From: Novacetimonas hansenii JCM 7643
GTDB lineage: Bacteria; Pseudomonadota; Alphaproteobacteria; Acetobacterales; Acetobacteraceae
Assembly: GCF_000964405.1 (NCBI RefSeq)
Contig: NZ_BANE01000061.1
Location: forward strand, 1 to 64,000
Direction of reading: 5' to 3'
Length of the DNA: 64,000 nucleotides
The position numbers and the translations under genes are program-made. Position 1 is the stretch's first letter. Each line of letters opens with the position of its first letter. The notes below the pieces were generated by a model. It had not been told where the DNA came from. It ran no database searches and worked only from the letters and a program-made list of their open reading frames with translations. Shown here piece by piece: positions 1 through 64,000 of this stretch.

Positions 1-122
1 GCGTCTTCTGAAGCTTTTTGGAAAAAGCTTCACCAAAAACCTTTGTAATTTCAGGATTTTATCGATCCTGAATTTTTAAATAGTCTCCAAGCGATCATCT
101 GAAAATATCCTGTTGATAAAGG
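1..122. repeat. Dispersed intergenic hairpin repeat, copy 1 (partial)
   Basis: Positions 10-31 form a perfect palindrome with 10-bp arms and a 2-nt centre (GAAGCTTTTT, GG, AAAAAGCTTC). It is followed by an AT-rich tail containing a TTTTTAAATAGTC element and a TGTTGATAA element. Related sequence occurs near 4376, 51373 and, in the opposite orientation, 59691. This copy holds only one half of the element and is cut by the window edge. It lies between genes and is probably a terminator-like repeat; I have no evidence that it is mobile. Confidence 0.5.
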
Positions 123-675
123 CAGGTATTGAGTCTTCTTTTTCCAGTATCTGTCAGGTATTATTCTGAACCTGTGCTTGCGGTGGCAGGATGGGTTATG
201 GTTATAAATATTATGCTGCCTCCTGTCATGTCGCAGTGCAAGGCAGTTGAACGGGTCTAGGAGACTGTGCGAAAACAATGTGATTGTAAGAAATTAATTT
301 TATATGTGGTGTATTTAATTTTTGCACATAGTGTAATTTAAATATTATCTGAAATAAATATTCATAAAAACTTGTATAGTAAAATTTGGTGATTTGTCTT
401 GCTTGTTCGAGCTATCGCATGGCACGTAGATGCAGTTCTCAACGATATTCCTCTGAAAAATCAGTATGCCGTTGTATCACTGGCACGGGAACAGACTACG
501 TTCTGGTGCCCATAAGATGTGTCTGGCAGGCCCCGCCCTTACGGACAATCACCAGCATGAAAAATACGATTGTCCTGATTGCCAATATCTGTGACCTGTT
601 TTTCAGCCAGGGCAGGACAGTTTGATATTCGTCCGGTGATATCCGTTTCAGGTGCTGAAAAAACGTATAATTCTC
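123..675. other. AT-rich intergenic region without a convincing gene
   Basis: About 550 nt with no ORF I would call a gene. Positions 280-400 are strikingly AT-rich against a GC-rich background. A short frame at 393-515 (plus) reads protein-like for about 40 codons, with a stretch LKNQYAVVSLAREQTTFWCP, and then stops; it has no start or Shine-Dalgarno site and could be a gene remnant. I recognise no family in it. Confidence 0.4.
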
Positions 676-703
676 AAAAGGTTCCAGAAAAACGGAACCT
701 TTT
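676..703 (-). terminator. Hairpin terminator of the small secreted protein gene
   Basis: A perfect 10-bp inverted repeat (AAAAGGTTCC at 676-685, GGAACCTTTT at 694-703) with an 8-nt loop. It sits 43 nt downstream of the stop of the minus-strand gene at 746-1051. The A/T ends of the stem supply a short U-run in either direction, so it could act bidirectionally. Confidence 0.6.
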
Positions 704-745
704 GACGATACGGATATGACCGGTCTTCTATCTTCGGGTTCTTTT

Positions 746-1051
746 TTATCGTGGGGGTGAAGTCGTCTCGTGAGGGGAAGAAGACGAACCCGTATCCGCA
801 TCGGGGGATGATGGTTGGGCTGTATGCTCCTCCTGCGCTGCTGCGGCCTTGCGTGCGTTATGGCGGCGCACCATGCCTGCAGCACAACCTGCGGCGGCCC
901 CACCCTTGGCGTGTCCACTACCGACAAAATGCCCGGCGACCCCACCGGCCATGGCGCCCTTGAGGCATCCGCCAGGTTCAGCATGGCCGAATGTAGGGGA
1001 AAGGATGAATGCGCAGGCAAACATCGGGAATACAAGATGGCTATATTTCAT
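746..1051 (-). CDS. Small secreted glycine-zipper-like protein
   Basis: A 101-aa protein of unknown function. Residues 1-24 look like a Sec signal peptide (KYSH, a hydrophobic run, cleavage near GHA-EP). Residues 26-60 are Gly/Ala-rich with GxxxG-type spacing (GGCLKGAMAGGVAGHFVGSG), like glycine-zipper outer-membrane or periplasmic proteins, and carry two Cys. The C-terminal 40 residues are Ser/Pro/Thr-rich and probably disordered. A GGAAAA tract lies upstream of the ATG. The gene stands alone, followed by a hairpin at 676-703. That it is exported is well supported by sequence; its function is not. Confidence 0.6.
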   Translation of the reverse strand: MKYSHLVFPMFACAFILSPTFGHAEPGGCLKGAMAGGVAGHFVGSGHAKGGAAAGCAAGMVRRHNARKAAAAQEEHTAQPSSPDADTGSSSSPHETTSPPR

Positions 1052-1209
1052 CGTCGATATTTTCCAATCGTTATTGGATTTAATTATGGACGGAGGCTGC
1101 CCCCTGGGGCGTGACGGATCTGTTTTGCCGGTATGCGGGGATAACAGTTGTCAGCAGCGATGTTCCCTTTCATCGTAAAGCATCCCAACTAAGGAAAAGG
1201 ACCCGATTG

Positions 1210-1395
1210 ATGAGTAAGGAACCGTCAGAAGCCATTCATGCCGCATTGATTCATGCAGCGGCAATCCTGACTGCGGCCAAGAAGGAAGTGATTGAAAAGG
1301 CTTCCCCTTCTGATGTGAAGGCGCATTTCAAGTCATTCCTGCACACGCTGGAAACCGGCTGGCGGGAGCATGAAGCGGGCGACCATCATAAATAA
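1210..1395 (+). CDS. Small hypothetical protein (61 aa)
   Basis: I place the start at the internal ATG 1210 because AAGGAAAAGG lies just upstream at normal spacing; a longer frame from 1111 would begin inside the divergent promoter region. The product (MSKEPSEAIHAALIHAAAIL and onward) is Ala/Lys/Glu/His-rich and predicted mostly helical, with no signal peptide or membrane segment. I do not recognise a family. A hairpin at 1464-1483 lies between it and the convergent gene at 1496. Confidence 0.5.
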   Translation: MSKEPSEAIHAALIHAAAILTAAKKEVIEKASPSDVKAHFKSFLHTLETGWREHEAGDHHK

Positions 1396-1463
1396 GGTAT
1401 GAGGGCACCACGGCGTCCGGGCCTCTTATTATTGGTCCTTGGATGTCGTGACGTCCCTTTCTT

Positions 1464-1483
1464 ACCCGGTCGGGACGCCGGGT
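1464..1483. terminator. Hairpin between convergent small genes
   Basis: A 6-bp perfect inverted repeat (ACCCGG/CCGGGT, 8-nt loop) in the 100-nt gap between the plus-strand gene ending at 1395 and the minus-strand gene ending at 1496. There is no U-tract, so its role as a terminator is inferred from position only. Confidence 0.35.
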
Positions 1484-1495
1484 CGGGGGTGCAGG

Positions 1496-1798
1496 CTATT
1501 TCCCCGTGAAAAACTTGCCCATGTCCGAACCGGTCTTATGACCCCAGCGGTCCATCTTGTTTCCGGTATCGTGGCCCCAGTGATCCAACGTCTTGCCGGT
1601 TTTATTCCCCCAGTTCTTGACGTGCTGCGTATCTTCCGCTGCTTCGTCATGCACTGTGTGGCCCGCATGCTTTATCTTTTTTCCCGCCACGCAGGCATCG
1701 TAATCTGACGCCTGGGCACAGTCATCAGCCCATGCCGGTAAAGACGATGCGTTCATGAGGGCAATAATACCAAATCCAACCAGTAATGTTTTTCTCAT
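1496..1798 (-). CDS. Small secreted protein with Gly/Trp/His repeats
   Basis: A 100-aa protein starting at the ATG at 1798, which gives a clean signal peptide (MRKTLLVGFGIIALMNASSL, then PAWA-DD). An upstream in-frame ATG at 1843 would bury the signal. The mature part has two Cys and a tandem-like pattern of N/H-W-G-x-K/D-T-G-x-x-x-D units near residues 60-95 (NWGNKTGKTLDHWGHDTGNK). Such repeats suggest a structural or envelope-interacting protein. No family is recognised. It lies alone between a convergent gene and adhP. Confidence 0.6.
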   Translation of the reverse strand: MRKTLLVGFGIIALMNASSLPAWADDCAQASDYDACVAGKKIKHAGHTVHDEAAEDTQHVKNWGNKTGKTLDHWGHDTGNKMDRWGHKTGSDMGKFFTGK

Positions 1799-1980
1799 AT
1801 TTCCCAATACCCATTTTGTCCGATGGATATCCGCCAAAAACACTCAGGCACAGCAGGCGGACATCCTGCCCCACGTGAAGAGAGGGGCCGAGATAACCTG
1901 TCCCATGTCGTCATGGGCATAGTTTCCATGACGAAGGATGTCTGTTTTCAACGTCGGCTGCGCCTTGTGGTTGCATTCCG

Positions 1981-3009
1981 TCAGTTACGAAAATCCAGAA
2001 CAATCCGTCCTGCAACCTGCCCATGTTGCAGTCGGTCGAAGATATCGTTGATATTTTCAAGCTTGTCGGTTGCAACGACGGTAGAAACCTTCCCTTCGGT
2101 AAAGAAGGACAGGGCTTCGATCATGTCCAGACGCGTGCCCACGATGGAACCGCGTACGGTTGTGCCGTTCATGACCATGTCAAAAATCGAGATGGGGAAT
2201 TCACCGGGGGGCAGGCCATTCAGGACGATGGTACCGCCCCGGCGTGCGTAACCTATCGCTTGTGTGAAGGCAGTGTTTGAAACAGCCGTAACCAGAACGC
2301 CATGCGTGCCGCCGGTTTTCTGCCGGATATAGGAAACAGGATCGGTAGTACGCGCATTGACGGTTACGCTTGCGCCCAGCTTGCGGGCTTCGGCAAGCTT
2401 GCCGTCGTCGATATCGACCGCCGCGACATTCAGCCCCATGGCGACAGCATACTGGATGGCCATCTGCCCCAGGCCGCCCGCACCGGAAATGGCAACCCAT
2501 TCGCCCGCGCGTGTATCTGTCATCTTCAGGCCCTTGTACACCGTCAGGCCCGCACACAGGACAGGCGCCGTGCGGATCGGGTCAATATCCTTGGGCAGGT
2601 GCGCAACATAATTCGGGTCGGCCACGACATATTCAGCAAAACAGCCATTGACTGAATATCCCGTGTCCTCCTGTTTTTCACACAGGGTTTCCCATCCCCC
2701 CAGGCAATGTTCGCAATGCCCGCATGCCGAATACAGCCATGGAACCCCGACGACATCGCCGGTCTTGATCCAGTCTACGGCGGCACCGACCTCGACAACA
2801 TGCCCGATCCCCTCATGACCGGGGATGAAGGGTGGTTTGGGCTTGGTGGGCCAGTCGCCACGTGCGGCATGCAGATCCGTGTGGCATACCCCGCAGGCAT
2901 CGACCTTCACAAGAATCTGGTTGGGACGGATCGAGGGGATATCAAGTTCCTCGATGCTCAGGGGTTTTCCGAATTCGCGGACAACCGCTGCTTTCATCTT
3001 TCCGGCCAT
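1981..3009 (-). CDS. adhP: Zinc-dependent alcohol dehydrogenase, AdhP type
   Basis: A 342-aa cytosolic NAD(P)-dependent alcohol dehydrogenase of the zinc MDR family that interconverts primary alcohols and aldehydes. The catalytic zinc motif CGVCHTD is at residues 39-45 and GHE at 64-66. The four-Cys structural zinc site is at residues 96, 99, 102 and 110. The Rossmann glycine motif is SGAGGLGQ near 175. Length matches E. coli AdhP (about 336). The start has GAGGAG 8 nt upstream. It is monocistronic, about 115 nt from the lyase gene. In acetic acid bacteria a soluble ADH would complement membrane PQQ-ADH; that role is inferred. Confidence 0.92.
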   Translation of the reverse strand: MAGKMKAAVVREFGKPLSIEELDIPSIRPNQILVKVDACGVCHTDLHAARGDWPTKPKPPFIPGHEGIGHVVEVGAAVDWIKTGDVVGVPWLYSACGHCEHCLGGWETLCEKQEDTGYSVNGCFAEYVVADPNYVAHLPKDIDPIRTAPVLCAGLTVYKGLKMTDTRAGEWVAISGAGGLGQMAIQYAVAMGLNVAAVDIDDGKLAEARKLGASVTVNARTTDPVSYIRQKTGGTHGVLVTAVSNTAFTQAIGYARRGGTIVLNGLPPGEFPISIFDMVMNGTTVRGSIVGTRLDMIEALSFFTEGKVSTVVATDKLENINDIFDRLQHGQVAGRIVLDFRN

Positions 3010-3125
3010 TTCAACATCTCCTCAATATCCGCATGCCCTCGTCCCGAGGGGGTGCTCCACTTCTGTTATCACAATGGCAAGGCAGCCGTGGGAAGGCATT
3101 GATATGTGTCAGTATGGCATAGGCA

Positions 3126-4352
3126 TCAGGTGTTGCCCTTTGCCATCCCATCCAGGCCCCGTGCCAGGTCGGCAATCAGGTCGTGTGTATCCTCCAGCCC
3201 GATATGGATACGAAATGTCGGGCCAGCCTGTGTCACGCTGTCGCATGAACGGGTAATGCCCCGGGTCGTGGGCAGGATCAGGCTTTCATATCCGCCCCAT
3301 GATGCGCCGATGCCAAACATCTGCAGCGAATCAATCATGTGTTGCATCTGCGGTAATGTGAAATCAGGACGCAGGACGACCCCAAACAGCGATGACGCCC
3401 CCGAAAAATCCCGTTTCCAGAATTCATGTCCCGGGCATGATGGCAGGGCGGGATGCAGGACGCGGCTGACCTCTGCCCGCGACTGGAGCCATAGGGCGAC
3501 ATCAATTGCCGATTGGGATTGTCGTTCCTGACGGACTGGTAACGTGCGTATTCCCCGTAACGTCAGGGCACAGTCATCCGGTCCCGCGACCTGTCCGGTC
3601 TGGATGGCGGTATCGCGCAGCAGGTGCCAGTCGGCTTCGTTCGCGGTGGATACGGCCCCTATGATGGTATCCGCATGGCCTGCGGGATATTTGGTCAGTG
3701 CCTGGATGGAAATGTCCGCGCCATGGCGGAAGGGCTGGAAGATGCCGATCCCCCACGTATTATCCACAATCAGGCGTGCACCATGTCCATGGGCCACGCG
3801 GGCCATCATGGGGATGTCCTGTACCTCGAACGAATGGCTGCCGGGGCTTTCGGTAAAGATTGCCTTCGTCTCCGTCCGCCACAGGCGTTGCAGTTCCTCT
3901 TCGCTGGCGCAGGGGGGGAAGTAGGTGATATCCACGCCAAAGCGGCGCATCACCTTTTCCGCAAACCGTCGCATCGGGCCATAGACGGAATCTGACATCA
4001 GGCAGTGGCTACCGCTGTCAAGAAATGCCAGCAGGGGCAATGTGCATGCCGCAAGCCCGGATGGTGCGATCTGGGTATGGGTGGCCCCTTCGATCGTGGC
4101 GATCGCATGTTCCAGCCGGTGTTGCAGCGGTGTTCCCATCGCCCCATAGATCAGTTCGTCGCCATAGCGTTTGTGACCGGCTTTCTCCATCGCTTCAAGC
4201 GAGGAGAAAAGGACGGTTGAGCCGCGTGCAACCGCCGGGTTGACGAATACGCCCTGCCCGTCCACCGGGGCGTCACGCGCCACCCGCACCGCAAGTGACG
4301 CCATGTCCCGCCATCCGCGAGAGACTGCGTGACGCAGGTTTTCATGATCCAT
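3126..4352 (-). CDS. metC: Cystathionine beta-lyase (Cys/Met metabolism PLP enzyme)
   Basis: A 408-aa PLP-dependent lyase predicted to cleave cystathionine to homocysteine, pyruvate and ammonia in methionine synthesis. Lys221 in ALTKYPAGHAD is the likely Schiff-base lysine and Asp197 in VDNTW the pyridine-nitrogen ligand. The substrate-domain start YGAMGTPLQHRLE fits the MetC/MetB family. It lies 155 nt downstream of a sulfurtransferase gene on the same strand, so the pair probably serves sulfur metabolism. A repeat copy occupies the gap just upstream of the ATG. Cystathionine gamma-lyase or synthase activity cannot be excluded from sequence alone. Confidence 0.88.
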   Translation of the reverse strand: MDHENLRHAVSRGWRDMASLAVRVARDAPVDGQGVFVNPAVARGSTVLFSSLEAMEKAGHKRYGDELIYGAMGTPLQHRLEHAIATIEGATHTQIAPSGLAACTLPLLAFLDSGSHCLMSDSVYGPMRRFAEKVMRRFGVDITYFPPCASEEELQRLWRTETKAIFTESPGSHSFEVQDIPMMARVAHGHGARLIVDNTWGIGIFQPFRHGADISIQALTKYPAGHADTIIGAVSTANEADWHLLRDTAIQTGQVAGPDDCALTLRGIRTLPVRQERQSQSAIDVALWLQSRAEVSRVLHPALPSCPGHEFWKRDFSGASSLFGVVLRPDFTLPQMQHMIDSLQMFGIGASWGGYESLILPTTRGITRSCDSVTQAGPTFRIHIGLEDTHDLIADLARGLDGMAKGNT

Positions 4353-4375
4353 TTAAATCTTTCCCCAGCCACGTT

Positions 4376-4460
4376 TTCAGGATTTTTAAAAATAGTCCGT
4401 TGATAAAAAAATAAAAGTTTCTAGATGTCGCTTTTGTCCCAAAGGAGGCATCCAGAAAAT
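4376..4460. repeat. Dispersed intergenic hairpin repeat, copy 2 (partial)
   Basis: Contains the elements TTTTTAAAAATAGTC, GTTGATAA and AAAAGTTTCTAGATGTCGC, followed by a loose stem (GATGTCGC and GAGGCATC). It corresponds to the other half of the element seen at 1-31 and the ends of the copy near 51373. It fills most of the gap between sseA and metC and may end or attenuate sseA transcripts before metC. Confidence 0.5.
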
Positions 4461-4507
4461 CCGATGATTTCGGCAGGTCGTCGGGATGGCGTTTTGCAAA
4501 CGCCCCC

Positions 4508-5362
4508 TTATGCGTCCCCTGTGACGATCGGGGTGCCGGGGGTGGAGGCCCATTCCGCCCATGACCCGTCGTACACGGCATGTTGCCCTAATCCCGATGC
4601 CATCAGCCCGAGTGCCAGCACACATGCGGTCATGCCACTGCCGCATGTGCATACGGCCTCCTTGTCTGGATGCATGCCTGCGGCGGCGAAGATCTGGCGC
4701 AGCTCATGGGGGGGAAGCATATGTCCATCTGATGCCAGTAAGGTGGTATACGGCACGCTGGCGGCACCAGGCATATGACCCGAAGGCATGCCCTGCCGCG
4801 GTTCGGGCAGTTCGCCGGTAAAGCGTCCGTGCGCCCGGGCATCAAGGATAACGCAGGACCCGGCCGCATGGGTAAGGTCGAGCATATCCCCCAGTCCCTT
4901 CAGCCGTCGCATGCGCGGGCGGGCGATGAATGGGGGGGGAGTGTCCATGGGGGCCGTGCTTGGCCCTGTTTCCAGCTTTAGTCCGGCGCCCTGCCAGGCC
5001 GGCAGCCCCCCGTCGAGCACCTGCGTGCGGTCGTGGCCAAACAGCCCCATCAGCCACCAGCCGCGTGCGGCGCAGGCCACACCCTTTTGGTCATAAAAAA
5101 TGATCCGCGTCCCATCATGCAGGCTCAGTGCGCGGGCAAGGCGCGTAAAGCGGGCCTGCCCCGGCACTGTATGCGGCAATGGGGAATCCGGGTCCGAAAA
5201 CATGTCGATGTCGAACTGGCGCGCGCCGGGAATGTGTCCCGACAGGAAACAGGCCTGGGGATCGAATTGCTGTCCCGGCAGGGCCTGCGTCGCGTCCAGG
5301 ATGACAACATCGTCATGCGACAGGATGTGGGCAAGGTCTTCGGCGGAAATCAGTGGATGCAT
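4508..5362 (-). CDS. sseA: 3-mercaptopyruvate sulfurtransferase (two rhodanese domains)
   Basis: A 284-aa sulfurtransferase that moves sulfur from 3-mercaptopyruvate or thiosulfate to a thiol acceptor. The N-terminal rhodanese domain is inactive and the C-terminal one carries the Cys loop CGSGMTA, near-identical to the CGSGVTA of SseA/MST; its first Cys (about residue 240) is catalytic. The conserved SGHIPGA and DGGLPAW motifs are present. I start at the ATG at 5362, giving MHPLIS, which aligns with family N-termini; a TTG four codons upstream (5374) is possible. It is divergent from the permease gene at 5479. Confidence 0.9.
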   Translation of the reverse strand: MHPLISAEDLAHILSHDDVVILDATQALPGQQFDPQACFLSGHIPGARQFDIDMFSDPDSPLPHTVPGQARFTRLARALSLHDGTRIIFYDQKGVACAARGWWLMGLFGHDRTQVLDGGLPAWQGAGLKLETGPSTAPMDTPPPFIARPRMRRLKGLGDMLDLTHAAGSCVILDARAHGRFTGELPEPRQGMPSGHMPGAASVPYTTLLASDGHMLPPHELRQIFAAAGMHPDKEAVCTCGSGMTACVLALGLMASGLGQHAVYDGSWAEWASTPGTPIVTGDA

Positions 5363-5478
5363 GTCTGTGGCCAATCTTTGGTGTTTGTGCGCTTTGCGAT
5401 AAGGTGCAGCATATTATGCCATGACGAAAGCGGGATCACGCCTTCGCACGGATTGCCACGGGACGGATCGCGACGGTT

Positions 5479-6552
5479 ATGGTCGAACGCATAATGATGG
5501 GGCTCATGCTGGGGGGGATCGCCTTTGGCTGCATACTCATTCTCTACCCTTTCATGTCGGCCCTGCTGTGGGCGGCGATCCTGACATTTTCCACATGGCC
5601 GATCTATGTGCGGCTGCGGCGGCATACTAATCCCCTTATCGCCGCGCTGGGCATGACGGTCATGTCCGCCGTGGTGATGGTTGTTCCCCTGACGCTGGTG
5701 GTATCCAGCGGCATTGTCGAACTGCCCCAGACCCTGCCCGATGCGATCGACAGCATCACGACCGTCATCCATCTGCCGTCGCTGCCTGTGTGGTTGCAGC
5801 ATATTCCCCACCTTGGTCCCCAGATGAACGAAACGTGGGAAAAGTGGCGGGTGGATGTGGGTAATATCGACCAGATGATACGTCCCTATAGTGGTCGTCT
5901 GGTGCAGTGGGCCCTTGGTGGGATCATGCAACTGGCCAGCGGGCTGGCGCATCTGGGCATGGCGCTGTTCATGGCGTTTTTCTTCTGGTTGGGCGGGGAG
6001 GCACTGGGCGCTACGTTCGTCTCCGTCGTGCGGCGTATCGCCGGGGGGTACGCGGACCGTATCCTGGGGATCATCGGGCGCACGATCCGGGGCACCGTGT
6101 ATGGCATCATCGGGACGGCTTTGTTGCAAGGCGTGCTGACAGGTATCGGGTTCGCCATCGCGGGTATTGCCAACCCCGTGCTGTGGGGCGGGATTACCGC
6201 CTTTATTTCCGTCCTGCCCATCGGTGCCCCCCTGATCTGGATACCTGCGGCGTTTTTCCTGTTTGTCGCCCATCATCCCGGATGGGGCGTGTTCCTGCTG
6301 CTTTACGGGACCATCATCGTGTCGGGGGCCGATCACATCATGCGACCGATGTTCATTGCCCGGGGGGCACAACTTCCCTACCTGTTGACGGTTCTGGGTG
6401 TTCTGGGGGGCATCTGGACATTTGGCGGCCTTGGCATTTTCCTCGGCCCGGTGCTTATTGGTGTGGGATATACCCTGACGGCGGAATTCGCCGCAGGCGA
6501 TCCGGGCGCGCGTCTGGCGCCCGAGGTCAGGGAGCCATTTGTCGAACCATGA
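5479..6552 (+). CDS. AI-2E family transporter (PerM/TqsA-like permease)
   Basis: A 357-aa integral inner-membrane protein of the AI-2E exporter family. It has paired N-terminal hydrophobic segments, a long central soluble stretch (about residues 75-135), and further helices ending near GGIWTFGGLGIFLGPV, a typical family C-terminal motif. Members include AI-2 exporters, Na+/H+ antiporters and proteins of unknown cargo, so the substrate is not predicted. The Shine-Dalgarno site is weak. Its TGA overlaps the ATG of the next gene (ATGA), indicating translational coupling. Confidence 0.85.
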   Translation: MVERIMMGLMLGGIAFGCILILYPFMSALLWAAILTFSTWPIYVRLRRHTNPLIAALGMTVMSAVVMVVPLTLVVSSGIVELPQTLPDAIDSITTVIHLPSLPVWLQHIPHLGPQMNETWEKWRVDVGNIDQMIRPYSGRLVQWALGGIMQLASGLAHLGMALFMAFFFWLGGEALGATFVSVVRRIAGGYADRILGIIGRTIRGTVYGIIGTALLQGVLTGIGFAIAGIANPVLWGGITAFISVLPIGAPLIWIPAAFFLFVAHHPGWGVFLLLYGTIIVSGADHIMRPMFIARGAQLPYLLTVLGVLGGIWTFGGLGIFLGPVLIGVGYTLTAEFAAGDPGARLAPEVREPFVEP

Positions 6553-7253
6553 ATCTTGCGCGTCCGTATCTGCGGTTGCCCGCCATCGTGGCCGAACCGG
6601 GGAAAGGTCCCCTGCCGGGATACCAGCCACCTTTCCATTCCGAAAACAGTATCCGGGTCGTCAGTTGGAACCTGTTGCGCCAGATCGGCGCAACGGTGCG
6701 CGATATCGTCCACCTGATCCATCAGGAAAAGCCCGACCTGCTCCTGATGCAGGAGGCGACAGTTGATATCGATGCCCTGCCAACCTTGATCGGTGGCCAT
6801 TATGCACGCTCTCCACTGCCGGGGCGCATTCATGGTGTCGCATGCTGGAGCCCCTGGCCCTATCGTCGTCCCCCCATGACCTGTACCCTGCCCTCTGGCA
6901 CGCTGATCCGGCGTGTGGCGCAGATTATCGAATGTGGCCCCTTCGCCATCGCCAATGTGCATCTGTCGCATGGGCAATTACTGAACCGTCGGCAATTGCG
7001 GCGCATGTCACAGCTTTTGCCGTATCGTGCGGCCATCCTTGGGGATTTCAATCTTGTCGGCCCTACATTGATCCGGCATTTCCGTGATGTCGGACCACGT
7101 GCCCCAACCCATCGCATGGCGGACGTCCTGCCGATCCGGCTTGACCGATGCCTGATACGCGGCCTTGCCTGTGTGGAGCAGCGCGTGATCGACAATTACG
7201 CATCGGATCATCGGCCGATTGCCGTAAGGCTTGAACTGCTGCCTCACAAATAA
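6549..7253 (+). CDS. Endonuclease/exonuclease/phosphatase (EEP) family protein
   Basis: A 234-aa EEP-fold metal-dependent phosphoesterase. Motifs in order: WNLL (Asn metal site), LLMQEA (catalytic Glu), NVHLSHG (His), LGDFNL (Asp/Asn) and SDHRPI (Asp-His pair), so all catalytic positions are present. The substrate (DNA, phosphoinositide or phospholipid) cannot be read from sequence. It overlaps the upstream permease by 4 bp and its 3' end overlaps the convergent cardiolipin synthase by 10 bp. That neighbour makes a lipid-related role tempting but unproven. Confidence 0.82.
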   Translation: MNLARPYLRLPAIVAEPGKGPLPGYQPPFHSENSIRVVSWNLLRQIGATVRDIVHLIHQEKPDLLLMQEATVDIDALPTLIGGHYARSPLPGRIHGVACWSPWPYRRPPMTCTLPSGTLIRRVAQIIECGPFAIANVHLSHGQLLNRRQLRRMSQLLPYRAAILGDFNLVGPTLIRHFRDVGPRAPTHRMADVLPIRLDRCLIRGLACVEQRVIDNYASDHRPIAVRLELLPHK

Positions 7254-8662
7254 GGCAGCAGCAATCGGGCTGAGGCATCACGCAGCTTTGTCGGTAGCGA
7301 ACGCCGGTCAAGGTCATGATGGGTCAGGCGTTCATGGCGGTGACGGATGATGAAATCGTCAATCGTGGTTGCCAGCGCATCATCATAAACTTCCAGATTG
7401 ATTTCGAAATTCAGCCGCAGGCTGCGTACATCAATGTTGGAACTGCCTACGAACGACCAGTGTCGGTCAACCACCAGAAGCTTGGAATGGTTGAACGGTG
7501 GCCGCGCCTGCCATACCCGACAGCCAGAATCAAGGAAACGTGGCAGGTTTGCCGCACGTGCCCAGTCGATCACGACATGGTTGCTGTGACGTGGGACAAT
7601 GATATCCACCTCGATCCCACGCAATGCCGCAAGGGCCAGTTCCGTTAGGAACCTTTCATCAGGCAGGAAATACGGGGTCATGAGGCGTACTGAATGCCGG
7701 GCTATCGAAATGGCCTGCAGCATGGTATATTCAATCTTCTCCAGGTCGGAATCAGGTCCTGCCGTCACGATGCGGGTCAGGCTGTCACCATGGGCCTGCT
7801 GTTCGGGGAAAAACAGGTCAGCCACCAGGGCCTCCCCTGTTGTAAAGGTCCAGTCGCGCGCGAAGGCTTCGCTCAATTGATGGATGACTGGTCCCGAAAT
7901 ACGGAAATGCGTGTCGGATACGGGATGGGCGGGATGCCGTGCCGTCAGATTTTCTTCCCCGATGTTCAGCCCCCCCATGAAACCGGTGCGGCCATCGACA
8001 ACCAGGATCTTCTTGTGATCGCGCATGTTGATGAACGGCATACGCCATGGCAGCAGCGAATGCATGAACCGGCCCACCGGCACCCCTGCCCTGTGCAGCC
8101 TGTCTGCGATTGCGCAATGGAAGTATCCGCTGCCCACGCCATCCACCAGAACCCGTACCTGTGCGCCACGTCGGTGTGCAGCAATCAGGGCATCGCAGAA
8201 TTTCTGTCCGATCTCGTCAGGTCGAAAAATATAGGAGCATAGCAGCACCGTGCTGCGTGCGCCCTCGATTGCGGCCAGCATCTGCGGATATGCGCTGTCC
8301 CCATCATGCAGGGGGATGACAAGGTTCCCCGCCAGCAACGGGCGTTGCGTCAGCTTTGTTACCATGTCCGCCAGCGGGGCGAAGCGTCCCTCCTCGCCCC
8401 TGCGCCAGCGTGAGGTCATGGTGCGGCTGTACCATGGATGCAGCCCAACCAGACGCTTGGCACGGCGGCGCACGCGGTTGATGCCAAACATCAGATACAG
8501 GATACCACCGGTCAGTGGCATCAGGACCGTAACGCCGATCCATCCGATGGAGGCCCCTACGTCACGTTTCGTCAGCAGCACATGGACGATGACGATCGCC
8601 ATGATGCACAGGCGTAAGGCCAGCACAATCGGGACAAGGAATGTGACGTAGGTATAGATCAT
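7244..8662 (-). CDS. cls: Cardiolipin synthase (phospholipase D family)
   Basis: A 472-aa inner-membrane enzyme that joins two phosphatidylglycerols to cardiolipin plus glycerol. Two N-terminal membrane helices come first (about residues 1-60, ending in the GGILYLMFG motif). Two HKD motifs follow: RDHKKILVVDGRTGFMGG and NHSKLLVVDRHWSFVGSSN, both with intact His, Lys and Asp. I choose the ATG at 8662 (MIYTYVTFLV), which starts directly at the first helix; an in-frame ATG 12 codons upstream (8698) is possible. The start region faces yraN divergently. Neither start has a strong Shine-Dalgarno site. Confidence 0.9.
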   Translation of the reverse strand: MIYTYVTFLVPIVLALRLCIMAIVIVHVLLTKRDVGASIGWIGVTVLMPLTGGILYLMFGINRVRRRAKRLVGLHPWYSRTMTSRWRRGEEGRFAPLADMVTKLTQRPLLAGNLVIPLHDGDSAYPQMLAAIEGARSTVLLCSYIFRPDEIGQKFCDALIAAHRRGAQVRVLVDGVGSGYFHCAIADRLHRAGVPVGRFMHSLLPWRMPFINMRDHKKILVVDGRTGFMGGLNIGEENLTARHPAHPVSDTHFRISGPVIHQLSEAFARDWTFTTGEALVADLFFPEQQAHGDSLTRIVTAGPDSDLEKIEYTMLQAISIARHSVRLMTPYFLPDERFLTELALAALRGIEVDIIVPRHSNHVVIDWARAANLPRFLDSGCRVWQARPPFNHSKLLVVDRHWSFVGSSNIDVRSLRLNFEINLEVYDDALATTIDDFIIRHRHERLTHHDLDRRSLPTKLRDASARLLLPYL

Positions 8663-8801
8663 GATGCCGTCATTATTCCGTACGCGCCATGAAAGCATGA
8701 AAATTCGACATGGGCCGCCATATCCGGTGCCCGCAGGGTACAGTAATATTGGGATGCGATATTGGGGCTATCCCCGATTACAGAAAATGAGGATGAGAGT
8801 C

Positions 8802-9203
8802 GTGACATCGCCAGTCCCCCCTTCGTCGCCCGGATGGCGCAGGCGTGCCGTCGGACGGCGTTCCCATCACAGGGGGCTTGAGGCAGAACGGAAAGTCATG
8901 GACCATCTGCGGGCGGAGGGATGGACCATTCTGGCGCATCGTGCGCGTACGGCCTGGGGCGAAATTGATATTGTCGCCATTCGTGATGGGCTGCTGGTCT
9001 TTACGGAAGTAAAGGCGCGCGCGTCAATCATGCAGGCAGGCGATGCGATCAGTCCCCGCACCATGCAACGCCTGATGAACGCTGCGCAGGGCCTGTGCAT
9101 GCTCAACGCAGGGTGGGTATATGACGGGATGCGCTTCGACGTGGTTGTTGTCCTGCCCGATGGTCACATGCACCGCATCGAGGACGCATTCAGGATGGAG
9201 TGA
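8802..9203 (+). CDS. yraN: UPF0102 (YraN) family endonuclease-fold protein
   Basis: A member of the UPF0102/YraN family, whose fold resembles Holliday-junction-resolvase-type nucleases. It carries GLEAERKVMDHLRAEGW, the GEIDIVA core (Glu, Asp) and FTEVKAR (E-x-K), the metal-site pattern of restriction-like nucleases. The cellular role is unknown. I place the start at GTG 8802, giving 133 aa with GAGG nine bases upstream; ATG 8787 (138 aa) also fits, and a 180-aa frame from 8661 overlaps cls and is too long for the family. The last codons contain one copy of a 14-bp direct repeat (see 9181 and 9221). Confidence 0.8.
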   Translation: MTSPVPPSSPGWRRRAVGRRSHHRGLEAERKVMDHLRAEGWTILAHRARTAWGEIDIVAIRDGLLVFTEVKARASIMQAGDAISPRTMQRLMNAAQGLCMLNAGWVYDGMRFDVVVVLPDGHMHRIEDAFRME

Positions 9204-9234
9204 CCTACAGGCTGGATGGCAGGACGCATTCAGG
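9181..9234 (+). repeat. 14-bp direct repeat, 40 nt apart
   Basis: AGGACGCATTCAGG occurs at 9181-9194, within the 3' end of yraN, and again at 9221-9234 just past the stop, near the end of the convergent His-rich gene. The 40-nt period suggests a small local duplication. Confidence 0.6.
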
Positions 9235-9562
9235 TCCGGTGATGGATGTTCGCATGTGTCGCATGCCGGACGGCAGCCGTACCGTGTGGATGATAAGACA
9301 CTTCATGAACCAGTGAATGGCGCACGTGCGACGATGTCACATGGTGGGCAGACGTGACCAGGGCATGATGTGTGCCCACCGCATGGCGATAGGTCACGTG
9401 ACGGACCGGCGGGGGCGGTGCAGTCAGCGCGCTGAGTGTCAGGCGGTCTGCTTCCATATCAGTCATGGCATGGCTACGTGCCTGCGCCTGTGGCGTGACG
9501 CTGTGGATGAAACCCGCGCAAACCACCGACAGGGTCGTGATTCGCAAGCACGTGTGGCGCAT
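9230..9562 (-). CDS. Histidine-rich secreted protein
   Basis: A 110-aa protein with an N-terminal signal peptide (about residues 1-29, hydrophobic core then AQA-RS). Of its residues 18 are His, 15 of them in the last 60, many as HH pairs or xH repeats (GTHHALV, SAHHVTS, NIHHRT), often next to Val/Thr/Arg. GGAG lies 6 nt before the ATG, so translation is credible. The composition suggests periplasmic metal (Ni, Zn, Cu) buffering, or acid buffering, but no named family is recognised. It is monocistronic, convergent with yraN and downstream of the bolA-grxD terminator. Confidence 0.6.
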   Translation of the reverse strand: MRHTCLRITTLSVVCAGFIHSVTPQAQARSHAMTDMEADRLTLSALTAPPPPVRHVTYRHAVGTHHALVTSAHHVTSSHVRHSLVHEVSYHPHGTAAVRHATHANIHHRT

Positions 9563-9640
9563 CTAACACTCCAATTCAGTCATTGCAGCGAAGCTACGCA
9601 AAATCGGGTAAACAAGGCAAGGCTCAGTATCATATGAAAC

Positions 9641-9682
9641 AAAAAAAAGCGGACGGGCGCCTGTGCTGCCCATCCGCTTTTT
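9641..9682 (-). terminator. Intrinsic terminator of the bolA-grxD genes
   Basis: A 15-bp stem with one mismatch (9644-9658 with 9668-9682; core AAAAAGCGGA/TCCGCTTTTT). On the minus strand it is followed by eight T (complement of 9641-9648). It lies 25 nt downstream of the grxD stop. This is a textbook factor-independent terminator. Confidence 0.85.
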
Positions 9683-9706
9683 CTGTCAGTGGCTGTTCCG
9701 GTCCGT

Positions 9707-10042
9707 TCAGGCAGAAGCCGGGACGATACCTTTTTCAGTCAGGAGCTTTTCCAGTTCACCGGACTGGTACATCTCGGTCACGATGTCACATCCACCGATG
9801 AACTCGCCCTTGACGTAAAGCTGTGGCACCGTGGGCCAGTTCGAAAAATCCTTGATACCCTGACGCAGGGCCGGATCTTCGAGGACATTGGCGGTCTTGA
9901 ACGGTACGCCCAGATGCTTGAGGATCTGCACAACGCGTGCGGAAAAACCGCACTGCGGGAAGGTTGCATCGCCCTTCATGTACAGCATGACCGGATTGGC
10001 GTCGATCTGCGCCTGGATCTGCTGGGTGATGGTTTCGGCCAT
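9707..10042 (-). CDS. grxD: Monothiol CGFS glutaredoxin (Grx4/GrxD family)
   Basis: A 111-aa monothiol glutaredoxin that binds a [2Fe-2S] cluster with glutathione and works in Fe-S delivery and iron sensing with BolA. The CGFS active site is in FPQCGFSARVVQ; the GSH-binding TVPQLYVKGEFIGGCDI motif follows. The start at 10042 has GAGGAG 9 nt upstream; a longer frame from 10129 would overlap bolA and is rejected. It lies 52 nt after bolA on the same strand, the usual Grx4-BolA pair, and ends at a strong terminator. Confidence 0.95.
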   Translation of the reverse strand: MAETITQQIQAQIDANPVMLYMKGDATFPQCGFSARVVQILKHLGVPFKTANVLEDPALRQGIKDFSNWPTVPQLYVKGEFIGGCDIVTEMYQSGELEKLLTEKGIVPASA

Positions 10043-10094
10043 AATACTGGACTCCTCGTTCTGATAACCGGTTATCCGTCCCTGATGCGGGGGA

Positions 10095-10328
10095 TCAGTC
10101 CGGTGTGCTTGTCTGAAGGGCGAGCGCATGCAGCTTGCCCCCCATATGTCCTTGCAACGCGTTGTAAACCAACTGGTGCTGTTTTACGCGGGACAGGCCA
10201 CGAAACGCATTGCTGACCACCTTGCAGGCATAATGGTCGCCGTCCCCCGCAAGGTCGTCAATGTGGATCTGCGCATCCGGCAGAGCGCCACGGATGTAGG
10301 TTTCGATTTCCTGGGCCGTCATGGCCAT
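10095..10328 (-). CDS. bolA: BolA family protein
   Basis: A 77-aa BolA-fold protein, the partner of CGFS glutaredoxins in Fe-S or iron homeostasis. The family signature is present: an N-terminal helix with IETYIRGALPDA, the middle DGDHYACKVVS strand, then RVKQHQLVYNALQGHMGGKLHALAL with the invariant His of HALAL. AGGAG lies 8 nt before the ATG at 10328. It sits 28 nt after purL and may be read from the pur operon as well as from its own promoter. Confidence 0.93.
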   Translation of the reverse strand: MAMTAQEIETYIRGALPDAQIHIDDLAGDGDHYACKVVSNAFRGLSRVKQHQLVYNALQGHMGGKLHALALQTSTPD

Positions 10329-10356
10329 CGGCTGTTCTCCTGCCTGTCCTTGCTGC

Positions 10357-12567
10357 TCAGCGATCCATAAGTCGCGGGAAAAATTCCGAATTCACCGCGA
10401 CAAGACGTGCCTTTGATATTGTGGCGCCATTGGGCAATGTCAAACCGTCCCCGCCACTTTGACCCAGTACGCGACACGGGATGGAGGCCTGCGCGGCCCG
10501 GTCCATGAACGCCTTTGCATCGCGAACAGCGATGATGTAGCGCGCCTGGTCTTCACCGAACCAGTAGGCTTCCGGGCGGATGCCGGCCTGCGGTGCCAGC
10601 AGGGTGCATCCCGCCGTGCCCGCCATGACCATTTCCGCCACACTGACCAGCAGTCCGCCATCCGCTACGTCATGGCATGCGATGATGGTGCCATCCAGGA
10701 TCGCCCCCCGCACGAAGTCGCCATTGCGGCGTTCGGCCTGAAGATCGACCGCAGGTGGTTCGCCATCCTGGCTGCCATGGATTTCACGCAACCATAGGGA
10801 CTGGCCCAGTTCACCGCGTGTTTCGCCGATCACGATCACGTCACATCCGTCGGGCATGCCCAACCCGATTGCTTTCGTGACATCATCCAATACGCCAAGC
10901 CCACCGATGGCGGGCGTGGGAAGGATGGAAACGGACTCCCCATCCGGCCCGCGCGTTTCGTTGTAAAGCGAGACATTGCCACTGACGACGGGGAAGTCGA
11001 GTGCGCGACAGGCATCGCCCATCCCCGCGATGGCATCGACGAACTGCCCCATGACCTCGGGCTTCTCGGGGGAGCCGAAATTGAGGTTATCCGTCACCGC
11101 CAGTGGGCGCGCACCCGTTGCGGTCAGATTACGCCATGCTTCGGCCACCGCCTGTGCGCCGCCGGTGCGGGCGTTGGCACGGCAGTAACGCGGTGTGCAG
11201 TCCGTCGTCATCGCAAGGCCGATGGTCGTATCCTCAACCTGTATGATGGCGGCATCGGCCGCACCCGGACGCCGGACAGTCTGTCCGCCCACCGTGCTGT
11301 CATACTGGTTCCAGACCCATTCGCGCGAGGCCAGGTCGGGACAGCGGATCAGGCGCAGCAGCGCCTGTTCGATGCCGACCGGGTCGCTGATCGTCCCCAG
11401 TGGCACGGGTGGCAGGGCCGGTGCGGTGGGACGGTGATAGATCGGGGCCTGATCCGCCAGCGGCGCAAGCGGGATGTCCGCCTCTGTCCGGCCCTGATGG
11501 CGCAGGACGATGCGTCCCGTGTCCGTCAGATGACCGATAACCGCGAAATCAAGTTCCCATTTATCGAAAATGGCGCGTGCCTGTTCCGTGCGGTCAGGAC
11601 GGATGACAATCAGCATCCGCTCCTGACTTTCCGACAGCATCATTTCATAGGCTGTCATGCCGCGTTCGCGCTGTGGCACCTGATCGAGGTCGAGTTCGAT
11701 CCCCACCCCGCCCTTGCCCGCCATTTCCACGGCGGACGATGTCAGGCCCGCAGCCCCCATGTCCTGGATGGCCACGATCGCATCGGTCGCCATCAGTTCA
11801 AGGCAGGCTTCGATCAGGAGCTTTTCAACAAACGGGTCACCCACCTGTACCGTGGGACGTTTGGCCAGTGCGTCTTCGTCAAACTCGGACGAGGACATCG
11901 TGGCCCCGTGGATGCCATCACGCCCGGTCTTGGACCCGACATAGATGACGGGATTGCCTACGCCCGCCGCCGCCGAGAGGAAGATGCGGTCCTGTCGTGC
12001 CACGCCCACCGTCATCGCATTGACCAGCGGATTGCCATCATAGGCGGGGTGGAAGTTGATTTCCCCCCCAACCGTGGGAACACCGACGCAGTTGCCATAT
12101 CCGCCAACGCCACGCACCACACCATCGACGATGCGTCGCGTCTGCGGGTTGTCAGGATCGCCAAAGCGCAGGGCGTTCAGGTTCGCGACCGGTCGCGCGC
12201 CCATGGTGAACACGTCACGCAGGATGCCACCAACACCTGTCGCCGCCCCCTGATACGGTTCGATGAAGGATGGGTGATTGTGGCTTTCCATCTTGAAGAT
12301 GGCCGCCAGCCCCTGTCCGATATCAACGACGCCCGCATTTTCACCCGGCCCGTGGATAACCCATGGCGCCTTGGTCGGCAGCGTCTTGAGAAACGCGCGC
12401 GATGATTTGTAAGAGCAGTGTTCCGACCACATGACGGAAAAAATGCCAAGTTCGGTCAGGCTCGGCGTGCGTCCCATGATGGACAGCACATTGCCATATT
12501 CATCAGCCGTCAGGCCAAATTCCTTAGCCAGCGCCGCGTTGACGGGCTTCTGTCCTGCTGTGCTCAT
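10357..12567 (-). CDS. purL: Phosphoribosylformylglycinamidine synthase subunit PurL
   Basis: A 736-aa catalytic subunit of the three-part FGAM synthase (PurL-PurQ-PurS), converting FGAR, glutamine and ATP to FGAM, step 4 of purine synthesis. It is the small PurL type: about 740 aa, no fused glutaminase domain. Landmarks are [11 protein letters not shown], the metal/ATP-site SHNHPS, the glycine-rich TGVGGILRD loop and the duplicated AIRS-like half with TDNLNFG. It overlaps purQ by 4 bp (ATGA) and is the last pur gene of the cluster before bolA-grxD. Confidence 0.98.
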
Positions 12568-13265
12568 CCGACCAGCGCCTCCACCAGGCCCGTAAACAGG
12601 GGCTTTCCGTCTTCTCCGCCCATCAGGGGATCAACCAGGTCCTCCGGGTGCGGCATCATGCCGCAGATGCGCAGGTTCTCGCTAAAGACGCCTGCAATGG
12701 CCCCCATGCTGCCGTTGGGGTTGAGCGTGGTGTCCATGGCGTCAAGCCGCCCGTCCGCCGCGACATAGCGAAAGGCGACGCGGTTGGTGTCTTCAAGCAT
12801 GCGGATCGTGTCATGGTCGGCAATATAATTGCCATCCCCATGTGCCATCGGGGTGCGGAAGACGTCGTGGCGTTCCCAGTGACGTGTAAACGGCGTATCG
12901 TTGCGTTCGACACGCAAGAAGCAGTCCTGTGACAGGAACCGCAGCGAGGCGTTGCGCAGCAGCGCGCCCGGCAGCAGTTGCGCTTCGGTCAGGATCTGGA
13001 AACCGTTGCAGACGCCAAGGATATGCCCCCCCGCCTGCGCAAAGCGGCGGATGGCGGGCATGATCGGGGCATGGGCCGCCATCGCCCCACAGCGCAGGTA
13101 ATCGCCATAGCTGAAGCCGCCAGGCAATACCACGAGGTCAAGGTCCGGCAGGTCCGTTTCACGATGCCAGATCATGCGGGGGGCGACACCGGTCACGCTG
13201 CGCAGCGCGATCGCCATGTCACGTTCCCGGTTGGTGCCGGGAAAAACAACAATACCCGCCTTCAT
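12564..13265 (-). CDS. purQ: Phosphoribosylformylglycinamidine synthase subunit PurQ
   Basis: A 233-aa class I glutaminase subunit that hydrolyses glutamine and feeds ammonia to PurL. The nucleophile is in [10 protein letters not shown], and the catalytic His/Glu pair is in MPHPEDLV near the C-terminus. The start [16 protein letters not shown] is typical. It overlaps the upstream Rap1a-like gene by 4 bp (ATGA) and purL by 4 bp, so all are probably co-translated. Confidence 0.98.
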
Positions 13266-13651
13266 TTGTGGTCGCCACAGGGATAGGATTCATGAAGCGC
13301 CGTAAAGACCGCCTCCCCCGCCGGACGGGATAACTGGTCGTGATGCGCCTTCATCCAGTCCACGACCTTGCCACGCATGTCCGACAGGCTGGTCGCAGGT
13401 GCAATGCAGAACGCGGCCACGTCATGCTGGTCTTTTTCCGCGTTGCGTTCAAACAGATGCGCAAGGGCTGCCGCGTCCGCCACGCCAGAAATGTAGGAGT
13501 CACACAGACCCGTGCCCGATGCACGCGTACATAATGTGCCAAGCTGCGACGCAGGCATGCGCGAAACCCGCTGCGCATGCGCAGCAGACAGCGGCAGCAG
13601 GCCCGCGCCAAACGCGCAGGCCGCGAGGAAAATGCCCGTTGCCGTCTTCAT
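13262..13651 (-). CDS. Exported Rap1a/Tai-like protein inside the pur operon
   Basis: A 129-aa protein with a Sec signal peptide (about residues 1-26, ending AAHA-Q) and four Cys (41, 50, 82, 125). The mature pattern LCT...[12 protein letters not shown]...FCIAP...[17 protein letters not shown] matches the Rap1a/Tai immunity-protein domain (C-x-GYI-x-GV-x-D near the start, YPC at the end). That family includes periplasmic antidotes to type VI effectors but is also found in proteins of unknown role. It overlaps purS upstream and purQ downstream by 4 bp each, so it is locked into the purine operon. No effector gene is nearby. The family call is by motif and the function is unknown. Confidence 0.72.
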
Positions 13652-13893
13652 TCTTCAACGACCTCCGCTGCGAAATCCTCGATCACGAGGTTGGCAAGCA
13701 GCGCGCGGGCCATTTCGTTGGCCTGCACGATGGCGCGGGCCGGGTCGCTTTCTGCAAGTTCAAGGTCGATCACACGGCCGATGCGTACGTCGCCGACATT
13801 CTTGAAATCCAGCACATGCAGCGCATGTTCCACTGCCTTGCCCTGGGGATCGAGCACGCCATCCTTGAGCATGACCGTCACGCGTACTTTCAT
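13648..13893 (-). CDS. purS: Phosphoribosylformylglycinamidine synthase subunit PurS
   Basis: An 81-aa small structural subunit that bridges PurL and PurQ and helps channel ammonia. It starts [18 protein letters not shown], typical of PurS, with GRVIDLEL in the middle. GGAGG lies 7 nt before the ATG at 13893; a longer frame from 14043 runs through purC and is rejected. It overlaps purC by 4 bp upstream and the Rap1a-like gene by 4 bp downstream. Confidence 0.95.
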
Positions 13894-14654
13894 TGCATTA
13901 CCTCCGGTCCCTTCATGTCGGAATTCGTCGCCTCCGGCAGAATGCCAAGGCGCATGGCCACTTCCTGATATGCTTCCTCGACCTTGCCCATGTCCTGGCG
14001 GAAACGGTCCTTGTCGAGCTTCTGGCTGGTCTTGCTGTCCCACAGGCGGCAGTTATCGGGCGAGATTTCGTCCGCCAGCACGATGCGCATGTTGTCGTTT
14101 TCCCACAGGCGACCGAACTCCAGCTTGAAGTCCACCAGCGTGATGCCGATCCCCACAAACAGGCCGCACAGGAAATCGTTGATTCGCATGCTCAGCGAAA
14201 CGATATCCTCCAGGTCATGCGCACATGCCCAGCCAAAGGCGGTGATGTGTTCCTCGCTGACCATCGGGTCATTGAGGCTGTCATTCTTGTAGTAGAATTC
14301 GACGATCGGATGCGGCAGGCGGGTGCCTTCCTTGATGCCGAGGCGCTTGCTGAGGCTGCCTGCGGCGACATTGCGGATCACGACCTCAAGCGGGATGATC
14401 TCCACCTCGCGGATCAGTTGTTCACGCATGTTCAGCCGCCGGATGAAATGGGTGGGAATCCCGATTTCATGCAGGCGCAGCATCAGGTGCTCGCTGATCC
14501 GGTTGTTCAGGACGCCCTTGCCGGTAATGACGCCCTTCTTGGCGCCATTGCCCGCACTGGCATCGTCCTTGAAATACTGAACCAGGGTTCCCGGTTCCGG
14601 ACCCTCGAAAAGGATCTTTGCTTTTCCTTCATAAAGCTGGCGGCGGCGGCCCAT
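13890..14654 (-). CDS. purC: SAICAR synthetase (PurC)
   Basis: A 254-aa phosphoribosylaminoimidazole-succinocarboxamide synthase that ligates CAIR and aspartate with ATP. Signatures are [23 protein letters not shown] and LVDFKLEFG with [16 protein letters not shown]. It is the first gene of the overlapping run purC-purS-rap1a-like-purQ-purL. AAGGA lies just upstream of the ATG. The leader to its 5' side contains an inverted repeat at 14708-14725. Confidence 0.97.
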
Positions 14655-14707
14655 ACTCGTCCTTCACATACGGCTGTGGGAAGCATGCCGCAGGCATCCT
14701 CCCCTGC

Positions 14708-14725
14708 GGGTCCGCAACAGGACCC
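14708..14725 (-). promoter_or_regulatory. Inverted repeat in the purC leader
   Basis: GGGTCC, 6-nt loop, GGACCC, a perfect 6-bp stem about 55 nt upstream of the purC ATG, in the 124-nt gap behind the NRDE gene. A second weaker stem (ATGCC/GGCAT) lies at 14683-14695. This could be an operator or leader hairpin controlling the pur operon; it does not resemble a known purine riboswitch that I recognise. Confidence 0.35.
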
Positions 14726-14778
14726 AGAATGTGCGCATGCAATAGCAGCGATTGCGCGTCGAAGATACCATAACGTTT

Positions 14779-15564
14779 CTATGTCGCCGCCGTGCCGGAA
14801 CCTGCGCCTGCATTGATGCCGGGGCGAGCGGTGTTCAGGTCCACCGGGGCATATCCCACGCGGTCTGGTGCGCCAGCCGCGAAAAACCACGACCGTCCGT
14901 TCGGGGCGGCAGGATCGCGCGAGATGCCGAGTGCGGAGGAACTGCACGTGCCAAAGCCCGAACGTGGGGGGATGTTGAGTTCGCTGCCAGCGGGAAGCGA
15001 GCGATCGGCCAGCAGCACGGTCCAGCTTTCCCACGCGGGGGGCACGGGGCGTGGCGCGGCACGGAAACGCGGCAGGTGGCGTGCGATCCGTGGCATGGAC
15101 ATATCATCTGGGTCCGTGGTCGCGATCATGTGCGTTCCCACGTCGAGCGCGATAACCTGTGGTGTGCCATAGCCGGGGCCACGGATGAAAAAGGCATCGG
15201 TGCCATCACCCACGATCATGTTGAATGACCGCCATTCCCCGGCATCAAGGGCCGCGATCCGCGCCACGGCGTCGCGCGCACAGCCATGATCCCCCACCAT
15301 AAGCGGCAATTCCCCGCGTGAACGTTTGCCCGGCGCGGGGCCAAGGCTGCCGACACGGTTCATGATCGCCCCGATGACGCCTGCGTCGTTCATGGTCAGC
15401 CATGACCCACCAGCCACGCAGTCGCGCCCCCCCACGACGGTGGGATGATCGCCCCAGTGGCGCGAAGGTGCTTCCCACGGACGGTCGAGGCGTTCGTCGC
15501 GGTTGGCCGCCAGCAGCAGCGGCCATGCCTCATCCGGCTGGTGGGAGATAACGACAGTACACAC
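14779..15564 (-). CDS. NRDE family protein (TANGO2-like)
   Basis: A 261-aa member of the NRDE/TANGO2 family, named for the LAANRDERLDRPW motif here at about residues 18-30. The start is GTG, giving Met-Cys-Thr-Val-Val; the conserved Cys2 resembles the N-terminal nucleophile of Ntn-hydrolase-like proteins. No in-frame ATG exists upstream. The biochemical role is not settled; eukaryotic homologues are linked to Golgi and lipid or haem homeostasis. It lies between purB and purC on the same strand. Confidence 0.85.
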   Translation of the reverse strand: MCTVVISHQPDEAWPLLLAANRDERLDRPWEAPSRHWGDHPTVVGGRDCVAGGSWLTMNDAGVIGAIMNRVGSLGPAPGKRSRGELPLMVGDHGCARDAVARIAALDAGEWRSFNMIVGDGTDAFFIRGPGYGTPQVIALDVGTHMIATTDPDDMSMPRIARHLPRFRAAPRPVPPAWESWTVLLADRSLPAGSELNIPPRSGFGTCSSSALGISRDPAAPNGRSWFFAAGAPDRVGYAPVDLNTARPGINAGAGSGTAAT

Positions 15565-15586
15565 GCCATTGATCCTGTATGTCTGG

Positions 15587-15623
15587 GCCTGTCCGGTTTG
15601 GCGCGCGCCGGTACCGGACAGGC
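15587..15623 (-). terminator. Perfect 11-bp hairpin between purB and the NRDE gene
   Basis: GCCTGTCCGGT (15587-15597) and ACCGGACAGGC (15613-15623) form a perfect 11-bp stem with a 15-nt loop that is itself GC-palindromic (GGCGCGCGCC). It lies 20 nt downstream of purB and 23 nt before the NRDE start. There is no U-tract on either side, so it may be an mRNA-stability or processing element rather than an intrinsic terminator. Confidence 0.55.
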
Positions 15624-15642
15624 AGGTCTGCCGACTGTCCCC

Positions 15643-16995
15643 TTATGCGGACCGGGGGCCGGTTTCACCAAATACGCGGTTGTAGGTATGGTCCAATTGC
15701 CGCAGATGCGCCGTGCTGTCCATCGCCGCATCCAGCACTTCGGCAGGCACGCGTCCCGCAACCTCTGGGTCGGCGTCGAGGTTTTCGCGGAACGTCCTGC
15801 CGTCGGGCTGTCCCAGTTTGGTCCATGTTTCCATCGCGTTGCGCTGCACGATGCGATAGGCATCTTCACGCAGGATGCCTGCGCGTGCAAGCGCCAACAG
15901 CACTTCACCCGAATGGACAACGCCACCCAGGCTTTCGATATTGGCCTGCATGCGATCGGGATAGATGACCAGCTTTTCCATCATGCCGGCAAGGCGCATC
16001 AGCGCGAAGTCAAGGCCGATCGTGCCATCGGGGCAGATGTTGCGTTCCACCGACGAATGGCTGATGTCGCGTTCATGCCACAGCGCCACATTTTCCAGCG
16101 CCGGGATGACATGTGAACGCACCAGACGCGCAAGCCCGGTCAGGTTTTCCGACAGGACCGGGTTGCGCTTGTGCGGCATCGCGGACGATCCCTTCTGCCC
16201 CGGATGGAAGAACTCCTCCGCCTCACGCACTTCGGAGCGTTGCAGGTGGCGTACTTCAACCGCAAGGCGTTCGATTCCACTGGCGATGACCGCCAGCGCG
16301 CAGAAATAGGCCGCATGACGGTCACGCGGGATGACCTGCGTGGAAACGCCTTCGGGTTCGAGGCCCAGCTTGCGTGCGACATATTCCTCCACGCGCGGGT
16401 CGATATGGGCATAGGTGCCCACCGCCCCGGAAATCGCGCATACGGCAATTTCCGCGCGTGCACGGACAAGGCGTTCGCGGTTACGCGCGAATTCCGCATA
16501 ATGTCCCGCAAGTTTCAGCCCGAACGAGGTCGGTTCGGCATGGATGGCGTGGCTGCGTCCGATCGTCAGCGTATGTTTGTGCTCGAATGCGCGCTGTTTC
16601 AGCGCGGCGAGCAGCTTGTCCAGATCCTCAAGCAGCAGGTCGGTCGCCTGCACCATCTGCACCGACAGGCAGGTATCAAGTACGTCGGATGATGTCATGC
16701 CCAGATGGACGAAGCGGCTGTCGGGGCCGACCTTCTGGGCAAGCCATGTCAGGAAGGCGATGACATCATGGCGTGTCACGGCTTCGATTTCGTCAATCTG
16801 GTCCAGGTCGGCCTGCGTGAACGCCGCCATGGCGGCGTCGCCCTTTTCACGGATGGTGCGTGCGGATTCCTTGGGGATGGCGCCGTATTCGGCCATCGCC
16901 TCGCAGGCGAGGGCCTCAATCTCGAACCAGATGCGGTACCGGTTTTCCGGGGACCAGATGGCGGCCATCACCGGCCGGGTATAACGCGGGACCAT
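15643..16995 (-). CDS. purB: Adenylosuccinate lyase
   Basis: A 450-aa fumarase/aspartase superfamily lyase that removes fumarate from SAICAR and from adenylosuccinate. Signature loop GSSAMPHKRNP (catalytic Ser) is present, with TSSDVLDT and GRSHAIHAEPT. The start at 16995 gives MVPRYTRPVMAAIWS, with AAGGAA about 10 nt upstream; a longer frame from 17136 is rejected. It is transcribed toward the NRDE gene and purC, so purB may head a purine super-cluster. It is divergent from terC. Confidence 0.97.
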   Translation of the reverse strand: MVPRYTRPVMAAIWSPENRYRIWFEIEALACEAMAEYGAIPKESARTIREKGDAAMAAFTQADLDQIDEIEAVTRHDVIAFLTWLAQKVGPDSRFVHLGMTSSDVLDTCLSVQMVQATDLLLEDLDKLLAALKQRAFEHKHTLTIGRSHAIHAEPTSFGLKLAGHYAEFARNRERLVRARAEIAVCAISGAVGTYAHIDPRVEEYVARKLGLEPEGVSTQVIPRDRHAAYFCALAVIASGIERLAVEVRHLQRSEVREAEEFFHPGQKGSSAMPHKRNPVLSENLTGLARLVRSHVIPALENVALWHERDISHSSVERNICPDGTIGLDFALMRLAGMMEKLVIYPDRMQANIESLGGVVHSGEVLLALARAGILREDAYRIVQRNAMETWTKLGQPDGRTFRENLDADPEVAGRVPAEVLDAAMDSTAHLRQLDHTYNRVFGETGPRSA

Positions 16996-17202
16996 AGGGT
17001 TGGATTTCCTTAACAAAATGCGCGATAGGGGAATGTGGGACCCTTTCCTAGCCAATTCCGCGTCGCGCGTCTTCCCTTTCGTGCATATTTCAAATCCGGA
17101 TACGCATGATTGCATGGCATCCGCGTCCCACGGCATATAACAGGGCAGACCGAACTTACTTTCACGTCCCTTATGGGCGGTGCAACAGGATATCCCTGCT
17201 TC

Positions 17203-17802
17203 ATGTCATTTGCCGTTTCCGCCTCCTCGCTTTACGCGCTTGGTCAGGTTGTCCTCATTGATCTCACGCTTGCGGGCGACAACGCGATCGTTGTCGGGAT
17301 GGCGGTGCGCGGCCTGCCTGCCCCACAGCGCAGGGTTGCGATCCTTTCGGGGGTATTGGGTGCGGCACTGATCCGTATCTGCCTTGCACTGGTGGCCGTC
17401 CGGCTGCTGGCGGTCATCGGCCTGACACTTGCGGGGGGGCTCCTTCTGCTATGGGTCTGCTGGCGGATGTATCGTGAAATGCGCGGTCCCGGCCATGCGG
17501 GGGAAGATGGCGCCCCTGCCCCCGCGTCATTGCGCAACGCCATTATCCGCATCATCGTGGCTGACCTGTCCATGAGCCTTGATAACGTGCTGGCCGTGGC
17601 GGGGGCCGCGGGCGAACATGTAGGCGTGCTCGTAACCGGGCTGGTGGTGTCGGTATTGATGATGGCCATCGCGGCGTCGCTGATTGCACGGCTGCTGGAG
17701 CGGTTTCGCTGGATTTCATGGATCGGGCTGCTTGTGGTGCTGGTTGTGGCGGTTGAGCTGATCTTCAAGGGCGGAGGTGAAGTGTGGACCCATCTTTCGT
17801 GA
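17203..17802 (+). CDS. TerC/YjbE family integral membrane protein
   Basis: A 199-aa membrane protein with about six hydrophobic helices. The family acidic motifs are LAGDNAIVVGMA near the start and SLDNVLAVAGA in the middle. TerC/Alx/YjbE proteins are linked to manganese or calcium export and metal homeostasis; the substrate here is inferred only at family level. I start at ATG 17203 (AGGA upstream at slightly long spacing); ATG 17173 is an alternative. Its 3' end overlaps the transglycosylase start (GTG 17784) by 19 bp. Confidence 0.82.
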   Translation: MSFAVSASSLYALGQVVLIDLTLAGDNAIVVGMAVRGLPAPQRRVAILSGVLGAALIRICLALVAVRLLAVIGLTLAGGLLLLWVCWRMYREMRGPGHAGEDGAPAPASLRNAIIRIIVADLSMSLDNVLAVAGAAGEHVGVLVTGLVVSVLMMAIAASLIARLLERFRWISWIGLLVVLVVAVELIFKGGGEVWTHLS

Positions 17803-19832
17803 CGGGTGACGGTCGGGCTATCGGTTATTTCCGGCGTCGCGCGCACGGTGCGCTGCGGCGTAGCGCCTTTCTTGCCTGCGTGGCGGCCGGGGTATGGATG
17901 TCCTGCCCGGTTCTTTCCCTTCATGCCGAAGGTCCTGCCATCCCCCCTGCCCCCGCATGGCCTACGGAGCGACAGGCCGGGACAGGCAATGCCGATGACA
18001 GCCCGGTCGCTGCCCGCCTGACGGTTTATCTGCGGCTGCTGTCGCCTGCGGGCGGCACGGCGGATGAATATGCCAATTTCCTGACCGAAAGCACCACATG
18101 GCCCAGACGTGGTGTCATGGTTGCGCGTTTTGAGCGTGCCCTGTCACAGGAAGGCGATCCTGCCGTACTCGCGCGGTTGTGTGCGCGTTGGCAACTTGGC
18201 ACCGCACAGGCCCTTGCCCGATGTGCCACAGGGGCGGCACTTCCCCCATCGCGGATCACGCAATGGGCGCGTGCGGCATGGATCGCGGGAAATGACCAAC
18301 CCGCCGATGCGCGCCTGATGCAGCAGCAGTTTGGTTCCAGCTTCACCGCGCAGGATAACTGGCGGCGTTTCGATCGGCAGGAGCGTACAGGCCGCCTTGG
18401 CGCCGCGGACGCGCAGGTGTCATTCCTTGATCCGCAGCAGCAGGCGCTTGCGCGTGCGCGGCTTGCCTTTCATCATAACGATATGGGCGCTGAAAGCCTG
18501 CTTGCACTGGTGCCACCTGACCAGCGCGATGACGCCATACTGGTGCTGGAGCAGTTGCGCTGGCTTGATCATGCGCAGCGCCTTGATGATGCCCTGGCGT
18601 TATGGAAGCGTTCGGGGTTCACCATAGAACAGCAGCAGGACAAGGCGGGGGCCGCGATATTCTGGCATGCTCGCGATGCGCTGGCGCGTGATCTGTTGGC
18701 GCAAGGGCGTAATCGTGACGCCCTGCTGGTTGCCGATGACCGTTCTGCCCTGCCGGAGGTCAGTTTTTACGATACGCGTTTCCTGAGCGGCTGGATCATG
18801 TTGCAACGGCTGCACCAGCCTGCAAAGGCGCTGGCGGCGTTTGCCCCCCTGACCACGGCAACTTCGCTGATTACCCGTAGCCGCGGATTATACTGGAGTG
18901 GGCGCGCGCAGGCCGCACGTGGCAACCGCGCGGCGTCCCGTGTTGCGTGGGATGAGGCCGCACAGCTTGCCAATACTTTTTATGGCCAGATGTCGATCAC
19001 CTGCCTGCAGGATAATGCGGTCAATGGACTGTTGGCCCCAAGTCAGGCCGGGCAGTCCGTGCGTGAATATCTGGTGCGCCTGCATCCGCCCGAACCCACG
19101 GTCGAAGAGTCCGTGCGTTTCGAGACATCGGACCTTGCGCGTGCGGCCCAGATCCTGGCGTCGTGGAATGATTTTCATCATGCCCGTGATTTCGTCATCA
19201 AGCTGGATGAAGAAGCGACCCACCCGGTGGAGCATGTGATGGCTGCCCGGTTGGCAACCCGCCTTGCGATGCCTGATGTCGCGGTGCTGATTGCACGCCG
19301 CGCAGGTCGTGACGGGCTGGCATTGGTGGAGGATGGCTGGCCGCGCCCCTATGTTCCGGCAGAACATGATCTGCCGCAGGGGCTGGAACTTGCAGTCATG
19401 CGGCAGGAAAGCAATTTTGATCCCACCATCGTCAGTGGGGCGCATGCAGTTGGCCTGATGCAGTTGCGTCCTGCCACGGGCGAGGAGCTGGCGCGGCGTA
19501 CGCACCAGTCATTTGGCACGATAACGGCAGCCACGCTGACGAACCCGCAGGTCAACATGACGCTGGGGGCTGCTTACCTGCAGCAGTTGATGGAGCGCTT
19601 TGGTGGGAGTGTACCCTACTTGCTTGCCGCCTATAACAGCGGTCCGCATCGTGTTGATACATGGCTTGCCTCCCTTGGGGACCCTGCACGTGACCATGCA
19701 TCGGGCGAGGTTGTACTCGACTGGATTGAAAGTATCCCGTTCGAGGAAACGCGCAATTATGTGGAACGTGTGATGGAAAATATGGCGGTTTATCAGGCTC
19801 GGGCGATAACAGGACAGGAGGTCGCACGGTAA
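17784..19832 (+). CDS. Soluble lytic murein transglycosylase (Slt family)
   Basis: A 682-aa periplasmic peptidoglycan-cleaving transglycosylase. The N-terminus has an Arg-rich segment and a hydrophobic export signal (about residues 25-48). A long alpha-superhelical region follows, as in Slt70, then the C-terminal SLT domain with catalytic Glu542 in VMRQESNFDP, then GLMQLRP and AAYNSGPHRV. The start is GTG 17784 with GGAGG 6 nt upstream, inside the end of terC. Its TAA shares one base with the pgpA ATG (TAATG), so both are probably co-translated. Confidence 0.93.
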   Translation: MDPSFVTGDGRAIGYFRRRAHGALRRSAFLACVAAGVWMSCPVLSLHAEGPAIPPAPAWPTERQAGTGNADDSPVAARLTVYLRLLSPAGGTADEYANFLTESTTWPRRGVMVARFERALSQEGDPAVLARLCARWQLGTAQALARCATGAALPPSRITQWARAAWIAGNDQPADARLMQQQFGSSFTAQDNWRRFDRQERTGRLGAADAQVSFLDPQQQALARARLAFHHNDMGAESLLALVPPDQRDDAILVLEQLRWLDHAQRLDDALALWKRSGFTIEQQQDKAGAAIFWHARDALARDLLAQGRNRDALLVADDRSALPEVSFYDTRFLSGWIMLQRLHQPAKALAAFAPLTTATSLITRSRGLYWSGRAQAARGNRAASRVAWDEAAQLANTFYGQMSITCLQDNAVNGLLAPSQAGQSVREYLVRLHPPEPTVEESVRFETSDLARAAQILASWNDFHHARDFVIKLDEEATHPVEHVMAARLATRLAMPDVAVLIARRAGRDGLALVEDGWPRPYVPAEHDLPQGLELAVMRQESNFDPTIVSGAHAVGLMQLRPATGEELARRTHQSFGTITAATLTNPQVNMTLGAAYLQQLMERFGGSVPYLLAAYNSGPHRVDTWLASLGDPARDHASGEVVLDWIESIPFEETRNYVERVMENMAVYQARAITGQEVAR

Positions 19833-20293
19833 TGCGTTTCCTCGCACGGATGATTGCCTGTTTTGGTGGCTGTGGTTTTTTCCCCAGGGCACCGGGGACG
19901 GTTGGGTCTCTGGCGGCGTTACTGGTGGGGATACCGCTATTACAGCACGTGGCGTGGATGGGCATGGCCATCATGGTATGCTGTGTCATCGGGTATTGGG
20001 CCACGGCCATGGTGTCCAATGGGGAAGACCATGGTTGGATCGTCATTGATGAAGTCGCAGGCATGTGGCTGTCGATGTGGCCGCTTGCCCCACTTTCCCC
20101 CTTTGCCCTGCGTGGCGCCGATTGCCTGTGGCTGGCGCTGGCGTTCGCACTGTTCCGGCTGTTTGACATCACGAAGCCGGGGCCGGTTGGCTGGTTTGAC
20201 AGGCGTCATGATGCGGTGGGCATCATGGGCGATGATATCGTGGCGGGTATGGGGGCGGGCCTGATTGTCATGGCCCTGCATGCCATTGCCTGA
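19832..20293 (+). CDS. pgpA: Phosphatidylglycerophosphatase A
   Basis: A 153-aa inner-membrane phosphatase that turns PG-phosphate into phosphatidylglycerol, the substrate of cardiolipin synthase (also in this window). Motifs: GCGFFPRAPGTVGSL, WIVIDEVAGMW and FDITKPGPVGWFD with GIMGDDIVAG, all typical of PgpA. It overlaps the transglycosylase stop by one base and is followed 37 nt later by pncC. Confidence 0.95.
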   Translation: MRFLARMIACFGGCGFFPRAPGTVGSLAALLVGIPLLQHVAWMGMAIMVCCVIGYWATAMVSNGEDHGWIVIDEVAGMWLSMWPLAPLSPFALRGADCLWLALAFALFRLFDITKPGPVGWFDRRHDAVGIMGDDIVAGMGAGLIVMALHAIA

Positions 20294-20330
20294 TCCCAGC
20301 GTTGGGGTAAGTAGAAACAGGAGAGTGGAT

Positions 20331-20837
20331 ATGGAACCGTCATTGCCCACCCCGATGATGCAGGGGGCGCTGCTGCTGTTCGAAGAACTGGCCCGGCAGG
20401 GACGTCGTATTGTCACGGCTGAAAGCTGCACCGGCGGCCTGTTGGCCGGGTCCCTGACGCAGCCAGCAGGGGCATCCGAATTCGTGGCGGGTGGGTTTGT
20501 CACCTATTCCAACGCCATGAAGATGCGATTGCTGGACGTGCCTTCTATCCTGCTTGACCTGCGTGGCGCAGTCAGTAGCGAGGTTGCCGCAGCCATGGCT
20601 GATGGGGCCGTGGCGGTCGCCCCTGATGCGGATGTCGCGATATCTGTAACAGGGATTGCAGGCCCCGGTGGGGGAAGTGCTGAAAAGCCGGTTGGTCTGG
20701 TCTGGTTCGCGGTTGCGATAAAGCAGCGGCAGACCCGGACGGTTTCGGTCGTATTTTCCGGGAACCGGGATTCAATCCGACAGCAGGCAGTTATTTATGC
20801 CCAGACACTGGTGCTTGAGGCGTTACATACTGGTTAA
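20331..20837 (+). CDS. pncC: Nicotinamide-nucleotide amidohydrolase (CinA C-terminal family)
   Basis: A 168-aa stand-alone CinA C-terminal domain that deamidates NMN to NaMN in pyridine nucleotide recycling. Signatures: TAESCTGGLLAG (catalytic Ser), GGFVTYSNAMK and SVTGIAGPGGGS with KPVGLVWFA. AGGAG lies 7 nt before the ATG at 20331; a longer frame from 20265 lies inside pgpA and is rejected. It is the last gene of terC-slt-pgpA-pncC; the strong hairpin at 21014 lies downstream. Confidence 0.93.
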   Translation: MEPSLPTPMMQGALLLFEELARQGRRIVTAESCTGGLLAGSLTQPAGASEFVAGGFVTYSNAMKMRLLDVPSILLDLRGAVSSEVAAAMADGAVAVAPDADVAISVTGIAGPGGGSAEKPVGLVWFAVAIKQRQTRTVSVVFSGNRDSIRQQAVIYAQTLVLEALHTG

Positions 20838-21079
20838 GTAGGATGTTTTCTATGGAATGAGATGGAATTTCAAAAAATAACAAAGCCAAAATATGTCATT
20901 CATTCGAAATAAATCGTATAAAAATTTGTTCTGTATAATTTATAAAAAATAACTTTATTTCTATTATTTGGTAATTATCCGAGTGTATATTTCATATACA
21001 TCTGATATATGTTGCGATCAGGTGCCATGACCTGATCGCGTGCAGAAAAAGTCAAATTTCTGTCTGGTAACATCCTGTT
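20838..21079. other. AT-rich convergent intergenic region with two perfect palindromes
   Basis: A gap of 242 nt between pncC (plus) and a small secreted-protein gene (minus). Positions 20860-21000 are extremely AT-rich. TGTATAT-TTC-ATATACA (20984-21000) is a perfect 7-bp inverted repeat. GCGATCAGGT and ACCTGATCGC (21014-21039) form a perfect 10-bp stem with loop GCCATG. No ORF is credible. The second hairpin probably ends transcripts from both sides. Confidence 0.6.
21014..21039. terminator. 10-bp perfect hairpin between convergent genes
   Basis: Stem GCGATCAGGT/ACCTGATCGC with a 6-nt loop, extendable by one G-U pair. It lacks a downstream U-tract in both directions. It is placed 177 nt after pncC and 41 nt after the minus-strand gene, fitting a bidirectional transcript 3'-end structure. 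Confidence 0.55.
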
Positions 21080-21397
21080 TTAATACATTGCGACAGTATC
21101 GCTGGTTTCAGGTACGCGGATGGGCGGCGAAGTCATTCCCGTTCCTGCGGCCTGGACAGGCTGAACCTTGCCGTTCGTTACGGCCTGCGGCGGGGCTGCT
21201 GCTGGTGTTGTCATGCTGGCCCGGGCTTTTTTCAGGCTTATGGCGTTGAGGTCCGCTGTTTCAGCGTTGCTGCCGGGGGCGGGGTGCTGGCTGGTTGATG
21301 CGTGATGATGTGCATGCCCCCCAGCCGGAGACGCATGTGCCGTCCCTGCCCCCGCCATTACAGACAGCAGGAAAATCAGGAAAGAAGAATATTTCAT
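21080..21397 (-). CDS. Small secreted protein, unknown function
   Basis: A 105-aa protein starting at the ATG at 21397, which exposes a signal peptide (MKYSSFLIFLLSVMAGAGTA, cleavage near AHA-SP). The mature part starts with a His-rich patch (GGHAHHHASTSQH), then Ala/Pro/Thr-rich low-complexity sequence ending in VPETSDTVAMY. A longer frame from 21610 runs through ratA and is rejected. No family is recognised. The His patch hints at metal binding, as in the protein at 9230. Confidence 0.55.
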   Translation of the reverse strand: MKYSSFLIFLLSVMAGAGTAHASPAGGHAHHHASTSQHPAPGSNAETADLNAISLKKARASMTTPAAAPPQAVTNGKVQPVQAAGTGMTSPPIRVPETSDTVAMY

Positions 21398-21431
21398 TAG
21401 ACCATTTTCCGGGAAATAGGCATGCCCGCTT

Positions 21432-21920
21432 TTATGCGTTTCCCATCTTGGCGGGCATGGTCGAGGGATTGGCGGGCGGTATAATCGTGGGTGGACCATA
21501 AATATCGCGGGCCCGCCGGATAAAGGCCGAAACCATAAGGCGAACGGCCTCGTTGAACACAACGCCAATTGCCGCCTGCAACAGGCGGGAACGGAATTCG
21601 AAATCAACAAAGAAATCGATCAGGCATCCCCGTTCATCAGGGGTAAAGGTCCAGACGTTGTTAAGGTATCGAAACGGACCTTTTTCATAGGTAACGCGGA
21701 TGGTCCGTGGTTGATCCAGGGTAACGCGGCTGGTGAAGGTTTCGCGAAACGGGCCAAAACCGATCGACAGGTCCGCCACCAGCAGGGTGGCGGTGCGGCT
21801 CCTGACGCTGGCATTGACGCACCAGGGCAGGAACTGCGGATACTTTCCGACATCGGCCACCAGATCAAAAAGCTGATCTGGAGAATAGGCGATCAACCGA
21901 CGTTCGGCATGGGTGGGCAT
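21432..21920 (-). CDS. ratA: RatA/COQ10-like START-domain protein
   Basis: A 162-aa member of the polyketide cyclase/START family (COQ10, RatA). Features: AYSPDQLFDLVADVGKYPQFLPW near the N-terminus and FFVDFEFRSRLLQ in the C-terminal half. Bacterial homologues are described either as ubiquinone-binding COQ10 proteins or as the RatA ribosome-association toxin; in Alphaproteobacteria next to lipA the COQ10-like role is more likely. The ATG at 21920 overlaps the lipA TGA by one base (TGATG); a GTG one codon upstream is also possible. Confidence 0.85.
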   Translation of the reverse strand: MPTHAERRLIAYSPDQLFDLVADVGKYPQFLPWCVNASVRSRTATLLVADLSIGFGPFRETFTSRVTLDQPRTIRVTYEKGPFRYLNNVWTFTPDERGCLIDFFVDFEFRSRLLQAAIGVVFNEAVRLMVSAFIRRARDIYGPPTIIPPANPSTMPAKMGNA

Positions 21921-22912
21921 CACTTCGTCTCCATCGCGCCATTCTGGGCTTCCAGACGCTTTTGTCGTGCGGCGCGCAATTCCGCAAAATCAGAGTCTGC
22001 ATGATACGATGACCGTGTCAGTGGCGAGGAACTTACCTGAAGGAACCCCTTGACCCGGGCCATGGCGGCATAGTCGGCGAACTCATCCGGCGTGACAAAT
22101 CGCGCCACCGCAGCATGCTTGACCGTAGGTTGGAGATATTGCCCCAAGGTGATGAAATCAACGTCTGCTATACGCAGGTCATCCATGACCTGAAGTATTT
22201 CCGGCTTGTCTTCCCCCAGCCCAAGCATCAGACCTGACTTTGTGAAGATCGACGGATCAAGGCGCTTGACGTCGTCAAGCAGCCGCATCGACTGGTAATA
22301 ACGTGCGCCAGGCCGGATGGACGGATACAGACGTGGCACGGTTTCAAGATTGTGGTTGAAAACATCAGGCCGCGCCCTGACCACAACCTCCAGCGATCCG
22401 GGTTTACGCAGGAAATCCGGGGTCAGGATTTCGATGGTGGTGGTGGGGGCCGCCTGCCGGATCGCGGTGATGACACGGGCGAAATGCTGCGCCCCCCCAT
22501 CCGGCAGGTCATCGCGGTCAACGGACGTAATGACCACATGGCGCAGGCCCAGCTTTGCTACGGCTTCGGCCACACGTTGCGGTTCATCGGCATCCAGCGC
22601 GTTTGGCAACCCGGTGGTGACATTGCAAAATGCACAGGCGCGGGTACAGATCTCGCCCATGATCATCATGGTTGCATGACGCTGCGACCAGCATTCACCG
22701 ATATTGGGGCAGGCTGCCTCTTCGCACACCGTGACCAGATTCTGGTCACGCATCAACTTGCGGGTTTCGTGATAGACGGGGTTATTGGGCGCACGCACCC
22801 GGATCCAGTCCGGTTTTCTGGCAATGGGATTGTCAGGCCGGTGCGCTTTTTCCGGGTGCCGCGCTGCGGGGGAACCCTCCTTGCGATGATCGATCAGGAC
22901 ACGTACGGACAT
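21920..22912 (-). CDS. lipA: Lipoyl synthase
   Basis: A 330-aa radical SAM enzyme that inserts two sulfurs into protein-bound octanoyl groups, making the lipoyl arm used by the adjacent PDH complex. Both Fe-S sites are present: C-x4-C-x5-C at about residues 63, 68 and 74 (auxiliary cluster) and C-x3-C-x2-C at 89, 93 and 96 (radical SAM cluster). The start at 22912 ([13 protein letters not shown]) matches family length; a longer frame from 22975 lacks support. It follows lpd by 169 nt, and ratA overlaps its stop. Confidence 0.97.
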
Positions 22913-23081
22913 AGCGGTAAAACCCCGAAAAACAGGCAGATATCCACAAGTGGAACGCACCGTTCCATGCGTCAAGCATTCTTGCGTCCCGGAACCTGGC
23001 GGGCAATCACAAGGTCGGGAAAAGCGGAAAGTGTAACATACCTCCCCCGTTCATGGCGCATGAAAGCGGTCTTTGCAGCCT

Positions 23082-24494
23082 TCAGAAATGCAGCGCCCCA
23101 TCATAGGCGGCAAGCACGGCTTCGTGCATGGCTTCGGAAATTGTGGGATGCGGGAAGACCGTTTCCTTCAGTTCGCCATCCGTCAGTTCCGACGTCCGGG
23201 CAATGACGTAACCCTGGATCATCTCCGTCACTTCGGCCCCGATCATGTGCGCACCCAGAAGTTCGCCGGTCTGTGCGTCAAAAATGGTCTTGACCAGTCC
23301 CTCGGGTTCTCCCATCGCGATGGCCTTGCCATTTCCCACAAAGGGAAAGCGCCCTACCCTGATCTTATAGCCAGCATCCTTTGCCCGCGCCTCGGTCATC
23401 CCGACGGAAGCGACCTGTGGACGGCAGTACGTGCATCCGGGGATGTTGAGCGGGTCCATCGGATGGACGTCCCGCCCCGCAATCATTTCCGCGCACATGA
23501 CCCCCTCATGGCTTGCCTTGTGCGCCAGCCACGGTGGCCCGGCGATATCCCCGATGGCATAGATCCCCTTTTCCGCCGTGCGGCAGTAGGGATCGACCTT
23601 GATATGGGTGCGGTCAACTTCGATTGCCGTGCCTTCCAGCCCGATATTCTCCACATTGCCGACAATCCCGACCGCCGAAATCACGCGATCGACGGTCATG
23701 TCGTGCGTTTTGCCGCCAGCCTCGATCTTCAGGGTCACGGTTTCGGCCCCTTTGGAAACGGACACGATCTTCGCGCCCGTCAGGATCTGCATTCCCTGCT
23801 TTTCGAACGCCTTGCGGGCCAGACCGCTTATCTCCTCGTCTTCCACCGGCAAGATACGTCCGGCAACCTCCACGATGGTCACTTCGGACCCCATGTTGCG
23901 ATAGAACGACGCGAATTCTATTCCAATCGCCCCGGACCCGATCACCACCAGACGTTTTGGCAACGTTGTCGGCACCATGGCCTCGCGATAGGACCAGATC
24001 AGTTTCTGGTCCGGCTCCAGCCCTGGCAGAACACGTGCCCGTGCGCCCGTGGCGATAATCACATGCGGGGCGGCAAGGGAGATCGCCTCCCCTCCCTTGG
24101 CCGGTGTTACTGACACACGGCGCTTATCACCCTCCCTGCCGTCGAGGCGGCCAAAGCCGTTGATGACTGTCACCTTGTTCTTTTTCAGCAGGTGTCCGAC
24201 ACCTGCCGACAACTGCGCCGAAACCGCACGGGAACGTTTGACCACCTTTTCAAGGTCAAAACGTACATTGTCTGCCGCGAACCCGAATTCCCCAAGGTTA
24301 TGCAGCAGATGGTTGATTTCCGATGCCCGTAGCAGCGCCTTGGTCGGGATGCAGCCCCAGTTGAGGCAGATACCACCCAGATGCGCGGCCTCCACCACCG
24401 CGACCTTGAGGCCAAGTTGCCCCGCGCGGATTGCACTGACATATCCGCCGGGACCACCACCGATGATGATGATGTCAAATTGGGAAGTGCTCAT
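23082..24494 (-). CDS. lpdA: Dihydrolipoyl dehydrogenase (E3)
   Basis: A 470-aa flavoprotein that reoxidises dihydrolipoamide and makes NADH. FAD motif IIIGGGPGGYVSAIRAGQLG is at the N-terminus; redox disulfide Cys43/Cys48 is in GGICLNWGCIPTKA; NAD-binding VIGSGAIGIEFAS is in the middle; the C-terminal interface motif HPTISEAMHEA carries the catalytic His. GAGG lies upstream of the ATG. It is 10 nt after pdhC, so this E3 is dedicated to the PDH operon. Confidence 0.97.
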   Translation of the reverse strand: MSTSQFDIIIIGGGPGGYVSAIRAGQLGLKVAVVEAAHLGGICLNWGCIPTKALLRASEINHLLHNLGEFGFAADNVRFDLEKVVKRSRAVSAQLSAGVGHLLKKNKVTVINGFGRLDGREGDKRRVSVTPAKGGEAISLAAPHVIIATGARARVLPGLEPDQKLIWSYREAMVPTTLPKRLVVIGSGAIGIEFASFYRNMGSEVTIVEVAGRILPVEDEEISGLARKAFEKQGMQILTGAKIVSVSKGAETVTLKIEAGGKTHDMTVDRVISAVGIVGNVENIGLEGTAIEVDRTHIKVDPYCRTAEKGIYAIGDIAGPPWLAHKASHEGVMCAEMIAGRDVHPMDPLNIPGCTYCRPQVASVGMTEARAKDAGYKIRVGRFPFVGNGKAIAMGEPEGLVKTIFDAQTGELLGAHMIGAEVTEMIQGYVIARTSELTDGELKETVFPHPTISEAMHEAVLAAYDGALHF

Positions 24495-24504
24495 GCCAGC
24501 GTCC

Positions 24505-25815
24505 TCAGACCAAGAGACTTAGCGGATTTTCCACTACGGAACGGAAGACCGAAACCCATTGCGCAGCAAGCGCGCCATCGACGACGCGGTGATCGACCGA
24601 CAGGGTCACGGTCATGACGGTTGCGATGCTGATCCCCCCATCCTTCACCACAGGGCGCGCTTCTCCTGCCGCGATGGCAAGGATGGCGGCCTGTGGCGGG
24701 TTGATGATGGCGGAAAATGCCTTGACCCCCATCATTCCCATGTTGGAGATGGAGAATGTTCCCCCCTGGAATTCATGGGGTTTGAGCTTGCCCGCCCGCG
24801 CGCGCTTGATCAGGTCACGGGTTTCCGCGCTGATCTGGCCAAGGCTTTTGTGGTCGGCCTGCCGGACGATGGGCGTAATCAGGCCATCGGGGATGGAGAC
24901 CGCCATCGAGATGTCGATCGTGTCGTAATGGACCGTCATGTCGCCCGCAAAGGAGACATTCACGTCAGGCACCCGGCGCAGCGTGACGGCGGCGGCCTTG
25001 ATGAGCATGTCATTGACCGAGATCTTGTAAGCCCCCGGCCCATCCGCAGGGGATGCCGCGTTCAGTTGCGTGCGCAGCGCAAGCAGCGCGTCGAGTTCGA
25101 CATCAACCTCCACATAAAAATGCGGAATGGTCGATTTCGCTTCGCTCAGGCGGCGGGCAATGACCTTACGCATCGTCGAATTGGCGACGGTGTGGTGTGG
25201 GGTATCGCCTGCAATGGCCGCGATGTCCTGCACAGGTGCGGGGACGGTGGCCGTGGGTGGTGCGGCAGGGGACGCTGCGGGCTGTATGGTGGCCTGTTCA
25301 ACATCGCGACGGACGATGCGCCCGTTCGGGCCGCTTCCATTCAGTGCGGACAGGTCGATCCCTTTCTGGCTGGCGATACGCCGTGCAAGGGGGGATGCGA
25401 AAATACGCTGGCCCCTGGCCTGCCCCCTGGCCTGTCCTCTGGCCTCCTGGCCCGTGCCTTGCCCCGTGGCGGCGGGCATGGTCGTGGCAGGGATGGCGGC
25501 GGCAGCCGGGGCTGTGACTGGAGCAGGTGTCGGGGGTGTGGCAGGGGGGCTGGGCGCATCGGGCACGGCCTCCCCCTCGGTCACAAGGATGGCAATTGGT
25601 GTATTGACGCTGACTGCGTCGGTCCCTTCCTGCACGAGGATACGGCCAAGGATGCCCTCGTCCACCGCCTCGACCTCCATTGTGGCCTTGTCCGTTTCGA
25701 TCTCGGCAACGACGTCACCGGCGGAAACGGCCTCCCCTTCCTTTTTCAGCCAGCGCAGCAGCTTGCCTTCCGTCATGGTGGGAGACAGCGCCGGCATCAG
25801 GATATTCGTGGACAT
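24505..25815 (-). CDS. pdhC: Pyruvate dehydrogenase E2, dihydrolipoamide acetyltransferase
   Basis: A 436-aa E2 core subunit. An N-terminal lipoyl domain carries the modified Lys in [14 protein letters not shown] (about residues 40-53). An Ala/Pro linker follows, then an unusual short repeat EARGQARGQARGQR (about 125-140), a peripheral-subunit-binding domain (FASPLARRIASQKGIDLSAL) and the acetyltransferase domain with DHRVVDGALAAQW at the C-terminus. GAGGGAG lies 7 nt before the ATG. It is 12 nt after pdhB and 10 nt before lpd. Confidence 0.96.
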   Translation of the reverse strand: MSTNILMPALSPTMTEGKLLRWLKKEGEAVSAGDVVAEIETDKATMEVEAVDEGILGRILVQEGTDAVSVNTPIAILVTEGEAVPDAPSPPATPPTPAPVTAPAAAAIPATTMPAATGQGTGQEARGQARGQARGQRIFASPLARRIASQKGIDLSALNGSGPNGRIVRRDVEQATIQPAASPAAPPTATVPAPVQDIAAIAGDTPHHTVANSTMRKVIARRLSEAKSTIPHFYVEVDVELDALLALRTQLNAASPADGPGAYKISVNDMLIKAAAVTLRRVPDVNVSFAGDMTVHYDTIDISMAVSIPDGLITPIVRQADHKSLGQISAETRDLIKRARAGKLKPHEFQGGTFSISNMGMMGVKAFSAIINPPQAAILAIAAGEARPVVKDGGISIATVMTVTLSVDHRVVDGALAAQWVSVFRSVVENPLSLLV

Positions 25816-25827
25816 CGCGTTGCTCCC

Positions 25828-27201
25828 TCAGACGATCTGCCGAACGGCGTTGAGTATCCATTCGACATTGGGCAATGCCAGTTTTTCAAGGTTGGCGGCG
25901 AATGGCATCGGCACGTCGGCACCTGCGACGCGTACCGGTGGGGCGTCGAGGTAATCGAACGCATGTTCAATCACCTGCATGGCGATTTCCGCCCCCATCC
26001 CGGCAAAGGGCCAGCCTTCTTCCACGCAGACAAGTCGGCTGGTCTTCTTGACGCTGTTCACGATCGTTTCGGTATCAAGGGGACGGATGGTACGCAGATT
26101 GATCACTTCCGCGCTGATGCCCTGATCCGCCAGTTGCGTCGCAGCCTCCAGCGCCACGCCGACCATGATGGAAAATGTCACGATGGTGACATCGCTGCCT
26201 TCACGTTCGACCTTGGCCTTGCCGATGGGCAGGATGAAATCCTCATCTACCGGGCATGGGAATTTCTGTCCGTAGAGGATTTCATTTTCAAGGAAGATAA
26301 CGGGATTGGGGTCGCGGATTGCCGCACGCAAAAGCCCCTTCGCGTCGGCGGCGGACCAGGGGGCCACGACCTTCAGGCCGGGGATGTGACCGTACCAGCT
26401 TGCATAACACTGTGAATGCTGCGCGCCCACGCGTGCCGCCGCACCGTTGGGCCCACGAAAGACGATGGGACAGGACATCTGCCCCCCGGACATATAGCGC
26501 GTTTTGGCGGCGGAATTGATGATTTGGTCAATGGCCTGCATGGCGAAATTCATGGTCATGAATTCCACGATCGGTTTCAGCCCCGTCAGCGCCGCGCCAA
26601 CCGCCATGCCGGTAAAGCCCTGTTCGGTAATCGGGGTGTCGATGACACGTTTCTCTCCGAACTCGTCCAAAAGCCCCTGCGATACCTTATAGGCGCCCTG
26701 ATACTGCGCGACTTCCTCGCCAATCAGGAAAACGTCGCCGTCACGGCGCAATTCTGCGGCCATCGCGTCACGCAGGGCTTCACGCACTGTGATCTCGCTG
26801 GTTTCGCCCCAGTCCTTTTCGGCGCCCATATGGGGGGCTGGTGGTATGGCAGGGGCGCTGGTCGTCCGGGGGGGCGCCATCGGTACAGACGCCGTCGCGG
26901 ATGCGGGGTTTGCGGATACGGGTTTTACAGGCGCCGCGTCGGCGGCGGAACTGTCTTCCCCCGGTGTAAGAAGGATGGCGATGGGGGTATTGACCGCGAT
27001 ATTTTCCGTTCCTTCGGGAACGAGAACCTGCCCGATGGTTCCCTCTTCCACCGCCTCGACTTCCATCGTGGCCTTGTCGGTTTCAATCTCGGCGATCACG
27101 TCGCCGGGGGCGACATCTTCCCCCGTGTTCTTCAGCCAGCGCGCCAGCTTCCCTTCTGTCATCGTGGGGGACAGGGCGGGCATCAATATCTGTATGGGCA
27201 T
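25828..27201 (-). CDS. pdhB: Pyruvate dehydrogenase E1 beta subunit with N-terminal lipoyl domain
   Basis: A 457-aa protein: residues 1-80 form a lipoyl domain with the [14 protein letters not shown] attachment site, then a Pro/Ala linker, then the transketolase-like E1 beta domain from about residue 135 ([26 protein letters not shown]-terminal [14 protein letters not shown]). This lipoyl-E1 beta architecture is known in Alphaproteobacteria. The lipoyl part is very close to that of pdhC, a likely duplication. The start at 27201 is 4 nt past the pdhA stop; the longer frame from 27312 overlaps pdhA and is rejected. Confidence 0.95.
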
Positions 27202-27205
27202 GTGT

Positions 27206-28216
27206 TCAGCTTTCGACAAGCACATCGGTCCACAGTTCGGACGGATCGGGTTCGGGGCTGGTCTGGGCGAAGTCACTGGCATCGACAACGATGGCCTTGA
27301 CCTTGGCGTCAATGGCTTTCAACGCGTCTTCCGTCGTGCCCATGTTCAGGAGTTCCTTGCGCACACGGTCGATCGGGTCGTGGTTCTTGCGCATTTCGTC
27401 CACTTCGGACCGCTGGCGATACTTGGCGGGATCGGACATCGAATGACCGCGATAGCGGTAGGTATCGACCTCCAGCAGTACCGGCCCCTTGCCCGCGCGG
27501 CAATGTGCGACTGCGTCACGCGCCGCGTTGCGCACGGCTTCCACATCCATGCCATCGACATGGAATCCCGGAATGCCCCATGGTTCCCCGTTGCGCCACA
27601 ATTCACGCGATGCAGAGGCCCGCTCCACACTGGTGCCCATTCCGTAATGGTTGTTTTCAAGGACAAAGACGCACGGCAGCTTGTGCAGGGCGGCGAGGTT
27701 AAAACTTTCGTAGACCTGGCCCTGATTGGATGCGCCTTCGCCATAATAGGTGACGGAAACTTCGTCCGTACCACGATATTTGTTGGCAAAGGCAAGCCCG
27801 ATACCAAGGGAGACCTGCGCACCGACGATGCCGTGCCCGCCGTAAAAGTTCTTCTCGCGGGAGAACATGTGCATTGATCCTCCCTTGCCGTGGGAATATC
27901 CGCCTTCACGTCCGGTCAGTTCCGCCATGACCCCGCGTGGCGTCATGCCCGCGGCAAGCATCTGCCCATGGTCGCGATAGGACGTGATGATTTTGTCCCC
28001 GTCCTTGAGCTCCATGTGGATACCGACCACCACGGCTTCCTGCCCGATATAGAGATGGCAGAACCCGCCGATCAGGCCCATCCCGTACAACTGTCCCGCA
28101 CGTTCCTCAAAACGGCGGATCAGGACCATCTGGTAATAGGCTTCCTGCAGTTCAGCCTGGGTCATGGCCTGACTGTTACGGCCGACTACGACATCGGAAA
28201 CTTGTTTTTCACTCAT
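27206..28216 (-). CDS. pdhA: Pyruvate dehydrogenase E1 alpha subunit
   Basis: A 336-aa TPP-dependent E1 alpha subunit that decarboxylates pyruvate. It has [13 protein letters not shown], the [10 protein letters not shown] active-site region and the TPP/Mg motif [13 protein letters not shown]...NNHYGMGT. The phosphorylation-loop-like [11 protein letters not shown] is present. It is the first gene of pdhA-pdhB-pdhC-lpd. AAGGA lies upstream of the ATG. Only 80 nt separate it from moaC on the same strand; in many relatives ftsB, not moaC, lies upstream (see findings). Confidence 0.97.
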
Positions 28217-28296
28217 TGAGTGTCCTTGCCTTCTTACATGACGTACAGACCGGGCCAGGCCAGATAATCACGCAGCAACCAGGGGTCGCGTCCGGT

Positions 28297-28794
28297 TTAT
28301 CTGGATGGCGGTGCCGTCCTTTCATAAAGCCCTGATGCGCCGCCGGATTTATGGTGCAGGCAAATTTGACCGATCTCCATGTCGCGATCGACCGCCTTGC
28401 ACATGTCATACAGCGTAAGGCCCGCCACGCAGACAGCCGTCAGGGCCTCCATTTCCACACCGGTTGGGCCGGTGGTGCTGACGCGTGCGGTAATCTCAAT
28501 ACCTGGTGTATCCGTCGTGGGGATAAGGTCGACCTTGACCGATGATAATGCCAGCGGATGACATAGCGGGATCAGGTCGGCAGTTTTCTTCGCCGCCATG
28601 ATGCCCGCGATCCGTGCCGTGGCCAGTACGTCCCCCTTTGGCGCGGTGCCTGACAGGATCATGTCCCGCGTTGTGCCGCGCATGGTAATACGGCCCTTTG
28701 CCACCGCTTCACGCCGGGTTTGCGCCTTGCCAGAGACATCCACCATGACGGCGTTGCCCGCAGCATCAAGATGCGACAGTGTCGTTTCCGTCAT
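28297..28794 (-). CDS. moaC: Cyclic pyranopterin monophosphate synthase MoaC
   Basis: A 165-aa enzyme of molybdenum cofactor synthesis converting 3',8-cyclo-dihydroGTP to cPMP. Signatures: [33 protein letters not shown] (catalytic Lys and His) and [25 protein letters not shown]. It overlaps trpC by 4 bp, as in the common alphaproteobacterial trpC-moaC-moeA order, but here moeA lies 13 kb away on the other strand. Confidence 0.97.
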
Positions 28795-29657
28795 GCCGGT
28801 GCGGTGCCCAGCAGCATGCGGACCGCATTCGCCGGATCATCCATGCGCAGCAGGCTTTCACCGACCAGAAATCCACTGGCCCCCACGGCATTCAGCTTCA
28901 CGATGTCCTCGTGCGTGCGGATGCCGCTTTCAGAGACGATGATCCGGTCCGGCGGGACCATCGGTGCAAGTTCCAGTGTCGTGCCAAGGTCGGTCTTCAG
29001 GGTCTTTAGGTTGCGGTTGTTGATGCCGATAAGCGATGTATCAAGCGCCAGCGCCCGGTTTAGTTCCTGCTCGTCATGCACTTCGACCAGTACGTCCATG
29101 TCCAGTCCGCGTGCGATGTCGAGGAGTTCCGCAGCCTCTGCATCCGTCAGGATCGCCATGATCAGCAAGATGCAGTCCGCACCGATCAGGCGGCTTTCAT
29201 GTACCTGCCACGGATCAAGGATGAAGTCCTTGCGCAGGATCGGCAGCTTGCACGCCTCGCGCACGCGGGTCAGGTCTTCGGCGCTTCCGTGAAAGCACGA
29301 TCCTTCCGTAAGCACGGAAATGCATGCCGCCCCTGCCTGTTCATATTCCTGTGCAATCAAGGTGGGCTGGTAATCGGCGCGCAGGATGCCGGCAGAGGGG
29401 GACGCCTTCTTGATTTCCGCGATAAGCCCGATCTGGTGGTCGGCAGTACGCTGCTTCAGCGCCTGTCCGAAGCCGCGCGGCGGGGTTGCCACCTCGCGCG
29501 CGCGCGCGGTGATTTCCTTGAGCGGCATGACGGTTGCACGTTGCGCGACATCCACCCGGGTGCGGGCGCAGATCCGGTCGAGCACATCGGGCAAATCATC
29601 GGCATCCAGGTCCGGGACAGAATCGGTCTGTTGCGGCATCATTGGCGTGTCGTTCAT
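28791..29657 (-). CDS. trpC: Indole-3-glycerol phosphate synthase
   Basis: A 288-aa TIM-barrel enzyme that closes the indole ring from CdRP. Motifs: [13 protein letters not shown] (catalytic Lys), [29 protein letters not shown] and [12 protein letters not shown]. It is monofunctional (no fused TrpF). It sits 18 nt after trpD and overlaps moaC by 4 bp. Confidence 0.97.
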
Positions 29658-29675
29658 TTTTTACCCTGTGTTACT

Positions 29676-30782
29676 CTATTCTGGCCTGTCCGCCCGGTAT
29701 TCACGAACGGATTGAAGCACGGCATGCGCCGCGCCATTGTCAAGAACGCTGGCGGCCAAGGCAACGTTCTTACGCAGGGCGACAATAGCAAGTCCGTCGC
29801 CCTGAATGATATTCCCATGCCCCGACACATGCAGCGCCACGGCCGCGTTCAGCAGGACCGTGTCGCGGTATGCGCCACGCCCACCATGCAACAGGGCCTC
29901 CAGCGCGCGGGCATTATGGTCTGGAGTACCGCCCGCGATCGCCTCGATCGGCGTGGGGGGCAATCCCGCATCCGTGGCCGTGATGGACAGTTCACGGATG
30001 ATCCCGTCATCAAGCGCGCAGACCCGGTTTTCCCCGGCAAGGGTCAGTTCATCCACCCAGCGGCCGTCACCGCATGCGCCGCTGACGCTCCAGACACAAA
30101 GCGATCCTTCGTCACGCAGGGTCTGGACAATTGGACGCCGCCAGCGCGGATCGAACACGCCCACCAGTTGCCGACGGACATGTCCCGGATTGCATAAGGG
30201 GCCGACAAGATTGAAAATGGTCCGAAAGCCGAGTTCCCGCCTGACCTGCCCCACATGCCGCAAGGCGGGATGATGGTTGGGGGCAGCAAGGAACGCCACA
30301 CGGCAGGCATGCACCAGTGCGCGGATATCATCATGCCCGTCCGGCAGGCCAACGCCAAGTTCGCACAGCACGTCTGTCGCCCCGGAACGCGAGGATAATG
30401 CCCGGTTGCCATGCTTGACCACCGGCACGCCGAGGGCTGCAAGAACGAAGGCCACTGCGGTGGAGACATTGAACGTGCCAAGCCCGTCGCCCCCTGTGCC
30501 ACAGACGTCCATGGCCCCCGATGGCAGGCCGTCGACGCCCACCATGCGCGCACGTATCGCACTGACGGCACCGCGCAGTTCGTCCGCGCTCTCCCCTTTT
30601 GCATGGAGTGCGGTAAGGAGCGCGGCAAGGCGGATGTCGGAGACATGCCCGTCCATGACCAGGCCGAACACCTCTTCGGCGACCTGAAGCGGGAGGTCGC
30701 GGCCAAGCAGCAGCGCCTGCATCGCGGAGCGGAAATCGCCAACCATGGGGACGGGCATGGACTGGCCGGATGACTTCGCCAT
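29676..30782 (-). CDS. trpD: Anthranilate phosphoribosyltransferase
   Basis: A 368-aa enzyme that transfers phosphoribose from PRPP to anthranilate. PRPP/Mg motif VCGTGGDGLGTFNVSTA and KHGNRALSSRSGATDVLCELG are present, then the GPLCNPGHVRRQLVGVFD region. It is not fused to TrpG, which is a separate gene 6 nt upstream. The ATG at 30782 lacks a strong Shine-Dalgarno site, so coupling to trpG is likely. Confidence 0.97.
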   Translation of the reverse strand: MAKSSGQSMPVPMVGDFRSAMQALLLGRDLPLQVAEEVFGLVMDGHVSDIRLAALLTALHAKGESADELRGAVSAIRARMVGVDGLPSGAMDVCGTGGDGLGTFNVSTAVAFVLAALGVPVVKHGNRALSSRSGATDVLCELGVGLPDGHDDIRALVHACRVAFLAAPNHHPALRHVGQVRRELGFRTIFNLVGPLCNPGHVRRQLVGVFDPRWRRPIVQTLRDEGSLCVWSVSGACGDGRWVDELTLAGENRVCALDDGIIRELSITATDAGLPPTPIEAIAGGTPDHNARALEALLHGGRGAYRDTVLLNAAVALHVSGHGNIIQGDGLAIVALRKNVALAASVLDNGAAHAVLQSVREYRADRPE

Positions 30783-30788
30783 GACGGT

Positions 30789-33063
<2,275 letters not shown>

Positions 33064-33067
<4 letters not shown>

Positions 33068-34995
33068 TGTCCTGCCTCTGGATTGCCCTTGCCGGAAACG
33101 GCGGACATAACGGCGCTGATGGCGCTCGGGTTGGGCTTGGGTTTCACGATGCTCTGCAGTGCCTGAGCGTAGCTCATCTCCACATCATCGGCCACGGCCT
33201 GCGTCAGTGTCGTGCGGATGCGGTCGAACAGCATGCGCTGTGATGCCGGGTCTGGGGTGGAAATATCCGTCAGCGTCGCAACATAAAAAGCCCCATCCGC
33301 CTCCACCATCAGGCTCTGTCCGGTATGGTCAAGGCGGAAGGCGATTTCCGCGATGTCATGCGGGACCTCGGTCACGTCATGTGCGCGCGAAAATGGGGTG
33401 CTGTGTACCAGGTCGGGCACAGCGGGCTGAATATGGGCAAGGCCCCCCATGGTCTGGGCTTGTGTATACAGCGTCGTTGCCGTCTGGTCTGCTGCATGAC
33501 GACGGGCATCGTCCATCCATGCGTCACGGACCTTCTGTGCCGAATCCTCGTACGACAGCGGACGGGCGGGTGTCACACCATCCACGGAAACGGCGTACCA
33601 TGTTCCCTCGGGGGCCTGCAGCAGTTCGGGGCTGCTGCCCTTTGGCTGGGAGAAGACGCGCGCGACAATCGCCTGGCGCACGGCGTCACTGCCCGGGATG
33701 GGGGCTGGTGTGCCCTCCTGCGTCATGCCATGGGCATCGACATTGCCCGCGACCGCCACCGCGCCCAGTTCGGATGGGATGGAATCCAGCCCGCCGCCTG
33801 CAATGGCGTCCTGCAGTTTCTGGACCCGATCGCCAATCTGGGCCTGCACCCGTTCGGCCAGTGCCTGCGCCTGCAGGGCGGGACGTGCGGATTCAAAATC
33901 GGAAATATGTGCAGGCGTGACATGGAGGACGCGGAAGATGGCCCATCCGCCATCGGTATGGATGGGGGGCGAGACGGTATCAGACGGCGCGTTGAAGATC
34001 TGCCGACCGAGTTCCTGTGACGGGATGGAGGAAATGCGGATATCGTCCATTTCCACGCTGGCGCTGTCCTTGCCCGCGCTTTTCTGCATCGCGTCCCAGC
34101 TTGCGCCGCCCTGCCATGTCGTCAGCAGTTCGCGCGCGCGCGCCTCGTTCGGGGCGGTGATGACCTGAACGGAGCGGGTTTCGGGGGTGTTGAACCGTTG
34201 TGCCTGCTGTTCATACATATGATGCAGGTCCGCATCGGGAATGGTCATGGAGCGGGCCACGGTTTCAGGCGACAGAACCACGATTCGGGCGTGGCGGTAC
34301 TCTGGCGCCTCAAACAGCCACGGATGGTTGGTATGGAACCGGCGGGCCTGCGCGTCGCTGGGGGCGGCGGGGGTCTGCGCGGCAAAGGGAACGCGCACGA
34401 TATCCACCTTGCGGGTCTGTGCCTCAAGGTCAAAGATGCGGCGCGTCAGGAGGTCGGGTGCACCCGCACCGTTGCGAATCGGTTCCATCAGGGCTTTTGA
34501 TGCCTGTTCCGCACGGACCAGTTCAATAAGCCGCGCTTCTGTCATGCCGCTGCTGCGCAGGCGGTTGTTGAAGGTGGTGCGGTCGAATTTCCCGTTTTTG
34601 TCCTGAAATGCCGGGATGGCGAAAATCTCGGCCCGCACGGCGCTGTCCGGCACCAGCAGGCCATGGTTGCGTGCCGCAAGCGCGACCTCATCCTGCAGGA
34701 TCAGGCGCTGGAGGACCTGTTGTGCGATCTGTTCACGCGTGGCCGCCGGGATCTGCGACGGATCGTCAAGGTGCATCTGCTGCGCGATCTGGGGCATTTC
34801 CGTGCGTAATGCCTGTTCATAGGCTGGCACAAGGATGGGGTCCGGCCCGACACGTGCCACGACATCGGCACGTTCGGTACCGATGTTCATCAGTACATCC
34901 CCCACGCCCCACCCGACGAATGTCAGGAAAAACAGCCCCACGATAACCCTGCCAACCCAGGAATCGACAAAAATACGGCACAAGAATGATAACAT
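33064..34995 (-). CDS. ppiD: Membrane-anchored peptidyl-prolyl isomerase (PpiD/SurA-like)
   Basis: A 643-aa periplasmic folding factor. One N-terminal membrane helix (about residues 12-36, GRVIVGLFFLTFVGWGVGDV) anchors it; a SurA-N-like domain follows (QLVLQRLILQDEVAL region); a degenerate parvulin-type domain lies around residues 235-365, and a long C-terminal domain follows. I start at ATG 34995 (MLSFLCRIFVDS), so the helix sits near the N-terminus as in PpiD; the frame from 35070 adds an unlikely tail. It heads the trp operon, overlapping trpE by 4 bp, and is divergent from tpiA (279-nt gap). Confidence 0.88.
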
Positions 34996-35274
34996 GCAGA
35001 CACCAGACCCAGACGAAAATCGGCAAGTAAACGCAACATGACCCATGCGCGCGTGGCATGGATGGGCCATTTTTTAGCTGCGGCACCATACGGCCCCCCC
35101 GTGCGTTTGACCAGAAGGCAGTTGGGGGCGTCCCTGCCCTTCGTGCGGATGGGTTGCCACCTGCAGGGGGGCGTGGTCTAGGTTGGGCCATGACGTCCCC
35201 GGTCCTGCCATCAGGCACGGGCAGGCCGGCGGTATTTTACAGTTTCAGTGTGCGCAGTAACCGGAAAAGCAGAA

Positions 35275-36018
35275 ATGAAGCAGATAATCGTCGGCAACTG
35301 GAAAATGCACGGCATGACCGCGGATGCGGCCAAGGCGGCCGATGACATTGGCGCGGCCATGGGCGCGGATGTTTCCGGCGCGCAGGTGGTCATCTGTCCG
35401 CCCTTCACGCAACTCGCGCTCTTGGGGCCGAAACTGCGTGAACACGGGATCGCCCTTGGCGCACAGGACTGCCATCAGGATCCCTGTGGCGCGCATACTG
35501 GCGACATTGCGGCCAGCATGCTGCGTGATCTTGGCGTCCAATACGTAATCCTTGGTCATTCGGAGCGTCGGCGCGACCATCACGAACTGGATGAGACCGT
35601 GCGTGAAAAAGCGGTTGCCGCCGCTGCCGCGGGCCTGATCCCCATCATATGTGTGGGCGAAAGCGCCGACCAGCGTTCCAATGGGGATTCGCAGGAAACC
35701 GTCGGATGGCAGATACAGGGATCCCTGCCGCAGGGTTTCACCGGCATCGTCGCCTATGAACCGGTCTGGGCGATCGGTTCGGGCACGGCGGCGTCACAGC
35801 AGGACATCGCCGACATGACCCAGTTCATCCGCGAGGAACTGGTCCGGCAGTTCGGGGACGCTGGTAAAACCATAAAAATCCTTTATGGTGGGTCGGTCAA
35901 TGGACGTAACGCCGCCGATATCCTGCCCATCGCCGATGTTGGCGGTGCGCTTGTCGGCAATGCCAGCCTGGCGGCGGAGACGTTCATGCCGATCGTCCGT
36001 GCGGCGGTCGATATCTGA
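35275..36018 (+). CDS. tpiA: Triosephosphate isomerase
   Basis: A 247-aa TIM-barrel glycolytic enzyme. Active-site residues are visible: Asn/Lys in VGNWKMHG, His in LGHSERR, Glu in VAYEPVWAIGSG and the phosphate loop GGSVNGRNAADI. The start at 35275 (MKQIIVGNWKM) is chosen over an in-frame ATG at 35248, with GGAAAAG upstream. It heads tpiA-secG, followed by pyrG-kdsA after a terminator. Confidence 0.98.
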   Translation: MKQIIVGNWKMHGMTADAAKAADDIGAAMGADVSGAQVVICPPFTQLALLGPKLREHGIALGAQDCHQDPCGAHTGDIAASMLRDLGVQYVILGHSERRRDHHELDETVREKAVAAAAAGLIPIICVGESADQRSNGDSQETVGWQIQGSLPQGFTGIVAYEPVWAIGSGTAASQQDIADMTQFIREELVRQFGDAGKTIKILYGGSVNGRNAADILPIADVGGALVGNASLAAETFMPIVRAAVDI

Positions 36019-36057
36019 TATTATCGCCCCCGCCGCAGGGGATAGCTGGGAACAAGT

Positions 36058-36363
36058 ATGATCACGGTCCTTCTTTTGTTGCATCTGTTTGTCACGGTGG
36101 CACTGATCGGGACGATCCTGATCCAGCGCAGCGAAGGGGGCGGTCTTGGGATCGGCAGTTCCCAGGGAATGGGCTCCTTCATGTCGGGCCGTGGCACGGC
36201 CACACTCCTGACGCGTTCGACTGCCGTTTTGGGCACCATTTTCATGGTGCTGTCGCTGACGCTTGCGATCATGAACCGTGGCGCGTCCTCTGGTGTGGGC
36301 CATGACATCCTGGCGCAGCCTGCCGCCCCGTCAGTGCCGGCCACGACGACGCCCGCCAAATGA
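36058..36363 (+). CDS. secG: Protein-export membrane protein SecG
   Basis: A 101-aa subunit of the SecYEG translocon. It has two membrane helices (about residues 1-22 and 52-72) with the conserved linker LIQRSEGGGLGIGSSQGMGS between them, then an Ala/Pro/Thr-rich tail. It lies 39 nt after tpiA and directly before a strong intrinsic terminator. Confidence 0.96.
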   Translation: MITVLLLLHLFVTVALIGTILIQRSEGGGLGIGSSQGMGSFMSGRGTATLLTRSTAVLGTIFMVLSLTLAIMNRGASSGVGHDILAQPAAPSVPATTTPAK

Positions 36364-38963
<2,600 letters not shown>

Positions 38964-38982
38964 GGGCTGGTTGAAAATACAG

Positions 38983-39044
38983 AAGGTTTTGGATGCTGCT
39001 TCTTATGCAGAGGCTTGTTTCCAAAAGGCTTTTCAGACAATGCC
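38983..39044. repeat. Degenerate copy of the dispersed hairpin repeat
   Basis: The segment AAGGTTTTGGATGCTGC, followed by GGCTTGTTTCCAAAAGGC and TTTTCAGACAATGCC, resembles the element near 59691 in the same orientation, with insertions and substitutions. It lies in the kdsA/DUF3429 convergent gap. This is the weakest of the repeat copies. Confidence 0.35.
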
Positions 39045-39085
39045 CTCGTTATGTCCTGGTCATTATGTCTCTGCCACGGCTTATG

Positions 39086-39108
39086 AGCCTGCCTGTCACA
39101 GGCAGGCT
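39086..39108. terminator. Perfect 10-bp hairpin between kdsA and the DUF3429 gene
   Basis: AGCCTGCCTG (39086-39095), loop TCA, CAGGCAGGCT (39099-39108). It lies 5 nt before the stop of the minus-strand DUF3429 gene and 122 nt after kdsA. There is no U-tract. It is probably a bidirectional 3'-end structure. Confidence 0.55.
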
Positions 39109-39112
39109 ATCC

Positions 39113-39613
39113 TCAGGCAGTGTATTTCCACGACAGCGCCATGACCGTTACGGCAAGCAGGCAGACCTCCACCACCGTGACGACAATCCATTGCAGCGTC
39201 ATGTAACCGCGTGGCATCGCCCCCTTGCGCCATGCCATGCGTTCAACCACCAGCATGCCACCAAATCCCGCCATCAGCATCAGCAGCGCCGCCAGTTCAT
39301 GGAACATCGCCGCGCATAGCGCCAGCCAGCCGATGCCTGCCGGCACACTGCCCAGTAACAGGCGGTAGGTATTGGTTTTTCCTGCTTCCTGACCCGGCGT
39401 GATGATCGCGGGTGTTTCGAGTGCCAGCCCCCAGTGAACCGCCCCCATAAAGGACAGCATCACCGCCCCATATCCCACCGTAACCTCCAGCATGCGTGGT
39501 GTTACGGTGGGGGAAAGAAAGATGATCGCGCAGGTACATCCTATGATCGGGATCAGGCTGGCGATGCCCATGATGATGGCCAGAAGAGGAAGGCGTTTCA
39601 CGGTGTGGGACAC
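39113..39613 (-). CDS. DUF3429 domain-containing membrane protein
   Basis: A 166-aa protein with about five hydrophobic helices and the family motif YGAVMLSFMGAVHWGLA in the middle, then LLGSVPAGIGWLAL. Function is unknown for the family. The GTG start at 39613 has AAGGA immediately adjacent, too close; a GTG four codons in (39601, MKRLPLLAI) has GGAG at about 11 nt and may be the true start. It is divergent from eno. Confidence 0.78.
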   Translation of the reverse strand: MSHTVKRLPLLAIIMGIASLIPIIGCTCAIIFLSPTVTPRMLEVTVGYGAVMLSFMGAVHWGLALETPAIITPGQEAGKTNTYRLLLGSVPAGIGWLALCAAMFHELAALLMLMAGFGGMLVVERMAWRKGAMPRGYMTLQWIVVTVVEVCLLAVTVMALSWKYTA

Positions 39614-41198
<1,585 letters not shown>

Positions 41199-41275
41199 AG
41201 TCGCGTGCGTGTTGGTGGTATCCGGTTTCACGGATGCCACCGGACAGGGGTAAAAGGACGGATACCGGACAGCAG

Positions 41276-41605
41276 ATGCAGATTGGCAAGATTATCAGAC
41301 GGGTCGTGGGAAGCGCCCTGCCCCCTGCCCTTTTTATCGGGCTGACCGCCTATTTTGGGTGGAACGTGATGGGCGGCGAACATGGCCTGCATAGTTATGC
41401 CGCACAGCTTCGCCTGCTTGACGAGGCCAATAGCGCGCAGAAAGATGCCTATGCCGAGCAGCAGGTCTGGCTACGCCGGGTTCGTGGGCTCAAGGAAAAT
41501 ACCCTTGATCGTGACCTGATGGATGAACGGGCGCGATCCATGCAGAACCTTGCCCGGCAGGATGAAATCGTCGTCCCCTATGGGCCGCATGACCGGCTTT
41601 ACTGA
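41276..41605 (+). CDS. ftsB: Septum formation initiator FtsB/DivIC family
   Basis: A 109-aa cell-division protein: one N-terminal membrane helix (about residues 13-30, ALPPALFIGLTAYFGWNV), then a helical coiled-coil-like region (LRLLDEANSAQKDAYAEQQVWLRRVRGLKENTLDRD) and the ERARSMQNLARQDEIVV C-terminus typical of the alphaproteobacterial family. ATG 41276 is preferred over 41234. It sits after eno, as in many relatives, where pdhA usually comes next; here a terminator and rpmG follow. Confidence 0.88.
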   Translation: MQIGKIIRRVVGSALPPALFIGLTAYFGWNVMGGEHGLHSYAAQLRLLDEANSAQKDAYAEQQVWLRRVRGLKENTLDRDLMDERARSMQNLARQDEIVVPYGPHDRLY

Positions 41606-41639
41606 TCCTGCGTTTCGCGCCTTATGGGCGTGGATATGA

Positions 41640-41675
41640 AAAAACCCCGGTCCAACTGAATGGATCGGGGTTTTT
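41640..41675. terminator. Bidirectional intrinsic terminator between ftsB and rpmG
   Basis: A 14-bp stem (AAAAACCCCGGTCC with GGATCGGGGTTTTT, one G-U pair, 8-nt loop). The stem ends in A5/T5, so both the plus (ftsB) and minus (rpmG) transcripts get a U-run. Confidence 0.9.
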
Positions 41676-41697
41676 CATGTCGCATCAAGTTGCAGGA

Positions 41698-41865
41698 TTA
41701 CTTGATTTTCGCTTCACGGAACGCGACGTGCTTGCGGGCGACGGGGTCATACTTGCGCATTTCCATCTTGCCGGTCTGGGCGCGTGCGTTCTTTTTCGTG
41801 ACGTAGAAGTAGCCAGTATCCGCCGTGGAAACGAGCTTGATCTGAATGGTGTTGGTCTTTGCCAT
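41698..41865 (-). CDS. rpmG: 50S ribosomal protein L33
   Basis: A 55-aa ribosomal protein of the zinc-free type: the CxxC pairs of the zinc-binding form are absent. [20 protein letters not shown] and [20 protein letters not shown] are typical. The start at 41865 has GAGG 5 nt upstream. It is monocistronic and convergent with ftsB across a shared terminator. Confidence 0.97.
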
Positions 41866-42025
41866 GATATCCTCAGCACTGCTCCGCCGCTGCTGGAACA
41901 CTCGGGTGCAGCAGTGGTTCAAGTTTGGCGGAAAATGCGCATACAAAAGGCTCAGGTCAAGCTTTTAGTCTTGATATTCGCCTTCAAAATCCTCTTAACC
42001 GGCAAAAAAAGGAGTTTGGCCTGCC

Positions 42026-43228
42026 ATGTTGAGCGTTTCAGAGGCCCGTGAACGTATCCTGCAGGGGCTTCAGGCCACCGCGCCGGAGGTTGTTTCCCTC
42101 TCCTGCGGTGGTGGCCGCGTGACTGCGCTGCCCCTATTGGCGCGTCTTGATAATCCCCCTGCCGATATCTCCGCCATGGATGGGTATGCGGTGCGTACGG
42201 CCGACCTGTCGGCGGCGGGTGTCCGGTTGCGCCTGATTGGCGAAAGCCCGGCGGGGCATCCCTTTGGCGGTACCGTGGGGGCGGGGGAATGCGTTCGGAT
42301 CTATACCGGCAGTATCGTGCCGAATGGGGCGGATGCGATCGTGCTGCAGGAAAATGCCTCGCAGCATGATGATATCGTGACCACGGCGCAGGTTGCGGAT
42401 GTCGGGCTGTATGTGCGCAGGCGGGGGCAGGATTTTGGACGGGGGCGCGAAATCATCCCTGCGGGCCGGTGTCTGGATGCCCGCACCATCGGCCTTGCCG
42501 CTGCGGCCAACCATCCATGGGTCAACGTACATCGTCGCCCACGGGTGGCCATTGTCGCGACGGGGGATGAACTGGTCCTGCCGGGGGAACCGATGGGACC
42601 GGGCATGATCGCCAATTCCAATACACTCATGCTGGAGGCCCTGATCCGTGCCGCCGGGGGGGAGCCGGTCATGATGCCGGTCGCCCGTGACCGGATGGAA
42701 GACCTTGTCGCGCTGGCACGCATGGTGGAGGGCATGGACATGCTTGTCACGGTCGGCGGGGCCAGCGTGGGGCGCTATGACCTTGTGCAGGAGGCCCTGA
42801 AGCGTATCGGCGTGGAGATGGATTTCTGGAAGATCGCCATGCGTCCCGGCAAGCCGCTGATGCATGGCCGTCTGGGTGCGATGCCGGTGATCGGGCTACC
42901 GGGTAATCCTGTGGCCGCCTTTGTATGTGGAACATTGTTCGTCGCCCCGGCGTTGCGGCGTCTGATGGGACGGCACGAGGTCGGGCCGGAAATCGCGATG
43001 GCGGTCCTTGGTGCGGATGTGGGGGCGAATGACCATCGGGAAAGTTACCTGCGCGCCCGGTTGCACCATGACCAGGAAGGGCGGCTGCGTGCCGTGCCAT
43101 TCGAACAGCAGGATTCCGCAATGTTGCAGGTGCTGTGTGACAGTCAGGCGCTGGTGATACGTGATGCCAAGGCCCCGCCTGCCAGCAAGGGAGAGGCCTG
43201 TCAGATCATCCGTCTTGATATTTGCTGA
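42026..43228 (+). CDS. moeA: Molybdopterin molybdenumtransferase MoeA
   Basis: A 400-aa enzyme that inserts molybdate into adenylated molybdopterin. Motifs: DISAMDGYAVR near the N-terminus, VRIYTGSIVPNGADAIVLQE, VAIVATGDELVLPG and GLPGNPVAAFV. AGGAG is upstream of the ATG at 11 nt. It lies 103 nt before lexA on the same strand. Its usual partner moaC is 13 kb away in opposite orientation. Confidence 0.96.
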   Translation: MLSVSEARERILQGLQATAPEVVSLSCGGGRVTALPLLARLDNPPADISAMDGYAVRTADLSAAGVRLRLIGESPAGHPFGGTVGAGECVRIYTGSIVPNGADAIVLQENASQHDDIVTTAQVADVGLYVRRRGQDFGRGREIIPAGRCLDARTIGLAAAANHPWVNVHRRPRVAIVATGDELVLPGEPMGPGMIANSNTLMLEALIRAAGGEPVMMPVARDRMEDLVALARMVEGMDMLVTVGGASVGRYDLVQEALKRIGVEMDFWKIAMRPGKPLMHGRLGAMPVIGLPGNPVAAFVCGTLFVAPALRRLMGRHEVGPEIAMAVLGADVGANDHRESYLRARLHHDQEGRLRAVPFEQQDSAMLQVLCDSQALVIRDAKAPPASKGEACQIIRLDIC

Positions 43229-43252
43229 CAGAATATTCCTGGATAGGGGGAG

Positions 43253-43282
43253 TTGACCTGAGAGTAGGAACTAACATAGAAC
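43253..43282 (+). promoter_or_regulatory. lexA promoter with SOS box
   Basis: GAAC-TAACATA-GAAC at 43268-43282 fits the alphaproteobacterial LexA box (GTTC-N7-GTTC read on the other strand). A -35-like TTGACC at 43253-43258 and a -10-like TAGAAC at 43277-43282 (18-nt spacer) overlap it, so bound LexA would block RNA polymerase. It lies 50 nt before the lexA ATG, fitting autoregulation. Confidence 0.82.
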
Positions 43283-43331
43283 GAAGAATAAGTTTTCTGG
43301 TTTTGTTCCTTTCCGGCGGGAGATATCCTTC

Positions 43332-44039
43332 ATGCTGACGCGTAAACAACATGAACTCCTGCTTTATATCGACAGGCACCTGAAGCAGACCGGTTTTTCG
43401 CCGTCTTTTGACGAGATGAAAGACGCACTCGGCCTGAGGTCGAAATCCGGTATCCACCGCCTGATTTCCGCACTGGAAGAGCGTGGGTTCGTGCGGCGCA
43501 AACATCATCGCGCCCGCGCGTTGGAGGTGGTCCAGATCCCGCAGATCGAGGCGGTCGAACCGGCCAGCGCGCGTGGTGTCGACATGTTTTCCCCCACCGT
43601 CATCAAGGGAGACTTTACCCCTGCCCTTCCGGCCGTGCAGGTCGCGGATACGGCCAACGCGGTTCAGGTGCCATTCCTGGGGCGTATTGCCGCAGGCCAC
43701 GCGATTGAGGCGATCAGCGATGCATCGCGCCTGATCGACGTGCCGGCGGGCCTGATCGGGGTGGGGACCTATTATGCGTTGGAAGTCTGTGGCGATTCGA
43801 TGATCGAAGCGGGAATACTTGACGGTGATACCGTGATCGTGCGGCAGGACCGACAGGCGGAAAACGGGGAAATTGTTGTCGCCCTGATCGAGGGACAGGA
43901 GGTGACGCTCAAGCGGCTGCGTCGCAAGGGCAGCACGATCGCCCTGGAACCAGCAAATGCGCGTTACGAGACGCGCATTATGCCAGCCGACAAGGTTGCC
44001 ATACAGGGCAGCATTGCGGGGCTGATCCGGCGTTATTAA
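43332..44039 (+). CDS. lexA: SOS response repressor LexA
   Basis: A 235-aa repressor-protease. The N-terminal winged helix starts MLTRKQHELLLYIDRHLKQT; the self-cleavage site is Ala121-Gly122 in IAAGHAIEA; the Ser156/Lys194 dyad is in CGDSMIEAGI and EVTLKRLR. GGGAG lies upstream of the ATG. An SOS box overlaps its promoter. Its stop overlaps the convergent bioCD stop by 4 bp. Confidence 0.97.
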   Translation: MLTRKQHELLLYIDRHLKQTGFSPSFDEMKDALGLRSKSGIHRLISALEERGFVRRKHHRARALEVVQIPQIEAVEPASARGVDMFSPTVIKGDFTPALPAVQVADTANAVQVPFLGRIAAGHAIEAISDASRLIDVPAGLIGVGTYYALEVCGDSMIEAGILDGDTVIVRQDRQAENGEIVVALIEGQEVTLKRLRRKGSTIALEPANARYETRIMPADKVAIQGSIAGLIRRY

Positions 44040-45451
44040 GGATCGGTTTTACCGGGGCGCAGTGTCTCCCATGGTGGCACGCGATGGGCAAGCTGCGCGA
44101 CGGCCTCGGCATTTACATCTGCCAGCAGCGGGAAATCTGCAAGGATGCGGACTTTGCCATGCCGTTCGATGGCACTGCGGGCATAGGGATTGTCCGGTCC
44201 GTTCAGGACGATGCCAAGTACGGGAATATTGCGCTGATGTAGCATGGCAAGGCTGAGCAGGGTGTGATTGATCGTACCCAGGCTGCTGCGTGCCACAAGC
44301 ACTACGGGCAGGCCAAGGCGCTCCATCAGGTCAAGCATCAGGAAGTCCGTACTGATCGGCACCATGACACCCCCTGCCCCTTCCACGATCATAGGGCGGC
44401 TGTCGGGATTGTGGGGCAGGATAATCCGGTCAGGATCTATTACCTTCCCTTCGCAGGCGGCGGCATCCTCAGGGGAAAGCGGGGCCGCGTAAATTCCGGC
44501 GGGCTGATGCAGCCGTGCGGATGAGAGTTGCGCCAATGTCGCCACGCTCAGGGTATCGGCGGGTTCATCGGCAATGCCGCTTTGCAACGGTTTCCAGTAG
44601 GATGCATCCCATGCCCGCGCCAGCACGGCGCAGGTCAGTGTCTTTCCCACACCCGTATCTGTGCCCGTAACAAACACGCCGCAATTCTGGGTGCGCCGGA
44701 ATGTTCCATATGCAATATTGTAATTTACGCTGAAGGTGGCATCCCTGTCGGCCTGCTTCAGGACACGGCGCAGGCCACCTGGCAGCACTTGTGCGGTGGT
44801 GGGAACATCCGCCCCGATGGCACGCAGTTCACGTAGGAAGCTAAGCGCCGACTGTGGAACCTCTATGATTGTTTCATGGGTCCATGATCCCTTTCCTGTC
44901 CGTGGCCATTCCTGTTCAAGCATCGCAAGGTCAGGATAAACCGGCATCGGACATGGCAGGCCCAGTGTGGCGTAATATCCCCGCCATTGTGTAAAGCTGT
45001 CGCGACACAGGGTTGAGAACGCCATCACGCCTCCTGGCGACAGCAGGGCGGCCAGCCGTCGCAGGGTCTCGTGTCGTGCGCTGAACCACTGCATCGCCAT
45101 GCTGGAACAGATGAGATCGAACGGTCCCGTCAGGTCAGGCTGTTCGGCATCCATGACATGGCAGGACAAAGCCGGATCATCAAGAAACTTGGCCTGCGTC
45201 TGATGCAACATGCCTGGTGCGATATCCGTGGCCACGATCTGTGCCGCAGGAAACAGCCGACGCAGATGTTGTGTCAGGAACCCGGTTCCGCACCCTATTT
45301 CAAGGATACGTTGTGGTCCCGGTGTGGGGCAGGTCTGCGCGATCCGTTGTGCCAGTTGGCGTGCGGCAATGCGCTGGATACGTGCCACGGCGTCATAACC
45401 GGAGGCAGCGCCAAAGCTGCGGGCGATAAGCTGCTTATGCAAGGAGGTCAC
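44036..45451 (-). CDS. bioCD: Fused BioC-BioD: malonyl-ACP methyltransferase plus dethiobiotin synthetase
   Basis: A 471-aa two-domain protein. Residues 1 to about 250 are BioC: SAM motif ILEIGCGTGFLTQHL (49-63), ATDIAPGM and CSSMAMQWF, predicted to methylate malonyl-ACP and start pimelate synthesis. Residues about 258-471 are BioD: P-loop GTDTGVGKT (263-271), KPLQSG (287-292), VEGAGGVMVPI and LVARSSLGTINH, which makes dethiobiotin from DAPA. The frame is continuous with no stop, so it is a real fusion joining the first and penultimate steps. The GTG start overlaps the bioH-like stop (GTGA). The 3' end overlaps lexA convergently. Confidence 0.92.
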   Translation of the reverse strand: MTSLHKQLIARSFGAASGYDAVARIQRIAARQLAQRIAQTCPTPGPQRILEIGCGTGFLTQHLRRLFPAAQIVATDIAPGMLHQTQAKFLDDPALSCHVMDAEQPDLTGPFDLICSSMAMQWFSARHETLRRLAALLSPGGVMAFSTLCRDSFTQWRGYYATLGLPCPMPVYPDLAMLEQEWPRTGKGSWTHETIIEVPQSALSFLRELRAIGADVPTTAQVLPGGLRRVLKQADRDATFSVNYNIAYGTFRRTQNCGVFVTGTDTGVGKTLTCAVLARAWDASYWKPLQSGIADEPADTLSVATLAQLSSARLHQPAGIYAAPLSPEDAAACEGKVIDPDRIILPHNPDSRPMIVEGAGGVMVPISTDFLMLDLMERLGLPVVLVARSSLGTINHTLLSLAMLHQRNIPVLGIVLNGPDNPYARSAIERHGKVRILADFPLLADVNAEAVAQLAHRVPPWETLRPGKTDP

Positions 45452-46101
45452 GGCGTCATACGTTTCATCATGTGGTCGATGGCCTGCAGGCAGGCATCAG
45501 GATGCGTCAGGGGCAGCAGGTGTCCGCCATCGTGCCATTCAATGGTGGTTGCAGGCGCAAAGGAACCCTGCGTCAGGGGTGGCGGTGCAATGGGATCACC
45601 TGTGCCAGCGATACAGGATACGGGACAATGGGCCATGCGCATATCCTGCCGTGCATCAAGCGTCAGTAGCTGGTGCAGTCCATCATGCAGGCGTTGGGGA
45701 TGCGACGGCCCGGGCAATGGCAGATCGGTTCCGGCTTTCTGCCGGAAATCACGTACCGTGTCATCCGGGGCGGTTGCAAGCTTTCGCGCCATTCGGGTCA
45801 GCAGGCGTGGCGGAACACCATGGGGAAAATCATCGGACGCGGTAAAACGGGCAAAACCGTTGATCAGTACCATCCCGCGGCAATGTTGCGGCATTGTAGA
45901 GAGAAGCCATAACGCCCCAAGCGAATGGCCGATCGCGATGAATGGCCTTTGTGGCGTTTCAGTCTGCGCGACGGAAGAAAAATAACCGAAATCAAGCATC
46001 TGGCATGTATGGTTCGGGCGTGCCGCCCGGATCTGGTCCCAGATTTCCGGTCCGAAGGCCCATCCATGCACAAAGACCAGAGGCAGGTCAGTCGCGGGCA
46101 T
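45448..46101 (-). CDS. bioH: Alpha/beta hydrolase, BioH-like pimeloyl-ACP methyl ester esterase
   Basis: A 217-aa alpha/beta hydrolase. It starts LPLVFVHGWAFGPEIWDQI, like BioH. The predicted triad is Ser60 (IGHSLG), Asp169 (GTGDP) and His194 (DGGHLLPL). It is about 40 residues shorter than E. coli BioH, mainly in the lid region. Its place between bioF and bioCD, overlapping them by 14 and 4 bp, makes removal of the methyl group from pimeloyl-ACP the likely job. Non-orthologous esterases (BioG, BioK and others) also occupy this slot in other bacteria, so the symbol is functional, not phylogenetic. Confidence 0.78.
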   Translation of the reverse strand: MPATDLPLVFVHGWAFGPEIWDQIRAARPNHTCQMLDFGYFSSVAQTETPQRPFIAIGHSLGALWLLSTMPQHCRGMVLINGFARFTASDDFPHGVPPRLLTRMARKLATAPDDTVRDFRQKAGTDLPLPGPSHPQRLHDGLHQLLTLDARQDMRMAHCPVSCIAGTGDPIAPPPLTQGSFAPATTIEWHDGGHLLPLTHPDACLQAIDHMMKRMTP

Positions 46102-47332
46102 GTCGCGTCTCCTGTGCGGCGGTCCTGATGGCTGCGATCAATGTTGCAATCATCGCATCATCATGGGCGGCGCTCAGGGCAAGTCGGATACGGCTGCCGT
46201 TCGGCGGGACCGAGGGGGGACGGATGGGAATGCCCAGAATCCCTTCACGCGCCAGAATGGCGGCAAAATCCATGGTACGGGGTGTATCCCCGATTTCGAT
46301 GGGAATGATCTGGGTGTTTGATGCACCGGTGGACAGGCCGCATTCATGGATTGCCTGCCGGACGGTCCGGGCATTCTCCTGCAGGCGCCGTCGCTGTGTC
46401 TCCATCAACGGCACGAGTTCCAGCGCAGCATCAATCGCCCCAAGGTTCGCAGGGGGCAGCGCGGTGGTATAGACAAAGCCGGAGCAGCAGTTGGACAGCC
46501 ATTCGCACAGTGCGCGTGATCCCGCGACATAGGCCCCGAAACTGCCCATAGCCTTGCTGAAGGTGCCCATCACCAGATCGACCCCATGTGCATGGGCCGC
46601 TTGTGAACCCGCCTCTTGTGAAACAGCATCATGCGTCAGGCCCGACAGCCCCCGCCCCTGTGGCCCAAGCACGCCCGTCGCGTGGGCTTCGTCCAGGTAT
46701 AAGAAAGCATCATACGCGTCGGCCAGCGCACGCAACGCCAGTATGTCAACACGGTCTCCATCCATGCTGAAGACGCTTTCGGTGACGATGAAGCGCATGC
46801 CCGGCCGGTCACGGTGGGTTTCCAGAAGTGTCGAGAGATGATCAAGGTCGTTATGACGGAAGCGGATCTGGCGGATGCCTGCGGCCTGGCAGCCATGATG
46901 CAGGCTGGCGTGGTTCAGGCGGTCGGTAAAAACCAGCGGTGCCTCGCCCGTCCGGGCTGTGGCAAGGCGGCATAAGGCCGGTAGGACGGATGCATTCGCC
47001 TGCCAGCCGGATGCGAACAGCAAGGCCGCCTGTGTCTGCTTGAAATCCGCCAGCCGCGCTTCGACCTGCCGATGGGCGGGGGTTGTGCCGCTGACCAGGC
47101 GCGATGCACCGCTGCCGCTGCCCCATCTATGCCCCCACTCGCAGGCGCGCTCGATGAGGAGTGGATGATGCGCAAGGCCAAGATAGTCGTTGGAGGAAAA
47201 GTCCAGCAACATCTGTCCGTCGCGCATGATCGTCACGGCGTCGCGGTGGGTAATGGTCGCCGGCGTCCTGCGTATGCCGTCCTGTTCCAACGTATTCAGC
47301 GCCGTCTGGAAAAAAATATCAAAACGCGTCAT
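46088..47332 (-). CDS. bioF: 8-amino-7-oxononanoate synthase
   Basis: A 414-aa PLP enzyme that condenses pimeloyl-ACP and alanine to KAPA. Signatures: LDFSSNDYLGLAHHP, GSGASRLVSGTTPAH, DEAHATGVLGPQGRG and the Schiff-base Lys (about residue 260) in GTFSKAMGSFG. The start at 47332 has GAGGA at 6 nt; an ATG 13 codons upstream (47371) is less likely. It is the first gene of bioF-bioH-bioCD, divergent from bioA. Confidence 0.95.
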   Translation of the reverse strand: MTRFDIFFQTALNTLEQDGIRRTPATITHRDAVTIMRDGQMLLDFSSNDYLGLAHHPLLIERACEWGHRWGSGSGASRLVSGTTPAHRQVEARLADFKQTQAALLFASGWQANASVLPALCRLATARTGEAPLVFTDRLNHASLHHGCQAAGIRQIRFRHNDLDHLSTLLETHRDRPGMRFIVTESVFSMDGDRVDILALRALADAYDAFLYLDEAHATGVLGPQGRGLSGLTHDAVSQEAGSQAAHAHGVDLVMGTFSKAMGSFGAYVAGSRALCEWLSNCCSGFVYTTALPPANLGAIDAALELVPLMETQRRRLQENARTVRQAIHECGLSTGASNTQIIPIEIGDTPRTMDFAAILAREGILGIPIRPPSVPPNGSRIRLALSAAHDDAMIATLIAAIRTAAQETRHARD

Positions 47333-47347
47333 GAAGCGTCCTCTCCT

Positions 47348-47368
47348 GCCGATGGCTGCTGCATCGGC
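47348..47368. promoter_or_regulatory. Inverted repeat in the bioF/bioA divergent promoter
   Basis: GCCGATG, 7-nt spacer, CATCGGC: a perfect 7-bp inverted repeat within the 71-nt gap between the bioF and bioA starts. It is well placed to bind a dimeric repressor controlling both directions. It does not match the BioR (TTATMKATAA) pattern I know, nor an obvious BirA operator. Confidence 0.45.
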
Positions 47369-47403
47369 CAATCATGCCTGTCCCAATATCACGGAGAACC
47401 CGC

Positions 47404-48675
47404 ATGCGTGGACCCCAATGGCTGGATGACGGCATGCCGCACATCTGGCTGCCCTATACACAGATGAAGACGGTCCTGCCTCCCCTTCCTGCGGTCAGCA
47501 CGTCAGGCTGTGATATTCATCTGGCGGATGGACGTATCCTGACCGATGGCATCGCATCATGGTGGACGGCCTGTCATGGGTATAACCATCCCCACATCCG
47601 CGCGGCTGTCAGTGCGCAACTGTCACGTATGCCCCATGTCATGTTCGGTGGTCTGGTGCATGAACCTGCGCTGATGCTTGCGGCACGGCTGGCGGAAATG
47701 TTGCCAGGGGATCTGGAGCGGGTATTTTTTACCGATTCAGGTTCCGTCGCGGTAGAGGTCGCCATCAAGATTGCGATCCAGTACTGGATCAATCGTGGCG
47801 TTGCGCGTCGCAATCGGCTGGTGGCGTTCAAGGGAGGGTATCATGGTGATACACTGGCCACCATGGCAGTCTGCGATCCCGAAGAGGGGATGCATGCGCT
47901 GTTCAGCGGTGTCCTGCCACAGCATTATATCGTGGATCTGCCCCATGACGATGCCACGTTCGCAGCACTTGAGACATTCTTGTCCGAATCGGGCGATGGG
48001 ATTGCTGCGATTCTGGTGGAACCTCTCGTGCAGGGAGCCGGCGGGATGCTGTTCCATGGGCCGGAGGTGCTGCGGCGGCTGCGTCTTTTGGCGGACAGGT
48101 ACAATATCCTGTTAGTGTTCGACGAAATTTTTACCGGATTTGGCCGTACCGGTACCATGTTCGCCTGCGAACAGGCCGATGTCGTGCCAGATATCATAAC
48201 CTTGTCAAAGGCACTGACGGCAGGAACCATGCCGCTGGCGGCAACAGTGACGCGTGCCCATGTGTTCGAAGCCTTCCTGTCGGATAATCCGTTACATGCG
48301 CTGATGCATGGTCCGACATTCATGGCCAATCCCCTTGCCTGTGCCTGCGCGAATGCGTCACTTGACCTGTTCAGGACGGAACCCCGCCTGCAACAGGTCG
48401 CGCGCATCAGTGAACAGATGACGCACGAATTGGAGGCGTGTCGCGGCCTGCCAAATGTGCGCGATGTGCGTGTCCTTGGCGGTGTGGGAGTTGTGGAACT
48501 GGCGACGATCGCGGATATGAACCGGCTGAAAGCCGCCCTGATCGCGTTGGGGGTATGGGTGCGCCCATTCCGCACCATCATTTACCTGACACCGGCCTTT
48601 GTCATGCGTCCCGACGAACTGTCACGTCTGACCTCGGCCATCGTGCGCGTCATACGTGATGGCGCGGCAGGCTAG
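47404..48675 (+). CDS. bioA: Adenosylmethionine-8-amino-7-oxononanoate aminotransferase
   Basis: A 423-aa class III aminotransferase that converts KAPA to DAPA with SAM as amino donor. It begins with WLDDGMPHIWLPYTQM, typical of BioA; WWTACHGYNHPHI, FTDSGSVAVEVAIKIA and FDEIFTGFGRTG follow; Lys269 in LSKALTAG is the PLP lysine. GGAG lies 7 nt before the ATG at 47404; an upstream ATG (47374) lacks a ribosome site. It is divergent from bioF. Confidence 0.95.
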   Translation: MRGPQWLDDGMPHIWLPYTQMKTVLPPLPAVSTSGCDIHLADGRILTDGIASWWTACHGYNHPHIRAAVSAQLSRMPHVMFGGLVHEPALMLAARLAEMLPGDLERVFFTDSGSVAVEVAIKIAIQYWINRGVARRNRLVAFKGGYHGDTLATMAVCDPEEGMHALFSGVLPQHYIVDLPHDDATFAALETFLSESGDGIAAILVEPLVQGAGGMLFHGPEVLRRLRLLADRYNILLVFDEIFTGFGRTGTMFACEQADVVPDIITLSKALTAGTMPLAATVTRAHVFEAFLSDNPLHALMHGPTFMANPLACACANASLDLFRTEPRLQQVARISEQMTHELEACRGLPNVRDVRVLGGVGVVELATIADMNRLKAALIALGVWVRPFRTIIYLTPAFVMRPDELSRLTSAIVRVIRDGAAG

Positions 48676-48860
48676 AAACGGTGGGGATCACATTTTTATA
48701 AAAAGGCGACAGTCTGTGATGCTCCTGAGATAAAGAATCGCAGGGACTTTTTTTTGATGTGCCGTATGTTGCCTGCGCGGCGGGTATCCCTGCGGACATG
48801 GGCAGCATACCTGCCTGATCTGCACTAGGTCAGGCCTGCCGTATCTGGTATGAGTGTGCC
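48676..48860. other. Structured intergenic region, possible small RNA or leader
   Basis: Between bioA and the HTH gene. A T8 run lies at about 48749-48756. Then TATGTTGCC pairs with GGGCAGCATA (about 48767-48812, one wobble) around a GC-rich inner hairpin, followed by GCCTGATC/GGTCAGGC with a 7-nt loop (about 48813-48836). No ORF or recognised RNA family. It could be a small RNA or the leader of the HTH gene. Confidence 0.35.
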
Positions 48861-49133
48861 ATGACGTTTTTTCAACATCGTTCCTGGCGTGTGACGAACC
48901 ATGACAGCAAGCGACAGATCGTGCTGAAAATCCTGTCTGATGGAAAAGCCCGGTCGGTCAAGGAAATAGGTGATATGTTTCCCGAAATGGGCACATATCA
49001 TGCGCGTCTTGCGCTTCAGGCGCTGCGCAATCAGGGATTGGTCAGCGTTGATGACGACCCGACATCAGGACGGCGGCGCAAGGTATGGAAACTTGTCACC
49101 CCGGGCCATCCTGATGGCGAGGCGCCGCAATAA
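48861..49133 (+). CDS. Small winged-helix DNA-binding protein
   Basis: A 90-aa protein resembling a stand-alone winged helix: KRQIVLKILSDGKARSVKEIGDMF (first helices), GTYHARLALQALRNQGLVSV (recognition helix), then a beta-wing with DDDPTSGRRRKVWKL. This pattern fits MarR/ArsR-like helix-turn-helix folds. There is no effector domain, so it is either a simple regulator or a nucleoid-type protein. The Shine-Dalgarno site is weak. It is followed by a 14-bp hairpin and the convergent DUF4167 gene. Confidence 0.65.
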   Translation: MTFFQHRSWRVTNHDSKRQIVLKILSDGKARSVKEIGDMFPEMGTYHARLALQALRNQGLVSVDDDPTSGRRRKVWKLVTPGHPDGEAPQ

Positions 49134-49136
49134 TAT

Positions 49137-49175
49137 CTTGCCCCATGTGAGCGCACTGCCGTCACATGGGGCAAG
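49137..49175. terminator. Perfect 14-bp hairpin between convergent genes
   Basis: CTTGCCCCATGTGA (49137-49150) and TCACATGGGGCAAG (49162-49175) pair perfectly around an 11-nt loop. It starts 4 nt past the HTH gene stop and ends 12 nt before the DUF4167 stop. No U-tract on either side. Confidence 0.65.
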
Positions 49176-49186
49176 CAATGCATTAT

Positions 49187-49705
49187 TCAGGAATTGGTGG
49201 AAGCAAGTTCTTCGGTGTTCGTGGCCGAAGCCGTAGTACTGCTGCGGGTACGGGTGCGGCTTTTTTCGACGGGCTTTGGTTCTGGCTTGATCGTTTCCGC
49301 GACGGATTCGTTATTTTCTTCCTCGTCGCTCTCACTATCGGCTTCTGTCGTATTCTGTATCGGTGTGTGGGGCTGGCGCTGCTGCCGGGTGGCCTGACGC
49401 TCCTGACGTTCCTGCTGGCTCTGTTGTGCGGCCTGCGTCATGGCATTGAGAATACGGAAATAATGTTCCGCATGCTGGAAATAGGCTTCTGCCATCACAC
49501 GGTCGCCCGCGCCGCTGGCATCGCGACCAAGCTGAAGATATTTTTCAAAAAGCTGCTGTGCTGTACCCCGCACGCGAAGATCAGGCCCGTTACTGTCAAA
49601 GACATGGTTACGGTTCAGGGGAATCTGTCCGTTATTATGGCGCGTCCCCCCGCCGTTGCTGCCGCCAGAACGATGGTGACGGCCTCGCATGCGTTTTATG
49701 TTCAT
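49187..49705 (-). CDS. DUF4167 domain-containing protein
   Basis: A 172-aa protein with the highly conserved alphaproteobacterial DUF4167 core: NRNHVFDSNGPDLRVRG, then QQLFEKYLQLGRDASGAGD and AEAYFQHAEHYFRI (residues about 31-86). The N-terminus is Gly/Arg/His-rich (RNA-binding-like); the C-terminal half is Gln/Glu/Arg-rich and disordered. Function is unknown. It lies downstream of prfA-prmC, its common neighbourhood. Confidence 0.88.
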   Translation of the reverse strand: MNIKRMRGRHHRSGGSNGGGTRHNNGQIPLNRNHVFDSNGPDLRVRGTAQQLFEKYLQLGRDASGAGDRVMAEAYFQHAEHYFRILNAMTQAAQQSQQERQERQATRQQRQPHTPIQNTTEADSESDEEENNESVAETIKPEPKPVEKSRTRTRSSTTASATNTEELASTNS

Positions 49706-49987
49706 AAGCTGCGCAGCACTTTCATGTTAACGGTCACCCGCAGGGCATCTGACCGTAGGGACGTCTTTATGCCCCTGCCTGTTATAAATAATGAATGCCC
49801 GACATCATTGCCGAACCCCGATCCCATGGTCCACGTCCGGGGACAACAGGACAGACCACGATCTGCCACCTGATTATATACAATCGGGATCGTTCGCTTT
49901 CCGGGCAACCGTGAAACGCCGTACGTTTCCGGTTCCGTTATGCCCTGTTAATATAACCTGCAAATCATTGGTCGCCAAATTATTTTT
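49706..49987. other. Intergenic region between prmC and the DUF4167 gene
   Basis: About 280 nt without an ORF. On the minus strand a TATAAT hexamer (complement of about 49873-49878) lies about 170 nt before the DUF4167 ATG and could be its -10 box; I found no well-spaced -35. I see no strong hairpin. Confidence 0.3.
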
Positions 49988-50863
49988 TCACGGCTCCCCT
50001 GCCCGCCGCACTATCAGCGCCCGCCCGACACCGCCCAGGTCAGGACGTATCGCCACGATGTCCATACCCGCATCACGGGCAAGTGCTGGGACGCTGTGAT
50101 CCTGTCCGATCCCCAGTTCCACGATCCCAAGGCCGCGCGGTTTTAAAAGTCGTGGCAAGGACTGCATCAGGATACGGTAACAGACCAGCCCGTCATCCCC
50201 CCCATCAAGTGCGCGGTGGGGTTCATGATCGCGGACATCAGGCATCAGGCCCGACAGGTCCGCATGCGGGATATAGGGTGGGTTGCTGAATACCACGTCA
50301 AAGCGCCCTGTAATGGCCTGTGCCCAATTCCCGCAAATGATGTTGCATCGATCCGACAGGCCCACATTCCGGGCATTGCCCAGGGCCAGACGTGCCGCAT
50401 CGGGCGAAAGATCCACCCCAAGTCCCCACGCCTGCGGATATTCCTGCAATGCTGCCAGCAACAGGCAACCCGTTCCCGTCCCAAGATCCAGGATTGTGCT
50501 GATATCCGTCCGATCGGGACGCAGTTCCAGCAGGGCCTCGACCAATGTTTCCGTATCGGCGCGCGGGATTAACGTGGCCGGGGAAACGTCCAGCGTCATG
50601 GACCAGAACCCGGCCCTGCCTGTCAGGTAGGAAAGTGGTTCATGCAGGCTCCGCCGTTCCAGCAGCGTATGAAAATGTGCCAGCGCCCCTTTTTCGATCC
50701 AGTCACGCAGCAGCAGGCCACCAAGGTCGGTCCCTAATGCATGCGCCAGCAAAAGCCGTGCTTCACGTCGTGGCGTTTCCACTCCTGCCGCTGACAGGCG
50801 CTGGGTGGCCTGTTGCAGCACCGTGCGTAAATCATGGGTGTGCGGTGGATCATCCTCTTTCAT
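49988..50863 (-). CDS. prmC: Release factor glutamine methyltransferase PrmC (HemK)
   Basis: A 291-aa SAM-dependent enzyme that methylates the Gln of the GGQ motif in RF1 and RF2. SAM motif ILDLGTGTGCLLLAAL; catalytic VVFSNPPYIPHADL. The N-terminal helical domain recognises the release factor. It belongs with prfA, its substrate gene, but a plus-strand secreted-protein gene lies between them here. Confidence 0.95.
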   Translation of the reverse strand: MKEDDPPHTHDLRTVLQQATQRLSAAGVETPRREARLLLAHALGTDLGGLLLRDWIEKGALAHFHTLLERRSLHEPLSYLTGRAGFWSMTLDVSPATLIPRADTETLVEALLELRPDRTDISTILDLGTGTGCLLLAALQEYPQAWGLGVDLSPDAARLALGNARNVGLSDRCNIICGNWAQAITGRFDVVFSNPPYIPHADLSGLMPDVRDHEPHRALDGGDDGLVCYRILMQSLPRLLKPRGLGIVELGIGQDHSVPALARDAGMDIVAIRPDLGGVGRALIVRRAGEP

Positions 50864-50893
50864 TGGAGCGTGTTTCCATCATACCCTGTCATC

Positions 50894-51352
50894 ATGAAAC
50901 CCGTTGTTCATCTTCGTCGTGGTCTTGCTCTGGCGATGTTGGGCCTTATCGCCACAGCATCGCCGGTACTGGCGGGTACGTTCGATGTTACAGATGGTTG
51001 TGCCTCGGACGAGATTTCCGAGGTGTCGCGCCTGTATATCGACGAACGTCTGGTCGCAACATTTCAGCTTGATCCGCGCCATCCTGAACGCACTGTCAAT
51101 GTCGAAACGCCAGTCGGCCGCGTCAATCACAGCTATGCCCTGTGCGGAGAAATAACGATCCGCCTGCCCTCTGGCAAAGCCGAAACACACGAAGTCAGCG
51201 GCGAAGGCGTTCTGCATGCCCCCAACGGCCATCATCTGGTTGCATTGGGGGCAAAGAATTTTACGGAATTCTATCTTGATGACCCGGATGATTCCACGGT
51301 GGTGGAACATTATCCCGGCCGCAGTTCCCTGTGTGCTGCCCCCACCTCGTGA
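50894..51352 (+). CDS. Secreted protein of unknown function between prmC and prfA
   Basis: A 152-aa protein beginning at ATG 50894, giving a signal peptide (basic MKPVVHLRRG, hydrophobic run, cleavage near VLA-GT). The mature part has four Cys-spaced segments (DGCASDE, ALCGE, SSLCAAP) and a beta-rich look (IDERLVATFQLD, VNHSYALCGEITIRLPSG). I recognise no family. It is oriented against its neighbours and divergent from prmC; the ATGs of the two genes are 30 nt apart. A repeat copy follows it. Confidence 0.62.
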   Translation: MKPVVHLRRGLALAMLGLIATASPVLAGTFDVTDGCASDEISEVSRLYIDERLVATFQLDPRHPERTVNVETPVGRVNHSYALCGEITIRLPSGKAETHEVSGEGVLHAPNGHHLVALGAKNFTEFYLDDPDDSTVVEHYPGRSSLCAAPTS

Positions 51353-51372
51353 TTGTCGTGCGTAGCGCCTGC

Positions 51373-51476
51373 CTGAAAATAATCCTTTGATAAATATCAG
51401 AAAAAAGTTCAGGCGGCGTCTTTCAGGGCCTCCTGGGAAAAGCCTCGCCAACAGCTTTTTTGTTTTGGCCTGTTAT
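51373..51476. repeat. Dispersed intergenic hairpin repeat, copy 3 (internally deleted)
   Basis: TTTGATAAATATCAGAAAAAAG is followed by GGCGGCGTCTTTCAGGGCC and AAAAGCCTCGCCAACAGC. The left part matches the copy at 4376, the right part the copy at 1-31, as if the middle had been deleted. It lies in the convergent gap before the prfA stop. Confidence 0.45.
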
Positions 51477-51501
51477 CAGGCGGGGCTGCACAAGCCGCCT
51501 C

Positions 51502-52563
51502 TCAATCCTCGTCCATCGCAAGAAGTGCTGCCTGTTCTTCCTGCGTCAGGGCGTCGACGAACTCATCGAACTCCCCTCCCATGACCTTGTCGATCTTATA
51601 GAGCGTCAGGCCAATGCGGTGATCGGTAACGCGCCCTTGCGGGAAGTTGTAGGTGCGGATGCGTTCAGACCTGTCCCCTGTCCCCACCTGCGAGCGGCGG
51701 TCTGCTGCCCGGGTTTCATGGGCGGCGGCGCGATTGCGTTCATACAGGCGTGCGCGCAGGATTTTCATCGCCTTTGCACGATTTTTATGCTGACTCTTCT
51801 CTTCCTGCATCGCCACGACAATACCGCTGGGCATGTGCGTGATGCGCACGGCACTTTCCGTCTTGTTGACATGCTGCCCCCCTGCGCCTGAGGCACGGTA
51901 GACATCGATGCGCAGGTCGTTGTCGTTTATCTCCACGTCCACTTCTTCAGCTTCGGGAAGGACAGCGACAGTCACTGTGGATGTATGGATGCGGCCCTGG
52001 CTTTCGGTGGCGGGCACGCGCTGGACGCGATGCACGCCTGATTCGTATTTCAGGCGCGCAAAGACACCCCGGCCGGTAATGCTGGCAATCCCTTCGCGCA
52101 GGCCGCCAAGTTCGGACTCATCGTATTCAAGAATTTCGAACCGCCAGCCACGCTGATCCGCATATCGCTGATACGCCCCGAACATCTGCCCTGCAAAGAG
52201 GGCAGCTTCATCCCCACCCGCTGCGGGGCGGATTTCCAGGATGGCGCTGCGATCATCCGCTTCGTCACGCGGAAGCATGGCAATGCGGATATCGTGTTCC
52301 AGTTCGGGAATGCGCCTGCGCAGTTCTGCAAGCTCACTTTCCGCAAGACCCCGCATTTCTGGATCATCAAGCAGGGCCTGCGTGTCCTGCACCGCCTGTT
52401 CGGTGGCGCGCAGGGCATTGACCTTGGCGACAATGGGATCAAGTTCGGCGAATTCCCGCGAGGCCTGACTGAATGCCGCCCCGGACAGCCCCTCTGCCAA
52501 TAGCGCCTGCAATTCCTCGCCACGCGCTACGATCCGGTCAAGTCGTTCGTCAAACCGCGCCAC
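51502..52563 (-). CDS. prfA: Peptide chain release factor 1
   Basis: A 353-aa translation termination factor for UAA/UAG. The peptidyl-hydrolysis motif is [15 protein letters not shown]; the PxT-type codon region is represented by [14 protein letters not shown]; the tail is [23 protein letters not shown]-like (here [20 protein letters not shown]). The start is GTG 52563, only 2 nt after the hisS stop, so translation is coupled. PrmC downstream modifies its GGQ. Confidence 0.97.
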
Positions 52564-52565
52564 CC

Positions 52566-53819
52566 TTATGCGCCCCGCGACAGGCCATGCAGGAAGCCTG
52601 TCACCTGATCCATTGCAACTTCGGCCTGCTGCCCCTTATCAAGGTCGCGGACCTGAACAACGCCCCGTGCGACCTCATCCTCGCCAATGACGATGGCATG
52701 GGTCGCGTTCAGGCGGTTTGCACGTTCCATGCGTCGCTTGAGGTTGCCACGATAAGATGTTTCCGCGCGGATATGCGCGCCCCGTAATGCCTGTAGCACT
52801 GTGATGCCGGTTGCTGCGGCACCTTCGCCCATCGGGACGACAACGACGGGACGCGGGGCGGCAGGCGCTTCGTCGAGCAGCATCGAAAGGCGTTCGATCC
52901 CGCCTGCCCACCCAATGGCGGGTGTCTGTGGTCCACCCATTTCGGAGACCAGCCCGTCATATCGCCCACCCGCAAGCACGGTACCTTGCGTACCCAGCCG
53001 TTCCGTCACGAATTCGAATGCCGTATGGCTGTAATAATCAAGCCCGCGTACGATGCGGGGGTTTTCACGGAATGGAACCCCAAGGATATCCAGCGTCTTG
53101 CGCAGGTCATCCCAGAATGCCTGGGCCTGCGGGTTGAGATATCCCGAAATCAGCGGGGCATCTCCCACCACGACCCTGTCCTGTGGCGACTTGCTGTCAA
53201 GGATGCGTAGCGGGTTGCGTTCAAGCCGGTTCAGGCTTTCGCTGGAAAGTTCATCGCGCCGTTCGGAAAAATAGGTAATCAGGGCCGCGCGCCATGCATT
53301 CCGGCTTTCGATATCGCCAAGGGTGTTGAGTTCCAGAACGGTATCGCGCGCAATGCCCAAGGCCTGCAAAATATCGCGTCCCATCGCGATCACTTCGGCA
53401 TCGGCCAGCGGTTCTGCCGGGCCGAGAAGTTCCGCACCGATCTGGTGGAACTGCCGGTAACGTCCTTTTTGTGGCCGTTCGTAGCGGAACATCGGTCCCG
53501 CATAAAAAACTTTCTGTGGCAGGGATTGCGTCAGCCCGTTTGTCACCAGCGCCCGGCATACGCTTGCCGTTCCTTCGGGGCGTAACGTCAGTGATTCACC
53601 CCCCCGATCCTCAAAGGTGTACATTTCCTTTGAAACGACGTCGGACGTATCGCCCAATGTGCGCTTGAAAACGCGCGTATCCTCGAAAATCGGGGTCGCC
53701 CATTCGTCAAAACCGTAAAGTCCGGTGATGCGACGGGCCGTTTCGATGACATGGGCGAAACGACGCTGCGTTTCCCCGATCAGGTCATGGGTGCCGCGGA
53801 CGGGCTGTAAACTGCTCAC
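52566..53819 (-). CDS. hisS: Histidyl-tRNA synthetase
   Basis: A 417-aa class II aminoacyl-tRNA synthetase. Motifs: [11 protein letters not shown], the motif 2 region [20 protein letters not shown], and histidine-specific [13 protein letters not shown]; motif 3 is in [15 protein letters not shown]. The GTG start at 53819 has AGGA 8 nt upstream. It follows ispG after a 120-nt gap that contains a perfect 20-bp hairpin and precedes prfA by 2 nt. Confidence 0.97.
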
Positions 53820-53895
53820 TGCGAAATTCCTGCTTGAACGACATCATGCCCGTTCCGTCACCACATGCGAAGGGACAGGCCAGCCGGAAGGGACG

Positions 53896-53962
53896 CGGAA
53901 CTGACGCCCGCGGGCCGTTCCCTCCCCTCCCGGCCTGTGTCAGCCCGCGGGCGTCAGTTCCG
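53896..53962 (-). terminator. Perfect 20-bp hairpin spanning the ispG stop
   Basis: Arms 53896-53915 and 53943-53962 pair perfectly over 20 bp (core GGAACTGACGCCCGCGGGC), with a 27-nt loop. On the minus strand the 5' arm encodes the last residues of IspG (SELTPAG) and the 3' arm is noncoding. There is no U-tract. It could stop, protect or process the ispG-hisS transcript; translating ribosomes would open it. Confidence 0.7.
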
Positions 53963-55100
53963 ACGCGCGGGTCTTGTCTTCGGCTGCCTTGCGGGCGTCT
54001 TCTTCGGCCTGCATGGCCTTGGCCCTTGCCTCCACCAGCTCGACGATATGTTCGACCATGTCGCCGGCGGGCATCGTATGGTCCTGCCGTCCGGCGGAAT
54101 AGACCATGTGTCGTCCCGCGCCGCCGCCCGTGACACCCAGGTCGGTCATCAGTGCCTCGCCCGGGCCATTGACCACACAGCCGATGATGGACAGCGTCAG
54201 TGGTGTCTTGATATGCGCCAGCCGGTCTTCAAGCGTCTGGACGGTCTGGATCACATTGAATCCCTGACGTGCGCATGACGGGCAGGAAATGATTTTCACG
54301 CCACGATGACGCAGGCCAAGGGATTTAAGGATATCCCATCCGACCAGCACCTCTTCTTCCGGCTCGGCCGACAGTGAAACGCGCATCGTATCGCCCACGC
54401 CCGCCCACAGCAGGTTACCCAGGCCGATGGACGACTTCACGGTGCCCGCGCGTTTGCTGCCTGCCTCGGTAATGCCGATATGCAGCGGATGGTCACAGAC
54501 ATCGGCCAGTTGCTGATAGGCTGCGACGGCAAGGAAGACGTCCGAGGCCTTCACACTGATCTTGAATTCATGGAAGTCATGATCTTCAAGGATCTTGGCA
54601 TGTTCCAACGCGCTTTCGACCAGCGCGTCGGGGTTTGGCTCCCCGTATTTTTCCAGCAGATGCTTTTCCAGCGACCCGGCGTTCACGCCGATGCGGATGG
54701 AGCAGTTATAGTCTTTGGCCGCATTGATCACGTCGCGCACGCGCGCGGCATTGCCGATATTGCCCGGATTGATGCGCAGGCACGCCGCGCCAGCCTTGGC
54801 GGCCTCAATCGCGCGCTTGTAGTGGAAGTGGATGTCCGCGACGATGGGGACATTCACTTCGCGTACGATTTCAGCCAGTGCGGCCGTGCTTTCTTCGTCA
54901 GGGCATGAGACGCGCACGATATCCACCCCGGCAAGTTCCGCGCGGCGGATCTGTGCGATCGTGGCTTCCGCGTCGGTGGTCAGGGTGTTGGTCATGGTCT
55001 GCACCGAAATCGGTGCATCCCCGCCCACCGGAACCTTGCCCACGTGGATCTGCCGCGATTTGCGGCGTTCGATATGCTGATAAGGACGATAGCTGCTCAT
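53940..55100 (-). CDS. ispG: 4-hydroxy-3-methylbut-2-enyl diphosphate synthase (IspG/GcpE)
   Basis: A 386-aa [4Fe-4S] enzyme of the MEP isoprenoid pathway that turns MEcPP into HMBPP. N-terminal TIM barrel: [44 protein letters not shown]-terminal cluster Cys: [13 protein letters not shown] (C-x2-C) and a third Cys in [11 protein letters not shown], with the catalytic Glu there. The start at 55100 has GGAGG at 7 nt. It lies between rodZ and hisS, as in many proteobacteria. Confidence 0.97.
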
Positions 55101-55140
55101 TGTCTGCCCTCCATACGAGGCGGGGAGTTCATGCCGCCCA

Positions 55141-55158
55141 GTCATGCTATGGCATGAC
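55141..55158. promoter_or_regulatory. Inverted repeat upstream of ispG
   Basis: GTCATGC-TATG-GCATGAC, a perfect 7-bp inverted repeat, 41 nt before the ispG ATG in the 136-nt rodZ-ispG gap. It could be an operator or a small hairpin. Confidence 0.35.
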
Positions 55159-55236
55159 GGGGTGCGATGAAGTCCTGTTTTCAGATCCTGTGACGGATAC
55201 GCATGCTGTCTTCACAACGTGTCGTTGCCGACCATA

Positions 55237-56430
55237 TTACTCCGCTTTGTCGGTTTGTGGGAGTGGGGGAAGCGTATTATTCCCTCCATCCGAGGGGCCG
55301 ACTGGCGGCAAAGGCGGCATTGGGGCGGATATCGTGCCCGTCGGACGCGCCGCGGGCGGCGGCATTGGCGCACGTGATGTTGTCGGGGGGGCCTGTGTGA
55401 TGGTGCCACTGCTGATGGCCTGCGCACTCAATATGATATTGCGCCGGACCTCTCCGTTCCGTCCCAACGGCGGTGATACCACGCCATTCGCGCTGAGTGT
55501 AAGGCCACCGGCATTGCCCACGGTCAGGACAAGATCGTGCTTGTCCACAGGCACCTGCCATGTCTCCCCGCTGCCCAGTGTATGGTCATAGATGACCCCA
55601 CCGCCCTGCTGGCGCACCTGCACCCATGTCGGGGCGGAGGCGTTCAGGGTGATCTGGTCCGTCGCCACTGTCGCCGCGGGGCCTGCCGGATCCGTACCAG
55701 CGGGATGGTCGGCGTCAGGATGGGTGTTGGCAAGGGCGTTCTTGTCCTCTCCCATCTTTTCCACCGGGCCGGAAGGCGCTTTGGCAGGGCTGGTGTCTTC
55801 GGGCGGTCCGGATGGGGCCAGCGCCGTGATACTGTTCTGTTCCTGCTGTGGCAGGGGCTGTGGCGGGTTGGGCGGCAGTTCCCCCGGTGCGGGCAGGACG
55901 GATGCGATTTGTGGCGATGCCGTGCCTGGTGTGGAAATGCCCGGCAGGTCGGTATGCGTGGTGATGACGGGATGTTCCGACGCCCCGGTCATGCGGTACC
56001 ACCCTATATAGGCACCCACCAGGATAACGATCCCACCCAGCAGGATCACGCCAAGCGGCAGGCTTTTTTCCGGTAGCGGAACAGGAAATGAAAGGTCGGG
56101 TTTGCGATCGAACGACCCGCGTGTTTCCATCTTGAAACGCTGGATCAACGGTTCTGGCGCAAGGCCGAGTGCCTTGGAATAGGTGCGCAGGAAGCCGATG
56201 GCATAGGCACTGCCGGGAAGCGCCTGTGCGCGGCCTTCCTCAAGCGCCTCCAGATATGGCAGGCGGATACGCAGCCATGATGCGACGTCCGGCAGGCTCC
56301 AGCCCAACTGTTCCCGGCGCGCGCGCAGTTCCTGACCAACACTATGGGGAAGGTCCCCGCCTGTGGGTGGGGTGGCCGCGTCGCCGGTGTTCGTATTTTT
56401 CTGGCGGAACATGCGTGTGCCCTCGCTCAT
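55237..56430 (-). CDS. rodZ: RodZ-like cytoskeletal/HTH membrane protein
   Basis: A 397-aa protein. Residues about 28-95 are a cytosolic helix-turn-helix domain (GQELRARREQLGWSLPDVASWL, IRLPYLEALEEG); one membrane helix lies at about 126-145 (LGVILLGGIVILVGAYIGWY); a long Pro/Ala/Thr-rich periplasmic stretch follows; a DUF4115 beta domain is near 265-330 (TWVQVRQQGGGVIYDHTLGSG). RodZ links MreB to cell-wall synthesis. It overlaps the upstream flavin oxidoreductase gene by 4 bp and precedes ispG, its common neighbour. An internal ATG at codon 7 also has a good ribosome site. Confidence 0.88.
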   Translation of the reverse strand: MSEGTRMFRQKNTNTGDAATPPTGGDLPHSVGQELRARREQLGWSLPDVASWLRIRLPYLEALEEGRAQALPGSAYAIGFLRTYSKALGLAPEPLIQRFKMETRGSFDRKPDLSFPVPLPEKSLPLGVILLGGIVILVGAYIGWYRMTGASEHPVITTHTDLPGISTPGTASPQIASVLPAPGELPPNPPQPLPQQEQNSITALAPSGPPEDTSPAKAPSGPVEKMGEDKNALANTHPDADHPAGTDPAGPAATVATDQITLNASAPTWVQVRQQGGGVIYDHTLGSGETWQVPVDKHDLVLTVGNAGGLTLSANGVVSPPLGRNGEVRRNIILSAQAISSGTITQAPPTTSRAPMPPPAARPTGTISAPMPPLPPVGPSDGGNNTLPPLPQTDKAE

Positions 56431-57503
56431 TCGCGGCGCATCCTGTCTTCCTGCCGGATCAGGGCATCAAGCGCCTGTTCCACCAGTTCGGCGATAATGT
56501 CGCGCACCGACTGTTCGCTGGTGATCATGCCGACGGACTGTCCCGCCATGACCGAACCGTTTTCGACATCCCCGTCGATCACGGCGCGACGTAGTGAACC
56601 GGCCCAGAAATGTTCAATATCCAGTTGGGCCTGTTCCTTCGTCAGTTCCCCCGACTGGAACCGTCGCAGCGTTTCTGCCTGATGGCTCAGGAAACGGCGG
56701 CTTCCTTCGTTCTGCAGGCCACGTACGGGGATGACGGGAAAGCGTTCGTCGAGTTGTACCGAAGTCACAGCATCGCGTGCGCTGGCGCGGATGAATGCCT
56801 TTTTGAAGCGTTCATGCGCGATGCTGTCGGTGGAGGCGGCAAAGCGCGTGCCAAGCTGCGCGCCTGCGGCCCCCTGCTCCAGATAGGAGACAATCGCATC
56901 GCCCCGGCCCAGGCCACCCGCCACGAAGACGGGAATGTCATGGACGAAGGGCAGGACCTCCTGCGCGAGTACCGTCAGCGATACGGGGCCGATATGCCCG
57001 CCCGCTTCGGAGCCTTCGATCACCAGCGCATCCACACCCATGCGCATCAGGCGCTTGGCCAGGACGAAAGCGGGGGCGAAGGCGATGACCTTTGCCCCGC
57101 CGTCCTTGATCGCGCGGATCACGGGACCGGACGGGATGCCCCCAGCCAGCACGACATGGCCGACACCCGCATCAAGGCAGACCTGCACAAGGTCATTGAG
57201 ACGCGGGTGCATGGTAATCAGGTTGACGCCGAACGGACGGGTGGTGCGGGCCTGTGTGGCTGCGATTTCCTCTGCCAGACGGTCGGGTTCCATGGCCCCG
57301 CAGGCCAGCACGCCAAAGCCACCCGCATTGGAAATTGCGGAGACGAGGTGGCGTTCGCTGATCCACGACATTGCCCCGCCAAGGAGGGCGACCTCGCTGC
57401 CAAGGAAGCTGGTGCCCGCCGACCAGAGCCGGTCAAGGCGTGCACGCGCCGCAACCCGGCGGGGATCCGTGGGAGTGGTGGAGGAAGGGCTGGTCTGGTT
57501 CAT
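56427..57503 (-). CDS. Nitronate monooxygenase-like flavin oxidoreductase
   Basis: A 358-aa FMN-dependent TIM-barrel protein of the NMO/2-nitropropane dioxygenase family. It shows GGAMSWISERHLVSAISNAGGFG near the N-terminus, EGSEAGGHIG (the catalytic His region) and PVFVAGGLGRGDAI with GAAGAQLGTRF (phosphate binding). The actual substrate is uncertain: alkyl nitronates, NAD(P)H:quinone or enoyl-ACP reduction (FabK-like) are known in the superfamily. The start at 57503 is one base past the lysC stop (TGA-C-ATG); rodZ overlaps its 3' end. Confidence 0.85.
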   Translation of the reverse strand: MNQTSPSSTTPTDPRRVAARARLDRLWSAGTSFLGSEVALLGGAMSWISERHLVSAISNAGGFGVLACGAMEPDRLAEEIAATQARTTRPFGVNLITMHPRLNDLVQVCLDAGVGHVVLAGGIPSGPVIRAIKDGGAKVIAFAPAFVLAKRLMRMGVDALVIEGSEAGGHIGPVSLTVLAQEVLPFVHDIPVFVAGGLGRGDAIVSYLEQGAAGAQLGTRFAASTDSIAHERFKKAFIRASARDAVTSVQLDERFPVIPVRGLQNEGSRRFLSHQAETLRRFQSGELTKEQAQLDIEHFWAGSLRRAVIDGDVENGSVMAGQSVGMITSEQSVRDIIAELVEQALDALIRQEDRMRRE

Positions 57504-57504
57504 G

Positions 57505-58758
57505 TCAGGCTGCATCAAGTCCATAGGCGGCGTGGAGGGCGCGGACCGCAAGTTCGGTATATTCGGCGGCGATCAGGACCGATACCTTGATTTCACTGGT
57601 CGAGATGACCTGAACGTTGATGTTGCGTTCAGAGAGGGTGCGGAACATCGTGTTGGCGACGCCGGTATGTGAACGCATGCCCACGCCCACCACGCTGATT
57701 TTCACCACGTCGTCATCGGTGGCAAGTTCGCCGTAATGGATGACGTCGCGTGCGTCTTCCAGCGCCTTGATGGCCTGTGCGAAATCGGTCTTGCCCACGG
57801 TAAAGGTAATGTTGGTCATGCCGTCGTCGCCGGTGCTTTGCACGATCATGTCCACGTTTACATTCGCCGCAGTCAGGGGACCAAACACGGCGGCGGCGAT
57901 TCCCGGCCGGTCAGGAACCCGGCGCACGGAAATTTTTGCCTCGTCACGGGAATAGGCAATCCCTGCCACCAGTTCCTTTTCCACGATTTCGTCCTCATCC
58001 ACGACTATTGAACCGGGCAGATGCCCTTCCGAAGGTGCGGGGCCGTCCGTAAAGCTGGACAGGACCTGTACGCGCACCCGTTTTTTCATTGCAAGTTCGA
58101 CGCTGCGGGTCTGCAGGACCTTGGCCCCGACGGACGCCAGTTCCAGCATCTCTTCATAGGTGATTTTATCGAGCTTGCGTGCTTTGGCAACGATCCTGGG
58201 GTCGGTTGTATAAATTCCGTCCACATCGGTATAGATATCGCACCGGTCGGCGTGCAGCGCCGCCGCCAGCGCCACGGCAGAGGTGTCTGACCCGCCCCGG
58301 CCCAGCGTGGTGATGCGGTTGTCGGCGGTCACGCCCTGAAAGCCTGCGATCACCGGAACCTGTCCCGCCTGCATTGAGGCGATCAGGGCCTGTCCGTCGA
58401 TACCCTCGATACGGGCCTTGCCATGGGCGTCATCCGTACGCACGGGGATCTGCCACCCCAGCCATGAACGCGCATTGATCCCCAGCGCCTGAAGCGCGAT
58501 CGCCAGCAGGCCACTTGTTACCTGTTCGCCTGTGGCAACGACGGAATCATATTCTCGCGGGTCATGAAGGGTGGACAGGTCCTGGCAGTAACCGACAAGC
58601 CGGTTGGTAACGCCCGACATCGCAGAGACGACAACCGCGACCTCGCATCCGGCATCGACCTGTTTGCGGACCTTTTCGGCAACAGCGCGAATCCGCTCCA
58701 GATTGGCCACGGATGTGCCACCGAATTTCATAACGATCCGCGGTACGGTAGTGGACAT
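57505..58758 (-). CDS. lysC: Aspartate kinase
   Basis: A 417-aa enzyme that phosphorylates aspartate, the first step toward Lys, Met and Thr. Catalytic domain: VMKFGGTSVANLERI at the N-terminus and GRGGSDTSAVALAAAL. Two C-terminal ACT domains for feedback control follow (about 265-417; DRPGIAAAVFGPLTAANVNVD, GMRSHTGVANTMFRTLSERN). The start at 58758 with GGAG upstream is chosen; the frame from 58914 would overlap ubiG. It is divergent from ubiG and heads lysC-NMO-rodZ. Confidence 0.97.
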   Translation of the reverse strand: MSTTVPRIVMKFGGTSVANLERIRAVAEKVRKQVDAGCEVAVVVSAMSGVTNRLVGYCQDLSTLHDPREYDSVVATGEQVTSGLLAIALQALGINARSWLGWQIPVRTDDAHGKARIEGIDGQALIASMQAGQVPVIAGFQGVTADNRITTLGRGGSDTSAVALAAALHADRCDIYTDVDGIYTTDPRIVAKARKLDKITYEEMLELASVGAKVLQTRSVELAMKKRVRVQVLSSFTDGPAPSEGHLPGSIVVDEDEIVEKELVAGIAYSRDEAKISVRRVPDRPGIAAAVFGPLTAANVNVDMIVQSTGDDGMTNITFTVGKTDFAQAIKALEDARDVIHYGELATDDDVVKISVVGVGMRSHTGVANTMFRTLSERNINVQVISTSEIKVSVLIAAEYTELAVRALHAAYGLDAA

Positions 58759-58916
58759 TGGAACAAGCTCTCCGCTGTGGGTCAGGATTCGTGCTGTCCG
58801 GGCCATTATCACAGGTGGGTGGTCCGGGGCATTGCGGTTATGTACAAGGCGCGTCACATACATCCCCCCCGCCTCTGCGTCCAGCGCGAGACAGCCATAT
58901 GAAAGGCGTTGCACCC

Positions 58917-59666
58917 ATGCAGCTTCACGATTCGTCAGCCCAGGGGCCGGGTTCGGTCTCCCCTTCGGAAATCGCCCGTTTCAGTGAACTGGCCGAAAGA
59001 TGGTGGGACCCGGCGGGACCGATGCGTCCGCTGCATGCGATGAATGACCTGCGGATATCGTGGTCACTGGCCCGCCTTCCCGCCCCCGCCGATGATCGCG
59101 GGACGCGGCGCACGCTGCTGGATATCGGCTGTGGCGCGGGTCTGGCAAGCGAGGCGTTCGCACGGGCGGGATTCGACGTTACAGGGCTTGATGCCTCCAG
59201 CGCAGCCATTACGGCGGGACGCCAGCACCTGCGTCACCATCCGTTACCCGCAGGCAGCGGGCCCCTTGCCTATCGCTGTGGCAGCGCGGAAGAGTTATGT
59301 GCCGAAGGCGCGCAGTTCGATGCGATTTCAGCGCTGGAAGTGATCGAACATGTCACAGATCCCGCCGCGTTCCTGGGGATGCTTGCCACCATGTTACGGC
59401 CGGGGGGTGTACTTGTCGTGTCCACCATGAACCGGACGCTACGTTCGCTGGCAATGGCAAAGATTGGGGCCGAATATGTGCTGCGCCTGTTGCCGGTCGG
59501 CACGCATGAATGGCGCAAATTCATAACACCTGCCGAACTGGGGCAGCAGGCCGTGCGGGCAGGGCTGCGAATCGCCGATATCGCCGGGATGGTGCCCGCG
59601 CTGGGGGGATGGCGTGAAAGCCGTGACCTCGGGGTCAATTATATTGCCTGCCTCGTGCGCGACTGA
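58917..59666 (+). CDS. ubiG: Ubiquinone O-methyltransferase UbiG
   Basis: A 249-aa SAM methyltransferase that does both O-methylations in ubiquinone synthesis. Motifs: ARFSELAERWWDPAGPMRPLHAMNDLRI (family signature), LLDIGCGAGLASEAFARAG (SAM motif I) and HEWRKFITPAELG. AAAGG lies about 10 nt before ATG 58917; ATG 58899 (255 aa) is an alternative and the frame from 58758 is too long. Divergent from lysC, as in many relatives. Confidence 0.95.
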   Translation: MQLHDSSAQGPGSVSPSEIARFSELAERWWDPAGPMRPLHAMNDLRISWSLARLPAPADDRGTRRTLLDIGCGAGLASEAFARAGFDVTGLDASSAAITAGRQHLRHHPLPAGSGPLAYRCGSAEELCAEGAQFDAISALEVIEHVTDPAAFLGMLATMLRPGGVLVVSTMNRTLRSLAMAKIGAEYVLRLLPVGTHEWRKFITPAELGQQAVRAGLRIADIAGMVPALGGWRESRDLGVNYIACLVRD

Positions 59667-59690
59667 TGGGAAAACGATCAGGGCCGGGAC

Positions 59691-59783
59691 TGAATTCTTG
59701 GTGAAACTGTTTCCAGAAAGCTCCAGAAGATGCCGCTTATTCGAAAAAGCGGCATCCAGGAATGCCGGTCGCCTGTTTTAAAA
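59691..59783. repeat. Dispersed intergenic hairpin repeat, copy 4 (most complete)
   Basis: TTCTTGGTGAAACTGTTTCC is followed by AGAAAGCTCCAGAAG, then a perfect 10-bp hairpin GATGCCGCTT/AAGCGGCATC (59729-59738, 59747-59756, 8-nt loop), then CCAGGAATGCC and a TTTTAAAAAAATT end. It is the reverse complement of the copies at 1, 4376 and 51373. It separates convergent ubiG and the lactonase gene and probably works as a bidirectional terminator. Confidence 0.6.
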
Positions 59784-59789
59784 AAATTC

Positions 59790-61022
59790 TCAGATCGTGT
59801 TCATAAAGGCAAAGGTGGTCGGGCTGCCAACGGGTGTGAAGTTCCATGTGAACTGCAATTCGCCCGTTGCACCGTTGACGCGAAATGATGTGACGGAATC
59901 GCTGCGCTGGTTGGCGCAGAACAGGAACGATCCGCTGGGGTCGAACATCATCGAACGGCCATAGTCTGCATGCATCCAGATTTCATCGACCAGGTTGAGC
60001 GTGCCATCGTCATTGACATGGAAACTGGCCAATGAATCGCCAAGCCGGTTGGAAACGTACAGGTAACGCCCGCTAGGTGAAAGAAGGATGCCCGCAGCAA
60101 GGCTGCTGCCGCGGAAATGCGGGGTGACGGTGCTTACGGTCTGCTGTGGGACGATCTCGCCCGTCTCGGCATTAAAGGTGGCGGCCACTACCTTCGAATC
60201 CTGCTCGCCAAGGATATAGATCATGTTTCCCTTCGCGTTGAAGGCGAAGTGGCGTGGGGCGGACCCGGGGGTCATGTTGATGAACGGCGCCTTTGCGACC
60301 GGTACCAACCGTCCCGTGTGCAGGTCCAGCGTCCAGACATAGACCCGGTCCAGCCCCGCGTCACAGGCCAGGACAAAGCGCCCGCTGGGGTCGGATGCGA
60401 CCATATGGACATGGGAGCCGGAATGGTCGCTGACGGCAAAATTCCCGGGCGGGTTGTCACTGGCGCGATCGGGCATGCGCGGGCCGGTGTTCCTGACCAC
60501 ATCGGTCGGGTCGCCAAGGCTGCCGTCGGGCCGAATGGGCAGGATGCCGACACTGCCGCCCATATAATTGGCAACCATTACATATTTGCCTGAATGATGG
60601 ATGCTCAGATGGGCGGGAATGGCCCCTCCTGAACGCATGACATTGATCTTGGTCAGTTCGCCACTTTTGCGATTGACGGAAAATGCCGTAACGCATCCTT
60701 CGTGATTGGCGTTGAAATCCTCGATTTCACTCAGGGCGTAAAGAAAGCGCGAATCCTGTGAAATGACGATGAAGGACGGGCTGGCGATATCGACATATGT
60801 CATCAACGCCGACAGGCTGCCATTGTCGGGATTCATCTCGAAGACTGAAATCCCCTCCCCGTTGCCACTGCCGCCCGGTGGCCCGTGCTGCGTATAACCA
60901 CCGATATAGCAGATGGTCCGTGAGCGCTGAGGCAGTTCTGCAAGTGACGGGCGCGATGCGACCGGCACCCCTGCCATCGCCAGCCCCGCAATAACGGCGC
61001 GCCGGGTAAGATTGGACTTCAT
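59790..61022 (-). CDS. Secreted lactonase family protein (beta-propeller, 6-phosphogluconolactonase-like)
   Basis: A 410-aa seven-bladed beta-propeller of the lactonase (YbhE/Pgl-like) family. The N-terminus is NLTRRAVIAGLAMAGVPVAS, with an RR pair and a hydrophobic run, Tat-like, cleaved near SLA-EL. Repeated blade motifs are present (SRFLYALSE, GKYVMVANY, GRYLYVSNRLGDS, GSFLFCANQ). Export argues against cytosolic 6-phosphogluconolactonase; a periplasmic sugar-lactone hydrolase fits better with oxidative sugar metabolism of acetic acid bacteria (inference). Convergent with ubiG. Confidence 0.85.
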   Translation of the reverse strand: MKSNLTRRAVIAGLAMAGVPVASRPSLAELPQRSRTICYIGGYTQHGPPGGSGNGEGISVFEMNPDNGSLSALMTYVDIASPSFIVISQDSRFLYALSEIEDFNANHEGCVTAFSVNRKSGELTKINVMRSGGAIPAHLSIHHSGKYVMVANYMGGSVGILPIRPDGSLGDPTDVVRNTGPRMPDRASDNPPGNFAVSDHSGSHVHMVASDPSGRFVLACDAGLDRVYVWTLDLHTGRLVPVAKAPFINMTPGSAPRHFAFNAKGNMIYILGEQDSKVVAATFNAETGEIVPQQTVSTVTPHFRGSSLAAGILLSPSGRYLYVSNRLGDSLASFHVNDDGTLNLVDEIWMHADYGRSMMFDPSGSFLFCANQRSDSVTSFRVNGATGELQFTWNFTPVGSPTTFAFMNTI

Positions 61023-61069
61023 CGAATTTCAGTTACCCCAATTTCAGATTTTCAAAAATGGTTGCATGC

Positions 61070-61606
61070 CTATGGCAGGCGGCATTCCGGCCCGATCTTG
61101 CCGGTGAAGGGGGTCCATGTTTCCGTTTCCCCAAACAGAGGAACCCCCACGAACCCCCGGAGTTTCAGCGCCCCCGAAGGCGCAATCCAGATCTTGGCGT
61201 GATAGACGTGGCCACTGTCGGGATCAAGGATATGGCCATTCCAGTGGCCGGCCTCCCCCTGATCGGGCGTAAAGCCCGTCAGCATCCGCAGGCCACATTC
61301 CGAATGTCCGTTATGGTCCTTGGGAACGTCCTTGGTATAGCTCAACCCGACAAGGTCGCCGCAGATTTCCGTGCCGCACTGCATGACGCGAAAGACGCCG
61401 TCATGATCCTTGGTTTCCCATTCCCCGATGATGGAGGGTGTCGCCGCCGGTGTGGCGTGTGCGGGCGAACGGGCACCACCCATGCCCACACCGGCAACAA
61501 GGGCCAGCAGCACCCGCGTGAGGATACCCGGCGTGCGATGAGGTCGGACCCGGCCCGTTTCCGGTCCCTGACCGATCCGTCCGGTCATTCCTGTCGTTCG
61601 GCGCAT
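61070..61606 (-). CDS. DUF2147 domain secreted protein
   Basis: A 178-aa protein. Residues about 28-52 are a hydrophobic export segment after a basic N-terminus (RTPGILTRVLLALVAGVGMG, then AHA-TP). The mature part fits DUF2147: IIGEWETKDHDGVFRVMQCGTEICGDLVGL at the start, and WNGHILDPDSGHVYHAKIWI with LRGFVGVPLFGETETWTP later. AGGAGAGG lies upstream of the ATG at 61606. Function is unknown; DUF2147 proteins are common envelope proteins in Proteobacteria. Confidence 0.85.
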   Translation of the reverse strand: MRRTTGMTGRIGQGPETGRVRPHRTPGILTRVLLALVAGVGMGGARSPAHATPAATPSIIGEWETKDHDGVFRVMQCGTEICGDLVGLSYTKDVPKDHNGHSECGLRMLTGFTPDQGEAGHWNGHILDPDSGHVYHAKIWIAPSGALKLRGFVGVPLFGETETWTPFTGKIGPECRLP

Positions 61607-61672
61607 GGATACCCTCTCCTTGGTCGTGCGCTGCGTAACATGCGGTGGATACGAAGCGAGCGTAGTCTCAGT

Positions 61673-62131
61673 TCAGCTATCGGCGGGCCTGACCCAGGGG
61701 ATGGTCAGCACCTCGACCCCTTCGTCATCCAGCATTTCGCGTTCATCTTCGGTGACGCTGCCGTATATTGCCGTGGCTTCCTTTTCACCACGATGCATTT
61801 TCAGGGCTTCTGCCGCAAACTGTTCCCCAGCATTCACGCAATGTCCTTCGATGACATCGCGCATTTTTTGCAACAGTGCCATCGCCGCATCGGGTAAAGC
61901 GACCGTATCGGGGGGCTGCGCCGGGGGCGCGTCAGGCGTGTCGGGCATGACGGGAGCGTCCCCGGAGCCACGGCGGATTGCGGGCGCCATCAGGGCGCGG
62001 GTGATGTCATGTCCTCCACAGTACGGACATGACAGCAATCCTTTTTCCGCCTGGCGTTCAAAGCTGGCGCTGTTGGGGAACCACCCCTCGAATTCATGCT
62101 CCCCTTCGCATCGCAGGCGGTAGAGAATCAT
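61673..62131 (-). CDS. DUF1178 family protein
   Basis: A 152-aa protein of the DUF1178 family. It begins MILYRLRCEGEHEFEGWFPNSASFERQ and has LLSCPYCGGHDITRALMAPAI, a zinc-ribbon-like CPYCG; a Pro/Ala linker and a helical C-terminal half with GHCVNAGEQFAAEALKMHRGE follow. Function is unknown. In many Alphaproteobacteria it lies next to grxC and comF, as here (30 nt after grxC). Confidence 0.9.
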   Translation of the reverse strand: MILYRLRCEGEHEFEGWFPNSASFERQAEKGLLSCPYCGGHDITRALMAPAIRRGSGDAPVMPDTPDAPPAQPPDTVALPDAAMALLQKMRDVIEGHCVNAGEQFAAEALKMHRGEKEATAIYGSVTEDEREMLDDEGVEVLTIPWVRPADS

Positions 62132-62161
62132 GTGGCTGCCCCCTGTCCCACGCCCGTCCGT

Positions 62162-62422
62162 TCAGCCTACGCCAAGCAGCGCGTCGAGTTTGCCCCCACG
62201 CTCCAGCGCCATCATGTCATCACAGCCCCCGATGAATTTTCCATCCACGAAAAGCTGGGGCATCGTCATATGCCCGCCCGAACGGCTGATCGCCGTACTG
62301 CGGGCTTCGGTGCCGTGCAGGGCGGTAATTTCTTCGAACGTAACCCCTTTTGACTGCAGCAGCCTGACGGCGCGTACGCAATAAGGGCAACCGGGCTGGG
62401 TATAGATCTCGACTTTAGGCAT
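62162..62422 (-). CDS. grxC: Glutaredoxin 3 (dithiol)
   Basis: An 86-aa dithiol glutaredoxin with active site CPYC in YTQPGCPYCVRAV; GSH-binding MPQLFVDGKFIGGCDDM is present. It reduces disulfides and glutathione adducts in the cytosol. It lies between comF and DUF1178, a common alphaproteobacterial order. Confidence 0.95.
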   Translation of the reverse strand: MPKVEIYTQPGCPYCVRAVRLLQSKGVTFEEITALHGTEARSTAISRSGGHMTMPQLFVDGKFIGGCDDMMALERGGKLDALLGVG

Positions 62423-62512
62423 GAGGAACTTTCATCTGCTGGATCAATGTCGTCTCTACGATAATTTTATCCCATAATGCCATGTCCGTGTGGCTGGTGG
62501 GTAATGAAACCG

Positions 62513-62527
62513 TATCCGTTACGGATA
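62513..62527. repeat. 15-nt palindrome over the comF stop
   Basis: TATCCGT-T-ACGGATA, a perfect 7-bp inverted repeat about one base, covering the comF stop codon. Too short a centre for a hairpin; could be a protein-binding site or chance. Confidence 0.25.
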
Positions 62528-63316
62528 TGATGCCGGGTGTCGCCGATCCGCAGTCACGCAGACACGCGTGGCGGACAGGACATCGACACGTGCGGCCCCA
62601 TGATCGCGCAATGCCACGGTGCATGCCGCAAGCGTGCTGCCGGTGGTCATGACGTCATCGACAAGGATGACATGCCTTCCCCGCAGGGCCGCCATTCGGT
62701 GGGAACGTACCGTAATTGCGCCATGCAGGACCGCGCGGCGCTGTGGCAGGGCAAGATGGCCGAGTGGACGTGTATGGCATGTGCGCATCAGCGCATCGGG
62801 CCAGTGCGTCATGCCGCCCATCCGGGCGAGTTCCCCCGCCAGCAGCGCGGATTGGTTATAGCGACGGGCAAATAACCGTCGTCGGTGCAGGGGCACCGGG
62901 ACCAGTATGGCGTCGCGGATCAGCAGGTCGCGTGCGGACAGATGCATGTAGCGTGCCAGAAAGGCCGCATTTTCCGTTCGATCACCATATTTGAGGCCAA
63001 GGACAAGACGGCGCGACCAGTCGTCATATACCAATGCCGCCCTTCCCGAGTCCCATGGAGGCGGGGCATCAAGGCAGTTCTGGCAGGTCAGGTCATCGCC
63101 GGCTGCGGCTTCGGATGTAAAGGGAGTGCCGCATTTGCGGCATGCCGGGGCGGAAATCAGGTTCAGATGTGTAAAACATGCCGCGCAGACATGGCCGGCC
63201 TGCTCCACCTCTTCCCCGCATGACAGGCAGTGCGGCGGCAGGAGTAGATCCAGAACCTGACCGGCGACCTTGTGCAGGTATGGCGAAAACAGGCGAAAAG
63301 ATATCGACATCAGCAT
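62519..63316 (-). CDS. comF: ComF family phosphoribosyltransferase-like protein
   Basis: About 265 aa. An N-terminal double zinc-ribbon (CLSCGEEVEQAGHVCAAC, CRKCGTPF and CQNC) precedes a phosphoribosyltransferase-fold domain with LVPVPLHRRRLFARRYNQS and the PRPP-loop VILVDDVMTTGST. ComF is linked to DNA uptake in competent bacteria and is widely conserved elsewhere with unclear role. Starts at 63376, 63316 and 63310 are all possible; none has a clear ribosome site, and I use 63316 because family homology begins just after it. Divergent from the methyltransferase gene. Confidence 0.85.
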   Translation of the reverse strand: MLMSISFRLFSPYLHKVAGQVLDLLLPPHCLSCGEEVEQAGHVCAACFTHLNLISAPACRKCGTPFTSEAAAGDDLTCQNCLDAPPPWDSGRAALVYDDWSRRLVLGLKYGDRTENAAFLARYMHLSARDLLIRDAILVPVPLHRRRLFARRYNQSALLAGELARMGGMTHWPDALMRTCHTRPLGHLALPQRRAVLHGAITVRSHRMAALRGRHVILVDDVMTTGSTLAACTVALRDHGAARVDVLSATRVCVTADRRHPASYP

Positions 63317-63374
63317 GGCGCATTCACGTGATGGTGTCCTTGGCAGATGGTAGCGGATGGCGCACATCACTGTC

Positions 63375-64000
63375 ATGGAGACGCCGATAATTTTTGACCG
63401 TCATGCCGTGCGCCTGCATCGGGATCGTGCGCGCAACTCGTTGCAGCGGGTACAGCCCATCATACAGGCGGCCGCAGATCGGCTTTTGGACCGGCTTGAT
63501 GATACGACGCACCGGTTTTCCCATGCGCTGGATATTGGGGGCCGTGGGGTAAGTGCCCCCATGTTGAGGGCGCGTGGAATCGAGGTCGTGGCCACGGATC
63601 TCTCCCCTGCCCTGTGCGCGCGTGAACCCGGTCCATGCGTCTGTATGGACGAGGAATGGCTTCCCTTCGGGGCGGGGACCTTCGATCTCGTCATCGCCAA
63701 TCTGTCGCTACATTGGGTTAATGACCTGCCTGGCACGCTGGTGCAGATACGCAATATCCTGCGTCCTGACGGACTGTTTCTGGCATGTATGCCGATCCTG
63801 CCCACACTGGCGGAATTGCGTCAGGCACTGATTGTAGCGGAACATGACCTGCTGGGTGGGGCGTCGGTGCGGATTTCACCGTTCCCGGGACTGCGCGATT
63901 GTGCGGCCCTGTTGCAGCGGGCTGGATTCGCATTGCCTGTCGCCGATTCGGATGTCATTGAACTGGCTTATCGCTCGCCGATGATGTTGCTGCGTGATCT
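63375..64000 (+). CDS. SAM-dependent methyltransferase, 5' part (BioC/NDUFAF5-like), truncated by window end
   Basis: An open frame from ATG 63375 (or 63357) runs to the window edge, over 208 codons without a stop. It starts METPIIFDRHAVRLHRDRAR, then a class I SAM core: HALDIGGRGVSAPML (a weak motif I, GGRG instead of GCGTG), VVATDLSP, WLPFGAGTFDLVIANLSLHWVNDLPGTL and IRNILRPDGLFLACM. This matches the NDUFAF5/BioC-like methyltransferase family commonly next to comF-grxC in Alphaproteobacteria. The second Gly-Cys of motif I is replaced, as in some NDUFAF5-type hydroxylases. Divergent from comF. Confidence 0.75.
   Translation, partial: METPIIFDRHAVRLHRDRARNSLQRVQPIIQAAADRLLDRLDDTTHRFSHALDIGGRGVSAPMLRARGIEVVATDLSPALCAREPGPCVCMDEEWLPFGAGTFDLVIANLSLHWVNDLPGTLVQIRNILRPDGLFLACMPILPTLAELRQALIVAEHDLLGGASVRISPFPGLRDCAALLQRAGFALPVADSDVIELAYRSPMMLLRD

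Follow-up and report, generated by a model that had tools for sequence, protein, structure and literature searches.

The biotin gene cluster of Novacetimonas hansenii JCM 7643 contains bioCD, a real and conserved gene that joins a BioC-type methyltransferase and a BioD-type dethiobiotin synthetase in one chain. The fusion is regular in Novacetimonas and its near relatives. Fusions of biotin enzymes are a known kind of protein, and the pairing of partners in this one is new. We consider it very probable that bioCD came from fusion of bioC and bioD inside their operon and encodes one bifunctional enzyme, with co-translation and 1:1 dosage, rather than channelling, as what the fusion provides.

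The fused gene and its two domains

In the window (the whole 64,000-nt stretch of DNA that we analysed, from a 3.71 Mb draft genome of 467 contigs), bioCD lies on the minus strand at 45451..44036 as an uninterrupted frame of 471 codons, with a GTG start codon at 45451 and a TAA stop codon at 44036-44038; stops are present in plus-strand frame 1 across the same interval. A first, sequence-only reading of this DNA had described a single 471-codon frame here, with the motif ILEIGCGTG at residues 49-57 and the P-loop GTDTGVGKT at residues 263-271 of the fused protein, and it was right about the frame and both motif positions, though it gave no strand. Further along the chain, KPLQSG occupies residues 287-292 and VEGAGG residues 356-361. 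The BioC-type SAM methyltransferase domain (44693..45451, minus strand) covers approximately residues 1-253, as drawn from TIGR02072 and from the fold match, and the BioD domain (44039..44680, minus strand), with the P-loop, K287 and VEGAGG, covers residues 258-471. The linker between them (44681..44692, minus strand), of approximately residues 254-257, was placed by the secondary structure of the model presented below and is variable in alignment. From these assignments, bioCD is predicted to encode a malonyl-ACP O-methyltransferase and dethiobiotin synthetase.

Both halves of the protein were recognised by profile models. Among NCBIfam profiles, the BioC model TIGR02072 matched residues 15-252 with 161 bits (E=4.1e-47), about twice the score of the runner-up on this half, which is also a BioC model (78 bits), and Pfam methyltransferase domains were found on the N-terminal half as well. 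The bioD model TIGR00347 matched residues 260-417 with 131.7 bits (E=2.6e-38), above its cut-off of 83.3, and the Pfam family AAA_26 matched residues 258-449 (E=4.7e-60). Across the genome, bioCD scored 206.2 bits on AAA_26 and the next two matches 59.8 and 34.6 bits, both of them over the general AAA_26 cut-off. The BioD half also aligned to E. coli BioD (phmmer), with the P-loop, the KPxxSG lysine and the VEGAGG glutamate conserved. As far as the sequence goes, chance is excluded as the source of both domain matches, and these matches support the earlier view that enzymes of two non-consecutive steps, BioC-type and BioD, are carried on one chain. That view had also called both of them full enzymes, which is slightly too strong for BioC by score alone, the 161 bits being under the curated TIGR02072 equivalog cut-off of 184.95. 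At the same time, this shortfall says little, because the cut-off was passed in just 1 of 14 control genomes, and the domain can still be assigned to BioC on the strength of its fold, gene context and conserved residues.

An alignment of 23 fused proteins (the window protein plus those of 22 fused loci, out of 26 among the best 80 matches, with L007, L012, L017 and L020 omitted) revealed invariant residues in both halves, namely E51, G53, C54, G55, T56, G57 and D76 in the BioC half and K270, T271, K287, D299 and E357 in the BioD half, all of which we take to have catalytic roles. An AlphaFold2 model of the fused protein, made with this alignment as input, had a mean pLDDT of 89.2 and a pTM of 0.80, and in it just four residues (254-257) are predicted to separate the last BioC strand from the first BioD strand. 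The top match of the model among solved structures was BioC (8x8j_A, TM by target 0.78; 8x8i is also BioC), and the best-ranked dethiobiotin synthetases matched it with a TM by target of 0.75-0.81; non-BioC methyltransferases ranked high in the fold search too (for example, OxaG at rank 4). BioD is a homodimer with its active site at the interface, and the fused protein may likewise dimerise through its BioD domain.

Another methyltransferase gene is found at the edge of the window (63426-64000, running past the window end; L088 1432-2346). Its product of 304 aa scored 86.6 bits on the BioC model and is probably not BioC, and the gene beside it is presumably comF-like.

Operon context and the rest of the pathway

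The route to biotin opens with methylation of malonyl-ACP by BioC. Pimeloyl-ACP is reached after two rounds of elongation and the action of BioH; BioF and BioA then convert it to DAPA, whose ureido ring is closed by BioD. The genes around the fusion stand in the order bioA (divergent), bioF, a bioH-like gene, bioCD and then a convergent lexA. The bioH-like gene (45448..46101, minus strand) encodes an alpha/beta hydrolase, a putative pimeloyl-ACP methyl ester esterase, that scored 60.9 bits on TIGR01738 (cut-off 206.95); its stop overlaps the start of bioCD by 4 bp (GTGA), and the overlap between bioF and this gene is 14 bp. The 8-amino-7-oxononanoate synthase gene bioF (46088..47371, minus strand) scored 407.3 bits on TIGR00858, just under the cut-off of 426.45, and its true start is probably the ATG near 47332. 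Divergent from it, bioA (47374..48675, plus strand) scored 533 bits on TIGR00508, above the cut-off of 405, with a true start that is probably the ATG near 47434. At the other end of the cluster, lexA (43332..44039, plus strand; 177.3 bits on TIGR00498, above the cut-off of 110.95) overlaps the end of bioCD by 4 bp and is outside the biotin pathway. A bioB gene is present on another contig of the genome (399.8 bits, above cut-off), and a biotin-protein ligase gene is present elsewhere in the genome. With bioCD, the bioH-like gene, bioF, bioA and bioB all present, every dedicated step of the BioC-BioH route therefore has a candidate gene, although the bioH-like gene scored far under the cut-off of its model.

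The same context was seen in other loci with the fusion. Both bioF and a bioH-like gene were upstream of bioCD in 49 of 53 distinct fused loci (a count for which the short locus taken from the window excludes its bioF, although bioF is present in the window), and a bioH-like gene was upstream in 50 of the 53. Of the 52 rows in which bioC and bioD are unfused neighbours, 42 had both of these genes upstream.

Selection on both halves

Both halves of bioCD look to be under purifying selection. In five pairwise comparisons (with dS >1 in two of them), dN/dS was 0.20-0.22 for the BioC half and 0.11-0.21 for the BioD half. When the window gene was compared with those of three congeners, the values were 0.22, 0.22 and 0.22 for BioC and 0.11, 0.16 and 0.11 for BioD; in one of the five comparisons, BioD was not slower than BioC (0.214 vs 0.197). 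The linker stretch, with seven codons, was too short for a useful dN/dS.

These values bear on a different reading of the gene, in which BioD alone works, the BioC half survives as a relic or serves as a scaffold, and methylation is left to another enzyme. Such a reading could appeal to the sub-cut-off TIGR02072 score of the BioC half, to its faster evolution relative to BioD between the window and the three congeners, and to the further match to the BioC model in the genome (86.6 bits). We find it improbable, as the BioC half kept its low dN/dS in all five comparisons, the SAM-motif residues are invariant in the 23 fused proteins, a bioH-like gene sits upstream in most fused loci, BioC is the best fold match, and a cut-off that so few control genomes pass is a poor guide here. 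We infer instead that both halves are catalytically active.

Distribution of the fusion

Frequencies were taken from three samples, of the family (200 genomes), the class (387) and the phylum (397); the named records (best 80 of the matches listed) and the loci were gathered by similarity to the window protein, and counts among them are not unbiased frequencies. Among the matches listed, 32 of the 200 sampled Acetobacteraceae genomes carry the gene as a single uninterrupted frame; 17 fetched genomes of the family have bioC and bioD separate and adjacent, and the other 151 are unclassed. All 4 sampled Novacetimonas genomes have the fused frame. A recheck at the DNA level found a single frame in all 31 of these fused family genomes that were fetched and in the window, with junctions that are related and non-identical. 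At the wider levels, 5 of 387 class genomes and, among the matches listed, 5 of 397 phylum genomes had the gene uninterrupted, and these are the same five, all of them Acetobacteraceae. The remaining matches to both halves in the class and phylum samples have one or two in-frame stops. In G379, the only one whose stop position was inspected, the stop falls between two separate genes: bioC and bioD are in the same frame, with the stop and a few codons between them (L147, G379:C2:14000-22000; genome size 1.3 Mb, same class).

The named records with the fused gene come from Novacetimonas, Komagataeibacter, Gluconacetobacter, Acetobacter, Azospirillum and an uncultured Commensalibacter, the closest to the window protein among the named-record matches listed being Gluconacetobacter entanii (77%) and Novacetimonas maltaceti (75%). 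Outside the Alphaproteobacteria, the fused gene is carried by Pigmentiphaga and other Burkholderiales (L021, L023, L024 and L026), at 46-48% identity to the window protein. The surmise that the fusion may exist in other lineages was thus borne out in several named genera, Burkholderiales included, and the protein search for the two-domain architecture that had been proposed along with it found the same single frame in many relatives. On the other hand, the sequence-only reading had taken bioCD for an unusual gene in an otherwise standard bioF-bioH cluster, which does not agree with its frequency in the family sample or with the bioF and bioH-like genes found upstream of it in 49 fused loci.

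In Azospirillum argentinense, the order bioF - alpha/beta hydrolase - bioCD - bioA - bioB was found on a 0.7 Mb plasmid (L155, NZ_CP032324.1 185809-197089).

Origin of the fused gene

For the history of the fusion we used a tree of 105 rows, 53 fused and 52 with separate adjacent genes (adjacent meaning within 400 bases). L034 and L154 (too short), the duplicates L095, L096, L098, L101, L112, L143, L144 and L153, and L087 (the window locus again) were left out, as were loci having one half, halves far apart or halves on opposite strands. The best tree requires 8 switches between the fused and the separate state, and starred (well-supported) branches force at least 3; a switch counted in this way may be a fusion or a later split, and support is weak on several deep branches. 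An arrangement with all fused rows on one side of a branch was rejected (AU p=0.00157, for the quick tree and the model used). The long branches, L125, L137 and L124 among others, are uncertainly placed.

In 46 of the 52 separate-adjacent rows the two genes lie in different reading frames, and a start codon allowing a 4-bp overlap is available in 30 of the 52. From such an out-of-frame, overlapping arrangement, a single small indel could be enough to join the two genes (or, in the opposite direction, to split them), and we suggest that the fusion may have arisen by this route. The fused gene of the Burkholderiales could stem either from transfer or from an independent fusion; the rows of the tree include no separate bioC-bioD pair labelled betaproteobacterial.

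One row, L142 (G136:C1:114000-122000), comes from a small-genome member of the family and has bioD matches in two frames, at residues 258-327 and 314-468, through either decay or a sequencing error. It was kept as a separate row, with a listed bioD match that starts at residue 315 and is split over two frames.

Proposed function

We propose that the N-terminal BioC domain would carry out SAM-dependent methylation of malonyl-ACP, opening pimelate synthesis, and that the C-terminal BioD domain would close the dethiobiotin ureido ring with ATP and CO2. The ancestral source would be adjacent, often overlapping bioC and bioD genes in an operon of the order bioF-bioH-bioC-bioD. What their fusion would mainly bring is co-translation in fixed 1:1 proportion in place of translational coupling, and equal dosage is the rationale that we infer for it. 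Channelling is unlikely, because fatty-acid elongation, BioH, BioF and BioA stand between the two steps, which share no metabolite. Translational coupling based on gene overlap has been argued to set the ratios of the esterase, BioC and BioF (PMC3494674), and by analogy the fusion would be a stronger form of it.

The retention of the fusion in many species and in more than one lineage, and the shortness of the linker that runs from the last strand of BioC into BioD, would also fit a chain that passes a regulatory signal, such that the ligand state of BioD affects BioC. There is a small chance that occupancy of BioD by substrate, nucleotide or product could alter BioC through the linker of about four residues; if true, the late ring-forming step would feed back on the first dedicated step of biotin synthesis, and the chain would be more than a dosage device. 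Against this, 17 of the fetched family genomes have separate adjacent genes, and the state changes on well-supported branches might fit a nearly neutral trait, so that we give the regulatory reading little credence and prefer fixed dosage as the consequence of the fusion.

One product or two

A bifunctional enzyme presupposes that the chain stays whole. The window gene has an in-frame GTG at codon 259, at which translation could start internally, and the fused chain could then act as two proteins, as it could after proteolysis. However, the two nearest relatives have GTT and GTC at codon 259, and GTG is used there in 26 of 53 fused genes, compared with 21 of 53 for the valine codon two positions further along. 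An SD-like 4-mer precedes codon 259 in 3 of the 53, and within the junction (codons 250-262 of the 53 fused genes) we found no conserved start codon from which BioD could be made on its own. With about four residues in the model, the linker also leaves little room for a protease site. We therefore regard two separate products as very unlikely and, given the unconserved start at codon 259 and the rarity of the SD-like 4-mer, expect one protein of roughly 51 kDa.

The idea that an assembly frameshift or missed stop joined two genes in this one draft assembly, which the sequence-only reading had tied to a sequencing error near codons 245-258, can be rejected with next to no doubt, as independent genomes share the uninterrupted frame (31 further genomes of the 200, among the matches listed, with their DNA rechecked) and an Azospirillum plasmid record annotates the fused frame as one CDS.

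Relation to known biotin-enzyme fusions

Several natural fusions of biotin enzymes have been described. A BioG-BioC fusion of Bacteroides fragilis was shown to stand in for both enzymes in E. coli; the authors comment that the steps are non-consecutive, and relatives have the two genes separately (PMC3494674). Like that protein, bioCD puts BioC and another biotin enzyme in one chain without a stop; unlike it, the partner is not the esterase BioG but a BioD domain, which is C-terminal and would act at a much later step. The BioHC fusions of Cellvibrio japonicus and Saccharophagus degradans (PMC9894557) are likewise natural biotin-gene fusions containing BioC, whereas here BioH is encoded by a separate, overlapping upstream gene. 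A fusion of DAPA aminotransferase and dethiobiotin synthetase, said to be confined to plants and fungi (PMC10829540), also joins a BioD-type domain to another biotin enzyme, but it unites consecutive steps, and the partner in bioCD is BioC. BioWF is a further di-domain biotin enzyme (PMC9544090).

The nearest unfused counterpart is the separate tandem bioC-bioD pair, as in the E. coli bio operon (PMC3494674), which has the same enzymes in the same order and, in the 30 rows given above, the possibility of a 4-bp overlap. It differs in making two proteins rather than one, from genes that are mostly out of frame with each other (46 of 52 rows). An E. coli plasmid record (L157, CP061261.1 27410-32669) carries a bioB...bioD...uvrB segment that resembles the chromosome; its PLSDB gene table, which is incomplete, lists neither a bioC nor a bioF CDS.

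We found no description of a BioC-BioD fusion in the open literature, which was partly examined, most subscription papers being outside it. As a departure from the known pathway, the gene is neat but small. It extends the natural biotin-enzyme fusions by one more pairing of partners, and it offers a clean test of whether fusing non-consecutive enzymes of a pathway brings a benefit beyond that of operon order.

The fusion also has a bearing on annotation. In the gene table of the Azospirillum plasmid, the fused CDS (469 codons) is named just bioD, dethiobiotin synthase, and for the seven Azospirillum plasmid matches listed first the sole name is dethiobiotin synthase, plus that of a neighbouring bioA in some. 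Because of this naming, and because the BioC half falls under the NCBI cut-off, automated pathway reconstructions may call such bacteria bioC-less.
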